Shown here piece after piece: positions 1 through 64,000 of a stretch of 64,000 bases of DNA. The notes below the pieces were generated by a model. The model saw only the letters and a list, made by a program, of their open reading frames with translations. It did no database searches and was not told the DNA's origin. The DNA is from Halorubrum xinjiangense (GTDB lineage Archaea; Halobacteriota; Halobacteria; Halobacteriales; Haloferacaceae), in contig NZ_FNBO01000005.1 in the NCBI RefSeq assembly GCF_900102375.1, positions 62,001 to 126,000 of the forward strand, written 5' to 3'. Each line of letters opens with the position of its first letter. Position 1 is the first letter of the stretch. The translations under genes and the position numbers were made by a program.

Positions 1-446
1 GAGACGAGCCCGGCGTAACGCCCCTCGCCGGCGACGATGTCGGCGATCCGGGCCGGGTCGAGGTCGTGGTCGCGCAACACCTCGCCGACCGCGCCGGCGG
101 CGAGCAGCCCCTCGACGTCGTCGTGGTACTTCCCGGTCCGGCGGTGGGTGAGCGATTCGAGGTTGTGGCTGAACGGGCCGTGGCCGACGTCGTGGAGCAT
201 CGCCGCCGCCTCGATGCGGTCGGCGCGTTTCCCGGAGATTCCGAGGTGGTCGAGCGCGCGGCTCGCGAGGTGGTAGACGCCGAGGCTGTGCTCGAACCGC
301 GTGTGGTTCGCGGAGGGGTAGACGAGCCGGACCGTGCCGAGCTGTTTGACGTGGCGGAGCCGCTGGACGGCGGGCGTGTCGACGAGGTCCGCGGCGACAC
401 CGTCGATCTCGATGTGGTCGTGGACGGTGTCCTTGACCGTTATCAT
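1..446 (-). CDS. HD-domain phosphohydrolase, C-terminus beyond window
   Basis: Reads leftward from ATG at 446 and runs off the window edge, so only about 148 residues are visible. The start MITVKDTVHDHIEID, then QRLRHVKQLGTVRLVYPS, TRFEHSLGVYHLA and the metal-binding HD motif MLHDVGHGPFSH, are typical of the HD superfamily of (d)NTP or nucleotide phosphohydrolases. The same motifs in the same order occur in the full-length gene at 1067-2269, so the two are close paralogues, with a divergently read stress-protein gene between them. The substrate cannot be told from sequence. Family assignment is secure; the exact function is not. Confidence 0.9.
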   Translation of the reverse strand, partial: MITVKDTVHDHIEIDGVAADLVDTPAVQRLRHVKQLGTVRLVYPSANHTRFEHSLGVYHLASRALDHLGISGKRADRIEAAAMLHDVGHGPFSHNLESLTHRRTGKYHDDVEGLLAAGAVGEVLRDHDLDPARIADIVAGEGRYAGLV

Positions 447-561
447 GGGGTCTCCTTCGGCGGCAACGGATAAAAGGGTGGGAGTGAGACGCGCCCGCTC
501 CCGGACCGGAAGCGACCGACTGAGACCGGACCGCGTCGACGGCGTGTGCGAATCTGCGGTA

Positions 562-572
562 CGATTTATATC
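562..572 (+). promoter_or_regulatory. TATA box of the UspA gene
   Basis: The AT-rich stretch CGATTTATATC stands in GC-rich DNA about 27 bp before the ATG at 595, the normal distance from a haloarchaeal TATA box to the transcription start. The transcript would therefore be leaderless, which supports ATG 595 over upstream in-frame starts. Confidence 0.6.
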
Positions 573-594
573 CCGCCTGTCCGAACACCGGTGT

Positions 595-999
595 ATGTAC
601 CACGTGTTGCTCGGCGTTGCGCTCGATGACGAGTCGCGGGCGATCGCACAGGCGAACGCGGTCGCCGACCTTCCGGGCGACCCGAGTGACGTGACCGCGC
701 ACCTCTGTCACGTCTTCCAAGACAACCCGGAGGGCGCCTCGGTCCACCAGCTCGGAACCGTGCGACGGGCCCGAGAGGTGCTGGAGGCGGCCGGCGTGAC
801 CTGCGCCCACTACGAGGCCAGCGGGGACCCCGGCGAGGAGCTCATCTCGGCCGCCGAGGACGTCGACGCCGATCTCATCTGCGTGTCGGGCCGCAAGCGG
901 AGCCCGGCCGGGAAGGCCGTCTTCGGCAGCACCACGCAGACGGTCGTGTTGAACGCGGACCGCCCCGTGCTGGCGGTCCCGGGACCGGACGAGGAGTGA
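595..999 (+). CDS. Universal stress protein (UspA family)
   Basis: A protein of 134 residues, the usual length of a single UspA domain. It opens MYHVLLGVALDDESRA, the first beta strand and turn of the fold. It ends with a nucleotide-binding loop (ICVSGRKRSPAGKAVFGS) and the strand PVLAVPG. UspA proteins bind ATP or AMP and respond to stress; the specific role is unknown. The open frame extends further upstream, but the TATA box placed for a leaderless message favours ATG 595. It stands alone between two HD-domain paralogues on the other strand. Confidence 0.9.
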   Translation: MYHVLLGVALDDESRAIAQANAVADLPGDPSDVTAHLCHVFQDNPEGASVHQLGTVRRAREVLEAAGVTCAHYEASGDPGEELISAAEDVDADLICVSGRKRSPAGKAVFGSTTQTVVLNADRPVLAVPGPDEE

Positions 1000-1066
1000 G
1001 GGAGGGCGTCGCCACGGGGCCGGCTGGCCGGTTGCGAGATTCGGCTCGCACGGGCGATCGCGGCGC

Positions 1067-2269
1067 TCACGCCGAGGGGTGCCCCGTCGCGCGCAGCCCG
1101 AGAACCTCCCGCGCCGCGGCCCCGACCGCGTCGACGTGTTCCGCGGGACAGTAGACCCCGAGCCGCCAGCGGCGGCGCTCGGCGGCCCGGAGCCCGGTCA
1201 CGAGCTCCGAGGCGTCCTCCAACCGCTGCGGGACGCCGTCGACGACGACGGCGGAGCCGGACTCCTTGAGCGCCGGGCGCGAGGGGATGTCCACGAGGAC
1301 CGCGTCGCGGTCGACCCCGACGGCGTCCGCGATCTCGCGTTCGGCGGCCCGCTCCTCCGCGCGGCCAGCGTCGACCGTCCCCGCCGGCACCTCGTCGAGT
1401 TCGGCCCAGACGGCGCGCTTGTAGAGGTCGCGCCGCTCGATGCGCTCGCCGAGCGCGGGGACGCGGTCGCGGAGCTCGACGAGGAGGTCGTGGTCGGCCA
1501 TCCGGCGGAAGGCAGCCGCGTCGGTCTCCGTGCGGTCGAGGTAGCGCTCGCAGGCGCGCTCCAGCATCGCGCCCGCGACCCGGGAGACGTGGTGGCGGTA
1601 GACGACGGCGTTCATCAGCGAGCGTGCGACGAGCAGGCTCTCGGCGGTGGCGACGTTCCCCTCGTCTAAGACGAGGTCGGCGTCGTCCCCCGTCCCGTCG
1701 CCGCCGAGCAGCCTAAGTTCGGTGACGAGCCGGCCGGTGTCGACGGTGCCATACGGGACGCCGGTGTGATGGGCGTCGCGCACGAGGTAGTCCATGCGGT
1801 CGACGTCGAGCTCCCCCGAGACGAGGGGGCCGAGCGCGCCCTCGCCGTCGATCAGACCGGCGACGCGCTCCGGGTCGAGCTCGTTGCGTTCGAGGACCCG
1901 ACAGACCTCGCGGTCCGCGTCGGTGAGGAGCCACCGCACGTCGTCGTGGTCGCGCCCGGTCGCGCGCCGGATGATCCCCTCGGTCTGGTGACCGTACGGG
2001 CCGTGGCCGACGTCGTGGAGCATCGCCGCCGCGCGGACGTGGGCGGCGGTGTCGTCGTCGACGCCGAGCCCGTCGACCGCGCGGCCCGCGAGGTGGTAGA
2101 CGCCGAGACTGTGCTCGAACCGCGTGTGGTTCGCGGAGGGGTAGACGAGCCGGACCGTGGACAGCTGCTTGATGTGTCGCAGCCGCTGGAACGCCGGCGT
2201 GTCGACCAGCTCGGCGGCGACGTCGCCGAGCCGGACATGGCCGTGGACGCTGTCCTTTATCGCCTTCAT
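1067..2269 (-). CDS. HD-domain phosphohydrolase (full length)
   Basis: A 400-residue protein starting MKAIKDSVHGHVRLGD. It has QRLRHIKQLSTVRLVYPS, TRFEHSLGVYHLAG and the HD motif MLHDVGHGPYGHQTEG near residues 80-100. A second conserved stretch around residue 155 (SGELDVDRMDYLVRDAHH) contains the distal Asp expected of dGTPase-like HD proteins. The C-terminal half carries the all-helical region of this family and a small alpha/beta tail. These soluble proteins are usually annotated as HD-superfamily hydrolases acting on nucleotides; the substrate is unknown here. It is a paralogue of the partial gene at 1-446. Confidence 0.92.
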   Translation of the reverse strand: MKAIKDSVHGHVRLGDVAAELVDTPAFQRLRHIKQLSTVRLVYPSANHTRFEHSLGVYHLAGRAVDGLGVDDDTAAHVRAAAMLHDVGHGPYGHQTEGIIRRATGRDHDDVRWLLTDADREVCRVLERNELDPERVAGLIDGEGALGPLVSGELDVDRMDYLVRDAHHTGVPYGTVDTGRLVTELRLLGGDGTGDDADLVLDEGNVATAESLLVARSLMNAVVYRHHVSRVAGAMLERACERYLDRTETDAAAFRRMADHDLLVELRDRVPALGERIERRDLYKRAVWAELDEVPAGTVDAGRAEERAAEREIADAVGVDRDAVLVDIPSRPALKESGSAVVVDGVPQRLEDASELVTGLRAAERRRWRLGVYCPAEHVDAVGAAAREVLGLRATGHPSA

Positions 2270-2351
2270 TGGCGAGCGGTCGTCCTGGGGCCGATTGGTC
2301 GTTTCGGCTCGGCGCGGGTCACTTTCGGCTCGGCGACGGGGGCGACGGGCG

Positions 2352-2912
2352 TCACTCGTCGACGACGTCGATCCCGAACCGCTCTTCGAGCGCGCGCACG
2401 ACCGAGCCGCCGACGTTGGCGGTCGCGGCCCGCCCGTCTTCGACCGCGAGGAGGTCGTCCTCGTCGACCTCCAGCTCGGCGGCGACCTCCTCGACGGTCA
2501 GCCCGGCGTCCCGCCGCGCTTCGGTGACGACGTCGCCGTAGCCGGAAACGAGGTACGGGAGGCGGTCCGCCTCGTAGCTCGTCCCCTCCTCCTCCCAGCG
2601 CTTCGAGTCGCCGGTCGCGGAGTCGTACATCTTCGCCTGCTTCCGGGCGAGCTCCTTGTTCCGGCTCTCGGTCGCACCCGAGCCGGAGCCGGCACCGGCG
2701 CCGCCGGGGCTTCCCCCGGAGCTGCCGCCGCGCGATCCGCCGCCGCCGCTCGGCGCGTTGCCGGCGTCGTCGTGGGGGCGGCAGTTCGAACACACGAGCA
2801 GCTTCGCGCCGGCGACCGTCGCCTTGCGGAGGTCCGTGGTCTCGCGGCCGCAGAGCTCGCACGCGTCGCCGTCGTCGCCGCCGCCGCCGCCGCCCGTCGA
2901 ATACTTCGGCAT
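2352..2912 (-). CDS. Multiprotein bridging factor 1 (MBF1), HTH transcription factor
   Basis: A 186-residue archaeal MBF1. The N-terminus MPKYSTGG is followed by a zinc ribbon with two CxxC pairs (ACELCGRE and VCSNCRPH, residues 15-45). Next comes a low-complexity Gly/Ser/Ala linker (about residues 50-80), then a cro/C1-type helix-turn-helix (TVEEVAAELEVDEDDLLAVE, about 130-150). MBF1 links activators to TATA-binding protein in eukaryotes; in archaea it is associated with transcription or translation. The frame stays open about 300 bp upstream, but MPKYS is the family's N-terminus, so ATG 2912 is chosen. Divergent from RNA element A. Confidence 0.9.
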   Translation of the reverse strand: MPKYSTGGGGGGDDGDACELCGRETTDLRKATVAGAKLLVCSNCRPHDDAGNAPSGGGGSRGGSSGGSPGGAGAGSGSGATESRNKELARKQAKMYDSATGDSKRWEEEGTSYEADRLPYLVSGYGDVVTEARRDAGLTVEEVAAELEVDEDDLLAVEDGRAATANVGGSVVRALEERFGIDVVDE

Positions 2913-2981
2913 ACTCCGTGTAGTGGTCCGGACCGTTAAAAAGTCGTGGAGGGCAGCATCCGTAAATTGAGAAACTATTGC

Positions 2982-3380
2982 GGTGGCGCCGCCGGCGGCT
3001 CCGCCGCCGGCTGCAAGAGGCGCGTCGCGCCTCCCTGCGTGCCGACGAGCGCCCGAAGGGCACGAGTCGCACGCGCGAGGGAGTCGGCCGACCGTCGGGA
3101 GGCCGACGAGGCTGGGGAGGTGTGAGGTGCGGTTGCTGTGCGGGGTGGGACTCAAAGGGGCAGCCGGGAGGCGGGCGCAGGCGTTCACGAGAGCGGAGCT
3201 CTCGTGAGCCAATCAGAACGCTTCGCGTTCTGATGACGACGTAAGCACTGGAAGGAGCGAACGAAGTGAGCGACTGAAGCGCGTGGTCCGAGAGAGCAAA
3301 GCTCTCTCGTCATCCCGAAAATCTTTGATTTTCGGGCGACAGCGAGCGTGCGCCCGCCTCCCGGCTGGGGCTTTGGAGGT
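2982..3380 (+). ncRNA. Structured RNA-like element, copy A (longest)
   Basis: One of five related elements in the window. It opens GGTGGCGCC. A 5' hairpin follows (GCGTGC near 3037 pairing with GCACGC near 3067), then a second hairpin (GTCGGCC/GGCCGAC). The core is GAGGCTGGGGAGGTG to GGGACTCAAAGGGG at 3107-3160. A third long helix pairs CAGCCGGGAGGCGGGCGCA (3161-3179) with its exact complement (3347-3365). Its distal part is enlarged in this copy by four perfect short hairpins (3185-3207, 3212-3234, 3289-3309, 3314-3336). It lies between MBF1 (divergent) and the PurD-like gene (convergent). No convincing protein is encoded. Structure is inferred from pairing that persists across copies; transcription is not shown. 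Confidence 0.6.
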
Positions 3381-3470
3381 AGTCGTCACCGATCCGCAGT
3401 CAACGATTTATAAGCGAGCGGCTAGGGCCTTGGCAGTGTTCACCGCAGATTCTCCGATCCCGTATAAAAA
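3366..3470 (+). repeat. 57-bp tail repeats of element A
   Basis: After the last helix, GGGGCTTTGG (3368-3377) recurs as GGGCCTTGG 57 bp later. The sequence ATTTATAAGCGAGC lies between them, and a more diverged unit follows with a TATA-like sequence near 3463. Copies B to E show the same 57-bp period. Only about two units are recognisable here. Confidence 0.55.
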
Positions 3471-3543
3471 TCCGATGACGACATCTAACCTCTACTTATA
3501 AACTGCTACCCCGCCATAGCAATTCACCTACTCCCAATCTCGA

Positions 3544-4854
3544 TCAGGGCCCGAGGTACCCCCACGCCTGGAGCCGGTCGCCGTCGCCGTCGACCCAGCG
3601 CTCGCCGATGTCGTCGCGGTAGTACATGTTCGGCATCACGACGTCGTCGACGCGGTCGTACGCCTCCTCGCGCGCCGCGCCCATCGTCTCCCCTTTCCCC
3701 GTGACGACGATGGGCATCCCGCTCTCGCCGGCGACGCGCCACTGGCCGTCCACTTTCTTCGCGTCTTCGAGGTGTATTCCCTCGCGGCTCTGCGTTTCGA
3801 ACACCACGGCCGCGTTCCGCGAGTTCTCGTCGTACGTCTGCTCGTCGTCGAACGGGAACGGCGGGAGGACGACTCGCACGGCAATTTGGTACCCGTCGTG
3901 AACGTCTACATCCGGCTCGTTCCCGTGCGCGAGGTCGTAGAAGAACTCGGCCGTCGACGACTCGATCGACTCCTCCTGTAAGGCGATGGTCGGGTAGCCG
4001 AACCGCGGCGTGAACTCCAACGGGTAGATGCCCGTCTCGTTGACGATACAGTTGATGTCGATGCTGCCGACGTACCCCTCGCCGGCTAGCCACCCCTCGA
4101 TCTTGCCGAGCGTCTCGCGGAACAGCCTGTTCTGTCCCGCCCAGAACATCGAGGTGCCCATCTCGCCGGTCGACGGCCCGATGTTCCCCGGAAACAACTT
4201 CTTATGTTCGAAGTTGAAGTTGACGCGGTCGATGAACTCGTTGCCGTCGAAGAAGCCACAGATAGCGATTTCGACGCCCTCGACCTTCCGCTGGAGCTGG
4301 AACCCCTTCATCCGGTGGCCCCACGCCTTCTTGTACGCCTTCAACACGTCGACGACGTCGCTGCCGTCGTCCTCGTTGCCGACGTACAGTAAGCGCTTGA
4401 CGTTTTGTACCTCCCCGAGCGGCTTGATCACGTACGGGGCGGGGTTCGCTTGGACGTGCCGTATCCCCGCGTCGAACTCGTGGAACACGTGGTGTTCGAC
4501 CGTGTTGACGCCGTGGTCTTCGAGGACCTCCATCGCGTAGCCGCGGTCCTCTTCGAGGCGGTCGGTGTTCGGTGTCCCGCCGACGACCGCGTGCCCCTCC
4601 TCGCGGAGTTCCCGCGCGAGCGCGCCGGTGCCGACCTCAGACCCCACCCAGATGTCGTCGAAGATTATCACGTCGGCCCAGTCGACCTCGGCGCGCCAGT
4701 CGTCCGTCTTCGGCACGAACCCGTCGCCGATCTCGCGGTCGCTTTCGGCCTCGACGTAGTACTTCACGTCGTGGCCCTCGCGGCGGACCTGCCACGCCAG
4801 GTCGGTGATAAGCGCCGCGTCGGCCGAGACGAAGAGGAAGTTAACGGTGTCCAT
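3544..4854 (-). CDS. ATP-grasp protein, phosphoribosylamine-glycine ligase (PurD)-like
   Basis: A 436-residue protein starting MDTVNFLFVSADAALITDL. The middle fits an ATP-grasp fold: PAPYVIKPLGEVQNVKRL (ATP-binding lysine region), VEGVEIAICGFFDG, and the metal-binding DINCIVNETGIYPLEFTPRFG. PurD joins phosphoribosylamine and glycine in purine synthesis. Here the classical PurD N-terminal glycine-rich GGGREHA loop is absent and replaced by a CheY- or Rossmann-like start with a DDIWVG motif, so it may be a PurD relative with another amine substrate. ATG 4854 is preferred over the GTG-type start further out because the added residues are not family-like. It is monocistronic. Confidence 0.75.
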   Translation of the reverse strand: MDTVNFLFVSADAALITDLAWQVRREGHDVKYYVEAESDREIGDGFVPKTDDWRAEVDWADVIIFDDIWVGSEVGTGALARELREEGHAVVGGTPNTDRLEEDRGYAMEVLEDHGVNTVEHHVFHEFDAGIRHVQANPAPYVIKPLGEVQNVKRLLYVGNEDDGSDVVDVLKAYKKAWGHRMKGFQLQRKVEGVEIAICGFFDGNEFIDRVNFNFEHKKLFPGNIGPSTGEMGTSMFWAGQNRLFRETLGKIEGWLAGEGYVGSIDINCIVNETGIYPLEFTPRFGYPTIALQEESIESSTAEFFYDLAHGNEPDVDVHDGYQIAVRVVLPPFPFDDEQTYDENSRNAAVVFETQSREGIHLEDAKKVDGQWRVAGESGMPIVVTGKGETMGAAREEAYDRVDDVVMPNMYYRDDIGERWVDGDGDRLQAWGYLGP

Positions 4855-5010
4855 GCGAGGCCGTCGCCCGGGGCCGACTTGAGTGTGGGTGCCCGCGCGG
4901 ACGCGCCGGGTCACGCGTTGCCACGCCGTCGACCGGGGGGCGCCGGCGGGGCGGGGATGGTTGAAACGTTAACACCCGGATTGATGGAGGGCCGCGTGGT
5001 CGATCCTGGT

Positions 5011-5817
5011 ATGCCAAGCGTGACACGGGACGGCGTGGCGATCGATTACGCCGTCGACGGGGACCCCGACGGACCGACCGTGCTGCTGCTCGAAGGGCTC
5101 GGGTATGGGCGGTGGATGTGGCGGTGGCTCGCCGAGGCGTTGGTCGACGACTACGAGGTGCTCCGCCCGGACAACCGCGGCACCGGGGACTCCGACGCCC
5201 CTGAGGGCCCGTACACCGTCGCCGAGATGGCGGCCGACGCCGCCGCGGTGCTTGACGACCACGGCGTCGACGCGGCCCACGTCTGCGGCGCGTCGATGGG
5301 CGGGATGATCGCGCAAGAGCTGGCGCTCGCCGACGACCGCGTCGCCTCGCTGACGCTGCTTTGTACGTCGCCCGGCGGCGACGACGCGACCCCGACGCCC
5401 GAGGAGGTACAGGAGCACATCTTCTCCGCGCCGGAGGACGCGGACCCGCGCGAGCGGATCCGCTACCTGATGGAGCCGGCCGTCTCCGACGGCTTCTACG
5501 AGCGCGAGCCGGAGCTGGTCGACCGGATCGTCGACTGGCGGCTCGCGGGCGACGCGACCCCGACCGGCCGCGAGGCGCAGGCGGCCGCGGTGGCGGCGTT
5601 CGACGCGAGCGACCGGCTCGGCGACATCTCGGTCCCGGCGCTCGTCCTCCACGGCACGGCTGACCGCGTCCTCCCGGTCGAAAACGCCGATCTGCTCGCG
5701 GACCGCCTCCCGCACGCCGAGGTCGAGCTGTTCGACGGCGGGCCGCACCTCTTCTTCATCGAGGAGCGCGAGCGCGTCAACGACCGGATCCGGACCTTCC
5801 TCGGCGAGGTCGCCTGA
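5011..5817 (+). CDS. Alpha/beta-hydrolase
   Basis: A 268-residue alpha/beta-hydrolase fold protein. MPSVTRDGVAIDYAVDGD opens the fold, the oxyanion region is LLEGLGYGRWMW, and the nucleophile elbow is CGASMGGMIAQ (Ser about residue 97). The acid is in LVLHGTADRVLPVEN and the catalytic His in GGPHLFFIEERE near the end. The closest families are 3-oxoadipate enol-lactonases and haloperoxidase-like esterases. It ends one base before the ATG of the acyl-CoA synthetase, so the two are almost certainly co-transcribed; thioester or ester hydrolysis on the same substrate is an inference. Confidence 0.85.
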   Translation: MPSVTRDGVAIDYAVDGDPDGPTVLLLEGLGYGRWMWRWLAEALVDDYEVLRPDNRGTGDSDAPEGPYTVAEMAADAAAVLDDHGVDAAHVCGASMGGMIAQELALADDRVASLTLLCTSPGGDDATPTPEEVQEHIFSAPEDADPRERIRYLMEPAVSDGFYEREPELVDRIVDWRLAGDATPTGREAQAAAVAAFDASDRLGDISVPALVLHGTADRVLPVENADLLADRLPHAEVELFDGGPHLFFIEERERVNDRIRTFLGEVA

Positions 5818-5818
5818 G

Positions 5819-7429
5819 ATGGCGACCGAGAACGATCCGCGGGCGGACGAGCGTCCGGACGGGACCGCCGCCGGGTCCGACGCAGACCCGCGACCGCATC
5901 CGCACGGCGACCGTGGGTACGAGTGGGTCGGCGAGCTGTCGGCCCGCCGCGCGCGGCTCTCGCCGGACCGCGTCGCCGTCACCGACACGGCCGCGAACGC
6001 CGAGTACACGTACGCGGAGTTAGAGGAGCGCGCCAACCGCACCGCGCGCTTCCTCCGCGACACCGAGGTTGAGCAGGGCGACCGCGTCGCCGTGGTCTCG
6101 CGGAACCGCGTCGAACTGGTCGACCTGTTCTTCGCGACCGGGAAGACCGGGGCGGTCCTCGCGCCGCTCTCGCACCGGCTCGCCGAGCGCGACCTCGCCG
6201 CGGTGCTGGGCACCGTCGACCCCGAACTGCTCCTCGTCGAGGCGCCGTTCGGCGGCGACGTCATCGACGCGTTGGAGCGGGCCGACGTCGAGCCCGCGGT
6301 CCGCTCGATCCCGACCGACGGCGACGACGCCTGGCGCCCGTACACGCGGGACCTGCCCGCGGACGGCTCGCCGGTCGAGACCGCCGACGTCTCGCTCGCG
6401 GACCCGCACCTCTTCTTACACACCGGGGGGTCGACCGGGACGCCGAAGGAGACGGTGATCAGCCACGGCGCGATCCGGTGGAACGCGTTCAACACGATCA
6501 CCGCATGGGGGCTCCGCGAGGACGACGTGACGCCGATGGTGTTCCCGATGTTCCACACCGGCGGCTGGAACGTCCTCACGGTCCCCTTCTTCCAGATGGG
6601 CGGGCGCATCCTCCTGAGTCCGGAGGTGGAACCCGGCCGCGTCCTCCGGGACGTCGAGCGCGAGTCGGCGACGACGCTCGTCGCGGTCCCCGCCGTGTTG
6701 CGGATGATGGCCCAAGACGACGAGTGGGCGGACACCGACCTCTCCTCGCTCCGGTTCGTGAAGAGCGGCGGCGGCCCCTGCCGCGAGAGCGTCATCGCCG
6801 CGTGGCGCGACCGCGGCGTCGAGATCTCGCAGGGATACGGGCTCACCGAGTGCGGGCCGAACAACTTCGCGATGCCCGACGACTTCCCGCCGGAGAAGAC
6901 CGGCAGCGTCGGCGTCCCGGCGCTCGCGGTCGACGCCCGCGTCGTCGACGATGACGGCCCCGTGCCGGACGGCACGGTCGGCGAACTGGAACTCGCCGGA
7001 CCGGCCGCGGCCGACCGCTACTGGGAGGAACCCGAGGAGACGGCAGCGACGTTCGGCGACTGGGTGTCGACCGGGGACCTCGCGCGCGTCGACGAGGACG
7101 GCTACTACCACATCGAGGGCCGGAAGAAGAACATGTTCGTCTCCGGCGGCGAAAACGTCTACCCGCCCCGCGTCGAGGACGCGCTCACCGACCACCCCGA
7201 CATCGAGGAGGCGGTCGTAATCGGCGTGCCGAGCGAGCGGTGGGGGACGGTCGGGAAGGCGATCCTCGTCGGCGACGAGTCGCTCGCGCTCGACGACGTG
7301 GAGTCGCACCTCGCCTCGCGGGTCGCCCGGTACGCGATCCCCAAGGAGCTGGTGTTCGTCGACGAGATGCCGACCTCGGGCCCCTCGAAGATCGACCGCG
7401 CGGCGCTGAAGGAGCGGTTTGGCGAGTAG
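5819..7429 (+). CDS. Acyl-CoA synthetase (AMP-forming ligase, ANL superfamily)
   Basis: A 536-residue enzyme that adenylates a carboxylic acid and transfers it to CoA. It shows the P-loop HTGGSTGTPKE (about 201-211), the A5 motif QGYGLTECGPNNF (about 340), the A7 motif STGDLARVDEDGYYHIEGR with the hinge following (about 420-440), and the C-terminal catalytic Lys in GPSKIDRAAL (about 527). The first 30 residues are a charged haloarchaeal extension. The active-site tryptophan- and glycine-rich pocket FHTGGWNVL suggests a medium-chain or aromatic acid, but specificity cannot be read reliably. It follows the hydrolase gene by one base and precedes a regulator and an ABC importer. Confidence 0.93.
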   Translation: MATENDPRADERPDGTAAGSDADPRPHPHGDRGYEWVGELSARRARLSPDRVAVTDTAANAEYTYAELEERANRTARFLRDTEVEQGDRVAVVSRNRVELVDLFFATGKTGAVLAPLSHRLAERDLAAVLGTVDPELLLVEAPFGGDVIDALERADVEPAVRSIPTDGDDAWRPYTRDLPADGSPVETADVSLADPHLFLHTGGSTGTPKETVISHGAIRWNAFNTITAWGLREDDVTPMVFPMFHTGGWNVLTVPFFQMGGRILLSPEVEPGRVLRDVERESATTLVAVPAVLRMMAQDDEWADTDLSSLRFVKSGGGPCRESVIAAWRDRGVEISQGYGLTECGPNNFAMPDDFPPEKTGSVGVPALAVDARVVDDDGPVPDGTVGELELAGPAAADRYWEEPEETAATFGDWVSTGDLARVDEDGYYHIEGRKKNMFVSGGENVYPPRVEDALTDHPDIEEAVVIGVPSERWGTVGKAILVGDESLALDDVESHLASRVARYAIPKELVFVDEMPTSGPSKIDRAALKERFGE

Positions 7430-7483
7430 GCGACAGAGTTCTACAGGAACAACCATTATATACGCGGAAAATAAGGAGGGGGC

Positions 7484-8185
7484 ATGCTCGACGTCACGAT
7501 GGATATGGAGCAGTTCGACTGCCCGTTCATCGACACCTCCGCCGACCACGACGTCTCCTTCTCTGCGATGCACTGGCAGTTGGACACCGCGGCGGAGCAG
7601 CTAGAGACGCGGCTCCTCGTCGAGTCGCCGGACCGCTACGAGCTCGGCGAGGGGCTCTCGGCGCTCCGCGACCACGAGAACATGGCCGAGTACCGGCTGT
7701 TCTCGAAGGAGGACGGCACCGCCATCATCCGGACCGTCATCGAGGAGACGAACGCGATGTCGACCATCACGGACCACGGCGGCTACATCACCGGCCCCTT
7801 CCTGATCGCCGACGGCTCCGAGCGCTGGCAGGTCGGATTCGACGACGAGGCGACCACGGAGGCGGCGCTCCACGACTTAGAGAAGGGCAACGAGTTCGTC
7901 GTCGAGGACCGCTCGGAGCTGTCGATGGAGGCGCTGTTCGACACGATGCGGAACGCGAACGCGGCCTCGACGATGCTGGACGCCTGCCGCGAGTTGACCG
8001 ACGTCGAGCGCGAGACCATCGAATCCGCGGCCGACGCGGGCTACTTCGAGTCGCCGCGCGAGGCGACGCTGTCGACGCTCGCGGACGAGTTCGACGTCTC
8101 GACCGCGGCCGTCTCGAAGAACATGCGCCGCGGCGAGAAGAAGCTGCTCCGCAGCGTCGTCGCCGCGCTCGATCGACTCGAGTAG
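7484..8185 (+). CDS. HTH-10 family (Bat-type) transcriptional regulator
   Basis: A 233-residue protein typical of the haloarchaeal one-component HTH-10 family. An N-terminal ligand-sensing region covers about residues 1-155. The C-terminal HTH contains LTDVERETIESAADAGYFES and ATLSTLADEFDVSTAAVSKN (about 165-215), with the family's EKKLLRSVV ending. A TATA box (ATTATATAC, 7454-7462) and a purine-rich AAGGAGG just before ATG 7484 support the start. It lies between the acyl-CoA synthetase and the importer in the same direction, so control of these genes is a reasonable inference. Confidence 0.9.
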   Translation: MLDVTMDMEQFDCPFIDTSADHDVSFSAMHWQLDTAAEQLETRLLVESPDRYELGEGLSALRDHENMAEYRLFSKEDGTAIIRTVIEETNAMSTITDHGGYITGPFLIADGSERWQVGFDDEATTEAALHDLEKGNEFVVEDRSELSMEALFDTMRNANAASTMLDACRELTDVERETIESAADAGYFESPREATLSTLADEFDVSTAAVSKNMRRGEKKLLRSVVAALDRLE

Positions 8186-8303
8186 GAGCGGGCGACCGGG
8201 GTCTCGACGCGGCCGTCACCGCGCTGGGCGGCGACAGCGCGCCCTTCGAAAGACACCGTCTCGACGCCGATTTGGGGCGAACTCCGTCGAATCCGCGCGG
8301 ACT

Positions 8304-8317
8304 GTTAACATCTTAAC
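8304..8317. promoter_or_regulatory. Inverted repeat upstream of the importer operon
   Basis: GTTAA-CATC-TTAAC is a perfect 5-4-5 inverted repeat, 37 bp before the ATG at 8355. Position and symmetry fit an operator or promoter element. It is short, so chance cannot be excluded. Confidence 0.35.
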
Positions 8318-8354
8318 TCGGCCCTTCATGGTGGTGTCCGTCCTCGAACAGTGT

Positions 8355-9782
8355 ATGCGAGACGAGCACACACGGCGAGCGTATCTGCGAGGAACCGGCG
8401 CCGCGGTCGGCGCGGCTGGACTCACCGGACTGGCCGGCTGTTCCGGCGGGGGAGACGGTGGCGACGGCTCGGACGGGGACGACGGGTCGGACGGGAGCGA
8501 CGGCGGTGACGGCTCCGACGGCGGCGACGGGGGCGACCTCTCCGGCGAGACGATCCGGATCGGTGCGCTCCAGCCGACCTCCGGTGACCTCCAGTACTAC
8601 GGGCAGATCAGCCTCCGCGGGTTCTACTCCGGGCTGGCGTACAAACACGACCTGGACCCGATCGAGGAGGCCACACCGGGGACGTACACGGTCGAGCCCG
8701 AGGGGGGGCCGACTTACGAGATCATCGTCGAGGACACGGGCTTCAGCCCGGACACGGCACAGAGCGTCGCGACCGACCTCGTGGTCGACGAGGACGTCGA
8801 CGTGCTGTTCGGGGCGTCCTCGTCGGACAGCGCGCGGCGCGTGATCGACACGGTCGTCGACGAGAGCGAGGTCCCGTTCCTCATCGGCCCCGCCGCCGAC
8901 GCCGACATCACCGTCAGCGAGGAGTTCTGTCACCCGCTGGCGTTCCGCGCGAGCGAGCACACCGCGATGGACGCGCGCGCCGGGGGGACGTACGTGGCGC
9001 AGAACTTCGACATCGACACCGTCGCCATCTTCGCGTCGGACAACGCGTTCGGGCAGGGCGTCGCGAACAACTACACGGAGGTGTTGGAGGCACAGGGCGT
9101 CGAGGTCCTCGAACCGCGGTTCGTCGAGGTCGGGTACTCCGAGTTCGACGGCCTCTTCGAACAGGCGATCTCGGACGGCGCGAGCGGCGTCGTCGGGGGG
9201 TTCACCGCCGCGACGCTGCCGCAGTTCCTCTCGGCGGCGGTGTCGTACGACATCCAGGTGTTCGGCGGCTTCGCGGCGCTTTTGACGACGCAGCTCATCG
9301 GCGGGACGATCGAGTCGGCGCTGGGCGAGGACTTCACGGCGCAGGACATCAAAGACGCCGGGCTCGGCCCGTTCACCACGCGGTACCACTGGAACCAGTA
9401 CGACAACGAGATCAACGATGCGTTCATCGACATGCACACGGAGGCGTACGGCATCGTGCCGGACCTGTTCAGCTCGGGGACGTTCACGATGGCCTCCGCG
9501 CTCTCGCAGGCCGTCGCCGAGTCGGGTTCCACCGACGGCGCCGACATCGCCGACGCGCTGCGCGGCATGACCGTCACGGACACGCCGAAGGGCGCGGACG
9601 GGTACACGTTCCAGGAGCACAACAACCAGGCGGCCTCGCAGATGACGGTCGCGTGGCCCGTCCCGACGAGCGACGAGTACGCCGATACCTGGGACGCCTC
9701 GATCATGCCCGGCGAGCCGGAGCAGCGCCTCGACGCAGAGGACGTGATGGTCCCCGAAGACGACGCGAGCTGCTCGCTGTAA
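8355..9782 (+). CDS. ABC importer substrate-binding protein, branched-chain amino acid type (Tat lipoprotein)
   Basis: A periplasmic-binding-protein type I component of the HAAT/Liv family, 475 residues from ATG 8355 (an in-frame start at 8328 would add nine residues before the signal). The N-terminus has a twin-arginine-like RRAYLRG, a short hydrophobic stretch and the lipobox LAGC, so it is probably exported folded and lipid-anchored. A Gly/Asp/Ser linker of about 30 residues follows. The mature domain begins ETIRIGALQPTSGDLQYYG and contains DDxx-like hinge segments such as VDVLFGASSSDSARR. It feeds the permeases and ATPases downstream; the ligand may be an amino acid, amide or organic acid. 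Confidence 0.92.
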   Translation: MRDEHTRRAYLRGTGAAVGAAGLTGLAGCSGGGDGGDGSDGDDGSDGSDGGDGSDGGDGGDLSGETIRIGALQPTSGDLQYYGQISLRGFYSGLAYKHDLDPIEEATPGTYTVEPEGGPTYEIIVEDTGFSPDTAQSVATDLVVDEDVDVLFGASSSDSARRVIDTVVDESEVPFLIGPAADADITVSEEFCHPLAFRASEHTAMDARAGGTYVAQNFDIDTVAIFASDNAFGQGVANNYTEVLEAQGVEVLEPRFVEVGYSEFDGLFEQAISDGASGVVGGFTAATLPQFLSAAVSYDIQVFGGFAALLTTQLIGGTIESALGEDFTAQDIKDAGLGPFTTRYHWNQYDNEINDAFIDMHTEAYGIVPDLFSSGTFTMASALSQAVAESGSTDGADIADALRGMTVTDTPKGADGYTFQEHNNQAASQMTVAWPVPTSDEYADTWDASIMPGEPEQRLDAEDVMVPEDDASCSL

Positions 9783-10750
9783 TGCTGTTGGAGACCGAGG
9801 GGCTCACGAAGCGCTTCGGCGGGATCACCGCCGTCGACGGCGTCGACTTCGCGCTGGAGGCCGGCGAGCTCTGCTCGATCATCGGCCCGAACGGGGCGGG
9901 GAAGACGACGTTCTTCAACCTGCTCACGGGCGTGTTAGAGCCCTCCGACGGACGGATTCGCTTCGACCCGCCGGCCGACGACGGCGCGAGGGCAGAGGCG
10001 GGCCCGACAGCGGCGGGCGGGGCCGCCTCGGCCGCGGCGAACGGGACCGGCTCGGCGGTCGACATCACCGCCGCCTCGCCGGATGAAACCGCGCTCGCCG
10101 GCATCCACCGGTCCTACCAGATCACGAACCTGTTCCCGACGCTGTCGGTGCTGGAGAACGTCCGTGTGGCGGCGCAAGCCAGCCGCGGAAACGACTCGTG
10201 GAAGCTGTGGCGCAACGTGACGGAGTTCGAGGACCACTACGCGGAGGCGACCGCGATCCTCGAACGGATCGGACTGGCAGCGGAGGCGGAGACCGTCACC
10301 GAGAACCTGAGCCACGGCGAGAAGCGGAGCCTCGAGATCGGCGTCGCGCTCGCCGGCGACCCTGACCTTCTCCTCCTCGACGAGCCGACCGCCGGGGTGT
10401 CGAGCGAGGGCGTCGACGAGGTCGTCGCGCTGATCGAGGACGTCGCGGCGGACCACTCGGTGATGCTCATCGAGCACAACATGGAGGTGGTGATGGACAT
10501 TTCCGACCGGATCGCCGTCCTCCACCGCGGCGAGCTGATCGCCGACGGGCCGCCCGAGGACGTGCGCGGCGACGAGGCCGTTCAGGAGGCGTACCTCGGC
10601 GGGTACGGTCGCGAGGGGTCCGCGGGCGACGGCAGCGCCGTCGGAGGGGACGCCGACGGGGACGCCGACGGGGACGCCGGCGCCGACCGCGACGGCGACG
10701 CCGCGGCCGACGGCGGCCGCCGCGCGAGCGTCGGGGGTGACACGCGGTGA
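9782..10750 (+). CDS. ABC transporter ATP-binding protein, LivG type
   Basis: A 322-residue ATPase whose ATG overlaps the stop of the binding-protein gene by one base. It has Walker A GPNGAGKTT (about 35-43), signature LSHGEKRSLEIG, Walker B LLLLDEPTAGVS and switch His in MLIEHNME. Two low-complexity segments are unusual: an Ala/Gly-rich insertion of about 45 residues between Walker A and the signature (about 58-105), and a roughly 45-residue Asp/Gly/Ala-rich C-terminal tail after GGYGREGS. Both look like haloarchaeal acidic additions rather than new domains. It pairs with the LivF-type gene. Confidence 0.93.
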   Translation: MLLETEGLTKRFGGITAVDGVDFALEAGELCSIIGPNGAGKTTFFNLLTGVLEPSDGRIRFDPPADDGARAEAGPTAAGGAASAAANGTGSAVDITAASPDETALAGIHRSYQITNLFPTLSVLENVRVAAQASRGNDSWKLWRNVTEFEDHYAEATAILERIGLAAEAETVTENLSHGEKRSLEIGVALAGDPDLLLLDEPTAGVSSEGVDEVVALIEDVAADHSVMLIEHNMEVVMDISDRIAVLHRGELIADGPPEDVRGDEAVQEAYLGGYGREGSAGDGSAVGGDADGDADGDAGADRDGDAAADGGRRASVGGDTR

Positions 10751-11445
10751 CGACCCTCGAACTCGACGGCGTCCACACCTACTACGGAGAGAGCCATATC
10801 CTCCAGGGGCTCTCCCTGTCGGTCGAGGAGGGCGAGATCGTCGCCCTCGTCGGGCGCAACGGCGTCGGGAAGACGACGACGCTCCGCACCGCGCTCGGCC
10901 TGACGCCGCCCCGCGAGGGGACGGTCTGGTTCGACGGAACGGACGTGACGGGGATGGAGCCCCACGAGATCGCCGCCCGCGGGATGGGGTGGGTGCCGGA
11001 GGAGCGCCGTGTGTTCTCGCATCTCACGGTCGCGGAGAACCTCCGCGTCGCCGCCCACTCGGCGGCCGATCCCGACGCTCGGATCGCGGAGGCGTACGAG
11101 CTGTTCCCGGCGCTCGACCGCTTCGCGGACAAGGAGGCCGGCGATTTAAGCGGCGGCCAACAGCAGATGCTCGCCATCGCCCGCGGCATGGTCGGCGACA
11201 ACGACCTACTGCTCGTCGACGAGCCGAGCGAGGGGCTCGCGCCGCAGATCGTCGAGGACGTCGTCGAGGCCCTTCGCGCGGCCTCCGCTGACACCACGAT
11301 GGTCCTCGTCGAGCAGAACTTCCGGCTGGCGATGGATCTGGCCGACCGGTTCTACCTCGTCGACCACGGCGTCGTCGTGGAGGCGGGCGAGACGGCCGGC
11401 GTCACGAGCGAGGACGAGCGAATCCGGAGGTACCTGACGGCATGA
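10747..11445 (+). CDS. ABC transporter ATP-binding protein, LivF type
   Basis: A 232-residue second ATPase of the importer. The GTG start at 10747 overlaps the previous stop (GTGA). Walker A is GRNGVGKTT (about 36-44), the signature is LSGGQQQMLAIARG, Walker B is LLLVDEPSEGLAP, and the His switch is in LVEQNF (Q replaces the usual His position, as often seen in LivF). ITYPERRVF-type LivF motifs appear as VPEERRVFSHLTV. Translationally coupled with its neighbours. Confidence 0.93.
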   Translation: MTTLELDGVHTYYGESHILQGLSLSVEEGEIVALVGRNGVGKTTTLRTALGLTPPREGTVWFDGTDVTGMEPHEIAARGMGWVPEERRVFSHLTVAENLRVAAHSAADPDARIAEAYELFPALDRFADKEAGDLSGGQQQMLAIARGMVGDNDLLLVDEPSEGLAPQIVEDVVEALRAASADTTMVLVEQNFRLAMDLADRFYLVDHGVVVEAGETAGVTSEDERIRRYLTA

Positions 11446-12494
11446 GCCTCGCACCGCTCGTCGCCGTCGTCTCGCAGGTCGCCCCGCTCGTCGACCCGGG
11501 CGCGCTCCTCGCGACCGGGGGCGCGGTCGAGGGGATTCAGACCGCGGCCCGCGTGCTCGCCGAGGGGATCGGCAAGGGCGCGGTGTACTTCACCATCGCC
11601 GTCGGGCTGACGCTCGTCTTCGGGCTGATGGGCGTGCTCAACTTCGCGCACGGCGCGGTCGCGATGGTCGGCGCGTACCTCGGCGGCCTCGTGCTGGTCC
11701 TCGTCGTCGGCGCGAACACCGGGACGATCGCGACGATACTCGTCTTCTTCGTCGCGCTGGCGCTCGTGTTCGCGGTCACCACCGCCGCCGGCAGCGCGAT
11801 GGAAGTGGCGCTGATCCGTCCGATCTACGACCGCACGCCCACCTACCAGATCCTGTTGACGTTCGGCGTCTCGCTCATCATCGAGGAGGTCGCCCGGATC
11901 GTCTTGACGCTCCGCGGGATCCAGCCGGACCCGCAGTGGCAGGCGCCGATGGCCACGGCCCCGGACGTGTTGTTGGGTCGGACCGAGCTGCTCGGGATCG
12001 GCGTCAGGCGGCTCTACCTCTTCGAGGTCGCGATCGGCGCGGTCGTCGCGGTCGCGGTGTGGGCCTTCCTGACGAAGACGCTGTACGGGCTCTACATCCG
12101 CGCCGGCAGCGAGGACACCGAGATGGTCCAGGCGCTCGGCATCGACGTGCGGCAGGCGTTCACCGTCGTGTTCGGCGTCGGCACCGGTCTCGCCGCGGTC
12201 GGCGGCGTGCTGCTGATGTGGGACCCGATCTGGGGCCCGAGCGTCCTGTTGAGCATCGACGTGCTGCTGTACGCGTTCGTCGTCGTCATCATCGGCGGGC
12301 TCGGGAGCTTCACCGGGACGCTCGTCGCGGCCGGCATCGTCGGGATCGCGGACTCGGTGACGACGTGGCTGTTCACCACCGGGATCGTCACCTTCCCCGG
12401 CCTCTCCGAGGTGACCATCTTCCTCCTGCTCGTGGTGATGCTCATCATCCGCCCGCAGGGGCTCTACGGCGTCGAGGAGGTGGGGGGCCATTAG
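11442..12494 (+). CDS. Branched-chain amino acid type ABC permease, LivH type
   Basis: A 350-residue integral membrane protein with about eight hydrophobic segments. It has the LivH signature GLTLVFGLMGVLNFAHGA and the coupling motif around VQALGIDVRQAFTVVFGVGTGLA (written here as one stretch only for location near residue 230). Its ATG overlaps the LivF stop (ATGA). It is about 50 residues longer than typical LivH, mostly at the N-terminus, which has an extra hydrophobic segment. It forms the membrane channel together with the LivM-type protein. Confidence 0.92.
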   Translation: MSLAPLVAVVSQVAPLVDPGALLATGGAVEGIQTAARVLAEGIGKGAVYFTIAVGLTLVFGLMGVLNFAHGAVAMVGAYLGGLVLVLVVGANTGTIATILVFFVALALVFAVTTAAGSAMEVALIRPIYDRTPTYQILLTFGVSLIIEEVARIVLTLRGIQPDPQWQAPMATAPDVLLGRTELLGIGVRRLYLFEVAIGAVVAVAVWAFLTKTLYGLYIRAGSEDTEMVQALGIDVRQAFTVVFGVGTGLAAVGGVLLMWDPIWGPSVLLSIDVLLYAFVVVIIGGLGSFTGTLVAAGIVGIADSVTTWLFTTGIVTFPGLSEVTIFLLLVVMLIIRPQGLYGVEEVGGH

Positions 12495-13851
12495 CGACCC
12501 CGACCGTCCGGCCGACGCGGACGCCCCTGTCGACGCGGACGCTCCGGCGGAGGAGGACGTCCCCGTCGACGAAGACGCGCCGGTCGACGAGAAGGATCCG
12601 CTCCCGCCGTCGAGCGCGACCGGCGGCCTCCGCGAGCACCTGCGGGACCACGTCGTTCACGCGGCCGTGATCGTCGGCTTCCTCCTGTACCCGCTCGTCT
12701 ACGAGGCGCTGCTGGCGACGCCGGCCGCCCCGTTCGCGGAGGCGTTCCTCCCCGCGATCACGTTCATGGTTGTGGTGCTGTACATGGGGCTGTTCGCGAT
12801 GAGTTTTGACTTCGTCAGCGGCTACACCGGCTACCTCTCGTTCGGTCACGCGGCGTTCTTCGGCACGGGCGCGTACTTCGTCGTCCTCGCCGCGAACGGG
12901 CAGGTGCCGGGGGTCCCCGGTGGGACGCCGTTCATGATCACCCTGCTGCTGGGGGCAACGCTGGCCGGCCTGCTCGCGCTCGTCATCGGGTCGGTGTCGT
13001 TCCGGCTCACGGGCGTCTACTTCGCGATGATCACGCTCGGATTCGCGCAGGTGATCTACGAGCTGATCCGCTCGTGGGGGTACGTCTCGACGAACCCGAC
13101 CGAGGGCGCGACGGTGAGCGGCGACGCGCTCGCCATCGGCGTCCCCTACGTCGACGCATTGAGCCTCGACGTGGGCCGGCTCACGGGCGAGAGCGTCGAG
13201 AACCTGCTCGGGCTCGGGATCGACCTGTCGGCGACGGTGGTCTCGTACTACGCGCTCGGGGTCGTCGTGGTCGGCTGCTACTTCGCGATGCAGCGGATCA
13301 TCCACTCGCCGTTCGGGCGCGTGATGATCGCGATCCGCGAAAACGAGGAGCGAGCGCGCGCCGTCGGCTACCCGACCTACCGGTTCAAGCTGGCCGCATT
13401 CGCCATCAGCGGCTTCTTCGGGGCGATCGCGGGCGGGATCTTCGCCGCCTACTCGCGGTCGGTCGCCCCCGACGGAACGTTCTACTTCCTCGTCACCGCC
13501 GACGCGCTGATCACGACGATCGTGGGCGGGTTCGGCACCCTCGCGGGGCCGATCTACGGGACCCTGTTCAATCAGGGGTTAGAGGACGTCCTCTCCACCG
13601 AGAGCGGCGGGATCGCGACGCTGCTGCGCGAGGGGCTTCCGCCGAGCGTCCTCGAAGCCGACCTCTTCGGGGTCAGCTTAGAGCTGTTCGTCAACACCGC
13701 GGTCGACGGGCGCGCCCCGCTGTACCTCGGGATCATCTTCGTGCTGTTCGTGCTGTTCGTCCCGAACGGCATCCTCGGGACGCTGCGCGACCGGCTCGGC
13801 GGCACCGTCGGGAAGCGGCTCCCGTACCACCTGCGGCGCTACCGCCGGTAG
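12490..13851 (+). CDS. Branched-chain amino acid type ABC permease, LivM type (unusual start)
   Basis: Membrane partner of the LivH-type permease, with about nine hydrophobic segments, the motif DFVSGYTGYLSFGHAAF near residue 110, and a coupling loop containing RENEERARAVGYPTYRFK. The coding frame is open without ATG or GTG from the LivH stop until GTG 12667, which lies at the edge of the first membrane segment. ATT at 12490 overlaps the LivH stop and would give MSDPDRPADAD, an acidic N-terminus of the usual haloarchaeal kind. I therefore place the start there (453 residues), with GTG 12667 as the alternative (394 residues). Confidence 0.8.
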   Translation: MSDPDRPADADAPVDADAPAEEDVPVDEDAPVDEKDPLPPSSATGGLREHLRDHVVHAAVIVGFLLYPLVYEALLATPAAPFAEAFLPAITFMVVVLYMGLFAMSFDFVSGYTGYLSFGHAAFFGTGAYFVVLAANGQVPGVPGGTPFMITLLLGATLAGLLALVIGSVSFRLTGVYFAMITLGFAQVIYELIRSWGYVSTNPTEGATVSGDALAIGVPYVDALSLDVGRLTGESVENLLGLGIDLSATVVSYYALGVVVVGCYFAMQRIIHSPFGRVMIAIRENEERARAVGYPTYRFKLAAFAISGFFGAIAGGIFAAYSRSVAPDGTFYFLVTADALITTIVGGFGTLAGPIYGTLFNQGLEDVLSTESGGIATLLREGLPPSVLEADLFGVSLELFVNTAVDGRAPLYLGIIFVLFVLFVPNGILGTLRDRLGGTVGKRLPYHLRRYRR

Positions 13852-14001
13852 CGTCGCGGGCCCGCCGCGCCGTTGCGGCGGACGCGGAACGACAACACCC
13901 TGCGATTCGGATACACGACACATGACCGACACCACGCGACACGACGAATCGGACAGCGACCGACGCAACGAGTGGCACAGCGGCCGACCCGGAGGCGACC
14001 G

Positions 14002-15075
14002 ATGACCGTCGGTATCACCGGCGTCGGGACATACGTCCCGGACGAGACGATCACGGGCGAGGCCATCGCGGCCGAAAGCGGGATCCCCGAGGGCGTCGTC
14101 GTCGAGAAGATGGGCGTCCGTGAGAAGCACGTCTGCCCGCCCGACGGCGACCACGCGACCGACATGTCGGTGAAAGCGGCCGAGGCCGCGCTCGCGGATG
14201 CGGCCGTCGACCCGACGGACCTCGACGTCGTCCTCTATCATGGCTCGGAGTACAAAGACCACGTCGTCTGGTCGGCGGCGGCCGCGATAACCGACCGGCT
14301 AGGGGCGACGAACGCGTACGCGACCGAGAGCTACACGCTCTGTGCGGGCGCGCCGATCGCGCTCCGGCAGGTGACCGCGCAGCTGGAGACCGAGCCGATC
14401 GATACCGCGCTGCTCGTCGCCGCCAGCCGCGAGGAGGACCTCGTCGACTACGGCAACGAGGACAGCTCGTTCATGTTCAACTTCGGCAGCGGCGCGAGCG
14501 CGTTCGTCGTCGAGGCGGCGGACGGGGGCGAAGCCGGCGACGGCGACGGGAGCGAAGCCGGCGACGGCGACCCCTTCGACGGCCGAGCGCGGGCGACCGT
14601 TCGGGCCAGCGCGGCCGAGACGGACGGCTCGTTCGCCGACGACGTGGTGATGCCCGCGGGCGGGTCGAAGCGCCCGCCGAGCGAGGAGACGGTCCGCGAG
14701 CGGCTCCACACCCTCGACGTCCCGGACCCGGAGGGGATGAAGGAACGCTTGGGTCCGGTGTCGCTGCCCGCGTACCTCTCCGTCGCCGACACCGCCTTGG
14801 AGCGGTCCGGATTCAAGCGCGACGACCTCGATTTCGTCGCGCTTACGCACATGAAGCGGTCGTTCCACGAGCGCGTGCTCGACGAATTCGGCCTCGACCC
14901 CGCGAGCGACGGCTACTACCTCGACGAGTTCGGCCACGTCCAGAGCGTCGACCAGGCGCTCGCGGTGGAGCGCGGCGTCGAGACGGGCCGTCTCGAACCG
15001 GGCGACCTCGTGTGCCTGCTCGCGGCCGGAACGGGGTACACGTGGTCCGCGACCGTTATACGCTGGCGAGGCTGA
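14002..15075 (+). CDS. Thiolase-fold acyl-condensing enzyme (KAS III / HMG-CoA synthase-like)
   Basis: A 357-residue member of the ketoacyl-ACP synthase III/HMG-CoA synthase superfamily. The start MTVGITGVGTYVPDETI is the first strand of the thiolase fold; the catalytic Cys is in YTLCAGAP (C114). The His region is LTHMKRSFHERV and the second catalytic region DEFGHVQSVDQAL. The normal Asn-His pair is altered, since the third site reads FGHVQS where KAS III has an N-x-SAS-type motif. An acidic Gly/Asp insertion of about 20 residues sits near 175-195. It follows the importer by 150 bp in the same direction. The product is unknown; acetyl-CoA condensation or acyl transfer are both possible. Confidence 0.82.
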   Translation: MTVGITGVGTYVPDETITGEAIAAESGIPEGVVVEKMGVREKHVCPPDGDHATDMSVKAAEAALADAAVDPTDLDVVLYHGSEYKDHVVWSAAAAITDRLGATNAYATESYTLCAGAPIALRQVTAQLETEPIDTALLVAASREEDLVDYGNEDSSFMFNFGSGASAFVVEAADGGEAGDGDGSEAGDGDPFDGRARATVRASAAETDGSFADDVVMPAGGSKRPPSEETVRERLHTLDVPDPEGMKERLGPVSLPAYLSVADTALERSGFKRDDLDFVALTHMKRSFHERVLDEFGLDPASDGYYLDEFGHVQSVDQALAVERGVETGRLEPGDLVCLLAAGTGYTWSATVIRWRG

Positions 15076-15235
15076 CCGCTTATAAATGGTCGCTGGCGAA
15101 TTGACGGCGAACACCGCCAAAGCCCCAGCCGCTCACTTATAAATAATTGGCCGGAAATCGACGGATGACATCGCCAAAGCCCCAGCTGCTCACTTATAAA
15201 TGTCCGACAGTCGATCGGCAGAGACCACCTCCAAA
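15066..15235 (-). repeat. 57-bp tail repeats of element B
   Basis: Three units with CTTATAAAT at 15079, 15136 and 15193, exactly 57 bp apart. Each has a conserved block of roughly 30 bp (TTTATAAGTGAGC to GGGGCTTTGG on the minus strand) and a more variable block of about 25 bp. The last unit abuts the stop codon of the thiolase-fold gene. Confidence 0.7.
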
Positions 15236-15474
15236 GCCCCAGCCGCGAGGCGGGCGCACGCTTGCTGCGCTTCTCGTCGCTCGTTTCACTCGCTCCTGCG
15301 GTGCTTACGTCGCCTGCGCCCGCCTCGCGGCTGCCCCTTTGAGTCCCACCCCGCACGGCACCGCACCTCACACCTCCCCAGCCTCGCCGCTCGCTCCCTC
15401 CGGTCGCTCGCGGCGTCCCTCGCGCGTGCTGACTCGCGGCCGCCGGTGGCGGCCGCTCGCAGGCACGCGCCACC
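15229..15474 (-). ncRNA. Structured RNA-like element, copy B
   Basis: On the minus strand it starts GGTGGCGCGTGCC. It folds a 5' hairpin (GCGCGTGC/GCACGCGC with an inner GCGGCCGCC/GGCGGCCGC stem) and a second hairpin (CGCCGC/GCGGCG), then the conserved core ending GGGACTCAAAGGGG. The third helix pairs CAGCCGCGAGGCGGGCGCA with its complement. This stem differs from copies A, D and E at positions that change on both sides. A TATA box sits at 15493-15501, about 27 bp before the predicted 5' end. It lies 56 bp after the stop of the same-strand MaoC gene. Confidence 0.65.
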
Positions 15475-15492
15475 GCCTTGACTCGTCGCTTG

Positions 15493-15501
15493 TTTATATA
15501 C
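15493..15501 (-). promoter_or_regulatory. TATA box for element B
   Basis: On the minus strand the sequence is AGTATATAAACA, standing out from GC-rich surroundings. It is placed about 25-28 bp before GGTGGCGCG, the first base-paired part of element B. This position suggests that the element is transcribed from its own promoter. Confidence 0.5.
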
Positions 15502-15530
15502 TGTATCGGCCGGGTGTGTGGCTTCGTCAG

Positions 15531-15941
15531 TCAGTCGTCGGTTCCGTGCGGAACGGACAACACTGTCGCCTCGCCCGAGAGGACGCGCTCGTCGCGCTCG
15601 GGGACGGTCGCGGTCGTCTCGGCCTTGAGGCGGTCGCCGCCGAGGTCCTCGGTGACGCGGACGGTCGCCTCAACCGTCTCGCCCGGGTAGACCGGGTTCT
15701 CGAACGTGAGGTCCTGCGAGAGATAGACGATGTCGCCGGAGAGCCGCGCGAGCGCTCCGGAGACGACCGCGGCCGAGAGGATTCCGTGGGCGACGCGGCC
15801 GCCGAACATCGTCTCGGCGGCGTACTCGTCGTCGAGGTGGATCGGGTTCTCGTCGCCCGAGAGCGACGCGAACGTCTCGATCGTCTCCTCGGTGATCGGT
15901 ACCTCGTGGGACGCCGTCTCGCCGACCGTCGCGACTGGCAT
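15531..15941 (-). CDS. MaoC-like hot-dog dehydratase
   Basis: A 136-residue hot-dog-fold protein starting MPVATVGETASHEVPIT. The hydratase motif is FASLSGDENPIHLDDEYA (about 30-45), with the catalytic Asp and His of R-specific enoyl-CoA hydratases, followed by FGGRVAHGILSAAVVSG. Such enzymes add water to 2-enoyl-CoA thioesters. ATG 15941 is chosen because upstream in-frame sequence is not family-like. The GlpA-like gene ends 82 bp upstream on the same strand; element B follows. Confidence 0.9.
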   Translation of the reverse strand: MPVATVGETASHEVPITEETIETFASLSGDENPIHLDDEYAAETMFGGRVAHGILSAAVVSGALARLSGDIVYLSQDLTFENPVYPGETVEATVRVTEDLGGDRLKAETTATVPERDERVLSGEATVLSVPHGTDD

Positions 15942-16023
15942 ACCGATCGGTCGCGCTGTCGGGGCCTCAACCCCGTGGTTCAGCCTCGAACCCCGTTTCT
16001 TTCTCGGGGACGAGCCCCCCGAA

Positions 16024-17256
16024 TCAGTCGTCCGCCGGCGCGTCGACCACGTCGACGTCGGTGGGGTTCGCGCCGCCGTACTTTTCGACAAGCTCGTCCA
16101 ACCGCTCGGGGTCGTCGGCGTGCGCGAGCGGCTCCTCAGCGGTCACGCAGTCGGCGTCGACGCCGAGCCGCTCGCAGACCCGGTCGGCGGTCGTCTCGGC
16201 CATCTGCCGGTAGGTAGTCAGCTTCCCGCCCACGACGCTGTAGAGGCCAGCCGCGCCGTCGCGCTCGTGTTCGAGCAGCGTGAAGCCGCGCGAGATGCCG
16301 CGGCGGTCCTGTCCCGTCTCGTCCGGCGCGTACAGCGGGCGAACGCCCCACCAGGTCCGGACGGTCGGCGCGTCCGCGACCGCCGGGAGCATCGCGGCGC
16401 ACTCCTCGATAGAGCGCTCGACCTCCCAGTCGGCGCGCTCGTAGTCGTCCGGGTCCGAGACGGGAACGCTCGTCGTCCCCAACACGACCTCGCCGTCGTG
16501 GGGCACGACGATGTCGCCGTCGTCCGGGTCGCGACACCGGTTCAACACCGGGCCGAGCCCCTCGTGTTCCACGGAGACCATAACGCCGCGGCTCGGCGCC
16601 ATGCCGACCTCGACGCCGGCCATCTCGGCGATCGCGTCGGCCCACGCACCGGTGGCGTTGACGACTACGTCGGGCGTCAGCGTCGCGTCGACCGCGCCGC
16701 CGACGCTGACGGACTCGACCGCGCCATCGCGCACCGTCACGTCCTCGACGGGCGCGTGCGGGTGGACGGTCGCACCGCGGCGCTCGGCGTCGGCCGCGTT
16801 GGCGGCGACCAGCCGCGACGGGTAGATGACGCCGTCCGGGACCCGGAACGCCGCCTCGACGTCGTCCGCGAGCCCCGGGGCAGCCTCGCGGGCGGCGTCG
16901 CCGTCGAGCCGCTCGGTCGGGATGCCGACCGCCTCGCAGGCAGCGACCTTCTCCTCGAAGTAGTCGGGGTCGTCGCCGGCGAGCCGGACGAAGAGCCCGT
17001 CGGTCTCGCGGACGCAGGCCCCGGCTATCTCGCGGAGCGTCCGGTTCTCCGCGATACATTCGCGGGCCCCCTCGGCGTCCGCCTCCGCGTACCGCGCTCC
17101 GCTGTGGAGGAGGCCGTGCGAGCGCCCGGAGGTCCCGCTCCCGAGGCCGCCGCGGTCGACGAGGGTCGCGTCGACGCCGCGGGCGGCGAGGTCTCGGGCG
17201 ATTCCCGTTCCCGTCGCTCCCCCGCCGATCACGAGAACGGTCGGATCGGCGCTCAC
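16024..17256 (-). CDS. FAD-dependent oxidoreductase, glycerol-3-phosphate dehydrogenase (GlpA)-like, short form
   Basis: A 410-residue DAO-superfamily flavoprotein. The FAD-binding GGGATGTGIARDLAARG is at about 10-26. GLGSGTSGRSHGLLHSGARYA and the C-terminal VVGGKLTTYRQMAE are hallmarks of anaerobic or archaeal GlpA. Typical GlpA proteins are about 530-580 residues with a C-terminal Cys-rich [2Fe-2S] Bfd-like domain; that domain is missing and the protein ends DVVDAPADD. It also lacks GlpB/GlpC neighbours, so it may be a stand-alone dehydrogenase for a different polyol phosphate or hydroxyacid. Confidence 0.82.
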   Translation of the reverse strand: MSADPTVLVIGGGATGTGIARDLAARGVDATLVDRGGLGSGTSGRSHGLLHSGARYAEADAEGARECIAENRTLREIAGACVRETDGLFVRLAGDDPDYFEEKVAACEAVGIPTERLDGDAAREAAPGLADDVEAAFRVPDGVIYPSRLVAANAADAERRGATVHPHAPVEDVTVRDGAVESVSVGGAVDATLTPDVVVNATGAWADAIAEMAGVEVGMAPSRGVMVSVEHEGLGPVLNRCRDPDDGDIVVPHDGEVVLGTTSVPVSDPDDYERADWEVERSIEECAAMLPAVADAPTVRTWWGVRPLYAPDETGQDRRGISRGFTLLEHERDGAAGLYSVVGGKLTTYRQMAETTADRVCERLGVDADCVTAEEPLAHADDPERLDELVEKYGGANPTDVDVVDAPADD

Positions 17257-17435
17257 GCGGCGGTCACCACGGTTCGGGTGCGGTCACGGTCCACCGCGAG
17301 ACGCCGTCTGCTCGGGCTGTTATCGCGCATGTTATCAGTACGCATCCCGGACACTTGAGACTGCCGTCGCCCCCAGTGGAAACCGGTTTCAAAAGCCTCC
17401 TACCGGCTGGTTCGCCGCCTGTCCGCGCCGGCTGC

Positions 17436-17669
17436 TCAGCGCGAGCCGCCCGCGTCGGCGGGGCAGGTGTCGACGCCGAGCAGGGCGTACAGGCCACAGG
17501 TCCCGGTCGCGGCGGTCGCGAGCATCATGAGGGCGACGACGCCGAGTACAGGAGCCGCGAGGTCGGGGAGCGGCGCGGCGCCGGCGAGCGTTGCTAGCGA
17601 GGCGACACCGGCGAGGGCGCCGACCGCGGTCCTGAAACGCTTGTCCGTCGCACCGACGTTCTGGTTCAT
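17436..17669 (-). CDS. DUF2892-type small membrane protein
   Basis: A 77-residue protein: polar start MNQNVGATDKRFRTAVG, two hydrophobic helices (about 12-35 and 40-62), and the motif GTCGLYALLGVDTCP seen in YgaP-type transmembrane modules (DUF2892). In other species this module is often fused or linked to rhodanese domains; a rhodanese gene lies 4 kb away but not adjacent. ATG 17669 gives the family N-terminus; an upstream ATG would add 13 residues. Confidence 0.8.
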   Translation of the reverse strand: MNQNVGATDKRFRTAVGALAGVASLATLAGAAPLPDLAAPVLGVVALMMLATAATGTCGLYALLGVDTCPADAGGSR

Positions 17670-17837
17670 ACAACACAATACGGCGCACGACCGTATGAAC
17701 CTTTCCACCGTCGGTATCTCTGGCCGTCACTCCCGCGCCGGGCGGGCGAGAGGTCGCATGGTCGACAGCAGGGATCGGTGGGGCGGGCGAGGGTTCGCGG
17801 TGTGGACGGCAGGGCTCGGCGGGGCCCCCGACCGCAC

Positions 17838-19448
17838 TCACTCGAAGTCGTCGAGACCGGTCTGGGCGGTTCCGCCAGCGTCGTCGCCGGCCGCTCCGTC
17901 CGGGTCGCCGCGGTCGGCCGCGATCGATCTCGCGGCCTCGACGCCGCCCGACAGCGACGCTCGGCGCGCGATCTCCTCGTCACCGAGGCGGGCGGCGGCC
18001 ACGTCGAAGACCGCGCCGTAGCGCTCGCGGAACTCGCTGCGGGCCGCCTCGTAGTCGACGATCGGGTACGGGTACGTCTCGCCGATGCGGACGCCGACCT
18101 CGCACTGGACCGCGAGCGGCGTCTTCTCGGGGGCGTCGAGGTGAACCGAGGGGAGCGGTTCGAGCTCGGGGATCCACCGCGTGACGAACTCGCCGTCCGG
18201 GTCCTGATCGCGCACCTGCTTGCGCGGATCGTACAACCGCAGTCCGGGTCGACCGATCAGGCCGCACTGCGACTGCCACTGGGTGTAGTTGATCGCGGCG
18301 TCGCCGTCGATCAGGTGTTCGTAGAAGTGGTCGGCGCCGATCCGCCAGGGCTGCTGGAGGACGTGGAAGTAGACGCTCGCGCACAGCGCCCGCATCCGGA
18401 AGTTGAGCCACCCCGTCTCCCGCAGGCAGCGCATGCTCGCGTCGACCATGGGGAATCCCGTCTCGCCCTCCTTCCACGCCGCCACGAGGCCGGGGTCGTG
18501 CCGGTCGCTGTTGAACCCCTCGTAGACCGGGTTCACCGCGCGGTCGAGCCACCCCGGCCAGTCGAGCAGCTTCTGGGTGTAGTGGCGGTTCCAGAACAGC
18601 CGCGAGACGAACATCGACTTCCCGCGCCCGTCCGGCGCGCGCTCGTCGACGTGGCGGTGGACCTCGCCGACCGACAGACAGCCGAACCGCAGATAGGGGG
18701 AAAGGCCGCTCGTCCCCTCCCGGGCGTCGAGCGGCGAGGAGATCGATCCCGGGTACGCCGCGATCTCCTCCGCGAACGCGCGGAGGCGTTCCCGCGCCGG
18801 TCCCCGCCCGCCGATCGGCACGTCGGTCTTCGCCGAGTCGACGCCGTAGGCGTCGCTCATGCGGTCGGGGTCGACGGGCGACCCGACGCGCTCGATCGCG
18901 ACCGACCGAGGGTCCCAGTCGAGGGGCTCCGCCGCGAGCCACGACTCGACGTGATCGCTCCACCCCTCGCGGGGCCGGTCCGCGTCGCGGACGAGCCCGT
19001 CGCCCGCGACGAACCGAACGCCGAGTCGCTCGCGGGCGCGGTCGTCTCGCCGCCGGCCGTACCGACCCGACGCCGTCGCGGTCGCGACGACGTCCCAGCC
19101 GGCGTCGACGAACCGCTCGAGGACGTCGAGCGGGTCACCGTGAGCGTACGTCAGGCCGGCGCCGCCGACGTCGCGGTACTGCCGGTCGAGGTCGCGCAGG
19201 CAGTCGTGGAGGAACTCGATCCGGGCGTCGCAGGCCATCCCCCGTTCGCCGTAGAACGCGGGGTCGAAGACGAAGAGCGGGAGGACTCGGTCGGTCTCCG
19301 CCGCGGCCGCCGCGAGCCCGGGGTTGTCTCCGATGCGCAGGTCGTCCCGGTGCCAGACGACGGTGCCGGCGCCGCCGGCCGCCGAAGCCGACCGGACTGC
19401 CTCCGCGTCGGGGGCCGTTGGGAGCGGCGCGTCATCGCCCGGTACCAT
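17838..19448 (-). CDS. DNA photolyase / cryptochrome family flavoprotein
   Basis: A 536-residue photolyase. The N-terminal Rossmann domain starts VVWHRDDLRIGDNPGLAAAA (about 29-48) and would bind the antenna cofactor. The C-terminal FAD domain has GETGFPMVDASMRCLRETG, WLNFRMRALCAS and DAAINYTQWQSQCGLIG, in order at about 320-430. These enzymes use blue light to repair cyclobutane dimers, fitting a sunlit brine. ATG 19448 is chosen because upstream residues would come from the 20-bp repeat array. It is divergent from the S9 peptidase, with that array between them. Confidence 0.93.
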   Translation of the reverse strand: MVPGDDAPLPTAPDAEAVRSASAAGGAGTVVWHRDDLRIGDNPGLAAAAAETDRVLPLFVFDPAFYGERGMACDARIEFLHDCLRDLDRQYRDVGGAGLTYAHGDPLDVLERFVDAGWDVVATATASGRYGRRRDDRARERLGVRFVAGDGLVRDADRPREGWSDHVESWLAAEPLDWDPRSVAIERVGSPVDPDRMSDAYGVDSAKTDVPIGGRGPARERLRAFAEEIAAYPGSISSPLDAREGTSGLSPYLRFGCLSVGEVHRHVDERAPDGRGKSMFVSRLFWNRHYTQKLLDWPGWLDRAVNPVYEGFNSDRHDPGLVAAWKEGETGFPMVDASMRCLRETGWLNFRMRALCASVYFHVLQQPWRIGADHFYEHLIDGDAAINYTQWQSQCGLIGRPGLRLYDPRKQVRDQDPDGEFVTRWIPELEPLPSVHLDAPEKTPLAVQCEVGVRIGETYPYPIVDYEAARSEFRERYGAVFDVAAARLGDEEIARRASLSGGVEAARSIAADRGDPDGAAGDDAGGTAQTGLDDFE

Positions 19449-19462
19449 CTCTTGAGAGTGTA

Positions 19463-19660
19463 GGGCCTGCCGGCGCATGGGCTTGTCGCCCGGCGGATGG
19501 GCCTGTTAGCCGGCGCATGGGCTTGTCGGCTGGCGCATGGGCTTGTCGGCTGGCGCATGGGCTTGTCGGCTGGCACATGGGCTTGTCGGCTGGCACATGG
19601 GCTTGTCGGCTGGCACATGGGCTTGTCGGCTGGCACATGTGGCTGTCAGCCGACGCCGGT
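19463..19660. repeat. 20-bp tandem repeat array between photolyase and peptidase
   Basis: About ten head-to-tail copies of a unit like GCTTGTCGGCTGGCACATGG, with exact 20-bp spacing. Copies from 19521 to 19640 are nearly identical, apart from CGCATGG changing to CACATGG at 19561; outer copies are diverged. The unit length is not a multiple of three, so open frames through it are accidental. It fills most of the 270 bp between divergent genes and ends about 60 bp before the peptidase start. Confidence 0.95.
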
Positions 19661-19718
19661 CCGAGCTGTCTCGGCGGCGGGAAACGTTGAAGAGGATTCC
19701 CTCGCCGTGTTGATACGG

Positions 19719-21617
19719 ATGTCAGACTCAGACGACACCGACGTACTCCGCGAACTCGCTTCCCTCCCGACGATCGCGAGCCCGCGCGTGTCCCCGGACG
19801 GGGAGACCGTCGCCCTCTACTACGACATCACCGGTCGCAACGAGCTCCACCTCTGCGATCCGACGGACGGCTCGCTGGAGCAGCTGAGCGACGGCGACGT
19901 CCCGCGCTCGGTCCGCGCCGGGTTCGAGTGGGACCCGAGCGGCGACCGCCTCTTCTACCACCGCGACGAGAGCGGCGACGAACAACACGACGTGTGGGCC
20001 ATGTCGCTCGACGGCGAGAGCGAACCGGTCGTCGAGATGGACGGCCAGATCCACCTTCAGGACGTGGGCGAGGACGGTGAGACGCTCCTGTTCGGATCAA
20101 GCCGCGACGGGCAGATGAACCTCTACCGCCACGACGTCCCGAGCGGCGAGACGACGAAGCTCACCGAGTACGAGCGCGCCACCGGGTCGGGTCGCCTGTC
20201 GCCCGGCGGCGACCGGTTCGCGTACTCGACGAACGAGACCGACGCGTACGAGAACAGCGACGTCTACGTCGCCGATATCGACGGTTCGAACGCCCGAAAC
20301 CTGAACGTCGGCGAGACGGGCGCCGAGGCGCGACCCGTCGACTGGGGCCCGGACGGCGACCGGCTGCTCGTCGGCGACAACACGACCGACCTCGGCCGCT
20401 CCGGGATCGTCGACCTCTCCGCCGGCGTCGACGAGGCGAGCGTCACCTGGTTCGGCGGCGACGAGTTCGAGGAGTCGCCGAGCCATTTCCTCGAAGAGGG
20501 CGGGCGGTTCGTCGCGAGCCGGACACGTGGCGCCGTGACGGTCCCCGTGGTCTACGACGCGGACACCGGCGAGCGCCGCGAACTCGACTTCCCGGCCGGC
20601 GTCGCCAGCGTGACGGAGGGGCGGCTGGCCGACGATCGCCTGCTCGCGTATCAGACCACGTCGAGCCGTCGACCGGAACTCGTCGCGTACGACCTCGACG
20701 CGGACGAGACGGAGACGATGTTCGACGCGGAGTACGGCCCGTTCGATCCCGACGACTTCGTCGAGCCCGAGACGGTCTCGTTCGTCTCCGACGGCGTCCC
20801 CGAGACGCCGGCGCGCGCGGTCGACCACGACCCCTCCGAGGAGTTCGAGATCGAGGGGCTGCTGTTCGACTCCGGCCGCCGCCCCTCACCGCTTATCGTC
20901 AATCCGCACGGCGGCCCGCGACACCACGACAGCCGGCGGTTCAGCTACCGCGTCCAGTTCCTGCTCTCTCGCGGCTACTCCGTCCTCCAGGTGAACTACC
21001 GCGGCTCGACGGGGCGCGGCCGCGAGTTCGTTGAGGAGCTGTACGACGACTGGGGTGGCGCCGAGCAGGGCGACGTGGCGACCGGCGCGGAGCACGTCCT
21101 CGACGAGTACGACTGGCTCGACGAGGACCGCGTCGCCGTCTACGGCGGCTCCTACGGCGGCTACTCCGCGAACTGGCAGCTGGTTCAGTACCCGGACCTG
21201 TACGCCGCGGGGATCACGTGGGTCGGCGTCAGCGACCTGTTCGACATGTACGAGAACACCATGCCGCACTTCCGGACGGAGCTCATGGTCAAGAACCTCG
21301 GCGAGCCCGACGAGAACGAGGCGATCTACCGCGAGCGCAGCCCCGTGAACTACGTCGAGAACGTCGACGCGCCGTTCCTGATCGTCCACGGCGTCAACGA
21401 CCCGCGGGTGCCGGTCTCGCAGGCCAGGATCCTCCGGGACGCGCTCGAGGACGCCGGCTTCGAGGAGGACGTCGACTACGAGTACGAGGAGCTCGGCGAG
21501 GAGGGCCACGGCTCCGGCGACATCGACCAGAAGATCCGCTCGCTGGAGCTGCTCGACGACTTCCTCGACCGCCGGATCGGCGCGGAGCAGACCGCGGTCG
21601 CGTCGGTAGACGACTGA
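19719..21617 (+). CDS. S9 family prolyl oligopeptidase / acylaminoacyl peptidase
   Basis: A 632-residue serine peptidase with an N-terminal seven-bladed beta-propeller (about 15-370, with repeats such as SPDGETVALYYDITG and SPGGDRFAYSTNETD) and a C-terminal alpha/beta-hydrolase domain. The nucleophile is in YGGSYGGYSANW (S478), the acid in HGVNDPRVPV (D561) and the His in EEGHGSGD (H597). The oxyanion region is NPHGGPRHHD. No signal peptide, so it is probably cytoplasmic and cuts peptides near proline or blocked N-termini. ATG 19719 excludes a frame that would run into the upstream repeats. Confidence 0.94.
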   Translation: MSDSDDTDVLRELASLPTIASPRVSPDGETVALYYDITGRNELHLCDPTDGSLEQLSDGDVPRSVRAGFEWDPSGDRLFYHRDESGDEQHDVWAMSLDGESEPVVEMDGQIHLQDVGEDGETLLFGSSRDGQMNLYRHDVPSGETTKLTEYERATGSGRLSPGGDRFAYSTNETDAYENSDVYVADIDGSNARNLNVGETGAEARPVDWGPDGDRLLVGDNTTDLGRSGIVDLSAGVDEASVTWFGGDEFEESPSHFLEEGGRFVASRTRGAVTVPVVYDADTGERRELDFPAGVASVTEGRLADDRLLAYQTTSSRRPELVAYDLDADETETMFDAEYGPFDPDDFVEPETVSFVSDGVPETPARAVDHDPSEEFEIEGLLFDSGRRPSPLIVNPHGGPRHHDSRRFSYRVQFLLSRGYSVLQVNYRGSTGRGREFVEELYDDWGGAEQGDVATGAEHVLDEYDWLDEDRVAVYGGSYGGYSANWQLVQYPDLYAAGITWVGVSDLFDMYENTMPHFRTELMVKNLGEPDENEAIYRERSPVNYVENVDAPFLIVHGVNDPRVPVSQARILRDALEDAGFEEDVDYEYEELGEEGHGSGDIDQKIRSLELLDDFLDRRIGAEQTAVASVDD

Positions 21618-21685
21618 GGGGGCGGCGCCGCCGCCGGGCGGGGTTTAAAAACACGCGACGGGCGTTCAGTGCGCGCGAACGCCGC

Positions 21686-22558
21686 TTATTCGCCCGTCTC
21701 GATCGGCGCGCCGATGAGGTTGCCCCACTCGGTCCAGGAGCCGTCGTAGTTGCTGACGTCGTCGTAGCCGAGCAGCTCGTGCAGGAGGAACCACTCGATC
21801 GACGAGCGCTCGCCGACCCGGCAGTACGTGATCGTCTCCCCGTCGCCGTCGGCGCCGGCGGCGTCGTACAGCTCGCGGAGCTCGTCCGGGCTCTTGAACG
21901 TCCCGTCGTCGTTCAGCGTGGTCCCGATCGGCACGTTGCTCGCGCCGGGGATGTGGCCGCCGCGCTGGGCGGTCTCGTTGAGCCCCTCGGGGGCGATGAC
22001 CTCGCCGGAGAACTCCTCGGGCGAGCGGACGTCGACCATCGGGATCCCCTCTTCGATCGCTTCGTCGACGTCGTCTTTGTACGCGCGGATGTCCTCGTGG
22101 GGGCCGCTCGCCTCGTACTCGCGGGGCGTGAAGTCGGGCTCATCCGTGGAGAGCGGGTAGTCGTTGTCGACCCAGTACCCCTTCCCGCCGTCGATCACGC
22201 GGATGTCGTCGTGGCCGTAGTACTTGTAGATCCAGTAGCCGAACAGCGCGAACCAGTTGGGGACGCGGCCGCCGCCGTACACGACGACCGTCGTGTCGGC
22301 GTCGATGCCGGCCTCGCCGTTTCGGTTCGCGAAGTCCTCCTTCGAGACGATGTCTCGCTCCGTCTCGTCGGTGAACACCGCGTCCCACTCGAAGTTCAGC
22401 GCGCCGGGGATGTGACCCTCCTCGTAGGGCGTGTACTCCGACTCGTCGGTGACGGTCGGGTTGTTGATCTCGACGAGCCGGTGATCCGAGTCGTCGTCCT
22501 GAAACGCGTCGAGGTTCGATTCCACCCAGTCGGCCGTGACGAGTACGTCTTCAGGCAT
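21686..22558 (-). CDS. Tandem rhodanese, thiosulfate/mercaptopyruvate sulfurtransferase
   Basis: A 290-residue protein with two rhodanese domains. The first (about 5-140) includes HIPGALNFEWD but has VVYGGGRVPNWFA at the active-site loop and no Cys, so it is structural. The second (about 160-285) has VDVRSPEEFSGE, HIPGASNVPI and the catalytic loop TYCRVGERSS. It would transfer sulfur from thiosulfate or 3-mercaptopyruvate to cyanide or thiols. ATG 22558 is preferred over the GTG just before it. Confidence 0.93.
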   Translation of the reverse strand: MPEDVLVTADWVESNLDAFQDDDSDHRLVEINNPTVTDESEYTPYEEGHIPGALNFEWDAVFTDETERDIVSKEDFANRNGEAGIDADTTVVVYGGGRVPNWFALFGYWIYKYYGHDDIRVIDGGKGYWVDNDYPLSTDEPDFTPREYEASGPHEDIRAYKDDVDEAIEEGIPMVDVRSPEEFSGEVIAPEGLNETAQRGGHIPGASNVPIGTTLNDDGTFKSPDELRELYDAAGADGDGETITYCRVGERSSIEWFLLHELLGYDDVSNYDGSWTEWGNLIGAPIETGE

Positions 22559-22697
22559 CACCCGTAGTAGCGCCTAAGACCGTTTTGAACGTCCGATAAT
22601 GGCGGTTCTTTCCGGCGCCTGTGACGACCGGCAGCTGAGCGAAACGGGCCGGATTCGCCCGCCTCGCGGGTGTCTGCTCGTTTATTTCGCCTGACAC

Positions 22698-23120
22698 CTA
22701 GCGGATCACCGTCACGGGCACGTCCGCCTTGTCGACGACACTTTTCGCGACGCTGCCGACGACCTGCTCGCGCTCCTCGCTCAGCCCGCGGTGGCCGACG
22801 TAGATCGCGTCGACGGACCCCTCGGCCGCGTACTCGGTGATCGCGTCCGCCGGGCGTCCCGTGAGCAGCTGCGTCTCCACGGTGATCGGCTCGTCGACCG
22901 CCTCCTCGGCGACGGTGCGGGCGCTCTCTAAGACCCCCTGTCCGGCCTCGACAGCGGCCTCCTCGCCCGGGAGGATGATCGTCCCGTCAACGAGCTCCGA
23001 GTCCGGCGTCAGCACGTGGGCGATCTCAAGCGTCTCGTAGAACGCGACCGCTTGTCGGGCCGCGTACCGGACGGCGTCGTCGCTCTCCGTCGATCCGTCG
23101 GTCGCAACGAGGTAGCTCAT
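22698..23120 (-). CDS. Universal stress protein (UspA family)
   Basis: A 140-residue single UspA domain: MSYLVATDGSTESDDAVRYA at the start, and the ATP-binding loop VGHRGLSEEREQVVGSVAKS near residues 110-129, then PVTVIR. It carries the GHRG...GSVA pattern of ATP-binding Usps more clearly than the paralogue at 595-999. ATG 23120 matches the usual beginning; the open frame extends nine residues more. It stands alone between sulfurtransferase and oxidoreductase. Confidence 0.93.
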   Translation of the reverse strand: MSYLVATDGSTESDDAVRYAARQAVAFYETLEIAHVLTPDSELVDGTIILPGEEAAVEAGQGVLESARTVAEEAVDEPITVETQLLTGRPADAITEYAAEGSVDAIYVGHRGLSEEREQVVGSVAKSVVDKADVPVTVIR

Positions 23121-23189
23121 ACGCGGAGATGCGTCCGAGAAACACATAATTCCTGTCGGCCGTTCCCGGCTCGCGACTCCGCGGGCGGT

Positions 23190-24206
23190 TTACGTCGCGT
23201 CGCCGCCGTCTCCCGGTCGACTGCGGTCGCCGCCGTCTCCCGGCCGAACCCGGTCCCCCTCGGAGGCGTGGACCGCGTCGAGGACCGCTTGGACGCGCGT
23301 CGCTTCCGCGAAGGAGACGAGGTCTCCCCCCTCGCCGTCGACCGCGCCCGCGAACTCCGTCAGGAGCGCGCGCACCGTGTCGCCGCGCTCGTCGACGAGC
23401 GTTTCCTCGCCCTCGCGACCGCGATTCCGCACGAGCCGGTGCCACTCCGTCAGCGACAGCGACGCCTCGTCGCCGACGACCGTGACGCTGTTCTCCTCCT
23501 CGCCCTCGTGGTCGCATAGCAGGTCGATCGTCCCGCGGACGCCGTCGGCCCGGAAGGTCCCGACGACGTCGTCCTCGTAGGCCTCGGGCCCCGAGTAGCC
23601 GACGTCCGCCGAGACGGACTCGATCGGCCCGAACAGCTCCTGAACGCCGAACAGAAAGTGCGTGCCGACCTCGCGTAACGGGCCGCCCTGTTCGCGGGAC
23701 TCCAGCCACGCCACGTCCTGCCACTCGCGGGGCCACTGCGGGAACCGAAACCGGAGTTCGACGCGGCGCGGGTCGCCGACCTCGCCCGCGGTGACCGCCT
23801 CGCGCAGGCGGACGAACCCCGGCGTGTAACGAAGCGGGAGGTTCACGGCGGTGACGCGGTCGGTCTCTGCGGCGAGTGCGACGAGTTCTCGTCCCGTCTC
23901 CGCGTCCGCGGCGATAGGCTTCTCGCAGATGACGTGCTTGCCGGCCGCGAGCGCGTCGGCGACCACCTCGCGGTGGGCGAGCGGCGGCACCCCGACGTAG
24001 ACGGCGTCGAGGCCGTCGATCTCGACGAGCGACGTGTGGTCCGTCGTCGTCGCGGTGCGGTCGGTGCCGTGGTCGGCCGCGAGCGACGCCGCGCGGTCGG
24101 CGTCGAGGTCGCAGGCGGCCGCCAGCTCGTAGCGGTCGTGCTCCTCGATGGCGGCCCCGAGCCGGTTCCCGATCACGCCGCAGCCGACGATCCCGATCTG
24201 TATCAC
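23190..24206 (-). CDS. Gfo/Idh/MocA family oxidoreductase
   Basis: A 338-residue NAD(P)-dependent dehydrogenase, GTG start. The Rossmann fold begins IQIGIVGCGVIGNRLG. The conserved HVICEKPIAADAETG at about 92-107 holds the Lys of the EKP motif. The catalytic region is around GTHFLFGVQELFG, with His about 178. Family substrates are sugars, inositols and related polyols; nothing close by fixes the substrate. The C-terminal 15 residues repeat GDGGDRSRP, a small direct repeat encoded at about 23206-23245. Confidence 0.9.
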   Translation of the reverse strand: MIQIGIVGCGVIGNRLGAAIEEHDRYELAAACDLDADRAASLAADHGTDRTATTTDHTSLVEIDGLDAVYVGVPPLAHREVVADALAAGKHVICEKPIAADAETGRELVALAAETDRVTAVNLPLRYTPGFVRLREAVTAGEVGDPRRVELRFRFPQWPREWQDVAWLESREQGGPLREVGTHFLFGVQELFGPIESVSADVGYSGPEAYEDDVVGTFRADGVRGTIDLLCDHEGEEENSVTVVGDEASLSLTEWHRLVRNRGREGEETLVDERGDTVRALLTEFAGAVDGEGGDLVSFAEATRVQAVLDAVHASEGDRVRPGDGGDRSRPGDGGDAT

Positions 24207-24287
24207 GGCCGTCGAAAGCGGTCGAGCGCGCTTGTAGCTTCGGGAGTCGGAACGGCGCCAGACCGGATCGCGGACCGGTGCGGGGTC

Positions 24288-24863
24288 TCAGGAGTCGTCC
24301 AGCGGCCGCGCCACCATCTCGCCCCACGGCTCGAAGCCGTGGCGGTCGTAGAACGCTCTCGCGCGCTCGTTCGCGGCGTCGACGTCGAGGACCATACGGT
24401 CGAGCGGGAGGTCCTGATCCGCCGCGAGCGCGAGGGCGGCATCCATCAGGTCGTCGGCGACGCCGGTTCCCCGATACTCGAGCGCGACGTACAGTTCGTT
24501 CAGGACCGCGGCGTCCCAGATCATCGCGGTGCGCTCGGGGAGGACGAAGGCGTAGCCGACGACCGCTTCGGGGTCCGCCGCTCCGGCCTCAGCCTCGTTC
24601 CCGTCGTCGCGCTCCTCGGCCGCGCATTCCTCGGCCGCGCCCTCCTCGACCGCGACGGTCACGCACCGCGGGTCGTCGTCGACGCAGCGGTCGACCCAGT
24701 CGAGCCACCGCTCGCGGTACGCGTCGGTGAGTTTCCCCTCGTAGGCGGCCGCCTTCCCGTCGCCGCCGGTGTTCTCGCCGAGACCGCGCTCGAAGGCGAG
24801 CTTCAGGTCGTAGAGGCCGGCGGTGTCGCGGTCGGGGTCGTAAGGGCGGATGTCGACCGTCAT
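24288..24863 (-). CDS. GNAT family N-acetyltransferase
   Basis: A 191-residue GNAT protein. The acetyl-CoA binding motif is YRGTGVADDLMDAALALA (about 133-150), followed by MVLDVDAANERARAFYDRHG (about 157-176), which is motif B. An Ala/Glu-rich insertion lies near residues 75-95. Its ATG overlaps the stop of the LOR/SDH gene by four bases, so the two are translationally coupled. Possible targets are N-termini or small amines. Confidence 0.9.
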   Translation of the reverse strand: MTVDIRPYDPDRDTAGLYDLKLAFERGLGENTGGDGKAAAYEGKLTDAYRERWLDWVDRCVDDDPRCVTVAVEEGAAEECAAEERDDGNEAEAGAADPEAVVGYAFVLPERTAMIWDAAVLNELYVALEYRGTGVADDLMDAALALAADQDLPLDRMVLDVDAANERARAFYDRHGFEPWGEMVARPLDDS

Positions 24864-26146
24864 GAATCGTTTTCTATCACGAACTCAGCGAGCGTCGGCA
24901 CGAAGGTTCCGATGTCGGTGACCATCCCGACCGCCTGCGCGGAGCCGCGGTCGAGCAGCTGGGTGACGGTGGCCGGGTTGATGTCCACGCAGACCGTCTT
25001 CGTCGTCGACGGGAGGCAGTTCCCGACTGCGACGGAGTGAAGCAGCGTGGCGAGCATGAGGACGATGTCGGCGTCGTGTGCCTGCTCGCGGATCGCGTCC
25101 TGCGCCTCGATCGCGTCGGTGATCGTGTCCGGGAGCGGGCCGTCGTCGCGGATCGACCCCGCGAGGACGGTGTCGACGTCGTTCGCGACGCACTCGTACA
25201 TCACCCCCTCCGTGACGATCCCCTCCTCGACTGCGGCCTCGATCCCGCCCGCGCGGATGATCTCCGAGATGGTCCAGATGTGGTGTTTGTGGCCCTTCCG
25301 CGGGTGTTCGAGCGTCTCGACGTTCATCCCGAGCGAGGTGCCGTAGATGGAGCGCTCTAAGTCGTGGGTGGCGAAGCCGTTGCCCGCCGAGAGCGCGTCG
25401 ACGTAGCCCGCGGCCACGAGGTCGGCGAGCGCGTCGCCCGCGCCGGAGTGGATCACGGCCGGCCCCGCGACGACCATCACGTTACCCCCGTCTCTTTTCA
25501 CGGCGCGTAGCTCTTCGGCGACCTCGCGAATCGTCGACTCCGAGGGGCGCTCGGCGGAGACGCCGCCCTGCATGAAGCCGAACGCGCCGCCGCCGTTCCG
25601 CGGGCGCTCGGGCGGGTTCACCCGGATCCCGGACTGGTCGGTCGCGATCAGGTTCCCCTCCTCGACCGCGTTGAGCGTCTTGGTGTAGGCGCGGGGAGAG
25701 CCGTCCTCCGCGCCCGAGGCGTCCGCTCGGTTCCCCTCGCCGGCGTCCGCTGCCGGCTCGGGTTCCACCACCAGCGCGCAGTCCATCTCGATCCGTTCGA
25801 CGTCGATCCACTCGCCGTCGTACAGCACTTCGGTCGGGTGGTTCGTCGTCGAGTAGAAGTCCGGCGGGACCACCTTGTCCGCGGGCGCCGCGACGAGGTC
25901 CACCTCGGAAGGGTCCTCCAACACCGCCCCGTTCTGGTGGAGCTCGTGGAGGATGTCCCGCAGCGTCTCGGGGTCGTCCGCGGAGACAGTCAGCCGGCAG
26001 TACGACTCCTCGGTCTCGTGTTTCCCGACGTCGAACCGCTCGACGTCGAAGGAGCCGCCGAGGTCCATCACCGCGCCGAAACAGCGCTGCATCGTGCCGC
26101 TGTCGATGATGTGGCCCTCCAGCTCGACCGTCCGCGAGTGGGTCAT
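24860..26146 (-). CDS. LOR/SDH-type protein, archaeal ornithine cyclodeaminase family (TIGR00300-like)
   Basis: A 428-residue protein. It starts MTHSRTVELEGHIIDSGTM and shows the LOR/SDH module (CFGAVMDLGGSFDVERFDVG, about 20-39), then a catalytic nucleotide-binding domain with VMVVAGPAVIHSGAGD and VLAGSIRDDGPLPD. The family includes NAD-dependent archaeal ornithine cyclodeaminase and the ArgZ/AgrE-type bifunctional arginine enzymes. Conversion of ornithine to proline is the best guess, not proven. It is first in an operon with the acetyltransferase. Confidence 0.82.
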   Translation of the reverse strand: MTHSRTVELEGHIIDSGTMQRCFGAVMDLGGSFDVERFDVGKHETEESYCRLTVSADDPETLRDILHELHQNGAVLEDPSEVDLVAAPADKVVPPDFYSTTNHPTEVLYDGEWIDVERIEMDCALVVEPEPAADAGEGNRADASGAEDGSPRAYTKTLNAVEEGNLIATDQSGIRVNPPERPRNGGGAFGFMQGGVSAERPSESTIREVAEELRAVKRDGGNVMVVAGPAVIHSGAGDALADLVAAGYVDALSAGNGFATHDLERSIYGTSLGMNVETLEHPRKGHKHHIWTISEIIRAGGIEAAVEEGIVTEGVMYECVANDVDTVLAGSIRDDGPLPDTITDAIEAQDAIREQAHDADIVLMLATLLHSVAVGNCLPSTTKTVCVDINPATVTQLLDRGSAQAVGMVTDIGTFVPTLAEFVIENDS

Positions 26147-26452
26147 ACGGTGGCGTCGCGCCCGCCCGGGAAACGCGTTTCCCTCGCTCCGTGAGACCAC
26201 CTCGACAGCGAATGTATTCTGACTGCGCTGTCGAAATCCTCAGAGTCAGACCGGAACCGGTTGCCGAGTACAGCGGTTGCGTTCAGTTCGCCATAAGTAA
26301 AACAAGAACTGCCAGTTTTTCGAACTGTTTCAGCAACTCCGAAGCAGAAACTGCGAACAGTGGCTAAGACCGTTCGCTTTCGCATGGAATCTGTTTATCT
26401 AAACGCTACGACCGTAGCAGAGCACACAATTATATATTCACAGATACCCAGC
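26147..26452. other. AT-richer intergenic region before the histidine kinase
   Basis: No gene was found here. From about 26210 the base composition shifts toward AT compared with the left side. The only recognisable signal is the TATA box of the kinase at its right end. Confidence 0.5.
26428..26437 (+). promoter_or_regulatory. TATA box of the histidine kinase gene
   Basis: AATTATATATTC lies about 22-25 bp before ATG 26453. That spacing implies a leaderless message and selects 26453 over the in-frame starts at 26360 and 26384. Confidence 0.6.
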
Positions 26453-28165
26453 ATGACAGATGTGTATCTGACTGTCATAGGTTCATCCCTCCTTTTTATC
26501 GGGGCTATATTCTGTATCACGGCAGCTATCTCGTGGTATCGAATACAGTCGCCATCGGTAGGCCTGTTCGCCGCGCTCGCCGCCAGTGCCGGTATCGGTG
26601 CTACGGCCCTCTCTATCGGTGTACTGACTGAACAGCCGGTAGTTGTGCTTTTGACGGCGATAATCATCGGTCTGTTCTTGCCGATCCCGTGGATCATCTT
26701 CTGCTTCGATTACGTTGGCCGGGAGTCACTAGTCTCGCTCCGGGTTGCAGGTGTCATCTCACTTCCGTCAGTTGTCGGACTCTTTTCGACACTCATCATC
26801 TTCGGTGAGCGGCTGCTTCCCTGGTTTACCCTCCCGTTCCAATCGGATACGAGCCTCTTGGCGACGACCTTGACTAGTATCCTCAATTTGATCCAATTTT
26901 TCGGATTACTGTACGCAGGAGGGGTCATGTTAGTGGGAACGGGATTAATACTACAAACATTTCAACGGTATCTCCATCTCGACTCAACGACCGGCGTCAT
27001 GCTCGGCACGTTCGGTACCATCCCGTGGATCGCGATCCTATTCGGCTTACAGTTACAGCCCGCTTCGTTTCTCGTGTTCATCACGACTGTCGCAATCGGG
27101 TTTGGCCTCGGTTCCGTCTCGGGAGTCGCACTCGTTGGACCGTACCCGCTTTTTAATCGGGTCCCGACGGCAGGGAACGTCGGCCCGAAGACCGTCGTCG
27201 ATGAGCTTGCGGAGATGATCATCGTAACCGACGGCGATGGGACCGTCGTCGAACTGAACGACGCCGCCGAATCGTCGGTTAACTCGGTCGGAACGTCGAT
27301 CGGCCAGTCCGTCGACTCGCTGTTCGATGCGTCGCTCGAGGAACTGGACCAGAAGCAGGTCATAAGTCTCCACTCTAAGTCCGGTCGTAGGCTCTTCGAG
27401 CCGACCGTTTCGGAGGTGACTGACCAACACGGACAGCCGTTGGGATACGCAATTGTCCTCCGCGACGAGACCATCCGGATGACCCGGCAACGGCGACTCG
27501 ACGTGCTCAACAGAATTCTTCGACATAACGTTCGCAACAGCATGAACGTCATCGTCGGACACGCAGAGATGATTCAGAACCGTGCGGAAGACGAATCAGT
27601 CCGCAGCTCAGCCGACCTGATCGGCGAAAGAGGCGATGAACTTGTCGAGATATCCCAGTCCGCGAGAGACACGGAAGAGATTCTTAATCTCGAGGCGGAA
27701 AGCCACCAACGCACCTCGTTCGGCCCAGTAATACAGACGGTTCTTGAATCGGTAAGGACGAAGTACGAGGGCGAGTTCCAGTACGACGATCCGGACGACA
27801 TTGTTGTCCCAATGACTGAAGGGGCGATCGAGGCCGTACTGCAAGAACTCGTCGAGAATGCGATTAAACACAACGACGATGACGACCCGTCTGTTACGAT
27901 CGAGGCGCGGTATGAGCCAGACGAACTGTATCCGATCAAGATTTCCGTTATCGACAACGGACCGGGGATTCCCGAACTGGAACGACAGGTGATCGAGTCG
28001 GGAGACGAGACATCACTGGATCACGCCTCCGGCGTTGGACTCTGGATTATCCGGTGGATTTCGACCAGTGCTGGCGGTAAACTGTCTATTGCGGATCGAG
28101 ACCCTCACGGCTCGATCGTGTCGCTTTCCTTGCCGAGCGCAGACGAGGTAGAACCGAACGCGTGA
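26453..28165 (+). CDS. Membrane histidine kinase (7TM-type N-terminus, PAS, HATPase)
   Basis: A 570-residue sensor kinase. About seven hydrophobic helices fill residues 1-240, resembling the haloarchaeal 7TM kinase sensor region. A PAS domain follows (AEMIIVTDGDGTVVELNDAA, about 258-277). The phospho-acceptor is in RILRHNVRNSMNVIVGHAEM (H358), and the ATPase has N box LQELVENAIKHNDD, G1 DNGPGIPE and G2 GVGLWIIRW. It should phosphorylate a response regulator, but none is adjacent. Its composition is clearly less GC-rich than its neighbours and codon use is more relaxed, suggesting a transferred origin. Confidence 0.93.
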   Translation: MTDVYLTVIGSSLLFIGAIFCITAAISWYRIQSPSVGLFAALAASAGIGATALSIGVLTEQPVVVLLTAIIIGLFLPIPWIIFCFDYVGRESLVSLRVAGVISLPSVVGLFSTLIIFGERLLPWFTLPFQSDTSLLATTLTSILNLIQFFGLLYAGGVMLVGTGLILQTFQRYLHLDSTTGVMLGTFGTIPWIAILFGLQLQPASFLVFITTVAIGFGLGSVSGVALVGPYPLFNRVPTAGNVGPKTVVDELAEMIIVTDGDGTVVELNDAAESSVNSVGTSIGQSVDSLFDASLEELDQKQVISLHSKSGRRLFEPTVSEVTDQHGQPLGYAIVLRDETIRMTRQRRLDVLNRILRHNVRNSMNVIVGHAEMIQNRAEDESVRSSADLIGERGDELVEISQSARDTEEILNLEAESHQRTSFGPVIQTVLESVRTKYEGEFQYDDPDDIVVPMTEGAIEAVLQELVENAIKHNDDDDPSVTIEARYEPDELYPIKISVIDNGPGIPELERQVIESGDETSLDHASGVGLWIIRWISTSAGGKLSIADRDPHGSIVSLSLPSADEVEPNA

Positions 28166-28196
28166 CGTCCGGTCTGTTCCGACGACCGAACGGGGT

Positions 28197-28904
28197 TTAC
28201 CGTGTGAACGACAGCGTCGGGCGCTGGCGTGCGAGGATACTCTTGACGTCGTCGACTATCTCGAGGTCTCCTTCCTTCCTATCGTCGCCGTTGAGTTCGA
28301 CGTCGACGTCGTAATTCCCGGGGTCATCGGGGTTATCCACGCCGGAAAAGATCAGCGTGACTTCGTCACCCTCTGTGGGGTCGTACACGACGCCGTCCAT
28401 CTCGATATTCAACTCGGCTCCACCGCTATCCGAATCCCACGTGATCTCGCTCTCGCTGACGTCCTGCTCTTCACCGTTGATCTCCAGACGTTCGAAGTCG
28501 CCTGCCGCGACGTTGGTGAACATGTCGCCGCCGTCGGTAACGACGACGTCAATGTTGCTCAGTTCCTCGCTGTCTTCGCTGACGCTGTCTTCGGATTTCA
28601 CCTCGAACAGGAGACGGTATCGCACGCCTTCGGCTCCCGCAGTAGCGTCTTCGGGTGCGAGCAGCTCGTCTTCCCCCCATGGGTTCCCTGCGCTATCCGG
28701 TGTGTTCTCGTCAACGTCGAGATCCGGCTCCTCAAGCCGGTCGTCGAACGACAGGACGAACCCCGCGACGGTACCTGCCAGTACAACGACGATCACGACC
28801 ATCAGCACTACCCCAATTACCGGGCTGACAGCGCGCCTAAATTGGCGAAGGTTTTCATCAACTAATTCGGTTAGATCTTGGATACAGGATACATTATATC
28901 TCAA
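28197..28904 (-). CDS. Archaeal type IV pilin-like protein
   Basis: Up to 235 residues. The class III signal RRAVSPVIGVVLMVVIVV followed by a hydrophobic helix (about 23-52) is the DUF1628 (archaeal pilin) N-terminal signature, cut by the prepilin peptidase and assembled through the helix. The rest is acidic and beta-rich. The only conventional in-frame start upstream of the signal is TTG 28904, yet TATA-like sequences lie at 28894-28900 and 28906-28913, too close for a normal leaderless start. The 5' end is therefore uncertain. Opposite strand to the kinase, 31 bp between stops. Confidence 0.8.
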   Translation of the reverse strand: MRYNVSCIQDLTELVDENLRQFRRAVSPVIGVVLMVVIVVVLAGTVAGFVLSFDDRLEEPDLDVDENTPDSAGNPWGEDELLAPEDATAGAEGVRYRLLFEVKSEDSVSEDSEELSNIDVVVTDGGDMFTNVAAGDFERLEINGEEQDVSESEITWDSDSGGAELNIEMDGVVYDPTEGDEVTLIFSGVDNPDDPGNYDVDVELNGDDRKEGDLEIVDDVKSILARQRPTLSFTR

Positions 28905-28915
28905 CTTTTATATCT

Positions 28916-29096
28916 TTCCTGTGCGAGCAGGGCGTACCGCTTGAGACGAGACGAAGTAACTGTGGAAAGAACCGCTCAAACGTGGCTACACAGACATTCC
29001 CTACCATGTGCCACTTTAGAAGGGCCTGTGTTGAGTATGTTATCAATATATCACTTTGACGATTGCTAAAATCGGGAAGACAGCGGCGTCTCGAAA
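28916..29096. other. AT-rich intergenic DNA, no gene seen
   Basis: The sequence between the pilin 5' end and the tail of RNA element C is markedly AT-rich. No convincing open frame or structured element was found. Confidence 0.4.
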
Positions 29097-29104
29097 GCGT
29101 CAGT

Positions 29105-29216
29105 CATTCGTTTATAAATCCGTACTGACGGATCGACGGCGGACTCCTCCAAAGCCCCAGCCGCTCGTTTAGAAATGCCTGATCGCGGATCGACGGAGAC
29201 CACCTCCAAAGCCCCC
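29105..29216 (-). repeat. 57-bp tail repeats of element C
   Basis: Two units: CGTTTATAAAT at 29109 and a decayed CGTTTAGAAAT at 29166, exactly 57 bp apart. The conserved TCCAAAGCCCCAGCCG lies between them on the plus strand. The second TATA-like box has a mutation, in keeping with the generally eroded state of copy C. Confidence 0.6.
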
Positions 29217-29447
29217 GCCTCCCGGCTACCCCTTTGAGTCCCGCCCCGCACCGCACGGCACCACCGGAAGACGGTCGCCTCGCTTCGCTCGGCGCTGCGT
29301 CTTCCGTACTCCCGCTCGCTTCCTCCGGTCGCTCGCGGGACCGCAGCCTCAAACCTCCCCAGCCTCGCGGTTCGCGCTCTTCGAGCGCTCACCGCTCCCT
29401 CGCGCGTGCTCCTCGCGCCCGACGGGCGCTCGGAGGCGCGCGCCACC
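29200..29447 (-). ncRNA. Structured RNA-like element, copy C (third helix lost)
   Basis: On the minus strand it begins GGTGGCGCGCGCC just three bases after the TGA of the M50 protease gene. The 5' hairpin and second hairpin (GCGGT/ACCGC) are kept. The core is partly altered and expanded, but GGGACTCAAAGGGG remains. The long third helix of the other copies is collapsed to one arm (AGCCGGGAGGCGGG), as if recombination between its two arms removed the loop. Likely a degenerate copy. Confidence 0.5.
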
Positions 29448-29450
29448 GCC

Positions 29451-31352
29451 TCAGATCAGCCCGAGCGCGGTGAGGATCTGGTTGCCGAAGATCATCGCGA
29501 TCAGCCCGGCCAGCATCACGAGCCCGGACGAGACCGTGATCGTCCGCACCGCGGCGTGCCGGTCGCTGATCGGGACCCGGCTGATCACCGCCTCGGCGAC
29601 CATCCGGAGGATGCGGCCGCCGTCGAGCGGGAACGCGGGCAGGCAGTTGAAAAGCGCCAGCTGGATGTTGATCCATCCCGACCAGAAGAGGAGGTTCGCA
29701 AGCAGGAAGATTCCGCCGCCGAGCGCCGCGAGCGGCCCATCGACGACGAAGAAGTTGGTCAGGTCGCCGGTGAACCCCGCGAAGTTGAACGGGAGCCCGA
29801 ACAGGCTGCCGAGCGGGAGGATGAGCGCGACGAAGACGAGGCCGAGCGGCGACTCGGTGACGCCGCCGAGCGGGAGCCCGTCCGCGGCCTCCGCGCCGCC
29901 GTCGCCGCCGAGCAGTTCGAGGTACGCGCCGGCCGGGTACTCGGTGACGCCCACGTCGTCGAGCGCGAGCCCGCTCGTGCCGGGGAAGACGCTGACCCCA
30001 ATGAACCCGCCGTCGCGGTTCGGATGCGGGTCGAGTTCCACGTCGTACGTCGTCCGCTCGCCGTCGCCGTCGAACACGGTGACGGGGACGGTCTCGCCCG
30101 GCTCGCGCTCGCCGAGGACCGCCGAGAGCGCCTCGTTGTCGACGACGCGCTCGCCGTCGACCGAGACGATCGTCAGCGGCTCGCCGAGCGCTGCGCCCTC
30201 GTCGTGGAGCGGCCCGTCCTCCTGAACGCCGACCACGTAGGCCCCGACCGGGGCGTCGGGGACGGTGACGGCGCCCTCGCCGTCCGCGGCGTCGACGCCC
30301 GAGGCGTTCTCGGCGCCGGGCGCGTCGCGGACCTGATCGAGGACGGTCGCGTTCCCCGTCACCGTCAGCGTCGCGCGCTCGTCGCCGCCGACCGCGTCGA
30401 AGAAGTCGGACTTGGTCGCGACCGACTCGCCGTTCACGGCCGCGATCGTCACCGGCTGCTCCTCGATAGTCACCCCGAGGGGGTTGCCGCCCGCGGAGCC
30501 GACCACCTGTAGCTCCCGGTCGACGGTCACCGTCTCCCGCGCGTCGCCGTCGTCAACCGTGAGGTCGACGGAGTCGCCCGCGTCGGCGATTTCGGACTCG
30601 AACTCGCCGCTGGTCTCGATCGGCGTCCCCGCCACCTCGACGATCCGGTCGCCCTGCGAGAGGTCGGCCGCGGCCGCCGGTGAGCCGGGATTCACCTCGC
30701 CGACCGCGTAGCCGGCCGCCGGCGAGATGGCGCCGACGACGGGGCCGAAGAGGAGGGCGAAGACGACGATAGTAAGCACCGTGTTCGCGGTGACGCCGGC
30801 CGCGAACATCCGGGCGCGGGCGCCGCGGGAAGCCTCTTGGGTCGCCTCCTCGTCGGGCTCGACGAACGCGCCGACGGGGAGCAGCGCGAAGAAGACGAGC
30901 CCCATCGAGTCGATGTCGATGTCCTCGACCCGACAGAGCAGGCCGTGGGCGCCCTCGTGGACCACCATCGCGCCGGCGAGGCCGGCGACGATCTCGGGGG
31001 CGACAGACAGCGGGAGGAAGTCGTTGACGCCGGGGATGATCAGGAAGTTCTGCGGCTGCTGGATCGCGGAGGGCTGCGCGTTCGTGAACGCGGACGTCGC
31101 CGACGAGAGGATAAGCGCGAACGACGCCACCATCGCCACCAAGGCCCCTCCGAGCCCGAGGTTGGCGACCGCGCGCCAGAACCGCTTCGGCGCCGCCAGC
31201 CGGCCGAGGAAGGCGCGTCCGCGGAGCGTCCGGAGGGTCAACACCGGACCGGAAACTCTGACCGCGTCCGGGAGGATCCCCTCGTTCCGCAGCCACATCG
31301 CGACCGCGGAGTAGGCGAGGACTCCCGTGAGCACCCAGAACAACGTGTTCAT
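29451..31352 (-). CDS. M50 family site-2-type membrane protease with PDZ domains
   Basis: A 633-residue intramembrane zinc protease. Transmembrane helices flank the zinc motif VHEGAHG (HExxH, H132/E133/H136). The second metal motif NCLPAFPLDGGRI lies near the C-terminus (about 575). Two PDZ-like regions sit between: AGYAVGEVNPGSPAAAADLS and the stretch around VYVVGVQEDGPLHDEG. Such proteases release membrane-bound regulators or pilins by intramembrane cleavage. ATG 31352 gives the family start MNTLFWVLTGVLAYSA. Element C follows directly after the stop. Confidence 0.93.
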   Translation of the reverse strand: MNTLFWVLTGVLAYSAVAMWLRNEGILPDAVRVSGPVLTLRTLRGRAFLGRLAAPKRFWRAVANLGLGGALVAMVASFALILSSATSAFTNAQPSAIQQPQNFLIIPGVNDFLPLSVAPEIVAGLAGAMVVHEGAHGLLCRVEDIDIDSMGLVFFALLPVGAFVEPDEEATQEASRGARARMFAAGVTANTVLTIVVFALLFGPVVGAISPAAGYAVGEVNPGSPAAAADLSQGDRIVEVAGTPIETSGEFESEIADAGDSVDLTVDDGDARETVTVDRELQVVGSAGGNPLGVTIEEQPVTIAAVNGESVATKSDFFDAVGGDERATLTVTGNATVLDQVRDAPGAENASGVDAADGEGAVTVPDAPVGAYVVGVQEDGPLHDEGAALGEPLTIVSVDGERVVDNEALSAVLGEREPGETVPVTVFDGDGERTTYDVELDPHPNRDGGFIGVSVFPGTSGLALDDVGVTEYPAGAYLELLGGDGGAEAADGLPLGGVTESPLGLVFVALILPLGSLFGLPFNFAGFTGDLTNFFVVDGPLAALGGGIFLLANLLFWSGWINIQLALFNCLPAFPLDGGRILRMVAEAVISRVPISDRHAAVRTITVSSGLVMLAGLIAMIFGNQILTALGLI

Positions 31353-31488
31353 TACGACGGGGTAGGGGTCGCCCGTCTGTAAGGGGTTCGGTTCCCGGAA
31401 CTCTGGGGTGCCGACGCGCCGCGCGAGCCGGTCGGCGCTCCGCGCCCGCCGGCGAGGACTGATACGCGTCCCGCTCGTGTGGCGAGGT

Positions 31489-31920
31489 ATGACCGACGCA
31501 GACGGGACGGAGTCCGACCGCTCGCTCGCGCCCCTCATGGGGGCGACGTACGTCGTCGCCGGAATCGCTCACTTCCCCGCTCCGAAGCGATTCGCCGAGG
31601 CGATTCCGCCGGCGTTCCCGCGTCCCGTGGGACTCGTCTACCTCTCCGGGATCGCCGAGATCCTCCTCGGGATCGGGGTCGCGATCCCGCGGACGCGACG
31701 CCCCTCGGCGTGGGGGATCGCCGCCCTCCTCGTCGCGGTGTTCCCGGCGAACGTCCACCTCGCCCGGAGCGACACCCTGAACGACCTCGTCCCGGACCGG
31801 CTCGTCGGCCCGGCGCGGATCGCGGCGTTGATCCGACTACCGTTTCAGGGCGTCCTGATCGGCTGGGCGCTGCGATACGCGCGCGCTGACGAGGCGGCGC
31901 CGAAGGCTTCGGAGGCGTAG
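31489..31920 (+). CDS. DoxX-like membrane protein
   Basis: A 143-residue protein with about four hydrophobic segments: GATYVVAGIAHFPAPKRF, the conserved YLSGIAEILLGIGVAIP (about 62-78), WGIAALLVAVFPANVHLA, and a last helix near 120-135. This is the layout of the DoxX/DUF4267-type family, some members of which act with oxidoreductases; the role is unknown. Divergent from the protease, 137 bp apart. Confidence 0.82.
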   Translation: MTDADGTESDRSLAPLMGATYVVAGIAHFPAPKRFAEAIPPAFPRPVGLVYLSGIAEILLGIGVAIPRTRRPSAWGIAALLVAVFPANVHLARSDTLNDLVPDRLVGPARIAALIRLPFQGVLIGWALRYARADEAAPKASEA

Positions 31921-32006
31921 CCGTCGGCCCGTTCGCGACGCGACCGGGTGCGCGAATCACCGCCGCGAACTCAACACCCAAGTACCCCCCGGTCCAAACG
32001 CCGTCC

Positions 32007-32246
32007 ATGATGGCGCTCATCGACTTCGTCTCCCGGCTGGTCGGCGACGTCGGCCGGTTCGTCGACATCTTCCTGAACGACCTGATCCTCGGCGCGGGCG
32101 ACCCGCTGTCCGCGCTGCTCGTCGTCGTGGGACAGATCATACTCGTCGGCGCCGTCGCCGTGTTGGGGTACGCCGCCGTCGGCGCGCTGCTCAACGAGAT
32201 CGGCGTGACGCTCCCCTCGCTCGGCGGTCGCGGCCGCTCGGAATAA
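32007..32246 (+). CDS. Small hypothetical membrane protein
   Basis: A 79-residue protein: MMALIDFVSRLVGDVGRFVD, a hydrophobic helix at about 35-62 (LSALLVVVGQIILVGAVAVL), and a polar tail ending GRGRSE. The frame and its GC3 pattern are typical of the host. ATG at 32007 or 32010 are equally possible. It does not match any family I can name. It ends 35 bp before the convergent chemoreceptor gene. Confidence 0.7.
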   Translation: MMALIDFVSRLVGDVGRFVDIFLNDLILGAGDPLSALLVVVGQIILVGAVAVLGYAAVGALLNEIGVTLPSLGGRGRSE

Positions 32247-32282
32247 AAAGCGAAACGCTTCGCGGCGCTGCCGGTCCGCTCC

Positions 32283-34037
32283 TCAGTCGTCGTCGCCCGC
32301 AGCCGAACGCGCCCCGGGACCGTTCCCCGGACCGCCGACGCGTCCGGTCTCGCCCTCTCCGTCCGCACCGTCCGGCACCTCGAACTCGTTCAGCCGCGCG
32401 AGCAGCTCGTCGGACTGGTCCGAGAGGGTGTGGACCTGCCCCGTCACCTCGGAGACGGTCGCGGTCTGCTCCTCGGCCGCGGCCGCGACGGTCTCGGACT
32501 CGGTCGCCGTCTGTCTGCTCACGGACGCGACGCCGTCGACCATGTCGACGACCTCCTGGGTCGTGCGCGCCTGGTCGTCGGTCGCGTCGCTGATCTCCTG
32601 GACGGTCTCGTCGACGGTCGTCACGTCCTCGACGACCCCCTCGAACTCCCGCAGCGTCGACTCGATCGTCTCGACGCCCTCGGCGACCTGCGTCTCCATC
32701 TCCTCGGCGTCGGCGGCGGTCTCCGCGGACGCCTCCTGGACCGCCTCGATGCGGCCCGATATCTCCGCCGCGGACTCGCGCGTCTCCTCGGCGAGCGACT
32801 TCACCTCGTCGGCGACGACCGCGAACCCGTCGCCGGAGCCGTCGGCGCGCGCCGCCTCGATGGAGGCGTTCAGGGCGAGCAGGTTGGTCTCCTCGGCGAT
32901 CTCGTCGATCACCGCCGCGATCTCGTCGATCTCGCCGACCCGCTCGGCGAGGTCGGTCACCGCTGCCGCCGTCTCGCCGATCCGGGTTTCGAGGGTCTCC
33001 AGCTCCGCGATCGCCTCGGCGGCCTCCTCGCGGCCGGAGCGACCGCGCTCGGCCGCGTCTCGGGCGGTCTCGGCCGCGTCGTCCGCGCTCGCCGCGATCT
33101 CCTCGACCGTCGCCGACAGCGTGTTCATCTCGCCGGCGATCGCCTCCAGCTCGTCCGTCTGCTCTGCGGCGCCGTCGGAGATCTCCTGGACCGACCGGGC
33201 GACCTCGCCGCTCGCGTCGTCGACCTCGTCCATGCTCGCGCTCACGTCGCCCGCGGTGTCGGCCACGTCCGCGGTGAACGCGCCGACGTCGCCGAGCGTC
33301 TCGCCGAGCGTCGCGACGAGACGGTTGTAGTTGTCGACGAGCTCGGCGTACCGCCGCTCGTCCGTCGCCAGCGCGTCCGCGTCGATCGTCGCCGTCAGGT
33401 CGCCGTCCCGCGCCCGCGCCGCGGCGTCGCCGAACGCGTCGACGAGCGCCTCCAGTTCGGCCGTGTAGGCGGCGAGGTTCTCGGCCATCTCGTCGAGCGA
33501 CTCGCCGAAGGAGCCGGGGACGTCCTCGTCGAGCGCCGGGTCGTCGAACTCCTGGGCCGCGAGCGCCTCCGCCTGCGCGGAGACGGTGGTGAGGTAGCCG
33601 TGGACCTCGCCAAACGCGGCGACGAGGCTCCCGACCTCGTCGGGCTGCGTCGGGTCGAGGGCGTCCGCGGCGTCTCCTCCGGACGAACCGGCCGTGTCGA
33701 GGCCGCTCGTTCCCTCGATCTCTCCCGCGGCGATCGCCTCCGCCTCGCGCTCTAAGGCCCGGATCGGGGCGACGAAGTCGCGTCGGACGATGAGCAGCGT
33801 GTTGTAGATGGCGACGACCGCGCCGAGGAAGAGGGCCCCGGAGACGACGTACGCGGCGGTGCCGGAGAGCACGAACTGCGTGGCGAAGATGCCGACGGTG
33901 ACGAGAAACTGGATCCCGACCGCCGCGACGACCTTGCGCTCTATCGACTCCGAGACCCCGAGAGCGTCCATCGTCCGCCATAGGAGGGCCTCGTACCGCC
34001 CGCCGCCCCCCGGGCGGCGCTGTCGTGTCGTGAACAT
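32283..34037 (-). CDS. Methyl-accepting chemotaxis protein (transducer)
   Basis: A 584-residue Htr-type receptor. Two membrane helices (about 36-58 and 62-85) with almost no external loop indicate a cytosolic sensor. HAMP regions follow (about 86-130 and 190-245), with an acidic insert between them. The coiled-coil signalling domain has the hairpin tip [20 protein letters not shown] and [16 protein letters not shown] (about 385-425). The last 40 residues are a Gly/Asp-rich tail. It passes signals to CheW/CheA; neither is in the window. Lack of an extracellular domain suggests an internal or membrane-energy cue. Confidence 0.93.
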
Positions 34038-34151
34038 GATCGGACGTCGATGAGAACGCCATATGAACCTCCCGCCGGGGTTATCACGAGCGATTCTCGA
34101 TTGTCACGGGGTGAGAACCTGCCGTCGGTGCGGGAGGCGACCGCGGGCGTC

Positions 34152-34220
34152 GTCGCGACCGATCAGGAGGAGCCGTCGCGGCCGATCAGGAGGAGTCGTC
34201 GCGGCCGATCAGGAGGGGCC
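34152..34220. repeat. 23-bp tandem repeat, three copies
   Basis: GTCGCGACCGATCAGGAGGA and two near-copies, spaced exactly 23 bp, lie between the chemoreceptor start and the stop of the F420 oxidoreductase gene. They are only 11 bp from that stop. Function unknown. Confidence 0.85.
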
Positions 34221-34231
34221 GTTGCCGCCGC

Positions 34232-35215
34232 TCAGAAGAGCCCGTCGACCGCCTCGGCCGCGAGGTCGACGGCGCCCTCTAAGTCCGGGCCAAGCGGCGA
34301 CCCGACGACGAGCCCGTCGGCGTGGTCGGCGACCGCGGCGGCGCGCTCCCTGACGGTCTCGGGGGTGCCCGCCATACAGAAGGCGTCGATCATCGCCGGC
34401 GTCACGCGCTCGAAGGCGGCGGAGAACTCGCCGGCGGAGACGCGCTCGCCGATCTCCGAGGCTGCGTCCGGGTCGATCCCGTGGCGCTTCAGGACTGGCG
34501 GCGCCGCGCCCGCAGTGATAAAGGCGACCGGGGGGCGGGCGGCCTCGCGAGCGGCGGCCCCGTCCTCGGCGACCGAGACGGCGGCGTACGCGATGAGGTC
34601 GAATTCGCCACGATGGTCGGGCCGGTCGGCGAGGCCGTCGTCGACCTGTTCGCGGGCCCACGCGAGGTCCTTGGGGTGCGAGCCGTTGTACAGCAATCCG
34701 TCGGCGTGCTTCGCGGCCATCCGGCACATGTGCGGTCCCTCGCCGCCGACGTGGACCGGGATGTCGGCTCCCTGCGGGGGCTCGTAGTTGAGGCCCGCGT
34801 CCGCGGCGTCGAAAGTTCCCTCGTGGTCGATCCGCTCGCCGGCCCACAGCTTCTGGGCGGTCTTGAACGCCTCCAGGACGGGGCGGAGGCCGCGCTCGTC
34901 TTCGAGGCCGAGGTTCGCCAGCGTCGAGGGGTCGCCGGGGCCGAGGCCGAAGACGGCGCGGCCCTCGGAGGCCTCATCGAGGGTCGCGACCTTCGAAGCG
35001 AGCGTCACGGGGTGGGTCTCGTAGGGGTTCGCGACGCCCGGACCCAGTCGGACCGAGTCCGTGGCGGCCGCGAGCCGCGAGAGGAACGCCCACGGGTCGC
35101 GGTTGTTGTAGTGACACGTCGAGTAGACGGCGTCGTAGCCGGCGTCCTCGGCGCGGACGCCGAGGTCGACGAGGCGGTGCAAGTCGTGTTCGGGGGTGAG
35201 TTCGATGCCGAGCAT
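34232..35215 (-). CDS. F420-dependent luciferase-like oxidoreductase (Mer-like)
   Basis: A 327-residue bacterial-luciferase-like protein. MLGIELTPEHDLHRLVDLGV and AEDAGYDAVYSTCHYNNRD open the TIM barrel. The F420-binding pattern includes LGPGVANPYETHPVTLAS and FGLGPGDPSTLANLG (about 65-115). It resembles methylenetetrahydromethanopterin reductase (Mer), an enzyme using reduced F420, also found in haloarchaea for folate-type one-carbon metabolism. Its start is two bases after the stop of cofE, so the operon joins F420 synthesis and use. Confidence 0.87.
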   Translation of the reverse strand: MLGIELTPEHDLHRLVDLGVRAEDAGYDAVYSTCHYNNRDPWAFLSRLAAATDSVRLGPGVANPYETHPVTLASKVATLDEASEGRAVFGLGPGDPSTLANLGLEDERGLRPVLEAFKTAQKLWAGERIDHEGTFDAADAGLNYEPPQGADIPVHVGGEGPHMCRMAAKHADGLLYNGSHPKDLAWAREQVDDGLADRPDHRGEFDLIAYAAVSVAEDGAAAREAARPPVAFITAGAAPPVLKRHGIDPDAASEIGERVSAGEFSAAFERVTPAMIDAFCMAGTPETVRERAAAVADHADGLVVGSPLGPDLEGAVDLAAEAVDGLF

Positions 35216-35217
35216 GA

Positions 35218-35973
35218 TTATTCGTCGAAGGTCCACTCCCGCAGCGCCTGCCGGACGAAGTCGCCCTCGACCTCGCGGAAGTGGTTGTCCGAGCCCTCGT
35301 GGTCGCCGAACGCCCAGTCGCGGACGACGACGACCGGGGTGCCCCCGTCGCCCTCGCCCGCGACGAGGTTGGCGGCCGCGGCGAGCTCGTCGATCACGTT
35401 CTGGACGGTGACGCCCATCTCGCGGCCGTCGCGGTCGCGCTCGCCGCGCCAGTCGCGGCTCGCCGGCAGGCCGGCCCAGCCGATCGCGACGCCGCGCTGC
35501 CCGTGGCGGAACGGGCGCCCGCAGGTGTCGCTGACGACGACGCGGTCGGCCGCGAGCCCCTCGCGGATCCGTTCCGCGCTCTCGGAGGGGCGCTCCGGGA
35601 GCAACAGCAGGTCGCCGTCGGGGACGTTCGAGCGGTCGATTCCGGCGTTGACGCCGATGTGCCCGAAGCGCGTCGCGGTGAGAAGGAACGGCGCCTCCAT
35701 GACGAGCTCGGTCGACTCCTCGATGACGGCCTGCGCGAAGCGCGGGTCCTTCTCCTCGCCAGCGATCTCCGCGAGCCGGTCGGCGATCTCGTTCGCCCGG
35801 GGGCCGGCCGGGAAGTCGTCGAGGTCGAAGACCCGGCCCTCCGCCTTCGAGACGACCGTGCTGGCGACGACGACGACGTCGTCCGCGCGGAGGTCGACGC
35901 GCTCGCCGATCATGGCCGCGAGGTCGTTCCCCTCCCGGATCTCCGGGAGGTCCGGAACCGCGAACAGCTCCAT
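35218..35973 (-). CDS. cofE: Coenzyme F420:L-glutamate ligase
   Basis: A 251-residue ligase. It shows MELFAVPDLPEIREGNDLAA, ADDVVVVASTVVSKAEGR (about 33-50), and the metal/GTP site SDTCGRPFRHGQRGVAIGWAG (about 165-185; given here in two parts: SDTCGRPFRHGQ and RGVAIGWAG). CofE adds glutamates to F420-0 with GTP. The length matches the archaeal family, so no FbiB-like fusion is present. ATG 35973 gives the family start; a longer frame reaches into AT-rich DNA. Co-transcribed with the Mer-like gene. Confidence 0.92.
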   Translation of the reverse strand: MELFAVPDLPEIREGNDLAAMIGERVDLRADDVVVVASTVVSKAEGRVFDLDDFPAGPRANEIADRLAEIAGEEKDPRFAQAVIEESTELVMEAPFLLTATRFGHIGVNAGIDRSNVPDGDLLLLPERPSESAERIREGLAADRVVVSDTCGRPFRHGQRGVAIGWAGLPASRDWRGERDRDGREMGVTVQNVIDELAAAANLVAGEGDGGTPVVVVRDWAFGDHEGSDNHFREVEGDFVRQALREWTFDE

Positions 35974-36216
35974 GCGATCCCCTGCGCGGCGACGAGGAAA
36001 AACCCCGCCGGTACCGGGCCGGTTTGACGGTATCAGGGGTGTCGTGTGGGCGATGAGAGACGACAACATAATATAAGCATCAATTAGATACTTCGGATGC
36101 GACACCACGTTATTGGTGGTATATACTGTCTTATTAAACGAATATTAGGAGGTACTCGGAATAACGAGAGATTCAGCCGAATGCTTTTCAGCGGCGAAGC
36201 GAGACTTTAACATGCG

Positions 36217-36327
36217 ATGTGTGAACAATCGACGAAAGACGAACCCGAGCCGATCGGAACGCAGACGCGCGTCCCGACGGAAACCGACGACGATGAACCG
36301 ATCGTGACGCGGACCCGCGCCCCGTGA
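36217..36327 (+). CDS. Possible small acidic protein with an internal repeat
   Basis: A 36-codon frame in an otherwise empty 430-bp gap, coding MCEQSTKDEPEPIGTQTRVP and then an acidic stretch ending RTRAP. The second half repeats the first: EPIGTQTRVP and EPIVTRTRAP are aligned copies. The acidic composition matches the host. No Shine-Dalgarno sequence is seen; the sequence before it (GAGACTTTAACATGCG) is a weak TATA. No known family; moderate-to-low confidence. Confidence 0.4.
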   Translation: MCEQSTKDEPEPIGTQTRVPTETDDDEPIVTRTRAP

Positions 36328-36408
36328 CGCGTCGCGGGCGTCGACTTCGCTCATTTTTCTGCTGCCCCCGTCCGCACCGCTTATACGCGGCTCCGCCGAA
36401 CGCGGGGT

Positions 36409-36912
36409 GTGGACCTCCACGTCCGGTACGAGGGCGACGACGACCCCGACAAGTGTACGGCCCGGAAGCTCGCGCGCTTCGACCTCGCCGAGCTCTACCG
36501 CTCGGACCGCGCCACCCCGTACGGCGTCGTCCTCAACCCCCACGCGGAGCGGGCCCTCTCGCCGGCCGACGCCGAGCGGGCCGCGGAGAACGCGCTCGTC
36601 GCGCTCGACTGCTCGTGGGAGTCGGCGGGCGAGAAGACCTTCTCGCTGCCGGGCGATCACCGCGCGCTCCCGTACCTCGTCGCCGCCAACCCCGTGAACT
36701 TCGGGCGCCCGATGCGGCTCACGACGGTCGAGGCGTTCGCGGCCGCGCTCGTCATCCTCGGCGACCGCGACCACGCCGAGCGGATCTTGGCGAAGTTCAC
36801 GTGGGGCGAGACCTTCCTCGAACTCAACGCGGAGCCGCTCCGGCGGTACGCCAACTGCGAGGACTCGGCCGACGTCGTCGCGATCCAGCAGGAGTACCTC
36901 GACCGCGAGTAG
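36409..36912 (+). CDS. Tsr3-type rRNA aminocarboxypropyltransferase homologue (DUF367)
   Basis: A 167-residue SPOUT-like protein: [33 protein letters not shown], then [20 protein letters not shown], and [20 protein letters not shown]. These match the Tsr3 family, which transfers an aminocarboxypropyl group from SAM to a conserved pseudouridine of the small-subunit rRNA (m1acp3Psi). GTG start at 36409; a TATA-like GCTTATACG lies 25 bp before it, indicating a leaderless message. It stands alone. Confidence 0.92.
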
Positions 36913-37003
36913 CCGCGACGCGGTCCGGGGCCCCCCGCGCCGATACCGGCACCGAACGCGGTCGCGGCAAGCCTTTTGCGTGAATCGCCCGTACTGTGAG
37001 GCG

Positions 37004-37477
37004 ATGGTATCCACAGGCGACGCCGCACCCACGTTCACCGCGACGGTCGGCACGAGCGATCACGAGCCGTTCGACCTCGACGAGGAGATCGGCGACGGGC
37101 CGGTCGTGCTCGCGTTCTTCCCCGGCGCGTTCACGCCGCCGTGTACGAACGAGATGGTGGCGTTTCAGGAGCGCGCCGACGCGTTCGCTGACTCCGGCGC
37201 GACGCTGTTTGGGGTCAGCGCCGACTCACCCTTCTCGCAGGGCGCGTTCCGCGAGGAGCACGGGATCGAGTTCGACCTCGTGAGCGACATGGCCGGCGAC
37301 GCGATCGGCGCCTACGGGCTAGAGATCGACATCGCCGAGCTGGGCCTCCACGGCATCGCCAACCGCGCCGTGTTCGTGATCGACGACGACGGCCAGGTCG
37401 TCTACGACTGGGTCGCCGACGACCCGACGAACGAACCCGACTACGACGCGGTCCTCGACGCGGTCGAGAGCGCGTAA
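37004..37477 (+). CDS. Peroxiredoxin (AhpC/TSA, 1-Cys or atypical type)
   Basis: A 157-residue thioredoxin-fold peroxidase. The peroxidatic Cys is in PGAFTPPCTNEMVAFQ (C47), and the conserved Arg/Trp region appears as GIANRAVFVIDDDGQVVYDW (about 122-141). No second cysteine is present in the protein, so it acts as a 1-Cys enzyme needing an external thiol. It reduces peroxides. ATG 37004 is favoured over an upstream ATG by the family start. Confidence 0.92.
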   Translation: MVSTGDAAPTFTATVGTSDHEPFDLDEEIGDGPVVLAFFPGAFTPPCTNEMVAFQERADAFADSGATLFGVSADSPFSQGAFREEHGIEFDLVSDMAGDAIGAYGLEIDIAELGLHGIANRAVFVIDDDGQVVYDWVADDPTNEPDYDAVLDAVESA

Positions 37478-37539
37478 TACGAGACTCGTCGTGGAGTAGT
37501 CGGCTCCAGTGTCGTTCCGGTCATCTTTTTATAAAAAAC

Positions 37540-38990
37540 AAGGAGAATACCCGCGCCTTTAGGCGCGGGATGAATCCGACATTCCAGCCAACAACCCACA
37601 AACGACACTCTCAGCGGATATTCAACTTCCAGTCCCTAGTTTTAATTTCCATGCTCTCATAACTGGTTATGAATCACAGAACGATGCTGAAGACAACCCG
37701 CACCTACGTCGCACGCATTACGAACCACAGTCAGGTTCATGATGACTTGGACCAGTGTGGGTTCGCCGCATCGAAACTGTGGAACGTCGGACGCTACTAC
37801 ATCCAAGATCAGTGGGACAAAACCGGTGAGATACCCGACGAAGCCGAGTTGAAATCGGAGTTGAAAGACCACGAACGCTACAGTGACCTACATTCTCAGT
37901 CAAGTCAGCGAGTTCTCGAAGAGCTTGCTGAGGCGTTCACGGGCTGGTACAACTCCGACGACGGGAACAACCCACCCGGCTACCGGAAATGTGGCGACGA
38001 CCACCCCCGCTCCACTGTCACGTGGAAGAAACGGGCCATCAAACACGACGACAAACACGGCCAACTCCGCCTCTCGAAAGGGTGGAACCTGAAAGAGTCG
38101 CGGTCTGACTTTATCCTCGCAGAGTATGAAACCCGTCCTGATGTAGAAGTCGAAAACATCCAGCAGGTGCGGGCCGTCTGGAACGGCAACGAATGGGAAT
38201 TACACCTTGTCTGTAAGAAAGAGATTCCAGTCGAAAACGCACCGAGTGACAAGACGGCGGGAATCGATCTCGGCATCAGCAACTACCTCGCCATCGACTA
38301 TGAAGACGGGGCGAGTGAACTGTATCCGGGGAATGTGCTGAAAGAGGACAAGCACTACTTCACCCGCGAGGAGTACCAGACCGAAGGGGAAAGCGGACCG
38401 TCGAAGCGTGCGCGGAAAGCCCGGCAGAAACTCTCCCGACGCAAAGACCATTTCCTTCACACGCTCTCGAAACACATCGTTGAACGCTGTGTCGAAGAAG
38501 GAGTCGGGAAGATTGCGGTTGGCGACCTCAGCGACATCCGCGAGGATGAGAACGGCGATTCGCGGAACTGGGGTGCCTCGGGGAACAAGAAACTCCACGG
38601 TTGGGAGTTCAACCGATTCGCTCGTCTCCTTGAATACAAGGCCGAAGAACACGGTATCCTCGTTGACCGTGTAGATGAGAAGAACACGAGCAAGACGTGT
38701 TCGTGTTGCGGACAGATTCGTGACAGCAACCGAGTGGAGCGTGGTCTGTACGTCTGTTCGTCGTGCGAGACGACGATGAACGCAGACGTGAACGGAGCGG
38801 TGAATATCCGCAGAAGGATAACTCAAAATCCCCCGACGGGGGATATGAGTAACGGCTGGTTGGCACAGCCCGGAGTCTTCCTGTTCGACCGCGAGAGCGG
38901 ACGGTTCACACCGAGAGAACAGGGAGACTGTAAACCCTAATATCCCAACGCTCGGGATTCCTCCGCCTTCAGGCGGAGGAGGATGTCAAA
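37540..38990 (+). mobile_element. IS200/IS605-superfamily element, IS1341 type (TnpB only)
   Basis: The left end carries a hairpin CCCGCGCC-TTTA-GGCGCGGG at about 37550-37570. The right end has CCTCCGCC-TTCA-GGCGGAGG at about 38960-38980, followed by AGGATGTCAAAAAA. Subterminal hairpins like these are the recognition sites of TnpA in IS605 elements. TnpB spans most of the interior; no TnpA gene is present, so mobility would need one in trans. Exact ends cannot be fixed without an empty site. The right end is immediately next to tail repeats of RNA element D. Confidence 0.8.
37669..38940 (+). CDS. tnpB: TnpB (IS1341-type, RNA-guided nuclease family)
   Basis: A 423-residue TnpB. It has an N-terminal DNA/RNA-binding half, RuvC-I motif AGIDLGISNYLAID (D200), RuvC-II region KIAVGDLSDIRED, a zinc finger TCSCCGQ/VCSSCE (C344, C347, C363, C366), and RuvC-III NADVNGAVNI (D373). 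TnpB proteins are guided by an RNA from the transposon's right end and cut matching DNA. Gly285 stands where active enzymes such as ISDra2 TnpB have the catalytic Glu, so cleavage may be lost; this could be a trait of haloarchaeal homologues. The frame is intact. Confidence 0.9.
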   Translation: MNHRTMLKTTRTYVARITNHSQVHDDLDQCGFAASKLWNVGRYYIQDQWDKTGEIPDEAELKSELKDHERYSDLHSQSSQRVLEELAEAFTGWYNSDDGNNPPGYRKCGDDHPRSTVTWKKRAIKHDDKHGQLRLSKGWNLKESRSDFILAEYETRPDVEVENIQQVRAVWNGNEWELHLVCKKEIPVENAPSDKTAGIDLGISNYLAIDYEDGASELYPGNVLKEDKHYFTREEYQTEGESGPSKRARKARQKLSRRKDHFLHTLSKHIVERCVEEGVGKIAVGDLSDIREDENGDSRNWGASGNKKLHGWEFNRFARLLEYKAEEHGILVDRVDEKNTSKTCSCCGQIRDSNRVERGLYVCSSCETTMNADVNGAVNIRRRITQNPPTGDMSNGWLAQPGVFLFDRESGRFTPREQGDCKP

Positions 38991-39014
38991 AAACGTTGCG
39001 GCGCCCGTAGTGAC

Positions 39015-39200
39015 GGATCTTTCCAAAGCCCCAGCCGCTCACTTATATATTGTTGCTCGCTGACCGGCGGAGAACGCCTCCAAAGCCCCAGCCGCTCACT
39101 TATATATTGTTGCTCGCGGACCGCCGGAGAACACCTCCAAAGCCCCAGCCGCTCACTTATAAATTGTTGCTCGCGGACCGGCGGAGAACGCCTCCAAAGC
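39015..39200 (-). repeat. 57-bp tail repeats of element D
   Basis: Three units with CACTTATA at 39040, 39097 and 39154, exactly 57 bp apart. The variable blocks are almost identical here (TTGCTCGCGGACCGGCGGAG and close variants), indicating recent duplication within the locus. The leftmost unit stops about 15-20 bp from the IS right end. Confidence 0.8.
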
Positions 39201-39448
39201 CCCAGTCGCGACGGCTCGCGCGCCTTGCTGCGCGCCTCGCTCGTTCGCTTCGCTCACTCGCTGCGGTGCTTACTACGGCGTGCTTCGCCCTCGCGACTGC
39301 CCCTTTGAGTCCCGCCCCGCACAGCACCGCCCCGCACCTCACGCCTCCCCAGCCTCGTCGGTGGTCCTCCGCGTCGCTCCGGACCACCGACTCCCTCGCA
39401 CGCGCTCCTCGCGGCCGCCGATGGCGGCCGCTCGGAGGCGCGCGCCAG
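39190..39448 (-). ncRNA. Structured RNA-like element, copy D
   Basis: On the minus strand: 5' stem CTGGCGCGCGCC, with inner GCGGCCGCC/GGCGGCCGC; second hairpin GTCGGTGGTCC/GGACCACCGAC; core with GGGACTCAAAGGGG; third helix CAGTCGCGA pairing with TCGCGACTG. The third stem replaces C-G by T-A pairs on both sides relative to copy B. The distal part is shorter, without the GGCGGGCGCA arm seen in A, B and E. It lies 56 bp after the end of the interrupted small membrane gene on the same strand. Confidence 0.65.
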
Positions 39449-39503
39449 TGTGGAAAATACCCCTTCCGACTCCTACAAAACGGACGGTCTCGAAAAACCG
39501 CGT

Positions 39504-39662
39504 TCACTCCCCGACGACGCCGCCGATAGCGCCCGCGAGCGCCGAGTCGACCGCGAACAGCAGCGTCAGGAACAGCCCGACGACCAGCACGCCGGCGCCG
39601 CCGAGCAGGCTCCCGAGCGGCCCGCCGACCCGCGGCTAAATACTCGCCGTCTTGGTTAGCAT
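39504..39662 (-). pseudogene. Small membrane protein gene interrupted by an in-frame TAG
   Basis: From ATG 39662 the frame codes MLTKTASI, then TAG (39636-39638), then continues in the same frame as PRVGGPLGSLLGGAGVLVVG and a second hydrophobic part ending GAIGGVVGE before TGA at 39504. Total 51 codons plus the internal stop. A TATA box (minus ATTATATAAATAG, 39685-39697) sits about 29 bp before the ATG, as for a leaderless gene. A nonsense mutation is the simplest explanation; read-through or an error in the sequence are alternatives. Confidence 0.5.
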
Positions 39663-39684
39663 AATCGGCTCAGTTTTTAATAAC

Positions 39685-39697
39685 TATTTATATAATC
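39685..39697. promoter_or_regulatory. TATA box shared by divergent genes
   Basis: CTATTTATATAAT can serve as TATA box in either direction. On the minus strand it fits the small membrane gene. On the plus strand it would give a leader of about 35 nt for the metal ATPase. Confidence 0.5.
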
Positions 39698-39750
39698 CGC
39701 CGCTAAGATCGTAGCCGAATTAATAACGCTGCGGCCGATAGGGTGAGACA

Positions 39751-42198
39751 ATGAGCGACTCACGCGAATCGACTGGTCCCGACGACGGGGCGACAGATCG
39801 ACCCGCCGGCGGGGAAATAGACGGCCCGGACGGCGCGAAGCTCCGGCTCCTGGTGCCGGACATGGACTGCTCGTCGTGCGCGGGGAAAGTCGAGGGTGCG
39901 CTCGACCGCGAGGGGGTCCTCTCGCTCGATACCCGGCCCACGACGGGCGTCGTCGTCCTCACGTACGACCCCGACGTGACGGACGTCGAGGCGCTGACGG
40001 CCGCCGTCGAGGACGCGGGCTACGCCGTCGCGGACGCGGAGTCCGACGGCGTCGCCGACGACCTGTTCACGAGCCCCCGGGCGATCGGCACCGCGGTCGG
40101 CGGCGTCTTCCTCGCGGTCGGCCTCGTCCTGGAGTGGCTGCTCCCCGGACTCGACCCGACGTTCGCCACTATCGGCGGCGCCGGCTTCCTCGGCCCGTGG
40201 GCGGTCACCGGCGCCTCGGTCGCGTTCCTGCTCGCGGTCGCGGTCGCCGCGCCGCCTATCCTCCGGAACGGGTTCTACTCGCTCCGGGGGCTGAGCCTCG
40301 ACATCGACCTGCTGATGAGCGTGGGCGTCGTCGCCGCGCTGCTCGTCGACCTCCCGTTCGAGGCGGCGACGCTCGCGGTGCTGTTCTCGGTCGCGGAGCT
40401 GCTCGAACGCTACTCCATCGACCGGGCGCGCACCTCCCTGCGCGAGCTGATGGAGCTGTCACCCGACGAGGCGGTCGTCATCCGCGACGGCGACGAGGAG
40501 ACGGTACCGGCCGAGAGCGTCGCGACGGGCGAGCGATTGGCGGTGCGGCCCGGCGAGCGCGTCCCGCTCGACGGGGTCGTGAAGGAGGGCTCCGGCGCGG
40601 TCGACGAGTCGCCGATCACCGGCGAGTCGGTCCCCGCGGAGAAGGAACCGGGCGACGAGGTGTACGCCGGCTCGATCAACGAGGCCGGCTACCTCGAGAT
40701 CGAGGCCACCGCGCCCGCGAGCGAGTCGACCATCGCGAAGGTCGTCGAACTCGTCGAGGCCGCGAACGGCGAGGAGACGCGCGCCGAGCGGTTCGTCGAC
40801 CGCTTCGCGGGCGTCTACACCCCGATCGTCGTGGCGGGGGCGATCGCCACGGCGACGCTCGGGCCGGTCCTCGTCGGCGGCGGCGCGGAGACGTGGTTCG
40901 TCCGCGGACTCACGCTCCTCGTCGTCGCGTGCCCATGCGCGTTCGTTATCTCGACGCCCGTCAGCGTCGTCTCCGGCGTGACCGCGGCCGCCCGCAACGG
41001 CGTCCTCATCAAGGGCGGCGAACACCTGGAGGCCGCGGGCGACGTCGACGCCGTCGCGCTCGACAAGACCGGGACGCTCACGCGCGGCGAGCTGTCGGTG
41101 ACCGACGTCGTCCCTCTCGGCGACCGGGACGCTAACGACGTCATCGCGTGCGCGACCGCCATCGAGCAGCGGAGCGAACACCCCGTGGCGGCGGCGATCG
41201 TCGCGCGCGGCGCGGGGGCCGGTGCCGAGCCCGACGACGCGGACGCAACCGACGACGTCGAGATCACGGGCTTCGAGGCGCTGACCGGCGAGGGGGTCCG
41301 CGCCGACCTCGACGGCGAGACCCACTACGCCGGCAAGCCCTCGCTGTTCGAGGACCTCGGCTTCGACCTGAGCCACGCCCACGTCCGCCCGGACGGCGGG
41401 GTAGTCCGGGAGCGCGGCGCGGGTGAAGAGGACGCGTCCGACGACGCCGGCACGGGCGTCGGGGCGGAACCCGAACCCTGCGACCACGGCCAGTACCTCG
41501 ACCTCGCGAGCGAGACGATCCCGCGGCTTCAGGCCGAAGGGAAGACGGTCGTCCTCGTCGGGACCGAGACGGAGCTTGAGGGCGTCATCGCGGTCGCGGA
41601 CACCGTCCGCCCGGAGGCGGCGTGGGTCGTCGACCGGCTCCATGACCTCGGTATCGACCGCGTCGCGATGCTTACCGGCGACAACGAGCGGACCGCCCGG
41701 GCCATCGGCGACCGCGTCGGCGTCGACGAGGTGCGCGCGGAGCTGCTCCCGGACGAGAAGGTCGCGGCCGTGCGCGAACTCGCGGCCGAGACGGAGGGCG
41801 GCGTCGCGATGGTCGGCGACGGGATCAACGACGCGCCGGCGCTCGCGGCCGCTGACGTCGGGATCGCGATGGGGGCCGCCGGCACCGACACCGCCATCGA
41901 GACCGCCGACGTGGCGCTGATGGCCGACGACCTGACGCGGCTCCCGTACGTCGTCGACCTCTCCTCGCGCGCGAGTTCGACGATCCGGACGAACATCGGC
42001 GCCTCGCTCGCCGTGAAGGCGCTGCTCGCCGCGGGCGCCCCGCTCGGCTACGTGAGCGTCGCGATGGCCGTCGTCGTCGGCGACATGGGGATGAGCCTGG
42101 GCGTCACCGGCAACGCGCTCCGCCTCGGCAACGTCGAGCCCGCCGAGCCGCCGACGGCGGACGCAGAGGCCGCAGAGTCGAACGCGGAGGCAGCGTAA
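39751..42198 (+). CDS. Heavy-metal P1B-type ATPase (ZntA/CadA-like)
   Basis: An 815-residue exporter. It has an N-terminal HMA domain with VPDMDCSSCAGKVEGAL (C40, C43), about eight membrane helices, and the transmembrane metal site ACPCAF (C394-P-C396). The phosphorylated Asp is in DKTGTLT (D438), with HPVAAAI in the nucleotide domain and GDGINDAPA near the C-terminus. DCSSC and CPC fit Zn2+/Cd2+/Pb2+ export. An acidic insertion in the nucleotide domain (about 552-585) contains CDHGQYLD, a possible extra ligand site. No metal regulator is adjacent. Confidence 0.93.
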   Translation: MSDSRESTGPDDGATDRPAGGEIDGPDGAKLRLLVPDMDCSSCAGKVEGALDREGVLSLDTRPTTGVVVLTYDPDVTDVEALTAAVEDAGYAVADAESDGVADDLFTSPRAIGTAVGGVFLAVGLVLEWLLPGLDPTFATIGGAGFLGPWAVTGASVAFLLAVAVAAPPILRNGFYSLRGLSLDIDLLMSVGVVAALLVDLPFEAATLAVLFSVAELLERYSIDRARTSLRELMELSPDEAVVIRDGDEETVPAESVATGERLAVRPGERVPLDGVVKEGSGAVDESPITGESVPAEKEPGDEVYAGSINEAGYLEIEATAPASESTIAKVVELVEAANGEETRAERFVDRFAGVYTPIVVAGAIATATLGPVLVGGGAETWFVRGLTLLVVACPCAFVISTPVSVVSGVTAAARNGVLIKGGEHLEAAGDVDAVALDKTGTLTRGELSVTDVVPLGDRDANDVIACATAIEQRSEHPVAAAIVARGAGAGAEPDDADATDDVEITGFEALTGEGVRADLDGETHYAGKPSLFEDLGFDLSHAHVRPDGGVVRERGAGEEDASDDAGTGVGAEPEPCDHGQYLDLASETIPRLQAEGKTVVLVGTETELEGVIAVADTVRPEAAWVVDRLHDLGIDRVAMLTGDNERTARAIGDRVGVDEVRAELLPDEKVAAVRELAAETEGGVAMVGDGINDAPALAAADVGIAMGAAGTDTAIETADVALMADDLTRLPYVVDLSSRASSTIRTNIGASLAVKALLAAGAPLGYVSVAMAVVVGDMGMSLGVTGNALRLGNVEPAEPPTADAEAAESNAEAA

Positions 42199-42296
42199 GC
42201 TCGGGTGACGACCCCCACGCCACAGGCGACGGCGCCGATGGGTCCGCGTTGACCGGAGGCGATACGACTTTTACTCGGGAGAAAGTTATCTTTGCC

Positions 42297-44450
42297 ATGA
42301 TAGGCCGCGGGACACGAGTCGGGTTCGTCTGTGACGGCGCGCCGTCGGACGAACAGCGGGCAGCGCTGTCGTGGCTGGAGACGCGGTCGATCGAGACGGT
42401 GCGGGTCTCTCCCGCGGAGATCGGCGAAGTCACGGACGGGTGCGACGTGCTGTGGTGGCACCGCGACGCGCCGATCGAAGACGGTCTGCTCTCGGAGGAG
42501 ACCAGAAACGCTTTCGACGCCTTTCTCGCAGACGGCGGCGGGCTGCTGCTCACGCTTCGAGCGATGGCCGTCGTCGACGACATCGGGATCGATCCGGTGG
42601 CGCCGGACGTGGTCGGGACCGAGAGCGTCGCCGAACCGACCGGCGTGCTCTGGCGGACGCTCTACGACGACCATCCGGCGGTAACGGCGTTCGATTCGAT
42701 TCGGATCCCGACCTGCGATCGGGGTGCGGTCCCGACGGCTCACTACGAGAGCGTTGTGCCTTCGCACGGCGAAGTACTCGCGTCGACCGTCCGCGGTGAC
42801 CGGGACGTACCGAACGAGATGACCGCGGTCTCGTGGGACCGCGGCGGTGGCGTCATCGGCGTCGGTGCGCCGGTGGCGTTCGACGAGCCCGCGGCCGAGC
42901 CGATCGCCGACGCGCGCTCGGAGCTCGTCTCCGGGTGTCTGTCGGCGGTCGACGGCGGCGGCGACCAGCCCGGCCGTCCGAAGACGGCGGACGAGCTGAC
43001 GGCGATGCGAGAGGCGTTCGCCGACGACCCGACGCGGCCGCGCTATCACTTTACCCCGCCGGCGAACTGGCTGAACGATCCGAACGGGCTGATCCGGTGG
43101 GACGGGCGGTACCACCTGTTTTACCAGTACAACCCCGCGGGGCCGTTTCACAACGCGATCCACTGGGGCCACGCCGTCAGCGACGACCTCCTTCACTGGA
43201 CCGACGAACCGGTCGCGCTTTCGCCGTCTCCAGACGGTCCCGACCGCGACGGCTGCTGGTCGGGATGTGCGGTCGACGACGACGGAACGCCGACGGTCCT
43301 CTACACGGGCGGCGACGGACGCTGGCAGCTCCCGTGTCTCGCCACGAGCGCGGATCCTGGCCTCCGCGAGTGGGACAAGGACTCGGGGAATCCAGTGATC
43401 GAGGAGCCGCCGTCCGATCTCGACCTTCTGTCCACGGAGGACTGGGAGATCGAGTTCCGCGATCACGCGGTCTGGCGGGACGGCGATACGTGGTACCAGC
43501 TCATCGGTAGCGGCGTCGCCGACCGAGGCGGGACGGCCCTCCTATACGTGTCGTCCGATCTCCGCGAGTGGGAGTACGAGAGGCCGCTGCTGACGGGAGA
43601 CGACGGACACGGTGCCGTCTGGGAGTGTCCGGAGCTGTTGGACCTCGGCGAGCGGTCGCTCCTCCACGTCTCCAACTACGAGGAGGTCGTGTATTTCGTC
43701 GGGGAAATCGACGACGGGGGGTTCGATATCGCCCACCGGGGCGTGCTGGATCACGGCGACTTCTACGCGCCGCAGTCGCTCCGAGACGGCGATCGATACC
43801 TGACATGGGGGTGGCTTCCCGAAACGCGCGGGACGAGCGCCCAGTGGGACGCCGGGTGGTCCGGGGCCATGTCCCTCCCGCGGGTGCTTTCGCTCGGCGA
43901 CGACGGACGGCTCCGGCAGCGGCCCGCCGCGGAGGTGGATCGGCTTCGACGGGACCGACTGTCGACCGCGGTCCCGACGGTCCTCGACGAGCGCCGCCAC
44001 GCGCTCGATGTCGGCGGCCGGACGCTGGAGATCGAACTGGAGGTGTCGCTGGAGGACGCCTCGGCGTTCGAACTGTCGGTGTTCGAATCGGCTGACCGAG
44101 ACGAGCGGACGGCGATCCGCTACACGCGCGAGAGCGAACTGCTAGTCGACCGCTCGGAGTCGGACCGCGAAGGAGTCGGGACGCCCGACGTCCAACGGAT
44201 GTCCGTGACGCCGTACGACGAGCCCCTGTCGCTCCGGGCGTTCCTCGACGGATCGGTGATCGAGCTGTTCGCCAACGGCCGGCACTGCCTGACCAGCCGG
44301 GTGTATCCCGCCGAGGAGAGTACCGGACTGTCGGTGACGGCCGAAGACGGGCGGGCGACGGTCGCCAAGTTCGACGTCTGGGAGCTCGAATCCGCGATCA
44401 CGCCCGTGACAGGGTTGGCCTCCGCGGCGCCCGACACGGAGTCTCAGTAG
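42297..44450 (+). CDS. Glycoside hydrolase family 32 (sucrose/fructan hydrolase) with extra N-terminal domain
   Basis: A 717-residue protein. Residues about 1-220 form a flavodoxin/GATase-like domain (VGFVCDGAPSDEQRAALSWL, GGGLLLTLRAMAVVDDIG). Then comes a GH32 five-bladed propeller: nucleophile in NWLNDPNG (D261), stabiliser in FRD (D389), acid/base in WECPEL (E443), and a C-terminal beta-sandwich (SVIELFANG). GH32 enzymes release fructose from sucrose, levan or inulin. No signal peptide, so probably cytosolic. It is convergent with GH68 and the two stop regions overlap by seven bases. Confidence 0.93.
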   Translation: MIGRGTRVGFVCDGAPSDEQRAALSWLETRSIETVRVSPAEIGEVTDGCDVLWWHRDAPIEDGLLSEETRNAFDAFLADGGGLLLTLRAMAVVDDIGIDPVAPDVVGTESVAEPTGVLWRTLYDDHPAVTAFDSIRIPTCDRGAVPTAHYESVVPSHGEVLASTVRGDRDVPNEMTAVSWDRGGGVIGVGAPVAFDEPAAEPIADARSELVSGCLSAVDGGGDQPGRPKTADELTAMREAFADDPTRPRYHFTPPANWLNDPNGLIRWDGRYHLFYQYNPAGPFHNAIHWGHAVSDDLLHWTDEPVALSPSPDGPDRDGCWSGCAVDDDGTPTVLYTGGDGRWQLPCLATSADPGLREWDKDSGNPVIEEPPSDLDLLSTEDWEIEFRDHAVWRDGDTWYQLIGSGVADRGGTALLYVSSDLREWEYERPLLTGDDGHGAVWECPELLDLGERSLLHVSNYEEVVYFVGEIDDGGFDIAHRGVLDHGDFYAPQSLRDGDRYLTWGWLPETRGTSAQWDAGWSGAMSLPRVLSLGDDGRLRQRPAAEVDRLRRDRLSTAVPTVLDERRHALDVGGRTLEIELEVSLEDASAFELSVFESADRDERTAIRYTRESELLVDRSESDREGVGTPDVQRMSVTPYDEPLSLRAFLDGSVIELFANGRHCLTSRVYPAEESTGLSVTAEDGRATVAKFDVWELESAITPVTGLASAAPDTESQ

Positions 44451-45814
44451 TTGCTCTCTGGGTATCCGACGGTCCGGTGGCGATCCATCCGGGCGTCCAA
44501 CAGATCGACGTAGCCGTCGTCCGAGCCGACCGCTTCGGGAGGCTGATACTCGTCGGTGTCCGGGAGGTCCTCCTCCGACGTGGGGATATGCCAGTGCGCG
44601 AGCGTGCCGTGGATCCGCGTTCGATCGTCGGTGACGTCAAGCCGGAGCGTCGGACTCAGTGTCCCGCCGAACCAGCGTCGCTGCTCGGCCTCCGAGAGGT
44701 CCGCGATGCCGTCGAGCGAGTCGCCGGCGAACTCGCGGTAGTTGTAGAAGCTCTGAACGAGTATCTCGTCCCGGTACGGAAACGCCATCCAGGAGTACGC
44801 CTGGAAGGGGACGCTCGCCGGGTTGGTCACGACCAGCCCGGACCCGTTCAACGGCTCGTACTCCCCTCGGAGCGAGTCCGCGACGAACCCGTAGAGGCCG
44901 TCGAAACCGCGGAGACCGGGCGAAAAGGTGTGCATATGGCTCGAGAAGAAGAGGTAGTATCGGCCGTCCCGGATCACGACGTGGGGGCGTTCGAGCTCCT
45001 GGTTGACACAGACGCCGTCCAGGAGCGGCGGCTCGAGCTCCCAGTCGAGCGGGTCGCCGCTCGGGGACGTGGCGACCCCGACGCACCCGTTGAACTCCGC
45101 CTGGGCCTCGTCGCCGTCACACCGGTCGCTGTCGACGGGGACCGGCGTGTTCGCCTCGAACAGGAGGTTCGTTTCGCCCGTCTCCGGGTCCTCGAAGAAC
45201 CAAGGGTCGCGGAACGTGTAAATCATCCCCTTCGATTGGTTCTCGTTCTCGTACCACTCCCCGTCGGGTTCGAGAATCGTCTCGTGGCGCCAGGGCCCCT
45301 CGCTCCACACACCGTCCTCGTCGGCCTCGAACCGGCCGCCGTGGCCGACGGCGATGCGCTGCGTGTAGTTCAGCTCGTCGGCCGACTCGTCACCGGCGGC
45401 GGTGTAGTACAGGTACAGCTCGCCGTCGTCGTACAGCGCGGAGCCGGCCCACTGACGCTGGCCGAGCGCGTCGGACTCGAACACGGTGTTGCCGCCGTGC
45501 CACTCGGTCCCGTTCCGGGAGTAGAAGAACCGGATCTCCGCGACGTCGTGGCGCTTTCCGGGAAGGAGTTCCTCCGAAGCGGTCAGTGAGAAGAGCACCC
45601 GCCAGCCGTTGATTTCGGCGATTTCTCCGTGTCGGTCCCGGAGTAACCACGTGTCCCAGATGTGGAGGTCGGCGGCGGGGTCCTCTGGCGGCGGTTCGAT
45701 GACCGGTGCGACGGTTTCGGGCGTGCGTTCGAGCCGGCCGGCCTGCGATCTCGTCCACTGCGGCGGGAGCCAGCCCTCCGTGCTCCGTCGGCTGTCGGTG
45801 TTTCTCTCGCTCAT
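44444..45814 (-). CDS. Glycoside hydrolase family 68 (levansucrase/inulosucrase-type fructosyltransferase)
   Basis: A 456-residue enzyme. The nucleophile is in HIWDTWLLRD (D54), the stabiliser in YTFRDPWFFED (D202), and the acid/base in NQELERPHVV (E274), the same order as in bacterial levansucrases. These enzymes split sucrose and build fructan while freeing glucose. No signal peptide or lipobox is visible at the N-terminus (MSERNTDSRRSTEGWLPPQW), although most levansucrases act outside the cell. It faces GH32 tail to tail. Confidence 0.93.
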   Translation of the reverse strand: MSERNTDSRRSTEGWLPPQWTRSQAGRLERTPETVAPVIEPPPEDPAADLHIWDTWLLRDRHGEIAEINGWRVLFSLTASEELLPGKRHDVAEIRFFYSRNGTEWHGGNTVFESDALGQRQWAGSALYDDGELYLYYTAAGDESADELNYTQRIAVGHGGRFEADEDGVWSEGPWRHETILEPDGEWYENENQSKGMIYTFRDPWFFEDPETGETNLLFEANTPVPVDSDRCDGDEAQAEFNGCVGVATSPSGDPLDWELEPPLLDGVCVNQELERPHVVIRDGRYYLFFSSHMHTFSPGLRGFDGLYGFVADSLRGEYEPLNGSGLVVTNPASVPFQAYSWMAFPYRDEILVQSFYNYREFAGDSLDGIADLSEAEQRRWFGGTLSPTLRLDVTDDRTRIHGTLAHWHIPTSEEDLPDTDEYQPPEAVGSDDGYVDLLDARMDRHRTVGYPESNY

Positions 45815-45922
45815 GTTCAGTTACGCTCCAGTCCGTGGTAAATTCACTTATCGTTCCCGGTCCGAACTGTGCGAGCCGCACGTCGACCCCCCGACGCGCT
45901 CGGCCGCGGCGCCGGATCGGGG

Positions 45923-46750
45923 TTAGTCGTACGTGTACAGCCGGACCTCGCAGTCCGGACAGACGAGCGTCTCGGACGGCTCGTCGCCGGCGCCGGTGTG
46001 GCCGCCACAACACGACATGTCCGTGCCCCGTTCCAAGGCGGTCCCGCAGTCCGGACACGAGTCGAGGAACAGTCGGTTCGTCCGCGCCGCCGCCAGCCGA
46101 GTCTCGTCGTCGTCGAGGTGCGGTTCGGTCGCCCGGTAGCCGGCGAGCTCGGCGATCGCCACCGGGCGGCTGAGCCAGGTCTCGTCCGTCACGCCGCCGT
46201 CCTCGGGACCGAGCGCGATCCAGTCGTCGTCTATCGTCCGCGCCTCGGCCGCCGGGGAGATCGCGAGCGCGGCGCGAGCCAGCTTCTCCGTGGTGCCGTC
46301 GCGAAGTCGGTCCATCTCCGCCCGCCACCGCTCGTCGAACGCCGCTGTGGGAGCGACGGTGTCCCCGCCGACCTCGAGGACGCCGGTCTCGACGAGCCGG
46401 TCGAGCAGATCCTCCGGATCGGCGGGAGCGCTTTCGGTCCCCAGCGACCCGCCGCCGTTCGGAGGCTCGTCCGCACCCCGCGGCGGCTTGTCGAAGAGGG
46501 TCTCCCCGCCCGGGACGGCGGCGACCAACGGCGGGGCGAACCGCGGGGTGCCCGGAATCAGGTACCCGCGAAGCCAGACCAGCGCCAGGCCGCCCACCGC
46601 GACGGCGACACCCACCGACGGCGTGACGACGGCTCCCAGCGCCGCGCCGGCGACACCGACGAGGGCGACGTTGACGACCGTACACGGCCAACAGCGGTTT
46701 TCGCCGGTGTGGTCCGACCGCCGGAGACCGGAGACGAACGACGAGCGCAT
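45923..46750 (-). CDS. Hypothetical membrane protein with C-terminal zinc ribbon
   Basis: A 275-residue protein. Two hydrophobic helices are packed near the N-terminus (about 26-62). A soluble region with no recognised domain follows. The end has Cys pairs DSCPDCGTALERG, SCCGGH and VCPDCEVRLY, a zinc-ribbon pattern. ATG 46750 fits; the first 20 residues contain a CWPC motif. It lies between GH68 and the aldo/keto reductase, divergent from the latter by 150 bp. Function unknown. Confidence 0.75.
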   Translation of the reverse strand: MRSSFVSGLRRSDHTGENRCWPCTVVNVALVGVAGAALGAVVTPSVGVAVAVGGLALVWLRGYLIPGTPRFAPPLVAAVPGGETLFDKPPRGADEPPNGGGSLGTESAPADPEDLLDRLVETGVLEVGGDTVAPTAAFDERWRAEMDRLRDGTTEKLARAALAISPAAEARTIDDDWIALGPEDGGVTDETWLSRPVAIAELAGYRATEPHLDDDETRLAAARTNRLFLDSCPDCGTALERGTDMSCCGGHTGAGDEPSETLVCPDCEVRLYTYD

Positions 46751-46899
46751 CCAGCCCAGATACCCGCCACCGGGGCATCAACGTTCCGCCGCCGCCGATC
46801 CTCCACCGACGGTCTCACCGCTCGGCCGCGTACCGCCGTTTCGGCGTGGCTCTCGCCCGCCGGCGTAATTTTTTGTCGCTCGCCTCGGTACCGCGGGCA

Positions 46900-47883
46900 A
46901 TGACCGAGATGGAGTACACCACGCTCGGCGAGACGGGACTGGAGGTGTCTCGGCTCTCGCTCGGGTGTATGAACTTCGGGACGGCGGAGCCCTGGATGAT
47001 CCACGACGAGTCGGACTCCCGGGAGGTCATCGACCGCGCGCTGGAGCTCGGGATCAACTTCCTCGACACGGCCAACGTCTACTCGCGAGGCGAAAGCGAG
47101 GAGATCGTCGGCCGTGCTATCGAGGGGTACGATCGCTCGGAGCTGGTGGTCGCGACGAAGGTGTACAGCCGGATGCGCGAGGGGCCGAACGGGAGCGGGC
47201 TCTCTCGGAAGCACGTCCTCGACCAGGCCGAGGCGTCGCTCGACCGGCTCGGGACCGACTACATCGACCTCTATCAGATCCACCGCTGGGACGACGACAC
47301 GCCCGTCGAGGAGGTCCTCTCGGCGCTGGACCACCTCGTCGAGGAGGGAGTGGTCCGCTACGTCGGAGCGAGTACGATGCCGGGATGGAAGTTCGCGCGG
47401 GCGCTGTACGCCGCCGACGTCGAGAACCGCGAGCGGTTCGTCTCGATGCAGCCGGAGTACAACGCCGTCGACAGACACGAGGAGGCCAACGTGTTGCCGC
47501 TTTGCGCCGCGGAGGGGATCGGCGTCCTCCCGTGGTCCCCGCTCGCGGGTGGCTTCCTGACGGGGAAGTACGAACGAGACGAGGAGCCCGAATCGGGGCG
47601 GGCGGCGAGCGACGAGTACACCGCGAGCCGGTTCACCGACGAGAACTGGGAGGTGTTAGCGGAGATCCGCGACATCGCCGACGCGAAGGGGGCGACGCCC
47701 GCGCAGGTGAGCCTCGCGTGGCTGCTCCACAAACCTGTCGTCGACGCGCCAATCGTCGGGCCGCGGTCGGTCGAGCACCTCGAGGAGAACGTGGGGGCGC
47801 TCGACGTCGACCTGACCGACGCGGAGCTGTCGCGGATCGAGGCGCCGATCACGCCGCGGTGGCCCGCCCCGGGAAAGGACTGA
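46900..47883 (+). CDS. Aldo/keto reductase
   Basis: A 327-residue NADPH-dependent reductase. MTEMEYTTLGETGLEVSRLS and the motifs LGINFLDTANVYSRGESEEI (Asp/Tyr of the tetrad, about 45-64), VVATKVYSRM (Lys) and YQIHRWDDDTP (His) are present. The tail motif IVGPRSVEHLEENVGALD binds the cofactor phosphate. Sugar aldehydes are plausible substrates given the location in a sugar region, but the family is broad. ATG 46900 matches the family start. Confidence 0.92.
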   Translation: MTEMEYTTLGETGLEVSRLSLGCMNFGTAEPWMIHDESDSREVIDRALELGINFLDTANVYSRGESEEIVGRAIEGYDRSELVVATKVYSRMREGPNGSGLSRKHVLDQAEASLDRLGTDYIDLYQIHRWDDDTPVEEVLSALDHLVEEGVVRYVGASTMPGWKFARALYAADVENRERFVSMQPEYNAVDRHEEANVLPLCAAEGIGVLPWSPLAGGFLTGKYERDEEPESGRAASDEYTASRFTDENWEVLAEIRDIADAKGATPAQVSLAWLLHKPVVDAPIVGPRSVEHLEENVGALDVDLTDAELSRIEAPITPRWPAPGKD

Positions 47884-47979
47884 TCCGGACGCGGCGTCGC
47901 GCCCGCGCCGCGAGCGGGTTCGTCCCGTGCTGCGGTCCGAGCCGCGCCCGTGTCGCCACCTCCCTCTGTGAACTAATTT

Positions 47980-47997
47980 TTACAACACCCGTTGTAA
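47980..47997. promoter_or_regulatory. Perfect inverted repeat before the sugar ABC operon
   Basis: TTACAAC-ACCC-GTTGTAA is a perfect 7-4-7 inverted repeat, 43 bp before ATG 48040. It is followed by AT-rich TAATTATATTAATG, a likely TATA box. Position and symmetry suggest an operator for a dimeric regulator. Confidence 0.6.
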
Positions 47998-48039
47998 TCC
48001 GCAGTAATTATATTAATGATTATTCCTTATGGCCAGGTG

Positions 48040-49473
48040 ATGTCAGACGATACCACACCAAAGGGCGTCTCGCGGCGACAGTACCTCGCGGCGACGGGCG
48101 CGGTGGGAGCGACCGGCCTCGCGGGCTGTTCCGGCGGTGGAGACGGCGGGGAGAGCGGGGCCACGGCGGGTACGTCGGGCGACGGCGAGATCGGCGGCAC
48201 GGTCACGGTCTTCTCGGGGCCCCAGTTCGTGGACGCCGGGTTCCCCGAGGTCCTTCACGAGGCGGGCGTGCCGGACTCGATCACGATCGAGATGACCCGG
48301 CCGCCCCAGGACACGGGCAGCAAGCAACAGCAGCTCCGGACCGCGATCAACGCGGAGGAGCCCGACCCCGACCTGGTGTTGACGGACAACGGGTGGACGC
48401 TTCCGTTCATCGTCCGCGGCGACCTGGTCAACCTCGAGGCGGAGATGGACGAGGAGTTCATCTCCCGGGTCAGGGACGAGGGGGTCCAGTCGATGATCAA
48501 CACGGGGACCCACCCCGAGACGGGCGACCTGTACTCGGTTCCGGTGTTCCCCGACTTCCCGACCATCACGTACCGGAAGGACCTGCTTCGGGACGCGGGC
48601 TACGACGACTCCGACTTCGACACGTGGCGGGGAGAGCCGCCGACGTGGGAGGAGTTCTCCCAGATCGTCTCGGAGGCCATGGACGGTGCCGACGTCGACT
48701 ACGGCCACCTCTGGCAGGGGAACAACTACGCCGGGCTGGCGTGCTGTACGTTCAACGAGTTCCTCACGAGCATGGGCGGCGCCTTCTTCGGCGGCCAGGA
48801 GAACCTCTTCGGGCCGATCGGCGACCGTCCGGTCACCCTCGACACGCAGGAGTCCGTCGACGGAATCGAGGCCGCGGTCGACACCATCCACGGCACGGGC
48901 AGCGCCCCGATGGACATCGGAAGCATCTCGCCGCAAGAGGTGGCCGGCTGGTCCGAGCCGGACACGAAGAGCCTCTTCGAGGACGGCAGCTCGGTCACTC
49001 AGCGCAACTGGACCTACTCCATCGGCGGGGCCCTGACCGCCTTCGAGGGGACTGACATGGAGCTCGGCGTGATGCCGCTCCCGCAGGGGCCGAACGGGTC
49101 CTGGCACGCGCAGGGCGGCTGGATCATGTCGATGAACCCCTACACCGACAACATGGCGTCGGCGAAGGAAGTGATCAAGGCGTGGTGGGAGGACTCGGTC
49201 CTCGAGTACCAGTTCGACACGGCGAACTTCATGCCGCCGAAGCCGGAGCTGTACAGCTACGTCGAGCAGAGCGACACGTACGGCCCGTACTTCGAGGCGC
49301 TCCAGTACTCGGCGGAGAACCTCATCCCGCGGCCGACGACGTCGGTGTGGCCGAACCAGCGGGACACCATCGCCAACGAGGTCAACGCGGCGCTTCGTCA
49401 GGAGAAGACCCCCCAAGAGGCGGCGTCGGCGATGCAAGAACAGATCTCGGCCGTCGAAGAACAGTCCGGATAA
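48040..49473 (+). CDS. Sugar ABC importer substrate-binding protein (Tat lipoprotein)
   Basis: A 477-residue CUT1-type solute-binding protein. The N-terminus has SRRQYLAATGAVGATGLAGC, a twin-arginine signal followed by a lipobox. The mature part starts after a Gly/Ser/Thr linker at about IGGTVTVFSGPQFVDAG. Conserved segments include FPTITYRKDLLRDAGYD and AQGGWIMSMNPYTDN, typical of extracellular binding proteins family 1 for oligosaccharides. ATG 48040 is used; ATG 48016 would add eight residues. It is the first gene of the importer operon. Confidence 0.92.
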   Translation: MSDDTTPKGVSRRQYLAATGAVGATGLAGCSGGGDGGESGATAGTSGDGEIGGTVTVFSGPQFVDAGFPEVLHEAGVPDSITIEMTRPPQDTGSKQQQLRTAINAEEPDPDLVLTDNGWTLPFIVRGDLVNLEAEMDEEFISRVRDEGVQSMINTGTHPETGDLYSVPVFPDFPTITYRKDLLRDAGYDDSDFDTWRGEPPTWEEFSQIVSEAMDGADVDYGHLWQGNNYAGLACCTFNEFLTSMGGAFFGGQENLFGPIGDRPVTLDTQESVDGIEAAVDTIHGTGSAPMDIGSISPQEVAGWSEPDTKSLFEDGSSVTQRNWTYSIGGALTAFEGTDMELGVMPLPQGPNGSWHAQGGWIMSMNPYTDNMASAKEVIKAWWEDSVLEYQFDTANFMPPKPELYSYVEQSDTYGPYFEALQYSAENLIPRPTTSVWPNQRDTIANEVNAALRQEKTPQEAASAMQEQISAVEEQSG

Positions 49474-49622
49474 GAAAGCCAGGGATCGGCCCCGGTTCGA
49501 GGGGACTCGGGGGCCGAACACACATGTAACATAGACAATAATGATAAATATTCGCACGAGAAACACGCGGGCGATGCTCGTACCACGAAAGCGGGCAATA
49601 GCACAGGGAGGTGTTAGTCGGG

Positions 49623-50627
49623 ATGGCAGTTGAACAGGGCAGACCGGAAGTGTCGAGCGGATCCGGCGGGGTCCTGACGCGACTCGGAACGTGGACGGAG
49701 AACTTGAGCGAACAGGCGTACGCGTACCTGCTCCTGACTCCGGCGTTCGTGGTTCTGCTGTTGTTCGCGTTCTGGCCGCTGGCGTCGGCCGTCAGGATGT
49801 CGTTTTTCGCCGACGTGATCACGGGCGGGAACTTGGGGGAGTTCGTCGCGGTCCAGAACTACGTCCAGCTGCTCACCAACAACAACGCGCTGGCGCCGGC
49901 GGCGTTCGTCGACCTCTCGTTTCAGACGCCGATACTGGAACAGGCGCTGTTCATGACGGTCCTGTTCGCCGTGTTGAGCGTCACGGGCGAGACGCTGCTC
50001 GGGTTCCTCTACGCCATGCTGATGAAGGCCGAGTACAAGGGGCGGCGGCTCGTCCGCCTGCTCATCATCCTGCCGTGGGCGATTCCGATCGTCATTCAGG
50101 GGATGATCTTCTTCCTGCTGTTCCGGCCCGGCTACGGACTCTTAACCGAGCCGCTCCAGCAGATCGGGCTCTTCTCTGATCTCCCCCTGAACACGACGTT
50201 CGACAGCTTCGTCATCGTGACGGTGGCGGACATCTGGAAGACGTCTGCGTTCATGGCCCTGCTGATCTTGGCGGGGTTAGAGAGCGTCAACCAGGACCTC
50301 TACGAGGTGGCCGACGTGATGGGCGCCTCCCGGTGGCAGCGGTTCCGCTACATCACGTTCCCGCTGGTGTTCCCGGTGTTGATGGTCGCGATGCTGTTCC
50401 GGACGATGGGCGCGCTCCGGGTGTACGGCATCATCGAGTCGACCACCGTCGGCTGTTCGACCGTCCCGTCGATGACCTGCCTCGTCACGCAGATGATGTT
50501 CGGGTCCTCGACGCTGTACGGCTCCGCGGCCGCCGTGAGCGTGCTGATCGCCATCGTGGTGGGCCTGTTCATCACGGTGTACCTCCTGTTCATCAAACAG
50601 AGCAACCAGAGCCTGGGGTTAGCCTAA
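49623..50627 (+). CDS. Sugar ABC permease, MalF/UgpA type
   Basis: A 334-residue permease with six membrane helices. The EAA coupling loop is DLYEVADVMGASRWQRFRYI (about 225-244). A GGGAGGTG purine stretch (49607-49613) lies about nine bases before ATG 49623, so this start is used instead of the GTG at 49611. Two cysteines in CSTVPSMTCLVTQ lie in an outer loop. It pairs with the next permease, one base away. Confidence 0.92.
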   Translation: MAVEQGRPEVSSGSGGVLTRLGTWTENLSEQAYAYLLLTPAFVVLLLFAFWPLASAVRMSFFADVITGGNLGEFVAVQNYVQLLTNNNALAPAAFVDLSFQTPILEQALFMTVLFAVLSVTGETLLGFLYAMLMKAEYKGRRLVRLLIILPWAIPIVIQGMIFFLLFRPGYGLLTEPLQQIGLFSDLPLNTTFDSFVIVTVADIWKTSAFMALLILAGLESVNQDLYEVADVMGASRWQRFRYITFPLVFPVLMVAMLFRTMGALRVYGIIESTTVGCSTVPSMTCLVTQMMFGSSTLYGSAAAVSVLIAIVVGLFITVYLLFIKQSNQSLGLA

Positions 50628-50628
50628 C

Positions 50629-51606
50629 ATGAGCATCGACGCACGCGACCACGAGGACGCGGAAGTGTTCGACGGATCGGGCGACGACGCCGACGACGAC
50701 GGGGATAACAAGTCCCGCGTCGCGCGGTGGGCGGACGACTGGATCAAGCACCCGGAGAAGGCGTACGCCGTAATGCTGGTGTTCCTCGGCGGCGTCCTGT
50801 TGACCACGTCGCTGTTCCCGCTGTACTGGCTGTTCAACGTCGCGATGGCGGCGCCCGGACAGACCGACATCCCGCTGTTCCCGGCGACGGTCGACCTCAC
50901 GGCGTTCGTTCAGGTGTTCCAGCAGGTCCCGTTCGCGCGGTTCATGTTCAACAGCCTCTTTTACGCGTTCACGGTGACGGTGTTCGTGCTCCTCGTCGGG
51001 AGCCTCGCCGGATACGCGTTCGGCCGCCTGGAGTTCCGGGGGAAGACGCCGCTTTTGTTCTCGCTTCTGGTGCTCAGCTTCTTCCCGCCAGCGACGCTTT
51101 TCATCCCGCTGTTTCGGGCGTTCAACCAGCAGGTCCCGATGCTGGGACTGTTCACGCTCCCGGTGGAGCTGTACGGGACGCCCGGAGCGGTCGTCACGCC
51201 GCTCAGCGCGTTCACCATGCCGCTGGCGATCTTCATCCTGACCACGTTTTACGGCCAGATTCCCGACGGGCTAGAGGAGGCGGCACGCGTCGAGGGGACG
51301 ACGCGCATCGGCGCGCTGTTCCGCGTGATCATGCCGCTGTCGGCGCCGGGCGTCGCGACCGCCGGGATTCTCACCTTCATCACCGTCTACACCGAGTTCT
51401 TCTTCTCGTACCTGATGACCGGCAACAGCGCCGCGGAGTGGGCGCCGGTGGTCGACGGCGTCCTCGCGTTCCAGACGCAGTACACCGTCCGGTACGACCT
51501 CCAGGCGGCGGCGAGCCTGATCGCGATCGTCCCGGTCGCGATCCTCGTCGTCGTCGCACAGGACAAGATCATCAGCGGCCTCACGCAGGGAGCCCTCAAG
51601 GAGTGA
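50629..51606 (+). CDS. Sugar ABC permease, MalG/UgpE type
   Basis: A 325-residue permease: acidic N-terminal extension of about 40 residues, six helices, and the EAA loop DGLEEAARVEGTTRIGALFR (about 215-234). The start is one base after the MalF-type stop (TAACATG). Together with its partner it forms the sugar channel. Confidence 0.92.
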   Translation: MSIDARDHEDAEVFDGSGDDADDDGDNKSRVARWADDWIKHPEKAYAVMLVFLGGVLLTTSLFPLYWLFNVAMAAPGQTDIPLFPATVDLTAFVQVFQQVPFARFMFNSLFYAFTVTVFVLLVGSLAGYAFGRLEFRGKTPLLFSLLVLSFFPPATLFIPLFRAFNQQVPMLGLFTLPVELYGTPGAVVTPLSAFTMPLAIFILTTFYGQIPDGLEEAARVEGTTRIGALFRVIMPLSAPGVATAGILTFITVYTEFFFSYLMTGNSAAEWAPVVDGVLAFQTQYTVRYDLQAAASLIAIVPVAILVVVAQDKIISGLTQGALKE

Positions 51607-51612
51607 TACCAA

Positions 51613-52794
51613 ATGGCACGAGTCAAACTCACCGACGTCACGAAACAGTACGACGACGTAACGGCGGTCGACAACATGAACCTCGACCTGAAGGACGGCG
51701 AGTTCATCTGCCTCGTCGGCCCGTCGGGCTGCGGGAAGTCGACGACGCTCGAAACGGTCGCGGGCCTCACCAAGCCCACGTCGGGCGAGATCCTGATCGG
51801 CGACCGCGAGGTGACGAACCTCCCGCCGAAGGACCGCGGCATCGCGATGGTGTTCCAGAACATCGCGCTGTTCCCGCACATGGACGTGTACGACAACATC
51901 TCCTTCGGGCTTCGGCTGCGGGACTTCCCCAAGGAGGAGATGGATGAGCGGGTCGACGAGGCCGCGCGGGTCGTTCGACTCCAGGGGATGTTAGACCGGA
52001 TGCCGAGCGAGATGTCCGGCGGCCAGCGCCAGCGCGTCGCGATCGCGCGGGCCATCGTCCGTGACCCGGACGTGTTCCTGATGGACGAGCCACTGGCGAA
52101 CTTGGACGCCAAGCTGCGCGTCAACATGCGGACCGAGCTCCAGCGGCTCCACAAGCAGCTGGACACGACGATCATCTACGTCACGCACAACCAGGCGGAG
52201 GCGATGACGATGTCCGACCGGATCGCGGTGCTCAACAAGGGGGAGCTTCAGCAGATCGCCGCGCCGCTGACCTGTTACAACCAGCCCGCGAACCGGTTCG
52301 TCGCCGGCTTTATCGGCTCGCCCTCGATGAACTTCTTCGACGCGACCGCCGGCGACGGCTCCCTCGACGCGAACGGCTACTCCATCTCCTTCGACACCGC
52401 GGCGGTCGACCGTCTGGGGGCCGACGACCCGGTGGAGGTCGGCATCCGCCCGGAGGACATCTACCTCGAGCACAACAGCGTAGAGGCCGAGGACCCGAGC
52501 CGGACGTTCTCGGTCGAGACCGACGTGCTCGAACCGATGGGCGACGAGATATTCGTCTACCTGAAGCCGATCCTCGAATCATTCGACGAGGAGACCGCCG
52601 ACTTCGAGGAGCGCCAGGGGCTGTTGATGAGCGTGGACCCCGCGACCGACATCGGCGAGGGGGAGCACGTCGAGGTCGTCTTCGACCGGGCCCGGATCCA
52701 CCTGTTCGACGACCAGACCGGCGACGCGATCTCGCACGGCGTCGTCTCCGACGCGGACGTCGAAGCCGGCGACGACGGCGTCCAGGTCGACTGA
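51613..52794 (+). CDS. Sugar ABC transporter ATP-binding protein, MalK/UgpC type
   Basis: A 393-residue ATPase. Walker A is GPSGCGKSTT (about 36-45), the signature MSGGQRQRVAIARA, Walker B FLMDEPLANLDA and the His switch YVTHNQAEAM. The C-terminal TOBE/regulatory domain (about 245-375) carries VGIRPEDIYLEHN, as in MalK or MsmX. It follows the MalG-type gene by six bases; the operon ends here. Confidence 0.94.
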   Translation: MARVKLTDVTKQYDDVTAVDNMNLDLKDGEFICLVGPSGCGKSTTLETVAGLTKPTSGEILIGDREVTNLPPKDRGIAMVFQNIALFPHMDVYDNISFGLRLRDFPKEEMDERVDEAARVVRLQGMLDRMPSEMSGGQRQRVAIARAIVRDPDVFLMDEPLANLDAKLRVNMRTELQRLHKQLDTTIIYVTHNQAEAMTMSDRIAVLNKGELQQIAAPLTCYNQPANRFVAGFIGSPSMNFFDATAGDGSLDANGYSISFDTAAVDRLGADDPVEVGIRPEDIYLEHNSVEAEDPSRTFSVETDVLEPMGDEIFVYLKPILESFDEETADFEERQGLLMSVDPATDIGEGEHVEVVFDRARIHLFDDQTGDAISHGVVSDADVEAGDDGVQVD

Positions 52795-52819
52795 GCCGCT
52801 CACCCATCACCACCAGCTT

Positions 52820-54532
52820 TTAGAGCCGGTACACGGCGGCCTCGTACGGCCGGAACGCACTTCCCGTCGGGTCGGTCGGCGACTCGTCGTAGTTCCCCGC
52901 GAGCGTCTCGACGGCGGCCGACTCGATCGCGTCCGGTTCGATCGCGTCCGGTTCGAAGGTCGCGGCCTCGTCGGACCAGTTGAGCACGATAAACAGGCGG
53001 TCGCCGTCGAGGGTTCGGGTGTACGCGTAGATGCTGGGGTGGTCCGGCAGGAGGAGGTCGTACTCGCCGTACACGAGGGCGTCCTCCTCGTGTCTGAGCT
53101 CGATCAGTCGGCGATAGTAGTGCCAGACGGAGTCCTCGCGGCTCCGCTCTTTCTCGACGTTTATCTCGCCGTAGTCGTCGGTGACCGGGAACCACGGCTC
53201 GCCGTCCGTGAAGCCGGCGTGTGCCCCGTCGGACCACTGCATCGGCGTCCGGGCGTGGTCGCGGCTCCAGTAGTTCACGAGGTCCGCGACGTCAGCGAAG
53301 GAGTCGACGCCGTCGCGGCGGCGGAGCTCCTCGACCGACCCGATCGTTTCGACGTCGTCGATCTCGTCCAGGCTCTCGAACTCCGCGTTCGTCATGCCGA
53401 TCTCGTCGCCCTGATACACGTACGGCGTGCCGCTCAGGGTCAGCAGGAACGTCGCCAGGAGCTTCGCGCTCTCCCGTCGGTACTCGCCGTCGTCGCCGAA
53501 CCGGGAGACGATCCGCGGCTGGTCGTGGTTCCCGAGGAAGACGGCGTTCCACCCGCGGCCCCACAGCCCCTCCTGCCAGCGGTCCATCACGCGTTTGAAC
53601 GTCGGCAGGTCGAACTCCCGCGGGCCGCTGGGGTCCCAGACCCCCTCGGCGCCCGCGTCGACCTCCATGTGCGCCGACTGGAAGAGCATCCCGAGCCCGA
53701 CCCCGTCGTCGCCGAGGTAGCTCGCCGCCGTGTCGACGTCCGTGTGCGACATCTCGGCGACGGTCATCACGTCGTGCCCGGCCGTCGTCGCGACGATCTC
53801 GCCGAGGTACTCCTCCAGTCGCGGCCCGTTGAAAAAGTGCTCCTCGCCGACGACGTCGGCGTCGGGGTCGCCGTCCGGATACCCCGCCGGCTTCGAGAGG
53901 AGGTTCAGGGCGTCCATCCGGAAGCCGTCGATATCCTTGTCCAGCCACCACTGGATCATCTCCGTAACGGACCCGCGGACCCGAGGACTCCGCCAGTTCA
54001 GGTCCGGCTGGTTCTCGTGGAAGAGGTGGAGGTACCACGCGCCGCGCTCGTCGTCGTAGCTCCATGCCGAGCCGCCGAAGAACGACTCCCAGTTGTTCGG
54101 CGGTTCATCGGGAGAGCCCTCTCGCCAGTGGTAGTAGTCCTCGTACCCCGCTTTCTCGCGTCGCGACCGCTGGAACCACTCGTGTTCCGCGGACGTGTGG
54201 TTGACGACGAGGTCCATCACGAGGCGGATGTCGCGGTCGTGAAGCGCCGTCCGAAGCGCCTCCCAGTCGGCCATCGTGCCGAACTCCGAGTCAATCGCGC
54301 GGTAGTCCCGAATGTCGTAACCGTTGTCCTCCTGCGGCGAGTCATACACCGGACAGAGCCAGACGACGTCGATCCCCAACTCGTCGAGGTAGTCCGCTTT
54401 CTGCGTGATTCCGCGGAGGTCGCCGATCCCGTCGCCGTCGGAATCGTTGAAGCTCCGCGGGTAGACCTGGTAGACGACGCTCTCCTTCCACCAGGACCGA
54501 TCCGGGTCCGTGACGTCCCCTCCGGAGGTCAT
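52820..54532 (-). CDS. Glycoside hydrolase family 13, alpha-glucosidase type
   Basis: A 570-residue GH13 enzyme close to oligo-1,6-glucosidases and sucrose-active alpha-glucosidases. WWKESVVYQVYPRSFNDSDG opens the barrel. The nucleophile is in DGFRMDAL (D207), acid/base in TVAEMSH (E260) and stabiliser in FLGNHDQPR (D337); the region after beta-4 (VVNHTSAEHEWF) matches glucosidases. It has no signal peptide. ATG 54532 is used; ATG 54610 would place the start about 33 bp behind a TATA-like sequence and is a fair alternative. Convergent with the importer operon. Confidence 0.93.
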   Translation of the reverse strand: MTSGGDVTDPDRSWWKESVVYQVYPRSFNDSDGDGIGDLRGITQKADYLDELGIDVVWLCPVYDSPQEDNGYDIRDYRAIDSEFGTMADWEALRTALHDRDIRLVMDLVVNHTSAEHEWFQRSRREKAGYEDYYHWREGSPDEPPNNWESFFGGSAWSYDDERGAWYLHLFHENQPDLNWRSPRVRGSVTEMIQWWLDKDIDGFRMDALNLLSKPAGYPDGDPDADVVGEEHFFNGPRLEEYLGEIVATTAGHDVMTVAEMSHTDVDTAASYLGDDGVGLGMLFQSAHMEVDAGAEGVWDPSGPREFDLPTFKRVMDRWQEGLWGRGWNAVFLGNHDQPRIVSRFGDDGEYRRESAKLLATFLLTLSGTPYVYQGDEIGMTNAEFESLDEIDDVETIGSVEELRRRDGVDSFADVADLVNYWSRDHARTPMQWSDGAHAGFTDGEPWFPVTDDYGEINVEKERSREDSVWHYYRRLIELRHEEDALVYGEYDLLLPDHPSIYAYTRTLDGDRLFIVLNWSDEAATFEPDAIEPDAIESAAVETLAGNYDESPTDPTGSAFRPYEAAVYRL

Positions 54533-54638
54533 TGACGGCGAGACGCGCCGCGATGGGTCGGTGTGGATCTCTCCTCGCGCTGTACCGGCGTGTGGTCGAC
54601 GATGTGACATCGGGGCGAACTCATACAACTCACATCCG

Positions 54639-54660
54639 AGTATATTTGTAAAAACATACT
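54639..54660. promoter_or_regulatory. Symmetric motif overlapping the GH13 promoter
   Basis: AGTAT-N12-ATACT, 22 bp in all, covers the TATA-like part of the minus-strand promoter. It shares the 9-mer TCCGAGTAT (54635-54643) with the site before the kinase. A TrmB-type regulator is encoded nearby and GAGTA is part of reported TrmB sites; binding is an inference. Confidence 0.4.
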
Positions 54661-54832
54661 GGTCGCGGGGGTAGCGCCCACGGACCGTACCGCTCGTGAA
54701 CCGAGCACCGGCTGCTCACCCCACGCGCCCGAGGGTGTCGCCGGTCGATAGCGACCGTCGCTCCGACCTCAGCGCCGCGAGCGTGAGTCGCTCGGGGTCC
54801 GCTCGCGCCCTTGGCCGAATTTTTATATTTTT

Positions 54833-54854
54833 CATACGTGTGTCTCCGAGTATG
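54833..54854. promoter_or_regulatory. Symmetric motif between TATA box and start of the PfkB kinase
   Basis: CATAC-N12-GTATG, 22 bp in all, lies just after the TATA box TTTTATATTT (54821-54830) and before ATG 54862, at the expected transcription start. It includes TCCGAGTAT (54845-54853). A repressor bound here would block initiation. Confidence 0.4.
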
Positions 54855-54861
54855 GTAGCGC

Positions 54862-55800
54862 ATGACGCGTGAGATCCTCGTCGCCGGCGAGACCCTGATC
54901 GATTTCATTCCGGACCGCCCCGGACGGCTCGCGGACGTGGAATCGTTCTCTCGACGAGCCGGCGGGGCGCCGGCCAACGTGGCGGTCGGGCTTGCGCGGC
55001 TCGACCGGACGCCGTGGTTCTGTACCGCGCTCGCCGACGACCCGTTCGGCTCGCATCTCGCGCAGGTGCTCGACCGCGAGGGCGTTCCGAACGACTTCGT
55101 CACGGAGGTTCCGGACAGCCGGACGGCGCTGGCGTTCGTCTCGCACGGTCCCGACGCCGACCGCGAGTTCACCTTCTACCGCTCGGACACGGCGGACAGG
55201 CGCCTCGACACGAGCGTCGTCGGCGACGACGTCCTTGAGTCGGTCGAGGTCGTCGTCGTGGGGGGCGTCACGCTGACCGTCGAGCCGGCGCGGTCGGCGA
55301 CGTTCGACCTCGTCGAGCGGGCCCGCGACCGAGACTGCTGCGTCTTCTTCGATCCGAACGTCCGCCCCGAGCTGTGGGAGACAGATCCGGCGCCCACGAT
55401 CGAGCGAATGCTCTCCGAGACGGACGTCCTCAAAGTCACCCGCGAGGACCTCGAGGGCGCCGGCCTCCCGACGACGATCACGGACGTCCTCGCTACCGGA
55501 CCGGATGCGGTGTTCCTGACAGAAGGCAGCGCCGGCGCGCGGCTGGTCGCCGACGAGGACTCGCGGTGGACCGCCGGCGAGTGGCACCATCCCGGCTACG
55601 AGATCGAGGACGTCGTCGACACGACCGGCGCCGGCGACGCCTTTTCGGCCGGGGCGATCGCGGGACTCGTCGACGGCGACGACCCGGGCACGATCCTCGA
55701 GTTCGCCAACGCCGTCGCCGCCGCGTCGACAAAGCGCCGCGGTGCGATGGCCGCGCTTCCCGACCGACGGGTCGTCGAGGAGCTGCGCGACGGGTCGTGA
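54862..55800 (+). CDS. PfkB-family carbohydrate kinase (fructokinase-like)
   Basis: A 312-residue ribokinase-fold kinase. The N-terminal substrate-binding motif GGAPANVAVGLARL is at about 34-47, and the C-terminal ATP/anion-hole motif DTTGAGDAFSAGAIAG at about 253-268, with the catalytic Asp in GAGD. The closest groups are fructokinases and 2-keto-3-deoxygluconate kinases. With GH32, GH68 and GH13 nearby, fructose from sucrose is the likely substrate. The gene is leaderless or has a very short leader. Confidence 0.9.
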   Translation: MTREILVAGETLIDFIPDRPGRLADVESFSRRAGGAPANVAVGLARLDRTPWFCTALADDPFGSHLAQVLDREGVPNDFVTEVPDSRTALAFVSHGPDADREFTFYRSDTADRRLDTSVVGDDVLESVEVVVVGGVTLTVEPARSATFDLVERARDRDCCVFFDPNVRPELWETDPAPTIERMLSETDVLKVTREDLEGAGLPTTITDVLATGPDAVFLTEGSAGARLVADEDSRWTAGEWHHPGYEIEDVVDTTGAGDAFSAGAIAGLVDGDDPGTILEFANAVAAASTKRRGAMAALPDRRVVEELRDGS

Positions 55801-55841
55801 TCCGCTCTACGTGAGGACTTCGGATACGCTGCCGTCCGCGC

Positions 55842-56945
55842 TCACTCGGCGGGTTCCGTCCCCGCCCGTAGCGACGGGTAGTCGTCGACGTCCGTGATGT
55901 CGGTGATAACGATCCGAGTCGCCTCGACGTCTTCGACCACGGCGTTCCAACCGCCGACGCTGATCCGGTCGGTGCCGGTGTCGACGACCATCAGCACCTG
56001 CCCGGCTACCTGCGTGTCCGACTCTCTGTCGCCCACGTGCGACCGGACTTCTTCGACGGTCCCCGCGATCGTCCGCGGTTCGCCGGTGGAGACGTCGTTC
56101 CCTTCGACGCGGACGGTCACGGTCGCCTCGGACTCAAAGAGGGGCCGCGCTTCGCGCACCAGCTGACGGATGTCGACGTACTCGATCGGCAGCGTGTCCT
56201 GCCCTTCCGAGTATATTGTCGTCCCGTGTTCCCACAAACACGTCATGAAGAACCAGTGGAAGACGAAGGTGTACTCCTCGTCGTTGACGAGGACGCCGGT
56301 CTGATTGACCGCGTCCGGGTGATGGGAGAAGCAGGCGCTCTGTCGGTCGACGGACGCGACGAACGGCGCCGGGAGGCCGCGGTATCGCGCCTCCCGACAG
56401 ATCCCGGCTAGCGATTCGACTGTTGGCTGATCGCCAGTCGATTCCGTGTTAACAAGAATATACACGGCGACGCCCCGCTCGTGCGCCCGTTTTAAGGGAT
56501 CACGAAGCTTCTCGAGTTGCTCGGCCGTCACGGAGACGTACACGCGGGTTTCCGCCTGTTCGATGAACAGCCGCGCGCGGTCGAGAACTGTCTGGAACTG
56601 CTTAACGATGCTGGCAGTGGATTTTTCGAGCGGCGGCTGTTCCCATCGATCCTCTATTTCGGTAGTCGCCCACTCCAACTGGTCGATCCTGTTTTCGAGG
56701 TCTTCGAGTACCTTCGCAGGGCCGTGTGCCCGCACTTTGATGGTCCCCTGCTCGTATTTCTCGACGTAGCCGCGCTCGGCCAGAGCGTCGATCACGTCGT
56801 AGACGCGCGGCGTCGGGATGTCGCTCTCGTTGGCGATCTCGGTCGCCGTCGCGGTCCGCAGATCGAGGAGCGCGACGTAGACCGCCGCTTGGTACGGTGA
56901 CAGGCCGGCGTTTTCGAGCGTCTCCGTCAGGGAGTCCGCGTCCAT
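55842..56945 (-). CDS. TrmB-family transcriptional regulator
   Basis: A 367-residue regulator. The N-terminal winged HTH is LSPYQAAVYVALLDL and TATATEIANESDIPTPRVYD (about 15-50), followed by a coiled linker (VLEDLENRIDQLEWATTEIE) and the TrmB sugar-sensing domain (about 115-330). A GGGAGGT sequence sits just before ATG 56945. TrmB proteins repress or activate sugar transport and glycolytic genes according to sugar binding. It faces the kinase gene and is the obvious candidate regulator of the sugar region. Confidence 0.92.
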   Translation of the reverse strand: MDADSLTETLENAGLSPYQAAVYVALLDLRTATATEIANESDIPTPRVYDVIDALAERGYVEKYEQGTIKVRAHGPAKVLEDLENRIDQLEWATTEIEDRWEQPPLEKSTASIVKQFQTVLDRARLFIEQAETRVYVSVTAEQLEKLRDPLKRAHERGVAVYILVNTESTGDQPTVESLAGICREARYRGLPAPFVASVDRQSACFSHHPDAVNQTGVLVNDEEYTFVFHWFFMTCLWEHGTTIYSEGQDTLPIEYVDIRQLVREARPLFESEATVTVRVEGNDVSTGEPRTIAGTVEEVRSHVGDRESDTQVAGQVLMVVDTGTDRISVGGWNAVVEDVEATRIVITDITDVDDYPSLRAGTEPAE

Positions 56946-57101
56946 ACCTCCCTCTACGCGGGTAGCGAATAAGTATCATCGTACCCGACGAGACAGGGAG
57001 AGGGGTGGCACGCACCGCGAGCGAACGTCGGGACCCGGGACGTGTCATGTCGCACTGAACTCGGCCTCACTCTTTTGGCACACCGGAACGACTCGGCGCG
57101 T

Positions 57102-58094
57102 ATGCCCTCCGAGAGCCGAAAACCTTCCGCCGCCGACGCCGTCGACACCGCCGAGAGCGTCTCGGCAGTCGACGACGGCGGCGGTGTGGCCGAGGGGTCC
57201 GAAATCCCCCGCGACCCCGAGACGACCGCCGAACGCGATCCGATCGAGTGGGGGCCGGTCCGCCACGACCGTCTCCGCTCGCTCGCGGCCGGGGCGACGG
57301 CCGGGGTCGTCGGGGCGGTCCTCGTCTCGATCGGCGCCGTCGGGGGCGCCGCGCTCACGGGCGCCGCCGCCGGCGAACTCAGCCTGCCGAGCGTCGGGGT
57401 CGCCGAGGCCGCCGTCGGCGTCGGGTTCCTGTTCGCGCTCGCGGTCGCCACCCTCCCCGCACTGTACGTCTGGTACCGCGAGACCTCGGTCGACGAACTA
57501 ACCGCCGCTCGGCTTCGCGAGGCCGCCGGCGCGCTCAGCCCGGGCTGGACGCTCGCGGGATTCGGCGGGGTCGTCGCCGCGGCGTTGGCGCTCCCGACCG
57601 ACTTCCTGCCCGCCTTCTGGTCGCTGTTCTGGCTCGTCTGGTTCGTGCCGGCCGCCGTCCAGTCGTCGGGCGTGGCCGTGCGGGTCGACCCGGCCGAGCG
57701 GACGGTCGAGCGGACGTATCCACGTCAGGATCGGACCCGGAGCGACGACCTCGGCTCCGTGGTCCGAACGCGTCGGCTCGACCTCCCGTGGACGACGCTG
57801 TTCCTGCTCGCGTACCGGGGGAACGCGTGGTACCGGTCGACGCCGTGGCTGTTCGTTCCGGTCGAGCGCGCCGACGAGGTCGAGTCGACGCTCGACGCGG
57901 TGCTCTCGGCGAGCGACGGCCCGGATCGCGCGAGCGTCCCGGAGCGGCTCACCCTCGCGGCCCTGGGCTCGTTCTCGCTCGTCGTCGGCATCTTGATGGC
58001 GGTCGCGACCGGCGAGGGCGCCGGCGGACTGGCGCTGTCGCTGCTCACGGCCCCGTTCTCGCTGCTGTTCCTCGCGCTGGCCGCGCGGCTGTGA
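57102..58094 (+). CDS. Hypothetical membrane protein
   Basis: A 330-residue protein with an acidic N-terminal tail of about 55 residues and about six hydrophobic segments, the first pair at about 62-120, then about 145-190, and two at the C-terminus. A soluble segment between them (about 195-270) contains RVDPAERTVERTYPRQDRTR and resembles the PH-like inserts of haloarchaeal DUF proteins. No family recognised. ATG 57102 is used. Confidence 0.72.
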   Translation: MPSESRKPSAADAVDTAESVSAVDDGGGVAEGSEIPRDPETTAERDPIEWGPVRHDRLRSLAAGATAGVVGAVLVSIGAVGGAALTGAAAGELSLPSVGVAEAAVGVGFLFALAVATLPALYVWYRETSVDELTAARLREAAGALSPGWTLAGFGGVVAAALALPTDFLPAFWSLFWLVWFVPAAVQSSGVAVRVDPAERTVERTYPRQDRTRSDDLGSVVRTRRLDLPWTTLFLLAYRGNAWYRSTPWLFVPVERADEVESTLDAVLSASDGPDRASVPERLTLAALGSFSLVVGILMAVATGEGAGGLALSLLTAPFSLLFLALAARL

Positions 58095-58186
58095 GCCGGC
58101 GACGAGCCCGGGCCGCGGTCGCGCTCGGCACCGGACGTGACACCCCTCACCACGCGACTCATATAGCCGCGGCACGTAACGCGAGC

Positions 58187-58486
58187 ATGGACAGACAGCG
58201 TCTGGAACGCGCACTCGAAGACGAGTTCGGCGGGACCGAGCCCGAGCGGCGCGCCGTCTCGCGGTCGGCCCGCGACCTCGTCGACTCCGGGCGGCCCTCC
58301 GAGGACCGCGGCCACGGACTGACCGTGACAGGGGTGGTCGGGCACATGGAGGACGCGCCGGACGGCTCCTCGCTGGTCGAGCGGTGGAACTGGTGGATGG
58401 GCGCGCTCGACGCCGCCTACGGCGGGTACGACTACTTCACGGTTCGGTTCGTCGAGGGCGACGAGGCGACCGGCCTCCGCCGGTAG
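58187..58486 (+). CDS. Small conserved-type hypothetical protein
   Basis: A 99-residue soluble protein: MDRQRLERALEDEFGGTEPE, a central SGRPSEDRGHGLTVTGVVGH, and VERWNWWMGALDAAYGGYDY near the end. A TATA-like CATATAGCC lies about 27 bp before ATG 58187, supporting a leaderless gene. I cannot name the family; the Trp/Tyr-rich C-terminal half looks well conserved rather than random. Confidence 0.75.
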   Translation: MDRQRLERALEDEFGGTEPERRAVSRSARDLVDSGRPSEDRGHGLTVTGVVGHMEDAPDGSSLVERWNWWMGALDAAYGGYDYFTVRFVEGDEATGLRR

Positions 58487-58616
58487 GGCGAGGACGGTTT
58501 TTCGACCGGCGACCGCCGGCGATCGGAATCGACCGAGAGCGGTGCGAAGCTGTCCACTTTCACTTTCACTCCGCGGATGGCTCGCTTATAGGTGCGTTCC
58601 GGACCGACGTGGAGAC

Positions 58617-58793
58617 ATGAGCGCAGTCACCGCCGACCGACCGCGGTACGCGACGCCGACGCGCGTGGACGTCACCGACTGTCGAACCGACCGCCTGCCG
58701 GACCGGGTCCGGGCGAACCGCGTCGACGGCAGCGAGGTCCACCTCGAGCGCCGCGGCGGCCGGACGTTCCTCGTCACGCGACCGAACGAGTGA
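58617..58793 (+). CDS. Small hypothetical protein
   Basis: A 58-residue basic-acidic protein, MSAVTADRPRYATPTRVDVT, ending RTFLVTRPNE. A TATA-like GCTTATAGG lies about 31 bp before ATG 58617. It shares direction with the gene before it. The pattern of alternating hydrophobic residues after position 15 suggests a small beta-fold. No family recognised. Confidence 0.65.
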   Translation: MSAVTADRPRYATPTRVDVTDCRTDRLPDRVRANRVDGSEVHLERRGGRTFLVTRPNE

Positions 58794-58856
58794 CCGCCGC
58801 TTCCGAGCGGTAACGAAGCGAGAGCGATAAGAGAGCGAGAACCGTCAGCGAGGACC

Positions 58857-59924
58857 TCAGTCGTCCGCCGGCAGCTCAGCGCGAGCGAGTTCGCCGTCGC
58901 CGAGCCGGCTTTCGAGGCCGACGCCGAGCGACTCGTTCGTGCGCGCGACCGACTCGGCCGCGTCGACGTCGCTCGCCATCGCGCGGATCGCGTCGACGTT
59001 CTCGGGGACGACGTCGGCCTCCTGGTGGACGTTCTGGAAGAGGTAGAGGTCTCGGCCCGTCACGCTTATCGACTCCTCCCAGACGCAGTTCTCCCAGAGG
59101 TCGCCGCGCGGGCGGCCGGCGTCGGCGGCGTACTCCTTCAAGGCGCCGGCGCCGTCGATGCCCGCGGCCTCGGGGACGAGGAAGATCCGGCTCTCGTCGG
59201 CGAGCAGGTCGCGGACGGCCCCGGGGTCGGGGGCAGTCTCTACGGTGACGTTGACGCTGTGGGTGTGCATCCCGGTGACCGGCGCCCTCAGGGCCGCGGT
59301 GTCGACGGTCACGTCGGGGAGGATCTCGTTCACGTCCGGGCCGTGGTGGGAGGGGACCGTCGCCGGGTCGGGGACGATGTCGTTTATCGGGCCGCGGTCG
59401 GTCTCGTTCGGGTCGCCGCCGCGGCGCACGAGCGTGACGCGCGCCTTCTCGACGCCGTACGTCTCGTCAAGCGGCGCGAGCAGCCGCGAGAGCGCGGTCG
59501 TGTTACAGGAGACGACGCGGACCGAGTCGGCGCCGCGGGCGGCCTCGAACCGGCCGCGCGCGTTGAACGAGGCCTCCGCGACGTCGGCGTCCTCGCCGCC
59601 TTGGAACACCGCCCGCGTGTCGTGCGCCTCATAGATGGGCGCGTTGCGCTCGCCGACTCCGGAGGGGGCGCAGTCGACGATCACGTCGACGGCGTCGAGC
59701 AGGTCGCCGAGCGCGCCGGCGAGGCCGACGCCGGCGGCCGCGAACTCGTCGACGCGGTCCTCGACGGCCGCGTACAGGTCGTATCCGCGGCGGGACGCGG
59801 CCTCGACGCCGTAGTCAGGCGACGCCTTCGTCACACCGACGAGCTCCATGTCGGGCTGGGCCGCGACGGCGTCCGCGACCCGCTTACCGATCGTGCCGTA
59901 GCCGTTGACGCCTACGCGTATCAT
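58857..59924 (-). CDS. gap: Type II glyceraldehyde-3-phosphate dehydrogenase
   Basis: A 355-residue archaeal GAPDH. The Rossmann start [19 protein letters not shown] is at about 2-20, and the catalytic Cys is in [12 protein letters not shown] (about 140). The conserved [20 protein letters not shown] follows at about 167-186. It interconverts glyceraldehyde 3-phosphate and 1,3-bisphosphoglycerate with NAD(P). Type II enzymes in haloarchaea usually serve gluconeogenesis, though the direction is not visible in sequence. A GGAGGTATGA-type sequence supports the ATG. Confidence 0.93.
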
Positions 59925-60069
59925 ACCTCCTTGTCGCTCGGGAACCGGTATAATCTTTTCGAGGTTCGCAAAATGAAATTAACTACCCCACGAGTAATCG
60001 ATCGGTTAATTCGACGCCGAGCGGCACCGGACGTAAATAATTCAATTACGGAATGGAGTAAAATCGTCG

Positions 60070-61059
60070 ATGACAAGGCCTAACGCCCGGCCGAACGGAG
60101 TCGCGGCCATGGCAGCCGATCTCTCCGACGCCGCGGCGACCGCGGTCGAACAGTGTCTGAACGTCTCCCCCGACGAGTCGGTCGTCGTCGTCACGGACGA
60201 CGAGCGCGAGCCGATCGGCGAGGCGCTCTACGCGGCCGCGAGCGACGTCACGGACGACGCGACGGTCCTGCGGTACCCGCCGGCCGAGCAGCACGGGACG
60301 GAGCCGCCGGCGCCGGTCGCGGCCGCGATGAAGGCGGCCGACGTCTTCCTCGCGCCGACGACGAAGAGCCTGAGCCACACCCGCGCCCGCGGCGCGGCCT
60401 GCGACGCCGGCGCGCGCGGCGCGACGCTCCCGGGGATCACCGAGGACGTGTTCACGACCGGGCTCGACGCCGACTACGCCGCCATCGACGCCGCCTGCGA
60501 CGACGTACTCGACCAGGTCGCCGGCGCCGACGAGGTGCGCGTCACCGCGCCTGCGGGCACGGACATCACGTTCGGGATCGGCGACCGCGAGTGGCTCGCG
60601 GACACCGGCATGGTCCGCGAAGCCGGCGACTTCTCGAACCTCCCCGCCGGCGAGGTGTTCATTGCCCCCGAGACCGCGACCGGCACCTTCGTCGTCGACG
60701 GGACGATGATGCCCCACGGCCTGCTCGACGACGGCCAGACGCTCGCGTTCGAGGTCGAGGACGGCTTCGTGACGGACATCGCCGACGACGCGATCCGCGC
60801 CGACGTGGAGGCCGCCGACGACGAGGTCGGCGACGCCGCGTACAACCTCGCGGAGCTTGGAATTGGGACGAACGGCGGCGTCGACGAGCTGGTCGGCTCG
60901 GTCCTCTTAGACGAGAAGGCGGGCGGCACCGTCCACATCGCCATCGGCGACAACGCCGGGATCGGCGGCGAGACCGACGCGCCGCTCCACCTCGACGGCA
61001 TCATCCGAAACCCGACCGTCTACGCCGACGGCGAGCCGGTCGACCTGCCGAGCGCGTAA
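60070..61059 (+). CDS. M29 aminopeptidase-like protein
   Basis: A 329-residue protein resembling the T-fold/M29 aminopeptidase and NicX-type dioxygenase group: GTDITFGIGDREWLADTG, NLPAGEVFIAPETATGTFVV and VGDAAYNLAELGIGTNGGV, with metal-ligand-like residues in E(V)FIAPE and NAGIGGETDAPLHLD. The exact activity is uncertain. ATG 60070 follows a TATA-like TAAATAATTC (60033-60042) by about 30 bp and is used; ATG 60109 is the alternative. RNA element E follows it on the same strand. Confidence 0.75.
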   Translation: MTRPNARPNGVAAMAADLSDAAATAVEQCLNVSPDESVVVVTDDEREPIGEALYAAASDVTDDATVLRYPPAEQHGTEPPAPVAAAMKAADVFLAPTTKSLSHTRARGAACDAGARGATLPGITEDVFTTGLDADYAAIDAACDDVLDQVAGADEVRVTAPAGTDITFGIGDREWLADTGMVREAGDFSNLPAGEVFIAPETATGTFVVDGTMMPHGLLDDGQTLAFEVEDGFVTDIADDAIRADVEAADDEVGDAAYNLAELGIGTNGGVDELVGSVLLDEKAGGTVHIAIGDNAGIGGETDAPLHLDGIIRNPTVYADGEPVDLPSA

Positions 61060-61088
61060 GACGGCCCAGATTGAGTGTCTGATTTTTC

Positions 61089-61098
61089 ACTTATAAAT
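61089..61098 (+). promoter_or_regulatory. TATA-box-like sequence before element E
   Basis: ACTTATAAAT occurs about 20 bp before GGTGGCGCG, the start of element E. It is identical to the core of the 57-bp tail unit and could be a promoter for the RNA. Confidence 0.45.
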
Positions 61099-61108
61099 AA
61101 ACGGTGCG

Positions 61109-61357
61109 GTGGCGCGTGCCGACGAGCGCCCGGAGGGCGCGAGTCGCACGCGCGAGGGAGTCAGTCGGCCGGAGCGAAGCGGAGGCCGACTGACGAGGCT
61201 GGGGAGGTGGGAGGTGCGGTTGCGGTGCGGGGCGGGACTCAAAGGGGCGGCCGTGAGGCGGGCGCAGGCGACGTAAGCACCACAGCGAAGGAGCGATAGC
61301 GACTGAGCGAGGAGCGCAGCGAGCGTGCGCCCGCCTCACGGCCGGGGATTTGGAGGT
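61109..61357 (+). ncRNA. Structured RNA-like element, copy E (cleanest)
   Basis: It starts GGTGGCGCGTGCC. The 5' stem is GCGCGTGC/GCACGCGC around an inner GCGCCC/GGGCGC hairpin. The second hairpin is GTCAGTCGGCC/GGCCGACTGAC, followed by core GAGGCTGGGGAGGTG to GGGACTCAAAGGGG (61195-61246). The third helix pairs CGGCCGTGAGGCGGGCGCA with its complement at 61325-61343. It is 50 bp after the stop of the M29-like gene. The compact form and intact helices make this the best reference copy. Confidence 0.68.
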
Positions 61358-61510
61358 GGCTGCCACCAGTTTACTGACTTTCATTTATATCCGAACGGCC
61401 GGGGCCTTGGAGGTGGCTGCCACCAGTTTACTGACTTCCATTTATATCCGAACGGCCGGGGATTTGGGGACGGTCGCCCACAATTCGCCGGCAGCCATTT
61501 ATAAGAGGCC
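61345..61510 (+). repeat. 57-bp tail repeats of element E
   Basis: TTGGAGGTGGCTGCCACCAG occurs at 61350 and 61407 and in a diverged form at 61464: a strict 57-bp period. Two of the three units are almost identical across all 57 bp, including CATTTATATCCGAACGGCCG. Confidence 0.8.
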
Positions 61511-61549
61511 GACGCCAGACACGGAAGATCTCAATACCCGATCAACGAC

Positions 61550-62434
61550 TTATTCCACGACCGCGAGCGCCACGCCGTTCACGTCCCTGACGCCGACCAC
61601 TTGGTGGCGCCAGCCGTCGCCGGCGTCGACACAGAGCGTCCCCGCCTCGGTGACCGCGACGGAGACGCCGGGCCCGTAGCCGAGCGCCACAGCGGCCTCG
61701 TCAACGGGTAGCTCCGCGACCGCCCACGTCTCCTCGCCCCACTCACCGGACGCGTCCGAGTGAACGAGCAGGTCCCCGTCGACGACCGCCATCGCGTGGC
61801 CGTCGCCGTCGGCCGCGACCGCGTCCGCGGCGGCCTCCCGAGCCGTCATCCAGCCGTTGCCGAGCCAGTAGAGCCCCGCGCCGGTCGCTGCGAGCGGCAT
61901 CCCGGCGCCGGCCACGTCGCGCGCGTCGTCCAGCCCGACGTCAGTGAGCCCGTCCTCGCCGACCCGAAAGACCCCGTCCGCGGCCGCGACGAGCGCGCCG
62001 TCGACCGCGCGCGGGTCCGCGACGCTCCCAAAACGCGTTGTCGACGCGATCGCTACCCCATCGTCCGCGAACGCGACGCGCTCGATCGCGCCGTTCTCGC
62101 GCGCGACGATCACCCCCTTACGACCGCTCGCGACACCGACCGCGACCGCCGGATCGTCGTCGACGAACGCGAACTCCGGGTCGTCGCCGACAGCGGCGAC
62201 AGAGAGACCGTCGGGCGCGGCCGCGACGACGAGGTCCGTACCGTCACCGCGCGCGAGGACGGCAACGTCGCGCGCGGGGTCCCGTGCGACCATGTCGAAC
62301 GCGCCGATCTTGTCGGCCGACAGCGAGACCCGGACGATCCCAGCCCCGGTCGCGACGTAGGCGTCGGTGCGGCCGGCGCTGCCCGCGTACACGCGCTTTT
62401 CGTCGATCGAGATGTCGTCCTCGGCGGGAGCCAT
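61550..62434 (-). CDS. Predicted beta-propeller protein (HVO_0234-like)
   Basis: A 294-residue soluble protein built from short beta-strand repeats such as DLVVAAAPDGLSVAAVGDD, VADPRAVDGALVAAADGVFR and GHAMAVVDGDLLVHSD, spaced about 45 residues apart, which fits a six- or seven-bladed propeller. I think it belongs to the haloarchaeal HVO_0234-type family, though only from memory of its start (ISIDEKRVYAG). ATG 62434 is used; the frame stays open far upstream over the opposite-strand gene and that part is not coding. Divergent from the nucleoside-recognition protein. Confidence 0.75.
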   Translation of the reverse strand: MAPAEDDISIDEKRVYAGSAGRTDAYVATGAGIVRVSLSADKIGAFDMVARDPARDVAVLARGDGTDLVVAAAPDGLSVAAVGDDPEFAFVDDDPAVAVGVASGRKGVIVARENGAIERVAFADDGVAIASTTRFGSVADPRAVDGALVAAADGVFRVGEDGLTDVGLDDARDVAGAGMPLAATGAGLYWLGNGWMTAREAAADAVAADGDGHAMAVVDGDLLVHSDASGEWGEETWAVAELPVDEAAVALGYGPGVSVAVTEAGTLCVDAGDGWRHQVVGVRDVNGVALAVVE

Positions 62435-62491
62435 CGGGAGGCCGTTCTCCGCGGCGGGACATAAGCCCCGCGCGAGCGTTCCGACGGCCAT

Positions 62492-63502
62492 TTGGTCGCC
62501 CCCGACGAACCGCAGTCCGTGCAATCGGTCGCCGCCGACCTCTCGACCCTGCTCGCGGACGTGGTCCCCCGGCTGGCCCGGATCACGGCGTTCATCGCGG
62601 GCGGCGTCTTCGCCGCCAACGTCGCCGTCGCGTTCGGGCTGGTCCGGTACGTCGCCGGGATCGCGGGATGGCTCACGCGGCCGGCAAACCTCCCGGACGA
62701 GGTCGGCACGGCGATCCTCACGACCGCGGCGTCGACGACCGCGGGCTACGCCACGCTCGCGGAGTACCGCGAATCGGGGCTGCTCGACGACCGGGCGACG
62801 CTCGTCGCGGTCGTGATGAACACGTTCTTCGGCTTCGTCCAGCACGTGTTCACCTACTACGTCCCGGTGTTGATCCCGATTCTCGGCGTCACTACCGGCG
62901 GCGTCTACGTCGGCGCGCGCGCCGGCATCGCGCTGCTCATCACCGTTACGGGCGTCCTCGCGGGCGGACTCCTGCTCTCCGAGTCCAACGTCGACCGCGC
63001 CGCGCTCGCCGACGTCGACGCGACCGGCCCGGAGGCCGACGAGCGCACCTCCCGAGAGCGCGTCCGCGACGCCGCCGGGAAGTCGTGGAAGACCCTCCGC
63101 CGGATCGTCCCGCGGCTCGCGGTCGTATACACGCTGGTCATCTGGCTCGTCACGACGTACGACGTGACGGCGCTGACGAGCGTCGCGGAGCCGATCACGA
63201 GCGTGCTGGGCCTCCCGGGCGCTGCGGTGCCCGTCATCGCGGTGTTCACGCTCGACACGACCGCGGGCGCGGCGACGCTCGCCGGGGCGGAGGCCGGGGT
63301 CTTCACCACCCGGACCGCGGTCGCGTCGCTGCTCATCGGGAGCATCCTCTCTTTTGCCGTCTCGACGTTCCGGCGCTCGATCCCGTTCCAGTACGGGATC
63401 TGGGGCGCCTCGTTCGGCACGAAGGTGATCGTCGTCAACACCGCCCTCAAGCTCGTCTTCATCTCGGCGACGGTCGCGCTGCTGCTCGCGCCGGTGTGGT
63501 GA
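62492..63502 (+). CDS. Nucleoside-recognition-domain membrane protein (SpmA/B, FeoB-gate type)
   Basis: A membrane protein of up to 336 residues with about eight helices in two similar halves, each with a gate-like motif: LTTAASTTAGYATLAEYRES and VFTLDTTAGAATLAGAEAGV. The FeoB-type Gate domain includes nucleoside transporters, spore maturation proteins and FeoB; substrate unknown. The start is weak: TTG 62492 gives MVAPDEPQSVQ and GTG 62519 is the alternative; no ATG is available. Confidence 0.82.
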   Translation: MVAPDEPQSVQSVAADLSTLLADVVPRLARITAFIAGGVFAANVAVAFGLVRYVAGIAGWLTRPANLPDEVGTAILTTAASTTAGYATLAEYRESGLLDDRATLVAVVMNTFFGFVQHVFTYYVPVLIPILGVTTGGVYVGARAGIALLITVTGVLAGGLLLSESNVDRAALADVDATGPEADERTSRERVRDAAGKSWKTLRRIVPRLAVVYTLVIWLVTTYDVTALTSVAEPITSVLGLPGAAVPVIAVFTLDTTAGAATLAGAEAGVFTTRTAVASLLIGSILSFAVSTFRRSIPFQYGIWGASFGTKVIVVNTALKLVFISATVALLLAPVW

Positions 63503-63607
63503 GGCGGTCGCCCGCGGGCGCCGACGATCGCGCCGACGGCGGCGACCGACCGCGCCGGCGACGCCCGAATCAGTAGGTTCAACACCGCCCCGGACCGATC
63601 GGCGCGC

Positions 63608-63772
63608 ATGGCCCTCGAAAAGGACGTGGACTGTCCCGCGTGCGGCGAGACCCGTTCGTTCTACCGGACCGCGGCGATGACGCTTCACCTCGGCGAGAAG
63701 ACGAAGTGGCGCTGTCCCGACTGCGGGTACGGCTACGTCGAGATCGACGGGATCGACACGCTCCCGGCCTGA
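63608..63772 (+). CDS. Small zinc-ribbon protein
   Basis: A 54-residue protein with two Cys pairs, DCPACGETRSFYR and RCPDCGYGYVEID, separated by about 25 residues: a rubredoxin/zinc-ribbon type fold. Such single-domain haloarchaeal zinc ribbons are common and of unknown role. ATG 63608 begins MALEKDVDCPAC; the gene is shorter than most annotation length limits but the coding pattern is strong. Confidence 0.8.
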   Translation: MALEKDVDCPACGETRSFYRTAAMTLHLGEKTKWRCPDCGYGYVEIDGIDTLPA

Positions 63773-63888
63773 CTCGGCTGGCACCCGCCCTTCCTCGTCA
63801 CCCCACCACGCCACAACACTCAGTAGCCCCGCGGCTGAGTCGGATCGCATGAACCGGACACGGCGACGGTCCGCGGAGGCGAGAGCGT

Positions 63889-64000
63889 GTGGTCGGTGAG
63901 GCGCGCGACCCCGAGAGCGACGTGGGCCCGCTCGACGGGCTCACCGTGCTGGACCTCTCGCGCGTGCTCGTCGGGCCATTCTGCACGATGCAGCTCGGCG
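63889..64000 (+). CDS. CaiB/BaiF family CoA transferase, N-terminus only
   Basis: Starts at GTG 63889 (no ATG in frame after the stop at 63850) and runs off the window. The visible GLTVLDLSRVLVGPFCTMQL is the conserved start of family III CoA transferases, including the Rossmann-like CoA-binding site. The frame before it has no more start codons, so the N-terminal 13 residues are charged haloarchaeal padding. Substrate cannot be told. Confidence 0.85.
   Translation, partial: MVGEARDPESDVGPLDGLTVLDLSRVLVGPFCTMQLG

Follow-up and report, generated by a model that had tools for sequence, protein, structure and literature searches.

Related Repeat Families

Bacterial REP/BIME elements, which are linked to RAYTs, are high-copy extragenic palindromes, at times arranged as inverted pairs, whose hairpins carry the tetranucleotide GTAG or CGTC at their foot (PMC3733652). 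Bacterial repeats of the BOX/ERIC type are likewise modular, structured and intergenic, and have no coding capacity. Transposase-free repeats are also described from haloarchaea, namely the PATEs and SMRs of Haloquadratum walsbyi (PMC3119063), of which PATEs have near-terminal palindromes and resemble IS605 ends. Halovirus HF2 contains class I intergenic repeats, 56–58 bp units with an AT-rich box (PMC8707807), and the haloarchaeal sot0042 (RF02656) is an omegaRNA-like RNA of IS200/IS605.

The family described here has five copies (A to E) in the window, by which we mean the whole 64,000-nucleotide stretch of Halorubrum xinjiangense DNA that was analyzed. Its high-copy, extragenic palindromes, some in inverted pairs, recall REP/BIME elements, but the element is 250–400 nt long, modular, and composed of three hairpins. 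Its hairpin foot is not GTAG/CGTC but reads NRAAG-GGG/GGG-CTTYN in nearly all copies read. The Y1 transposase domain PF01797 is absent from five genomes with 45–84 copies each (G001, G015, G019, G029, G046) and present in two with none (G026, G051). High-copy genomes without this transposase speak against a REP/RAYT model, although its loss after the element had spread is not excluded. Compared with BOX/ERIC repeats, the element is archaeal, spans an order, and has a foot helix that covaries and an apical loop that is conserved. No PATE-like similarity to IS605 was noticed, judged only by eye against the IS605 end beside copy D. The 57-bp satellites described below are comparable to the HF2 units, but the latter are viral, lack the hairpin element, and have a diagnostic CTTTAAGT motif that was not seen in the satellite unit. 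A sot0042 sequence with its transposon end does lie in the window (38816–38980, +), directly adjoining copy D, but it is a separate locus.

None of the five copies matched Rfam at the gathering score, the best sub-threshold result for copy E having only E = 0.43, and the original prediction that no known RNA fits therefore held. No description was found in Rfam or in the open-access literature searched, and neither RepRanger (PMC12306157) nor a study of small RNAs in halite (PMC7002113) mentions Halorubrum. We consider it likely that the family has not been described before.

Architecture of the Element

From 5′ to 3′, the element consists of hairpin 1, hairpin 2, a G-rich linker, the core, hairpin 3, and a 3′ GGGGCTTTGG, with symmetrical GA/GA internal loops in several stems. 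A foot helix forms between CAAAG in the core and CTTTG on the far side of hairpin 3, with a GGG/GGG internal loop in between; the core had been regarded as single-stranded, and this pairing was missed. GGG-N-GGG...RAAGGGG is present in 190 of 212 copies, and in all but about two the loop is kept as GGG/GGG, not GGG/CCC. As a separate matter, a G-quadruplex in the linker alone is not supported, being predicted in 13 of 112 cases vs. 438 of 560 shuffled ones, i.e., more rarely than in shuffles.

Copy E occupies about 61108–61357 (+), supported by the sequence, the covariance model, and an RNA fold with z = –7.3 relative to shuffles. Hairpin 1 (61112–61153; GCGCGTGC/GCACGCGC) contains a tandem GA/GA internal loop and is followed by hairpin 2 (61160–61194; GTCAGTCGGCC/GGCCGACTGAC) and by the unpaired G-rich linker, GAGGCTGGGGAGG...GGGGC (61195–61233). 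The 5′ foot strand, CAAAG, is part of the core GGGACTCAAAGGGG (61234–61247), and hairpin 3 (61248–61344), with its conserved apex GACGTAAGCAC...GAGCGCAGCGAG, is followed by GGG and the 3′ foot strand, ATTTG (61345–61353). Beyond this lie the satellites (61395–61467), 57-bp units that repeat the 3′ arm plus GGGG[CA][CT]TTGG.

All four other copies were located where predicted. Copy A (2982 to about 3376–3380, +; satellite 3418–3433) owes its greater length to additional REP-like hairpins within helices 1 and 3. Copies B (15229–15474; satellites 15117–15132 and 15174–15189), C (29200–29447; satellite 29149–29164) and D (39190–39448; satellites 39023, 39080, and 39137) are on the minus strand. 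The claim of a common 5′ sequence, GGTGGCGCG, failed, as A begins with GGTGGCGCC and D with CACTGGCGCG. That of a shared core held, with GGGACTCAAAGGGG exact in all five; that of three helices in the same order held only in part, since little of the third helix is left in copy C, which has an additional linker hairpin. Copies A, B, and E have the linker GAGGCTGGGGAGGTG, while that of D ends in GGCG and that of C in GGTT. Covariance model R1 gave 117.7 bits for E, 117.6 for D, 106.7 for B, a weak 37.6 for C, and two separate matches (48.5 and 20.3 bits) on A; overall, the family is far above chance in the window.

The tandem units, which had been overlooked although they follow every copy in the window, often lie 3′ of copies elsewhere. 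They have a period of exactly 57 bp, and in each the end of hairpin 3 recurs together with GGGGCTTTGG; those of this genome have TTTATAA at a fixed position. Satellites resemble the stem of their own copy above chance.

Hairpins vary among copies, additional ones are inserted, and modules are not co-inherited (55 copies of this genome). The core is conserved well above the median pairwise identity of whole copies, 75%: in a sample picked by the linker only (n = 31), it was exact in 19, off by one or a few bases in 9, and truncated in 3. Hrr. trapanicum G049 and G047 (L082, L087) have a hairpin 3 that is flipped in place at site E, and the foot in G049 then reads CAAAGGGG/CCCCTTTG.

Copy Number and Distribution

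Five copies proved far too small an estimate of the family. GGGACTCAAAGGGG with at most one mismatch has 151 matches in the 3.26-Mb genome (82 plus, 69 minus; none for the reversed control), and the linker GAGGYTGGGGAGGYGTGAGG with up to three mismatches has 172 (control, 4), so that about 150–170 copies are present. This amounts to roughly one copy per 20 kb on both strands and, by our estimate (about 170 copies of 250–400 nt), to about 1.5–2% of the genome. Within the genus, 50 of 53 genomes were positive for GGGACTYRAAGGGG, with 0–171 copies each; several Halorubrum genomes have zero or nearly zero. Beyond the genus, the same search of 118 genomes from the family returned only chance single matches.

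Relatives with a GAAAG/CTTTC foot occur in Halogranum and Haloparvum, and this variant was found in 177 of 392 Halobacteriales genomes; in the rest of the phylum it does not exceed chance. A covariance model built from the copies and run on haloarchaeal genomes likewise found the family across the order: the model of the 3′ domain (E ≤ 0.001) matched 102 of 146 genomes, representing 41 of 56 genera of Halobacteriales. At most 24 matches were counted per genome. The element is also found on plasmids of Halobaculum, Halorubrum, and Halorussus. Together these results establish a family of folded, non-coding elements, modular and dispersed, that spans the haloarchaeal order and is one of the commonest non-coding structures seen so far in haloarchaea.

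Outside Halorubrum, other tandem repeats often stand in place of the 5′ domain. At loci L254 and L312–L317 (G237), and at similar f17 loci, CGCTCGGTGACAC tandem units precede the core, and hairpin 3 of these same loci has a differing apical domain.

Covariation of the Paired Regions

The original prediction also held that stem changes compensate each other, and this was borne out. Across 212 copies, the foot helix is CAAAG/CTTTG in 105, GAAAG/CTTTC in 77, and CGAAG/CTTCG in 14, with no mixed pairs; for the 123 Halorubrum copies, CAAAG/CTTTG (102) and CGAAG/CTTCG (11) were likewise never mixed. GGAAG/CTTCC and AAAAG/CTTTT were each seen once, in single genomes. RNAalifold applied to 36 sequences from several families gave 27 consensus pairs, 22 of them with double changes. 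In this alignment, 97.1% of cells are paired vs. 74.3% when shuffled and 28–44% in slid controls, and none of 500 shuffles reached the observed value on any of five measures.

Because paralogues could mislead, we also used a single orthologous site, that of copy E in 19 species. There, 330 of 342 cells are Watson–Crick, compared with at most 302 when arms are swapped between species, and on the gene tree the pair state changed at least six times at P7, three times at foot pair 2, and twice at P2. Pairs at this site have thus changed repeatedly yet remained paired. Stem sequences turn over, but their pairing and the sequence of the apical loop are retained, and this is not mere palindrome correction, since the GGG/GGG loop persists unrepaired.

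Strand of the Fold

A fold that acts on one strand should allow G-U but not A-C. Apical pair states fit this expectation (C-G 37, T-G 32, T-A 13, C-A 0), as does the base of hairpin 3 (G-U 71 vs. A-C 19), although part of the T-G excess at one pair, P4, possibly comes from conversion with the satellites. Hairpin 2 has no wobble asymmetry (G-U 9, A-C 8), and the inversion of hairpin 3 in two species indicates that orientation can be dispensable. The wobble bias points, with good likelihood, to a folded single strand that is most probably RNA; single-stranded DNA is not excluded, and the reading rests on sequence alone. The claim of selection for RNA structure is accordingly upheld for the fold, while the identity of the molecule as RNA remains unproven.

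Genomic Context, Gain and Loss

Copies are intergenic. Relative to flanking genes in this genome and G001, 25 are convergent, 20 in the same orientation, 25 opposite, and 12 divergent, counts that rest on simple ORF predictions. A general role as a 3′-UTR element was rejected for lack of orientation bias. TATA-like boxes about 14–19 nt upstream of copies in this genome suggested that the element has its own promoter, which would start transcription within helix 1; as a general reading this was rejected, such boxes being present in none of 20 G001 copies. A replication-polar motif or lagging-strand insertion found no support, with no pattern along the G047 chromosome. Nor did a viral origin: there was no phage match, and four IMG/VR pattern matches arose by chance, without the hairpin.

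Short gaps of 30–75 bp at orthologous sites in other species (A absent in G047 and G049; B in G025; C in G047, G040, and G025) imply that copies come and go. Of the hallmarks of a MITE, inverted termini were not noticed, and flanks at empty sites are too diverged for a target duplication to be read. No pair among 55 copies of this genome exceeds 91% identity, i.e., no recent spread of whole copies is seen. A comparison of ortholog and paralog identity for copies A and D was not decisive.

One foot variant dominates each genome (CGAAG, 94 of 98 in G047; CAAAG, 118 of 127 in this genome). That it does so genome-wide, despite several orthologous sites, hints at conversion or at a coevolving reader that acts in trans, or at both.

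Back-to-back inverted copy pairs resembling BIMEs, with cores a few tens to a few hundred bases apart, were observed at L261, L265, L266, and L271 and in G408, G398, and G386.

Proposed Mechanism and Rival Explanations

One strand of the element folds into hairpins 1 and 2, the G-rich linker, and a long hairpin 3 standing on the foot helix NRAAG/CUUYN; the internal loop is GGG/GGG, and a further GGG tract lies upstream. From this point on we infer. The selected molecule would be RNA of the folded strand, and a trans-acting factor may read the foot helix, an inference made because almost all copies in one genome share a foot variant and differ together between lineages. New copies would arise by rare, now mostly quiet, non-autonomous copying, combined with hairpin exchange between copies. 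As to action, we can only guess that the element, as a folded and bound part of transcripts that run through the gaps between genes, might stabilize, end, or insulate them. On balance, we favor an order-wide structured element kept in place for its one-strand fold and probably read in trans, although transcription, function, and the mechanism of spread are unproven. Against this reading stand the absence of gene orientation, of a consistent promoter, and of wobble asymmetry in hairpin 2, as well as the hairpin 3 inversions and the near-empty Halorubrum genomes.

Under the favored reading, archaea would have an equivalent of the BIME/BOX elements of bacteria, and its cleanly covarying foot helix predicts a partner that acts in trans. 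Structure–function tests are straightforward because dozens of compensatory variants exist in nature, some of them at one orthologous site in 19 species. If the molecule is RNA, a large RNA family has gone unannotated in a genus that includes genetically tractable species, among them Hrr. lacusprofundi. A bolder version remains possible: a new multi-copy archaeal RNA class built around a three-tier G-quadruplex between two helices, with a dedicated protein that coevolved with the foot helix across the order. It draws on the GGG-Y-GGG, GGG, and GGG tracts and on the molar potassium of haloarchaea.

The closest rival, which we place clearly behind the favored reading, is a non-autonomous mobile DNA element (REP/BIME- or PATE-like) in which a recombinase recognizes folded single-stranded DNA, the fold is needed for movement, and gene conversion homogenizes copies. 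In its favor are the range from 0 to about 170 copies within one genus, the short gaps at the A, B, and C sites, the plasmid copies, the back-to-back pairs, and the genome-wide foot variants. Against it are the lack of near-identical copies and of co-inherited modules, the compensatory changes in place across 19 species, the mismatch between copy number and Y1 transposase in both directions, and the lack of orientation bias along the G047 chromosome; moreover, no ORF-bearing version was seen, and no target duplication was recognized.

An unlikely alternative is a double-stranded or cruciform chromosomal site (for nucleoid organization, supercoiling, or recombination) bound by a DNA protein, with RNA irrelevant. 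It would suit the intergenic, orientation-free dispersal over both strands, with roughly one copy every 20 kb, but G-U is favored over A-C on one strand only, G047 has no replichore pattern, and the conserved unpaired loop sequences are typical of a folded single strand. Very improbable are functionless palindromes held perfect by template-switch repair between arms, for although both P7 arms change together with few intermediates and hairpins flip in G049 and G047, the mismatched GGG/GGG and GA/GA loops are not repaired away, and conservation of the core and the apex extends over the whole order.

Observations at Individual Loci

Among the copies listed for G001:C1 between 1.9 and 2.95 Mb, about 19 are plus and 2 minus, a local skew not found in G047. 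Locus L115 (G006, site B) has no element and instead a transposase-like gene next to a TTTATAAAT box. At L009, L155, L244, L249, and L258, copies lie directly upstream of one same gene in different families, which by reading we take to be Tsr3/DUF367-like; these represent either independent insertion or a very old site.
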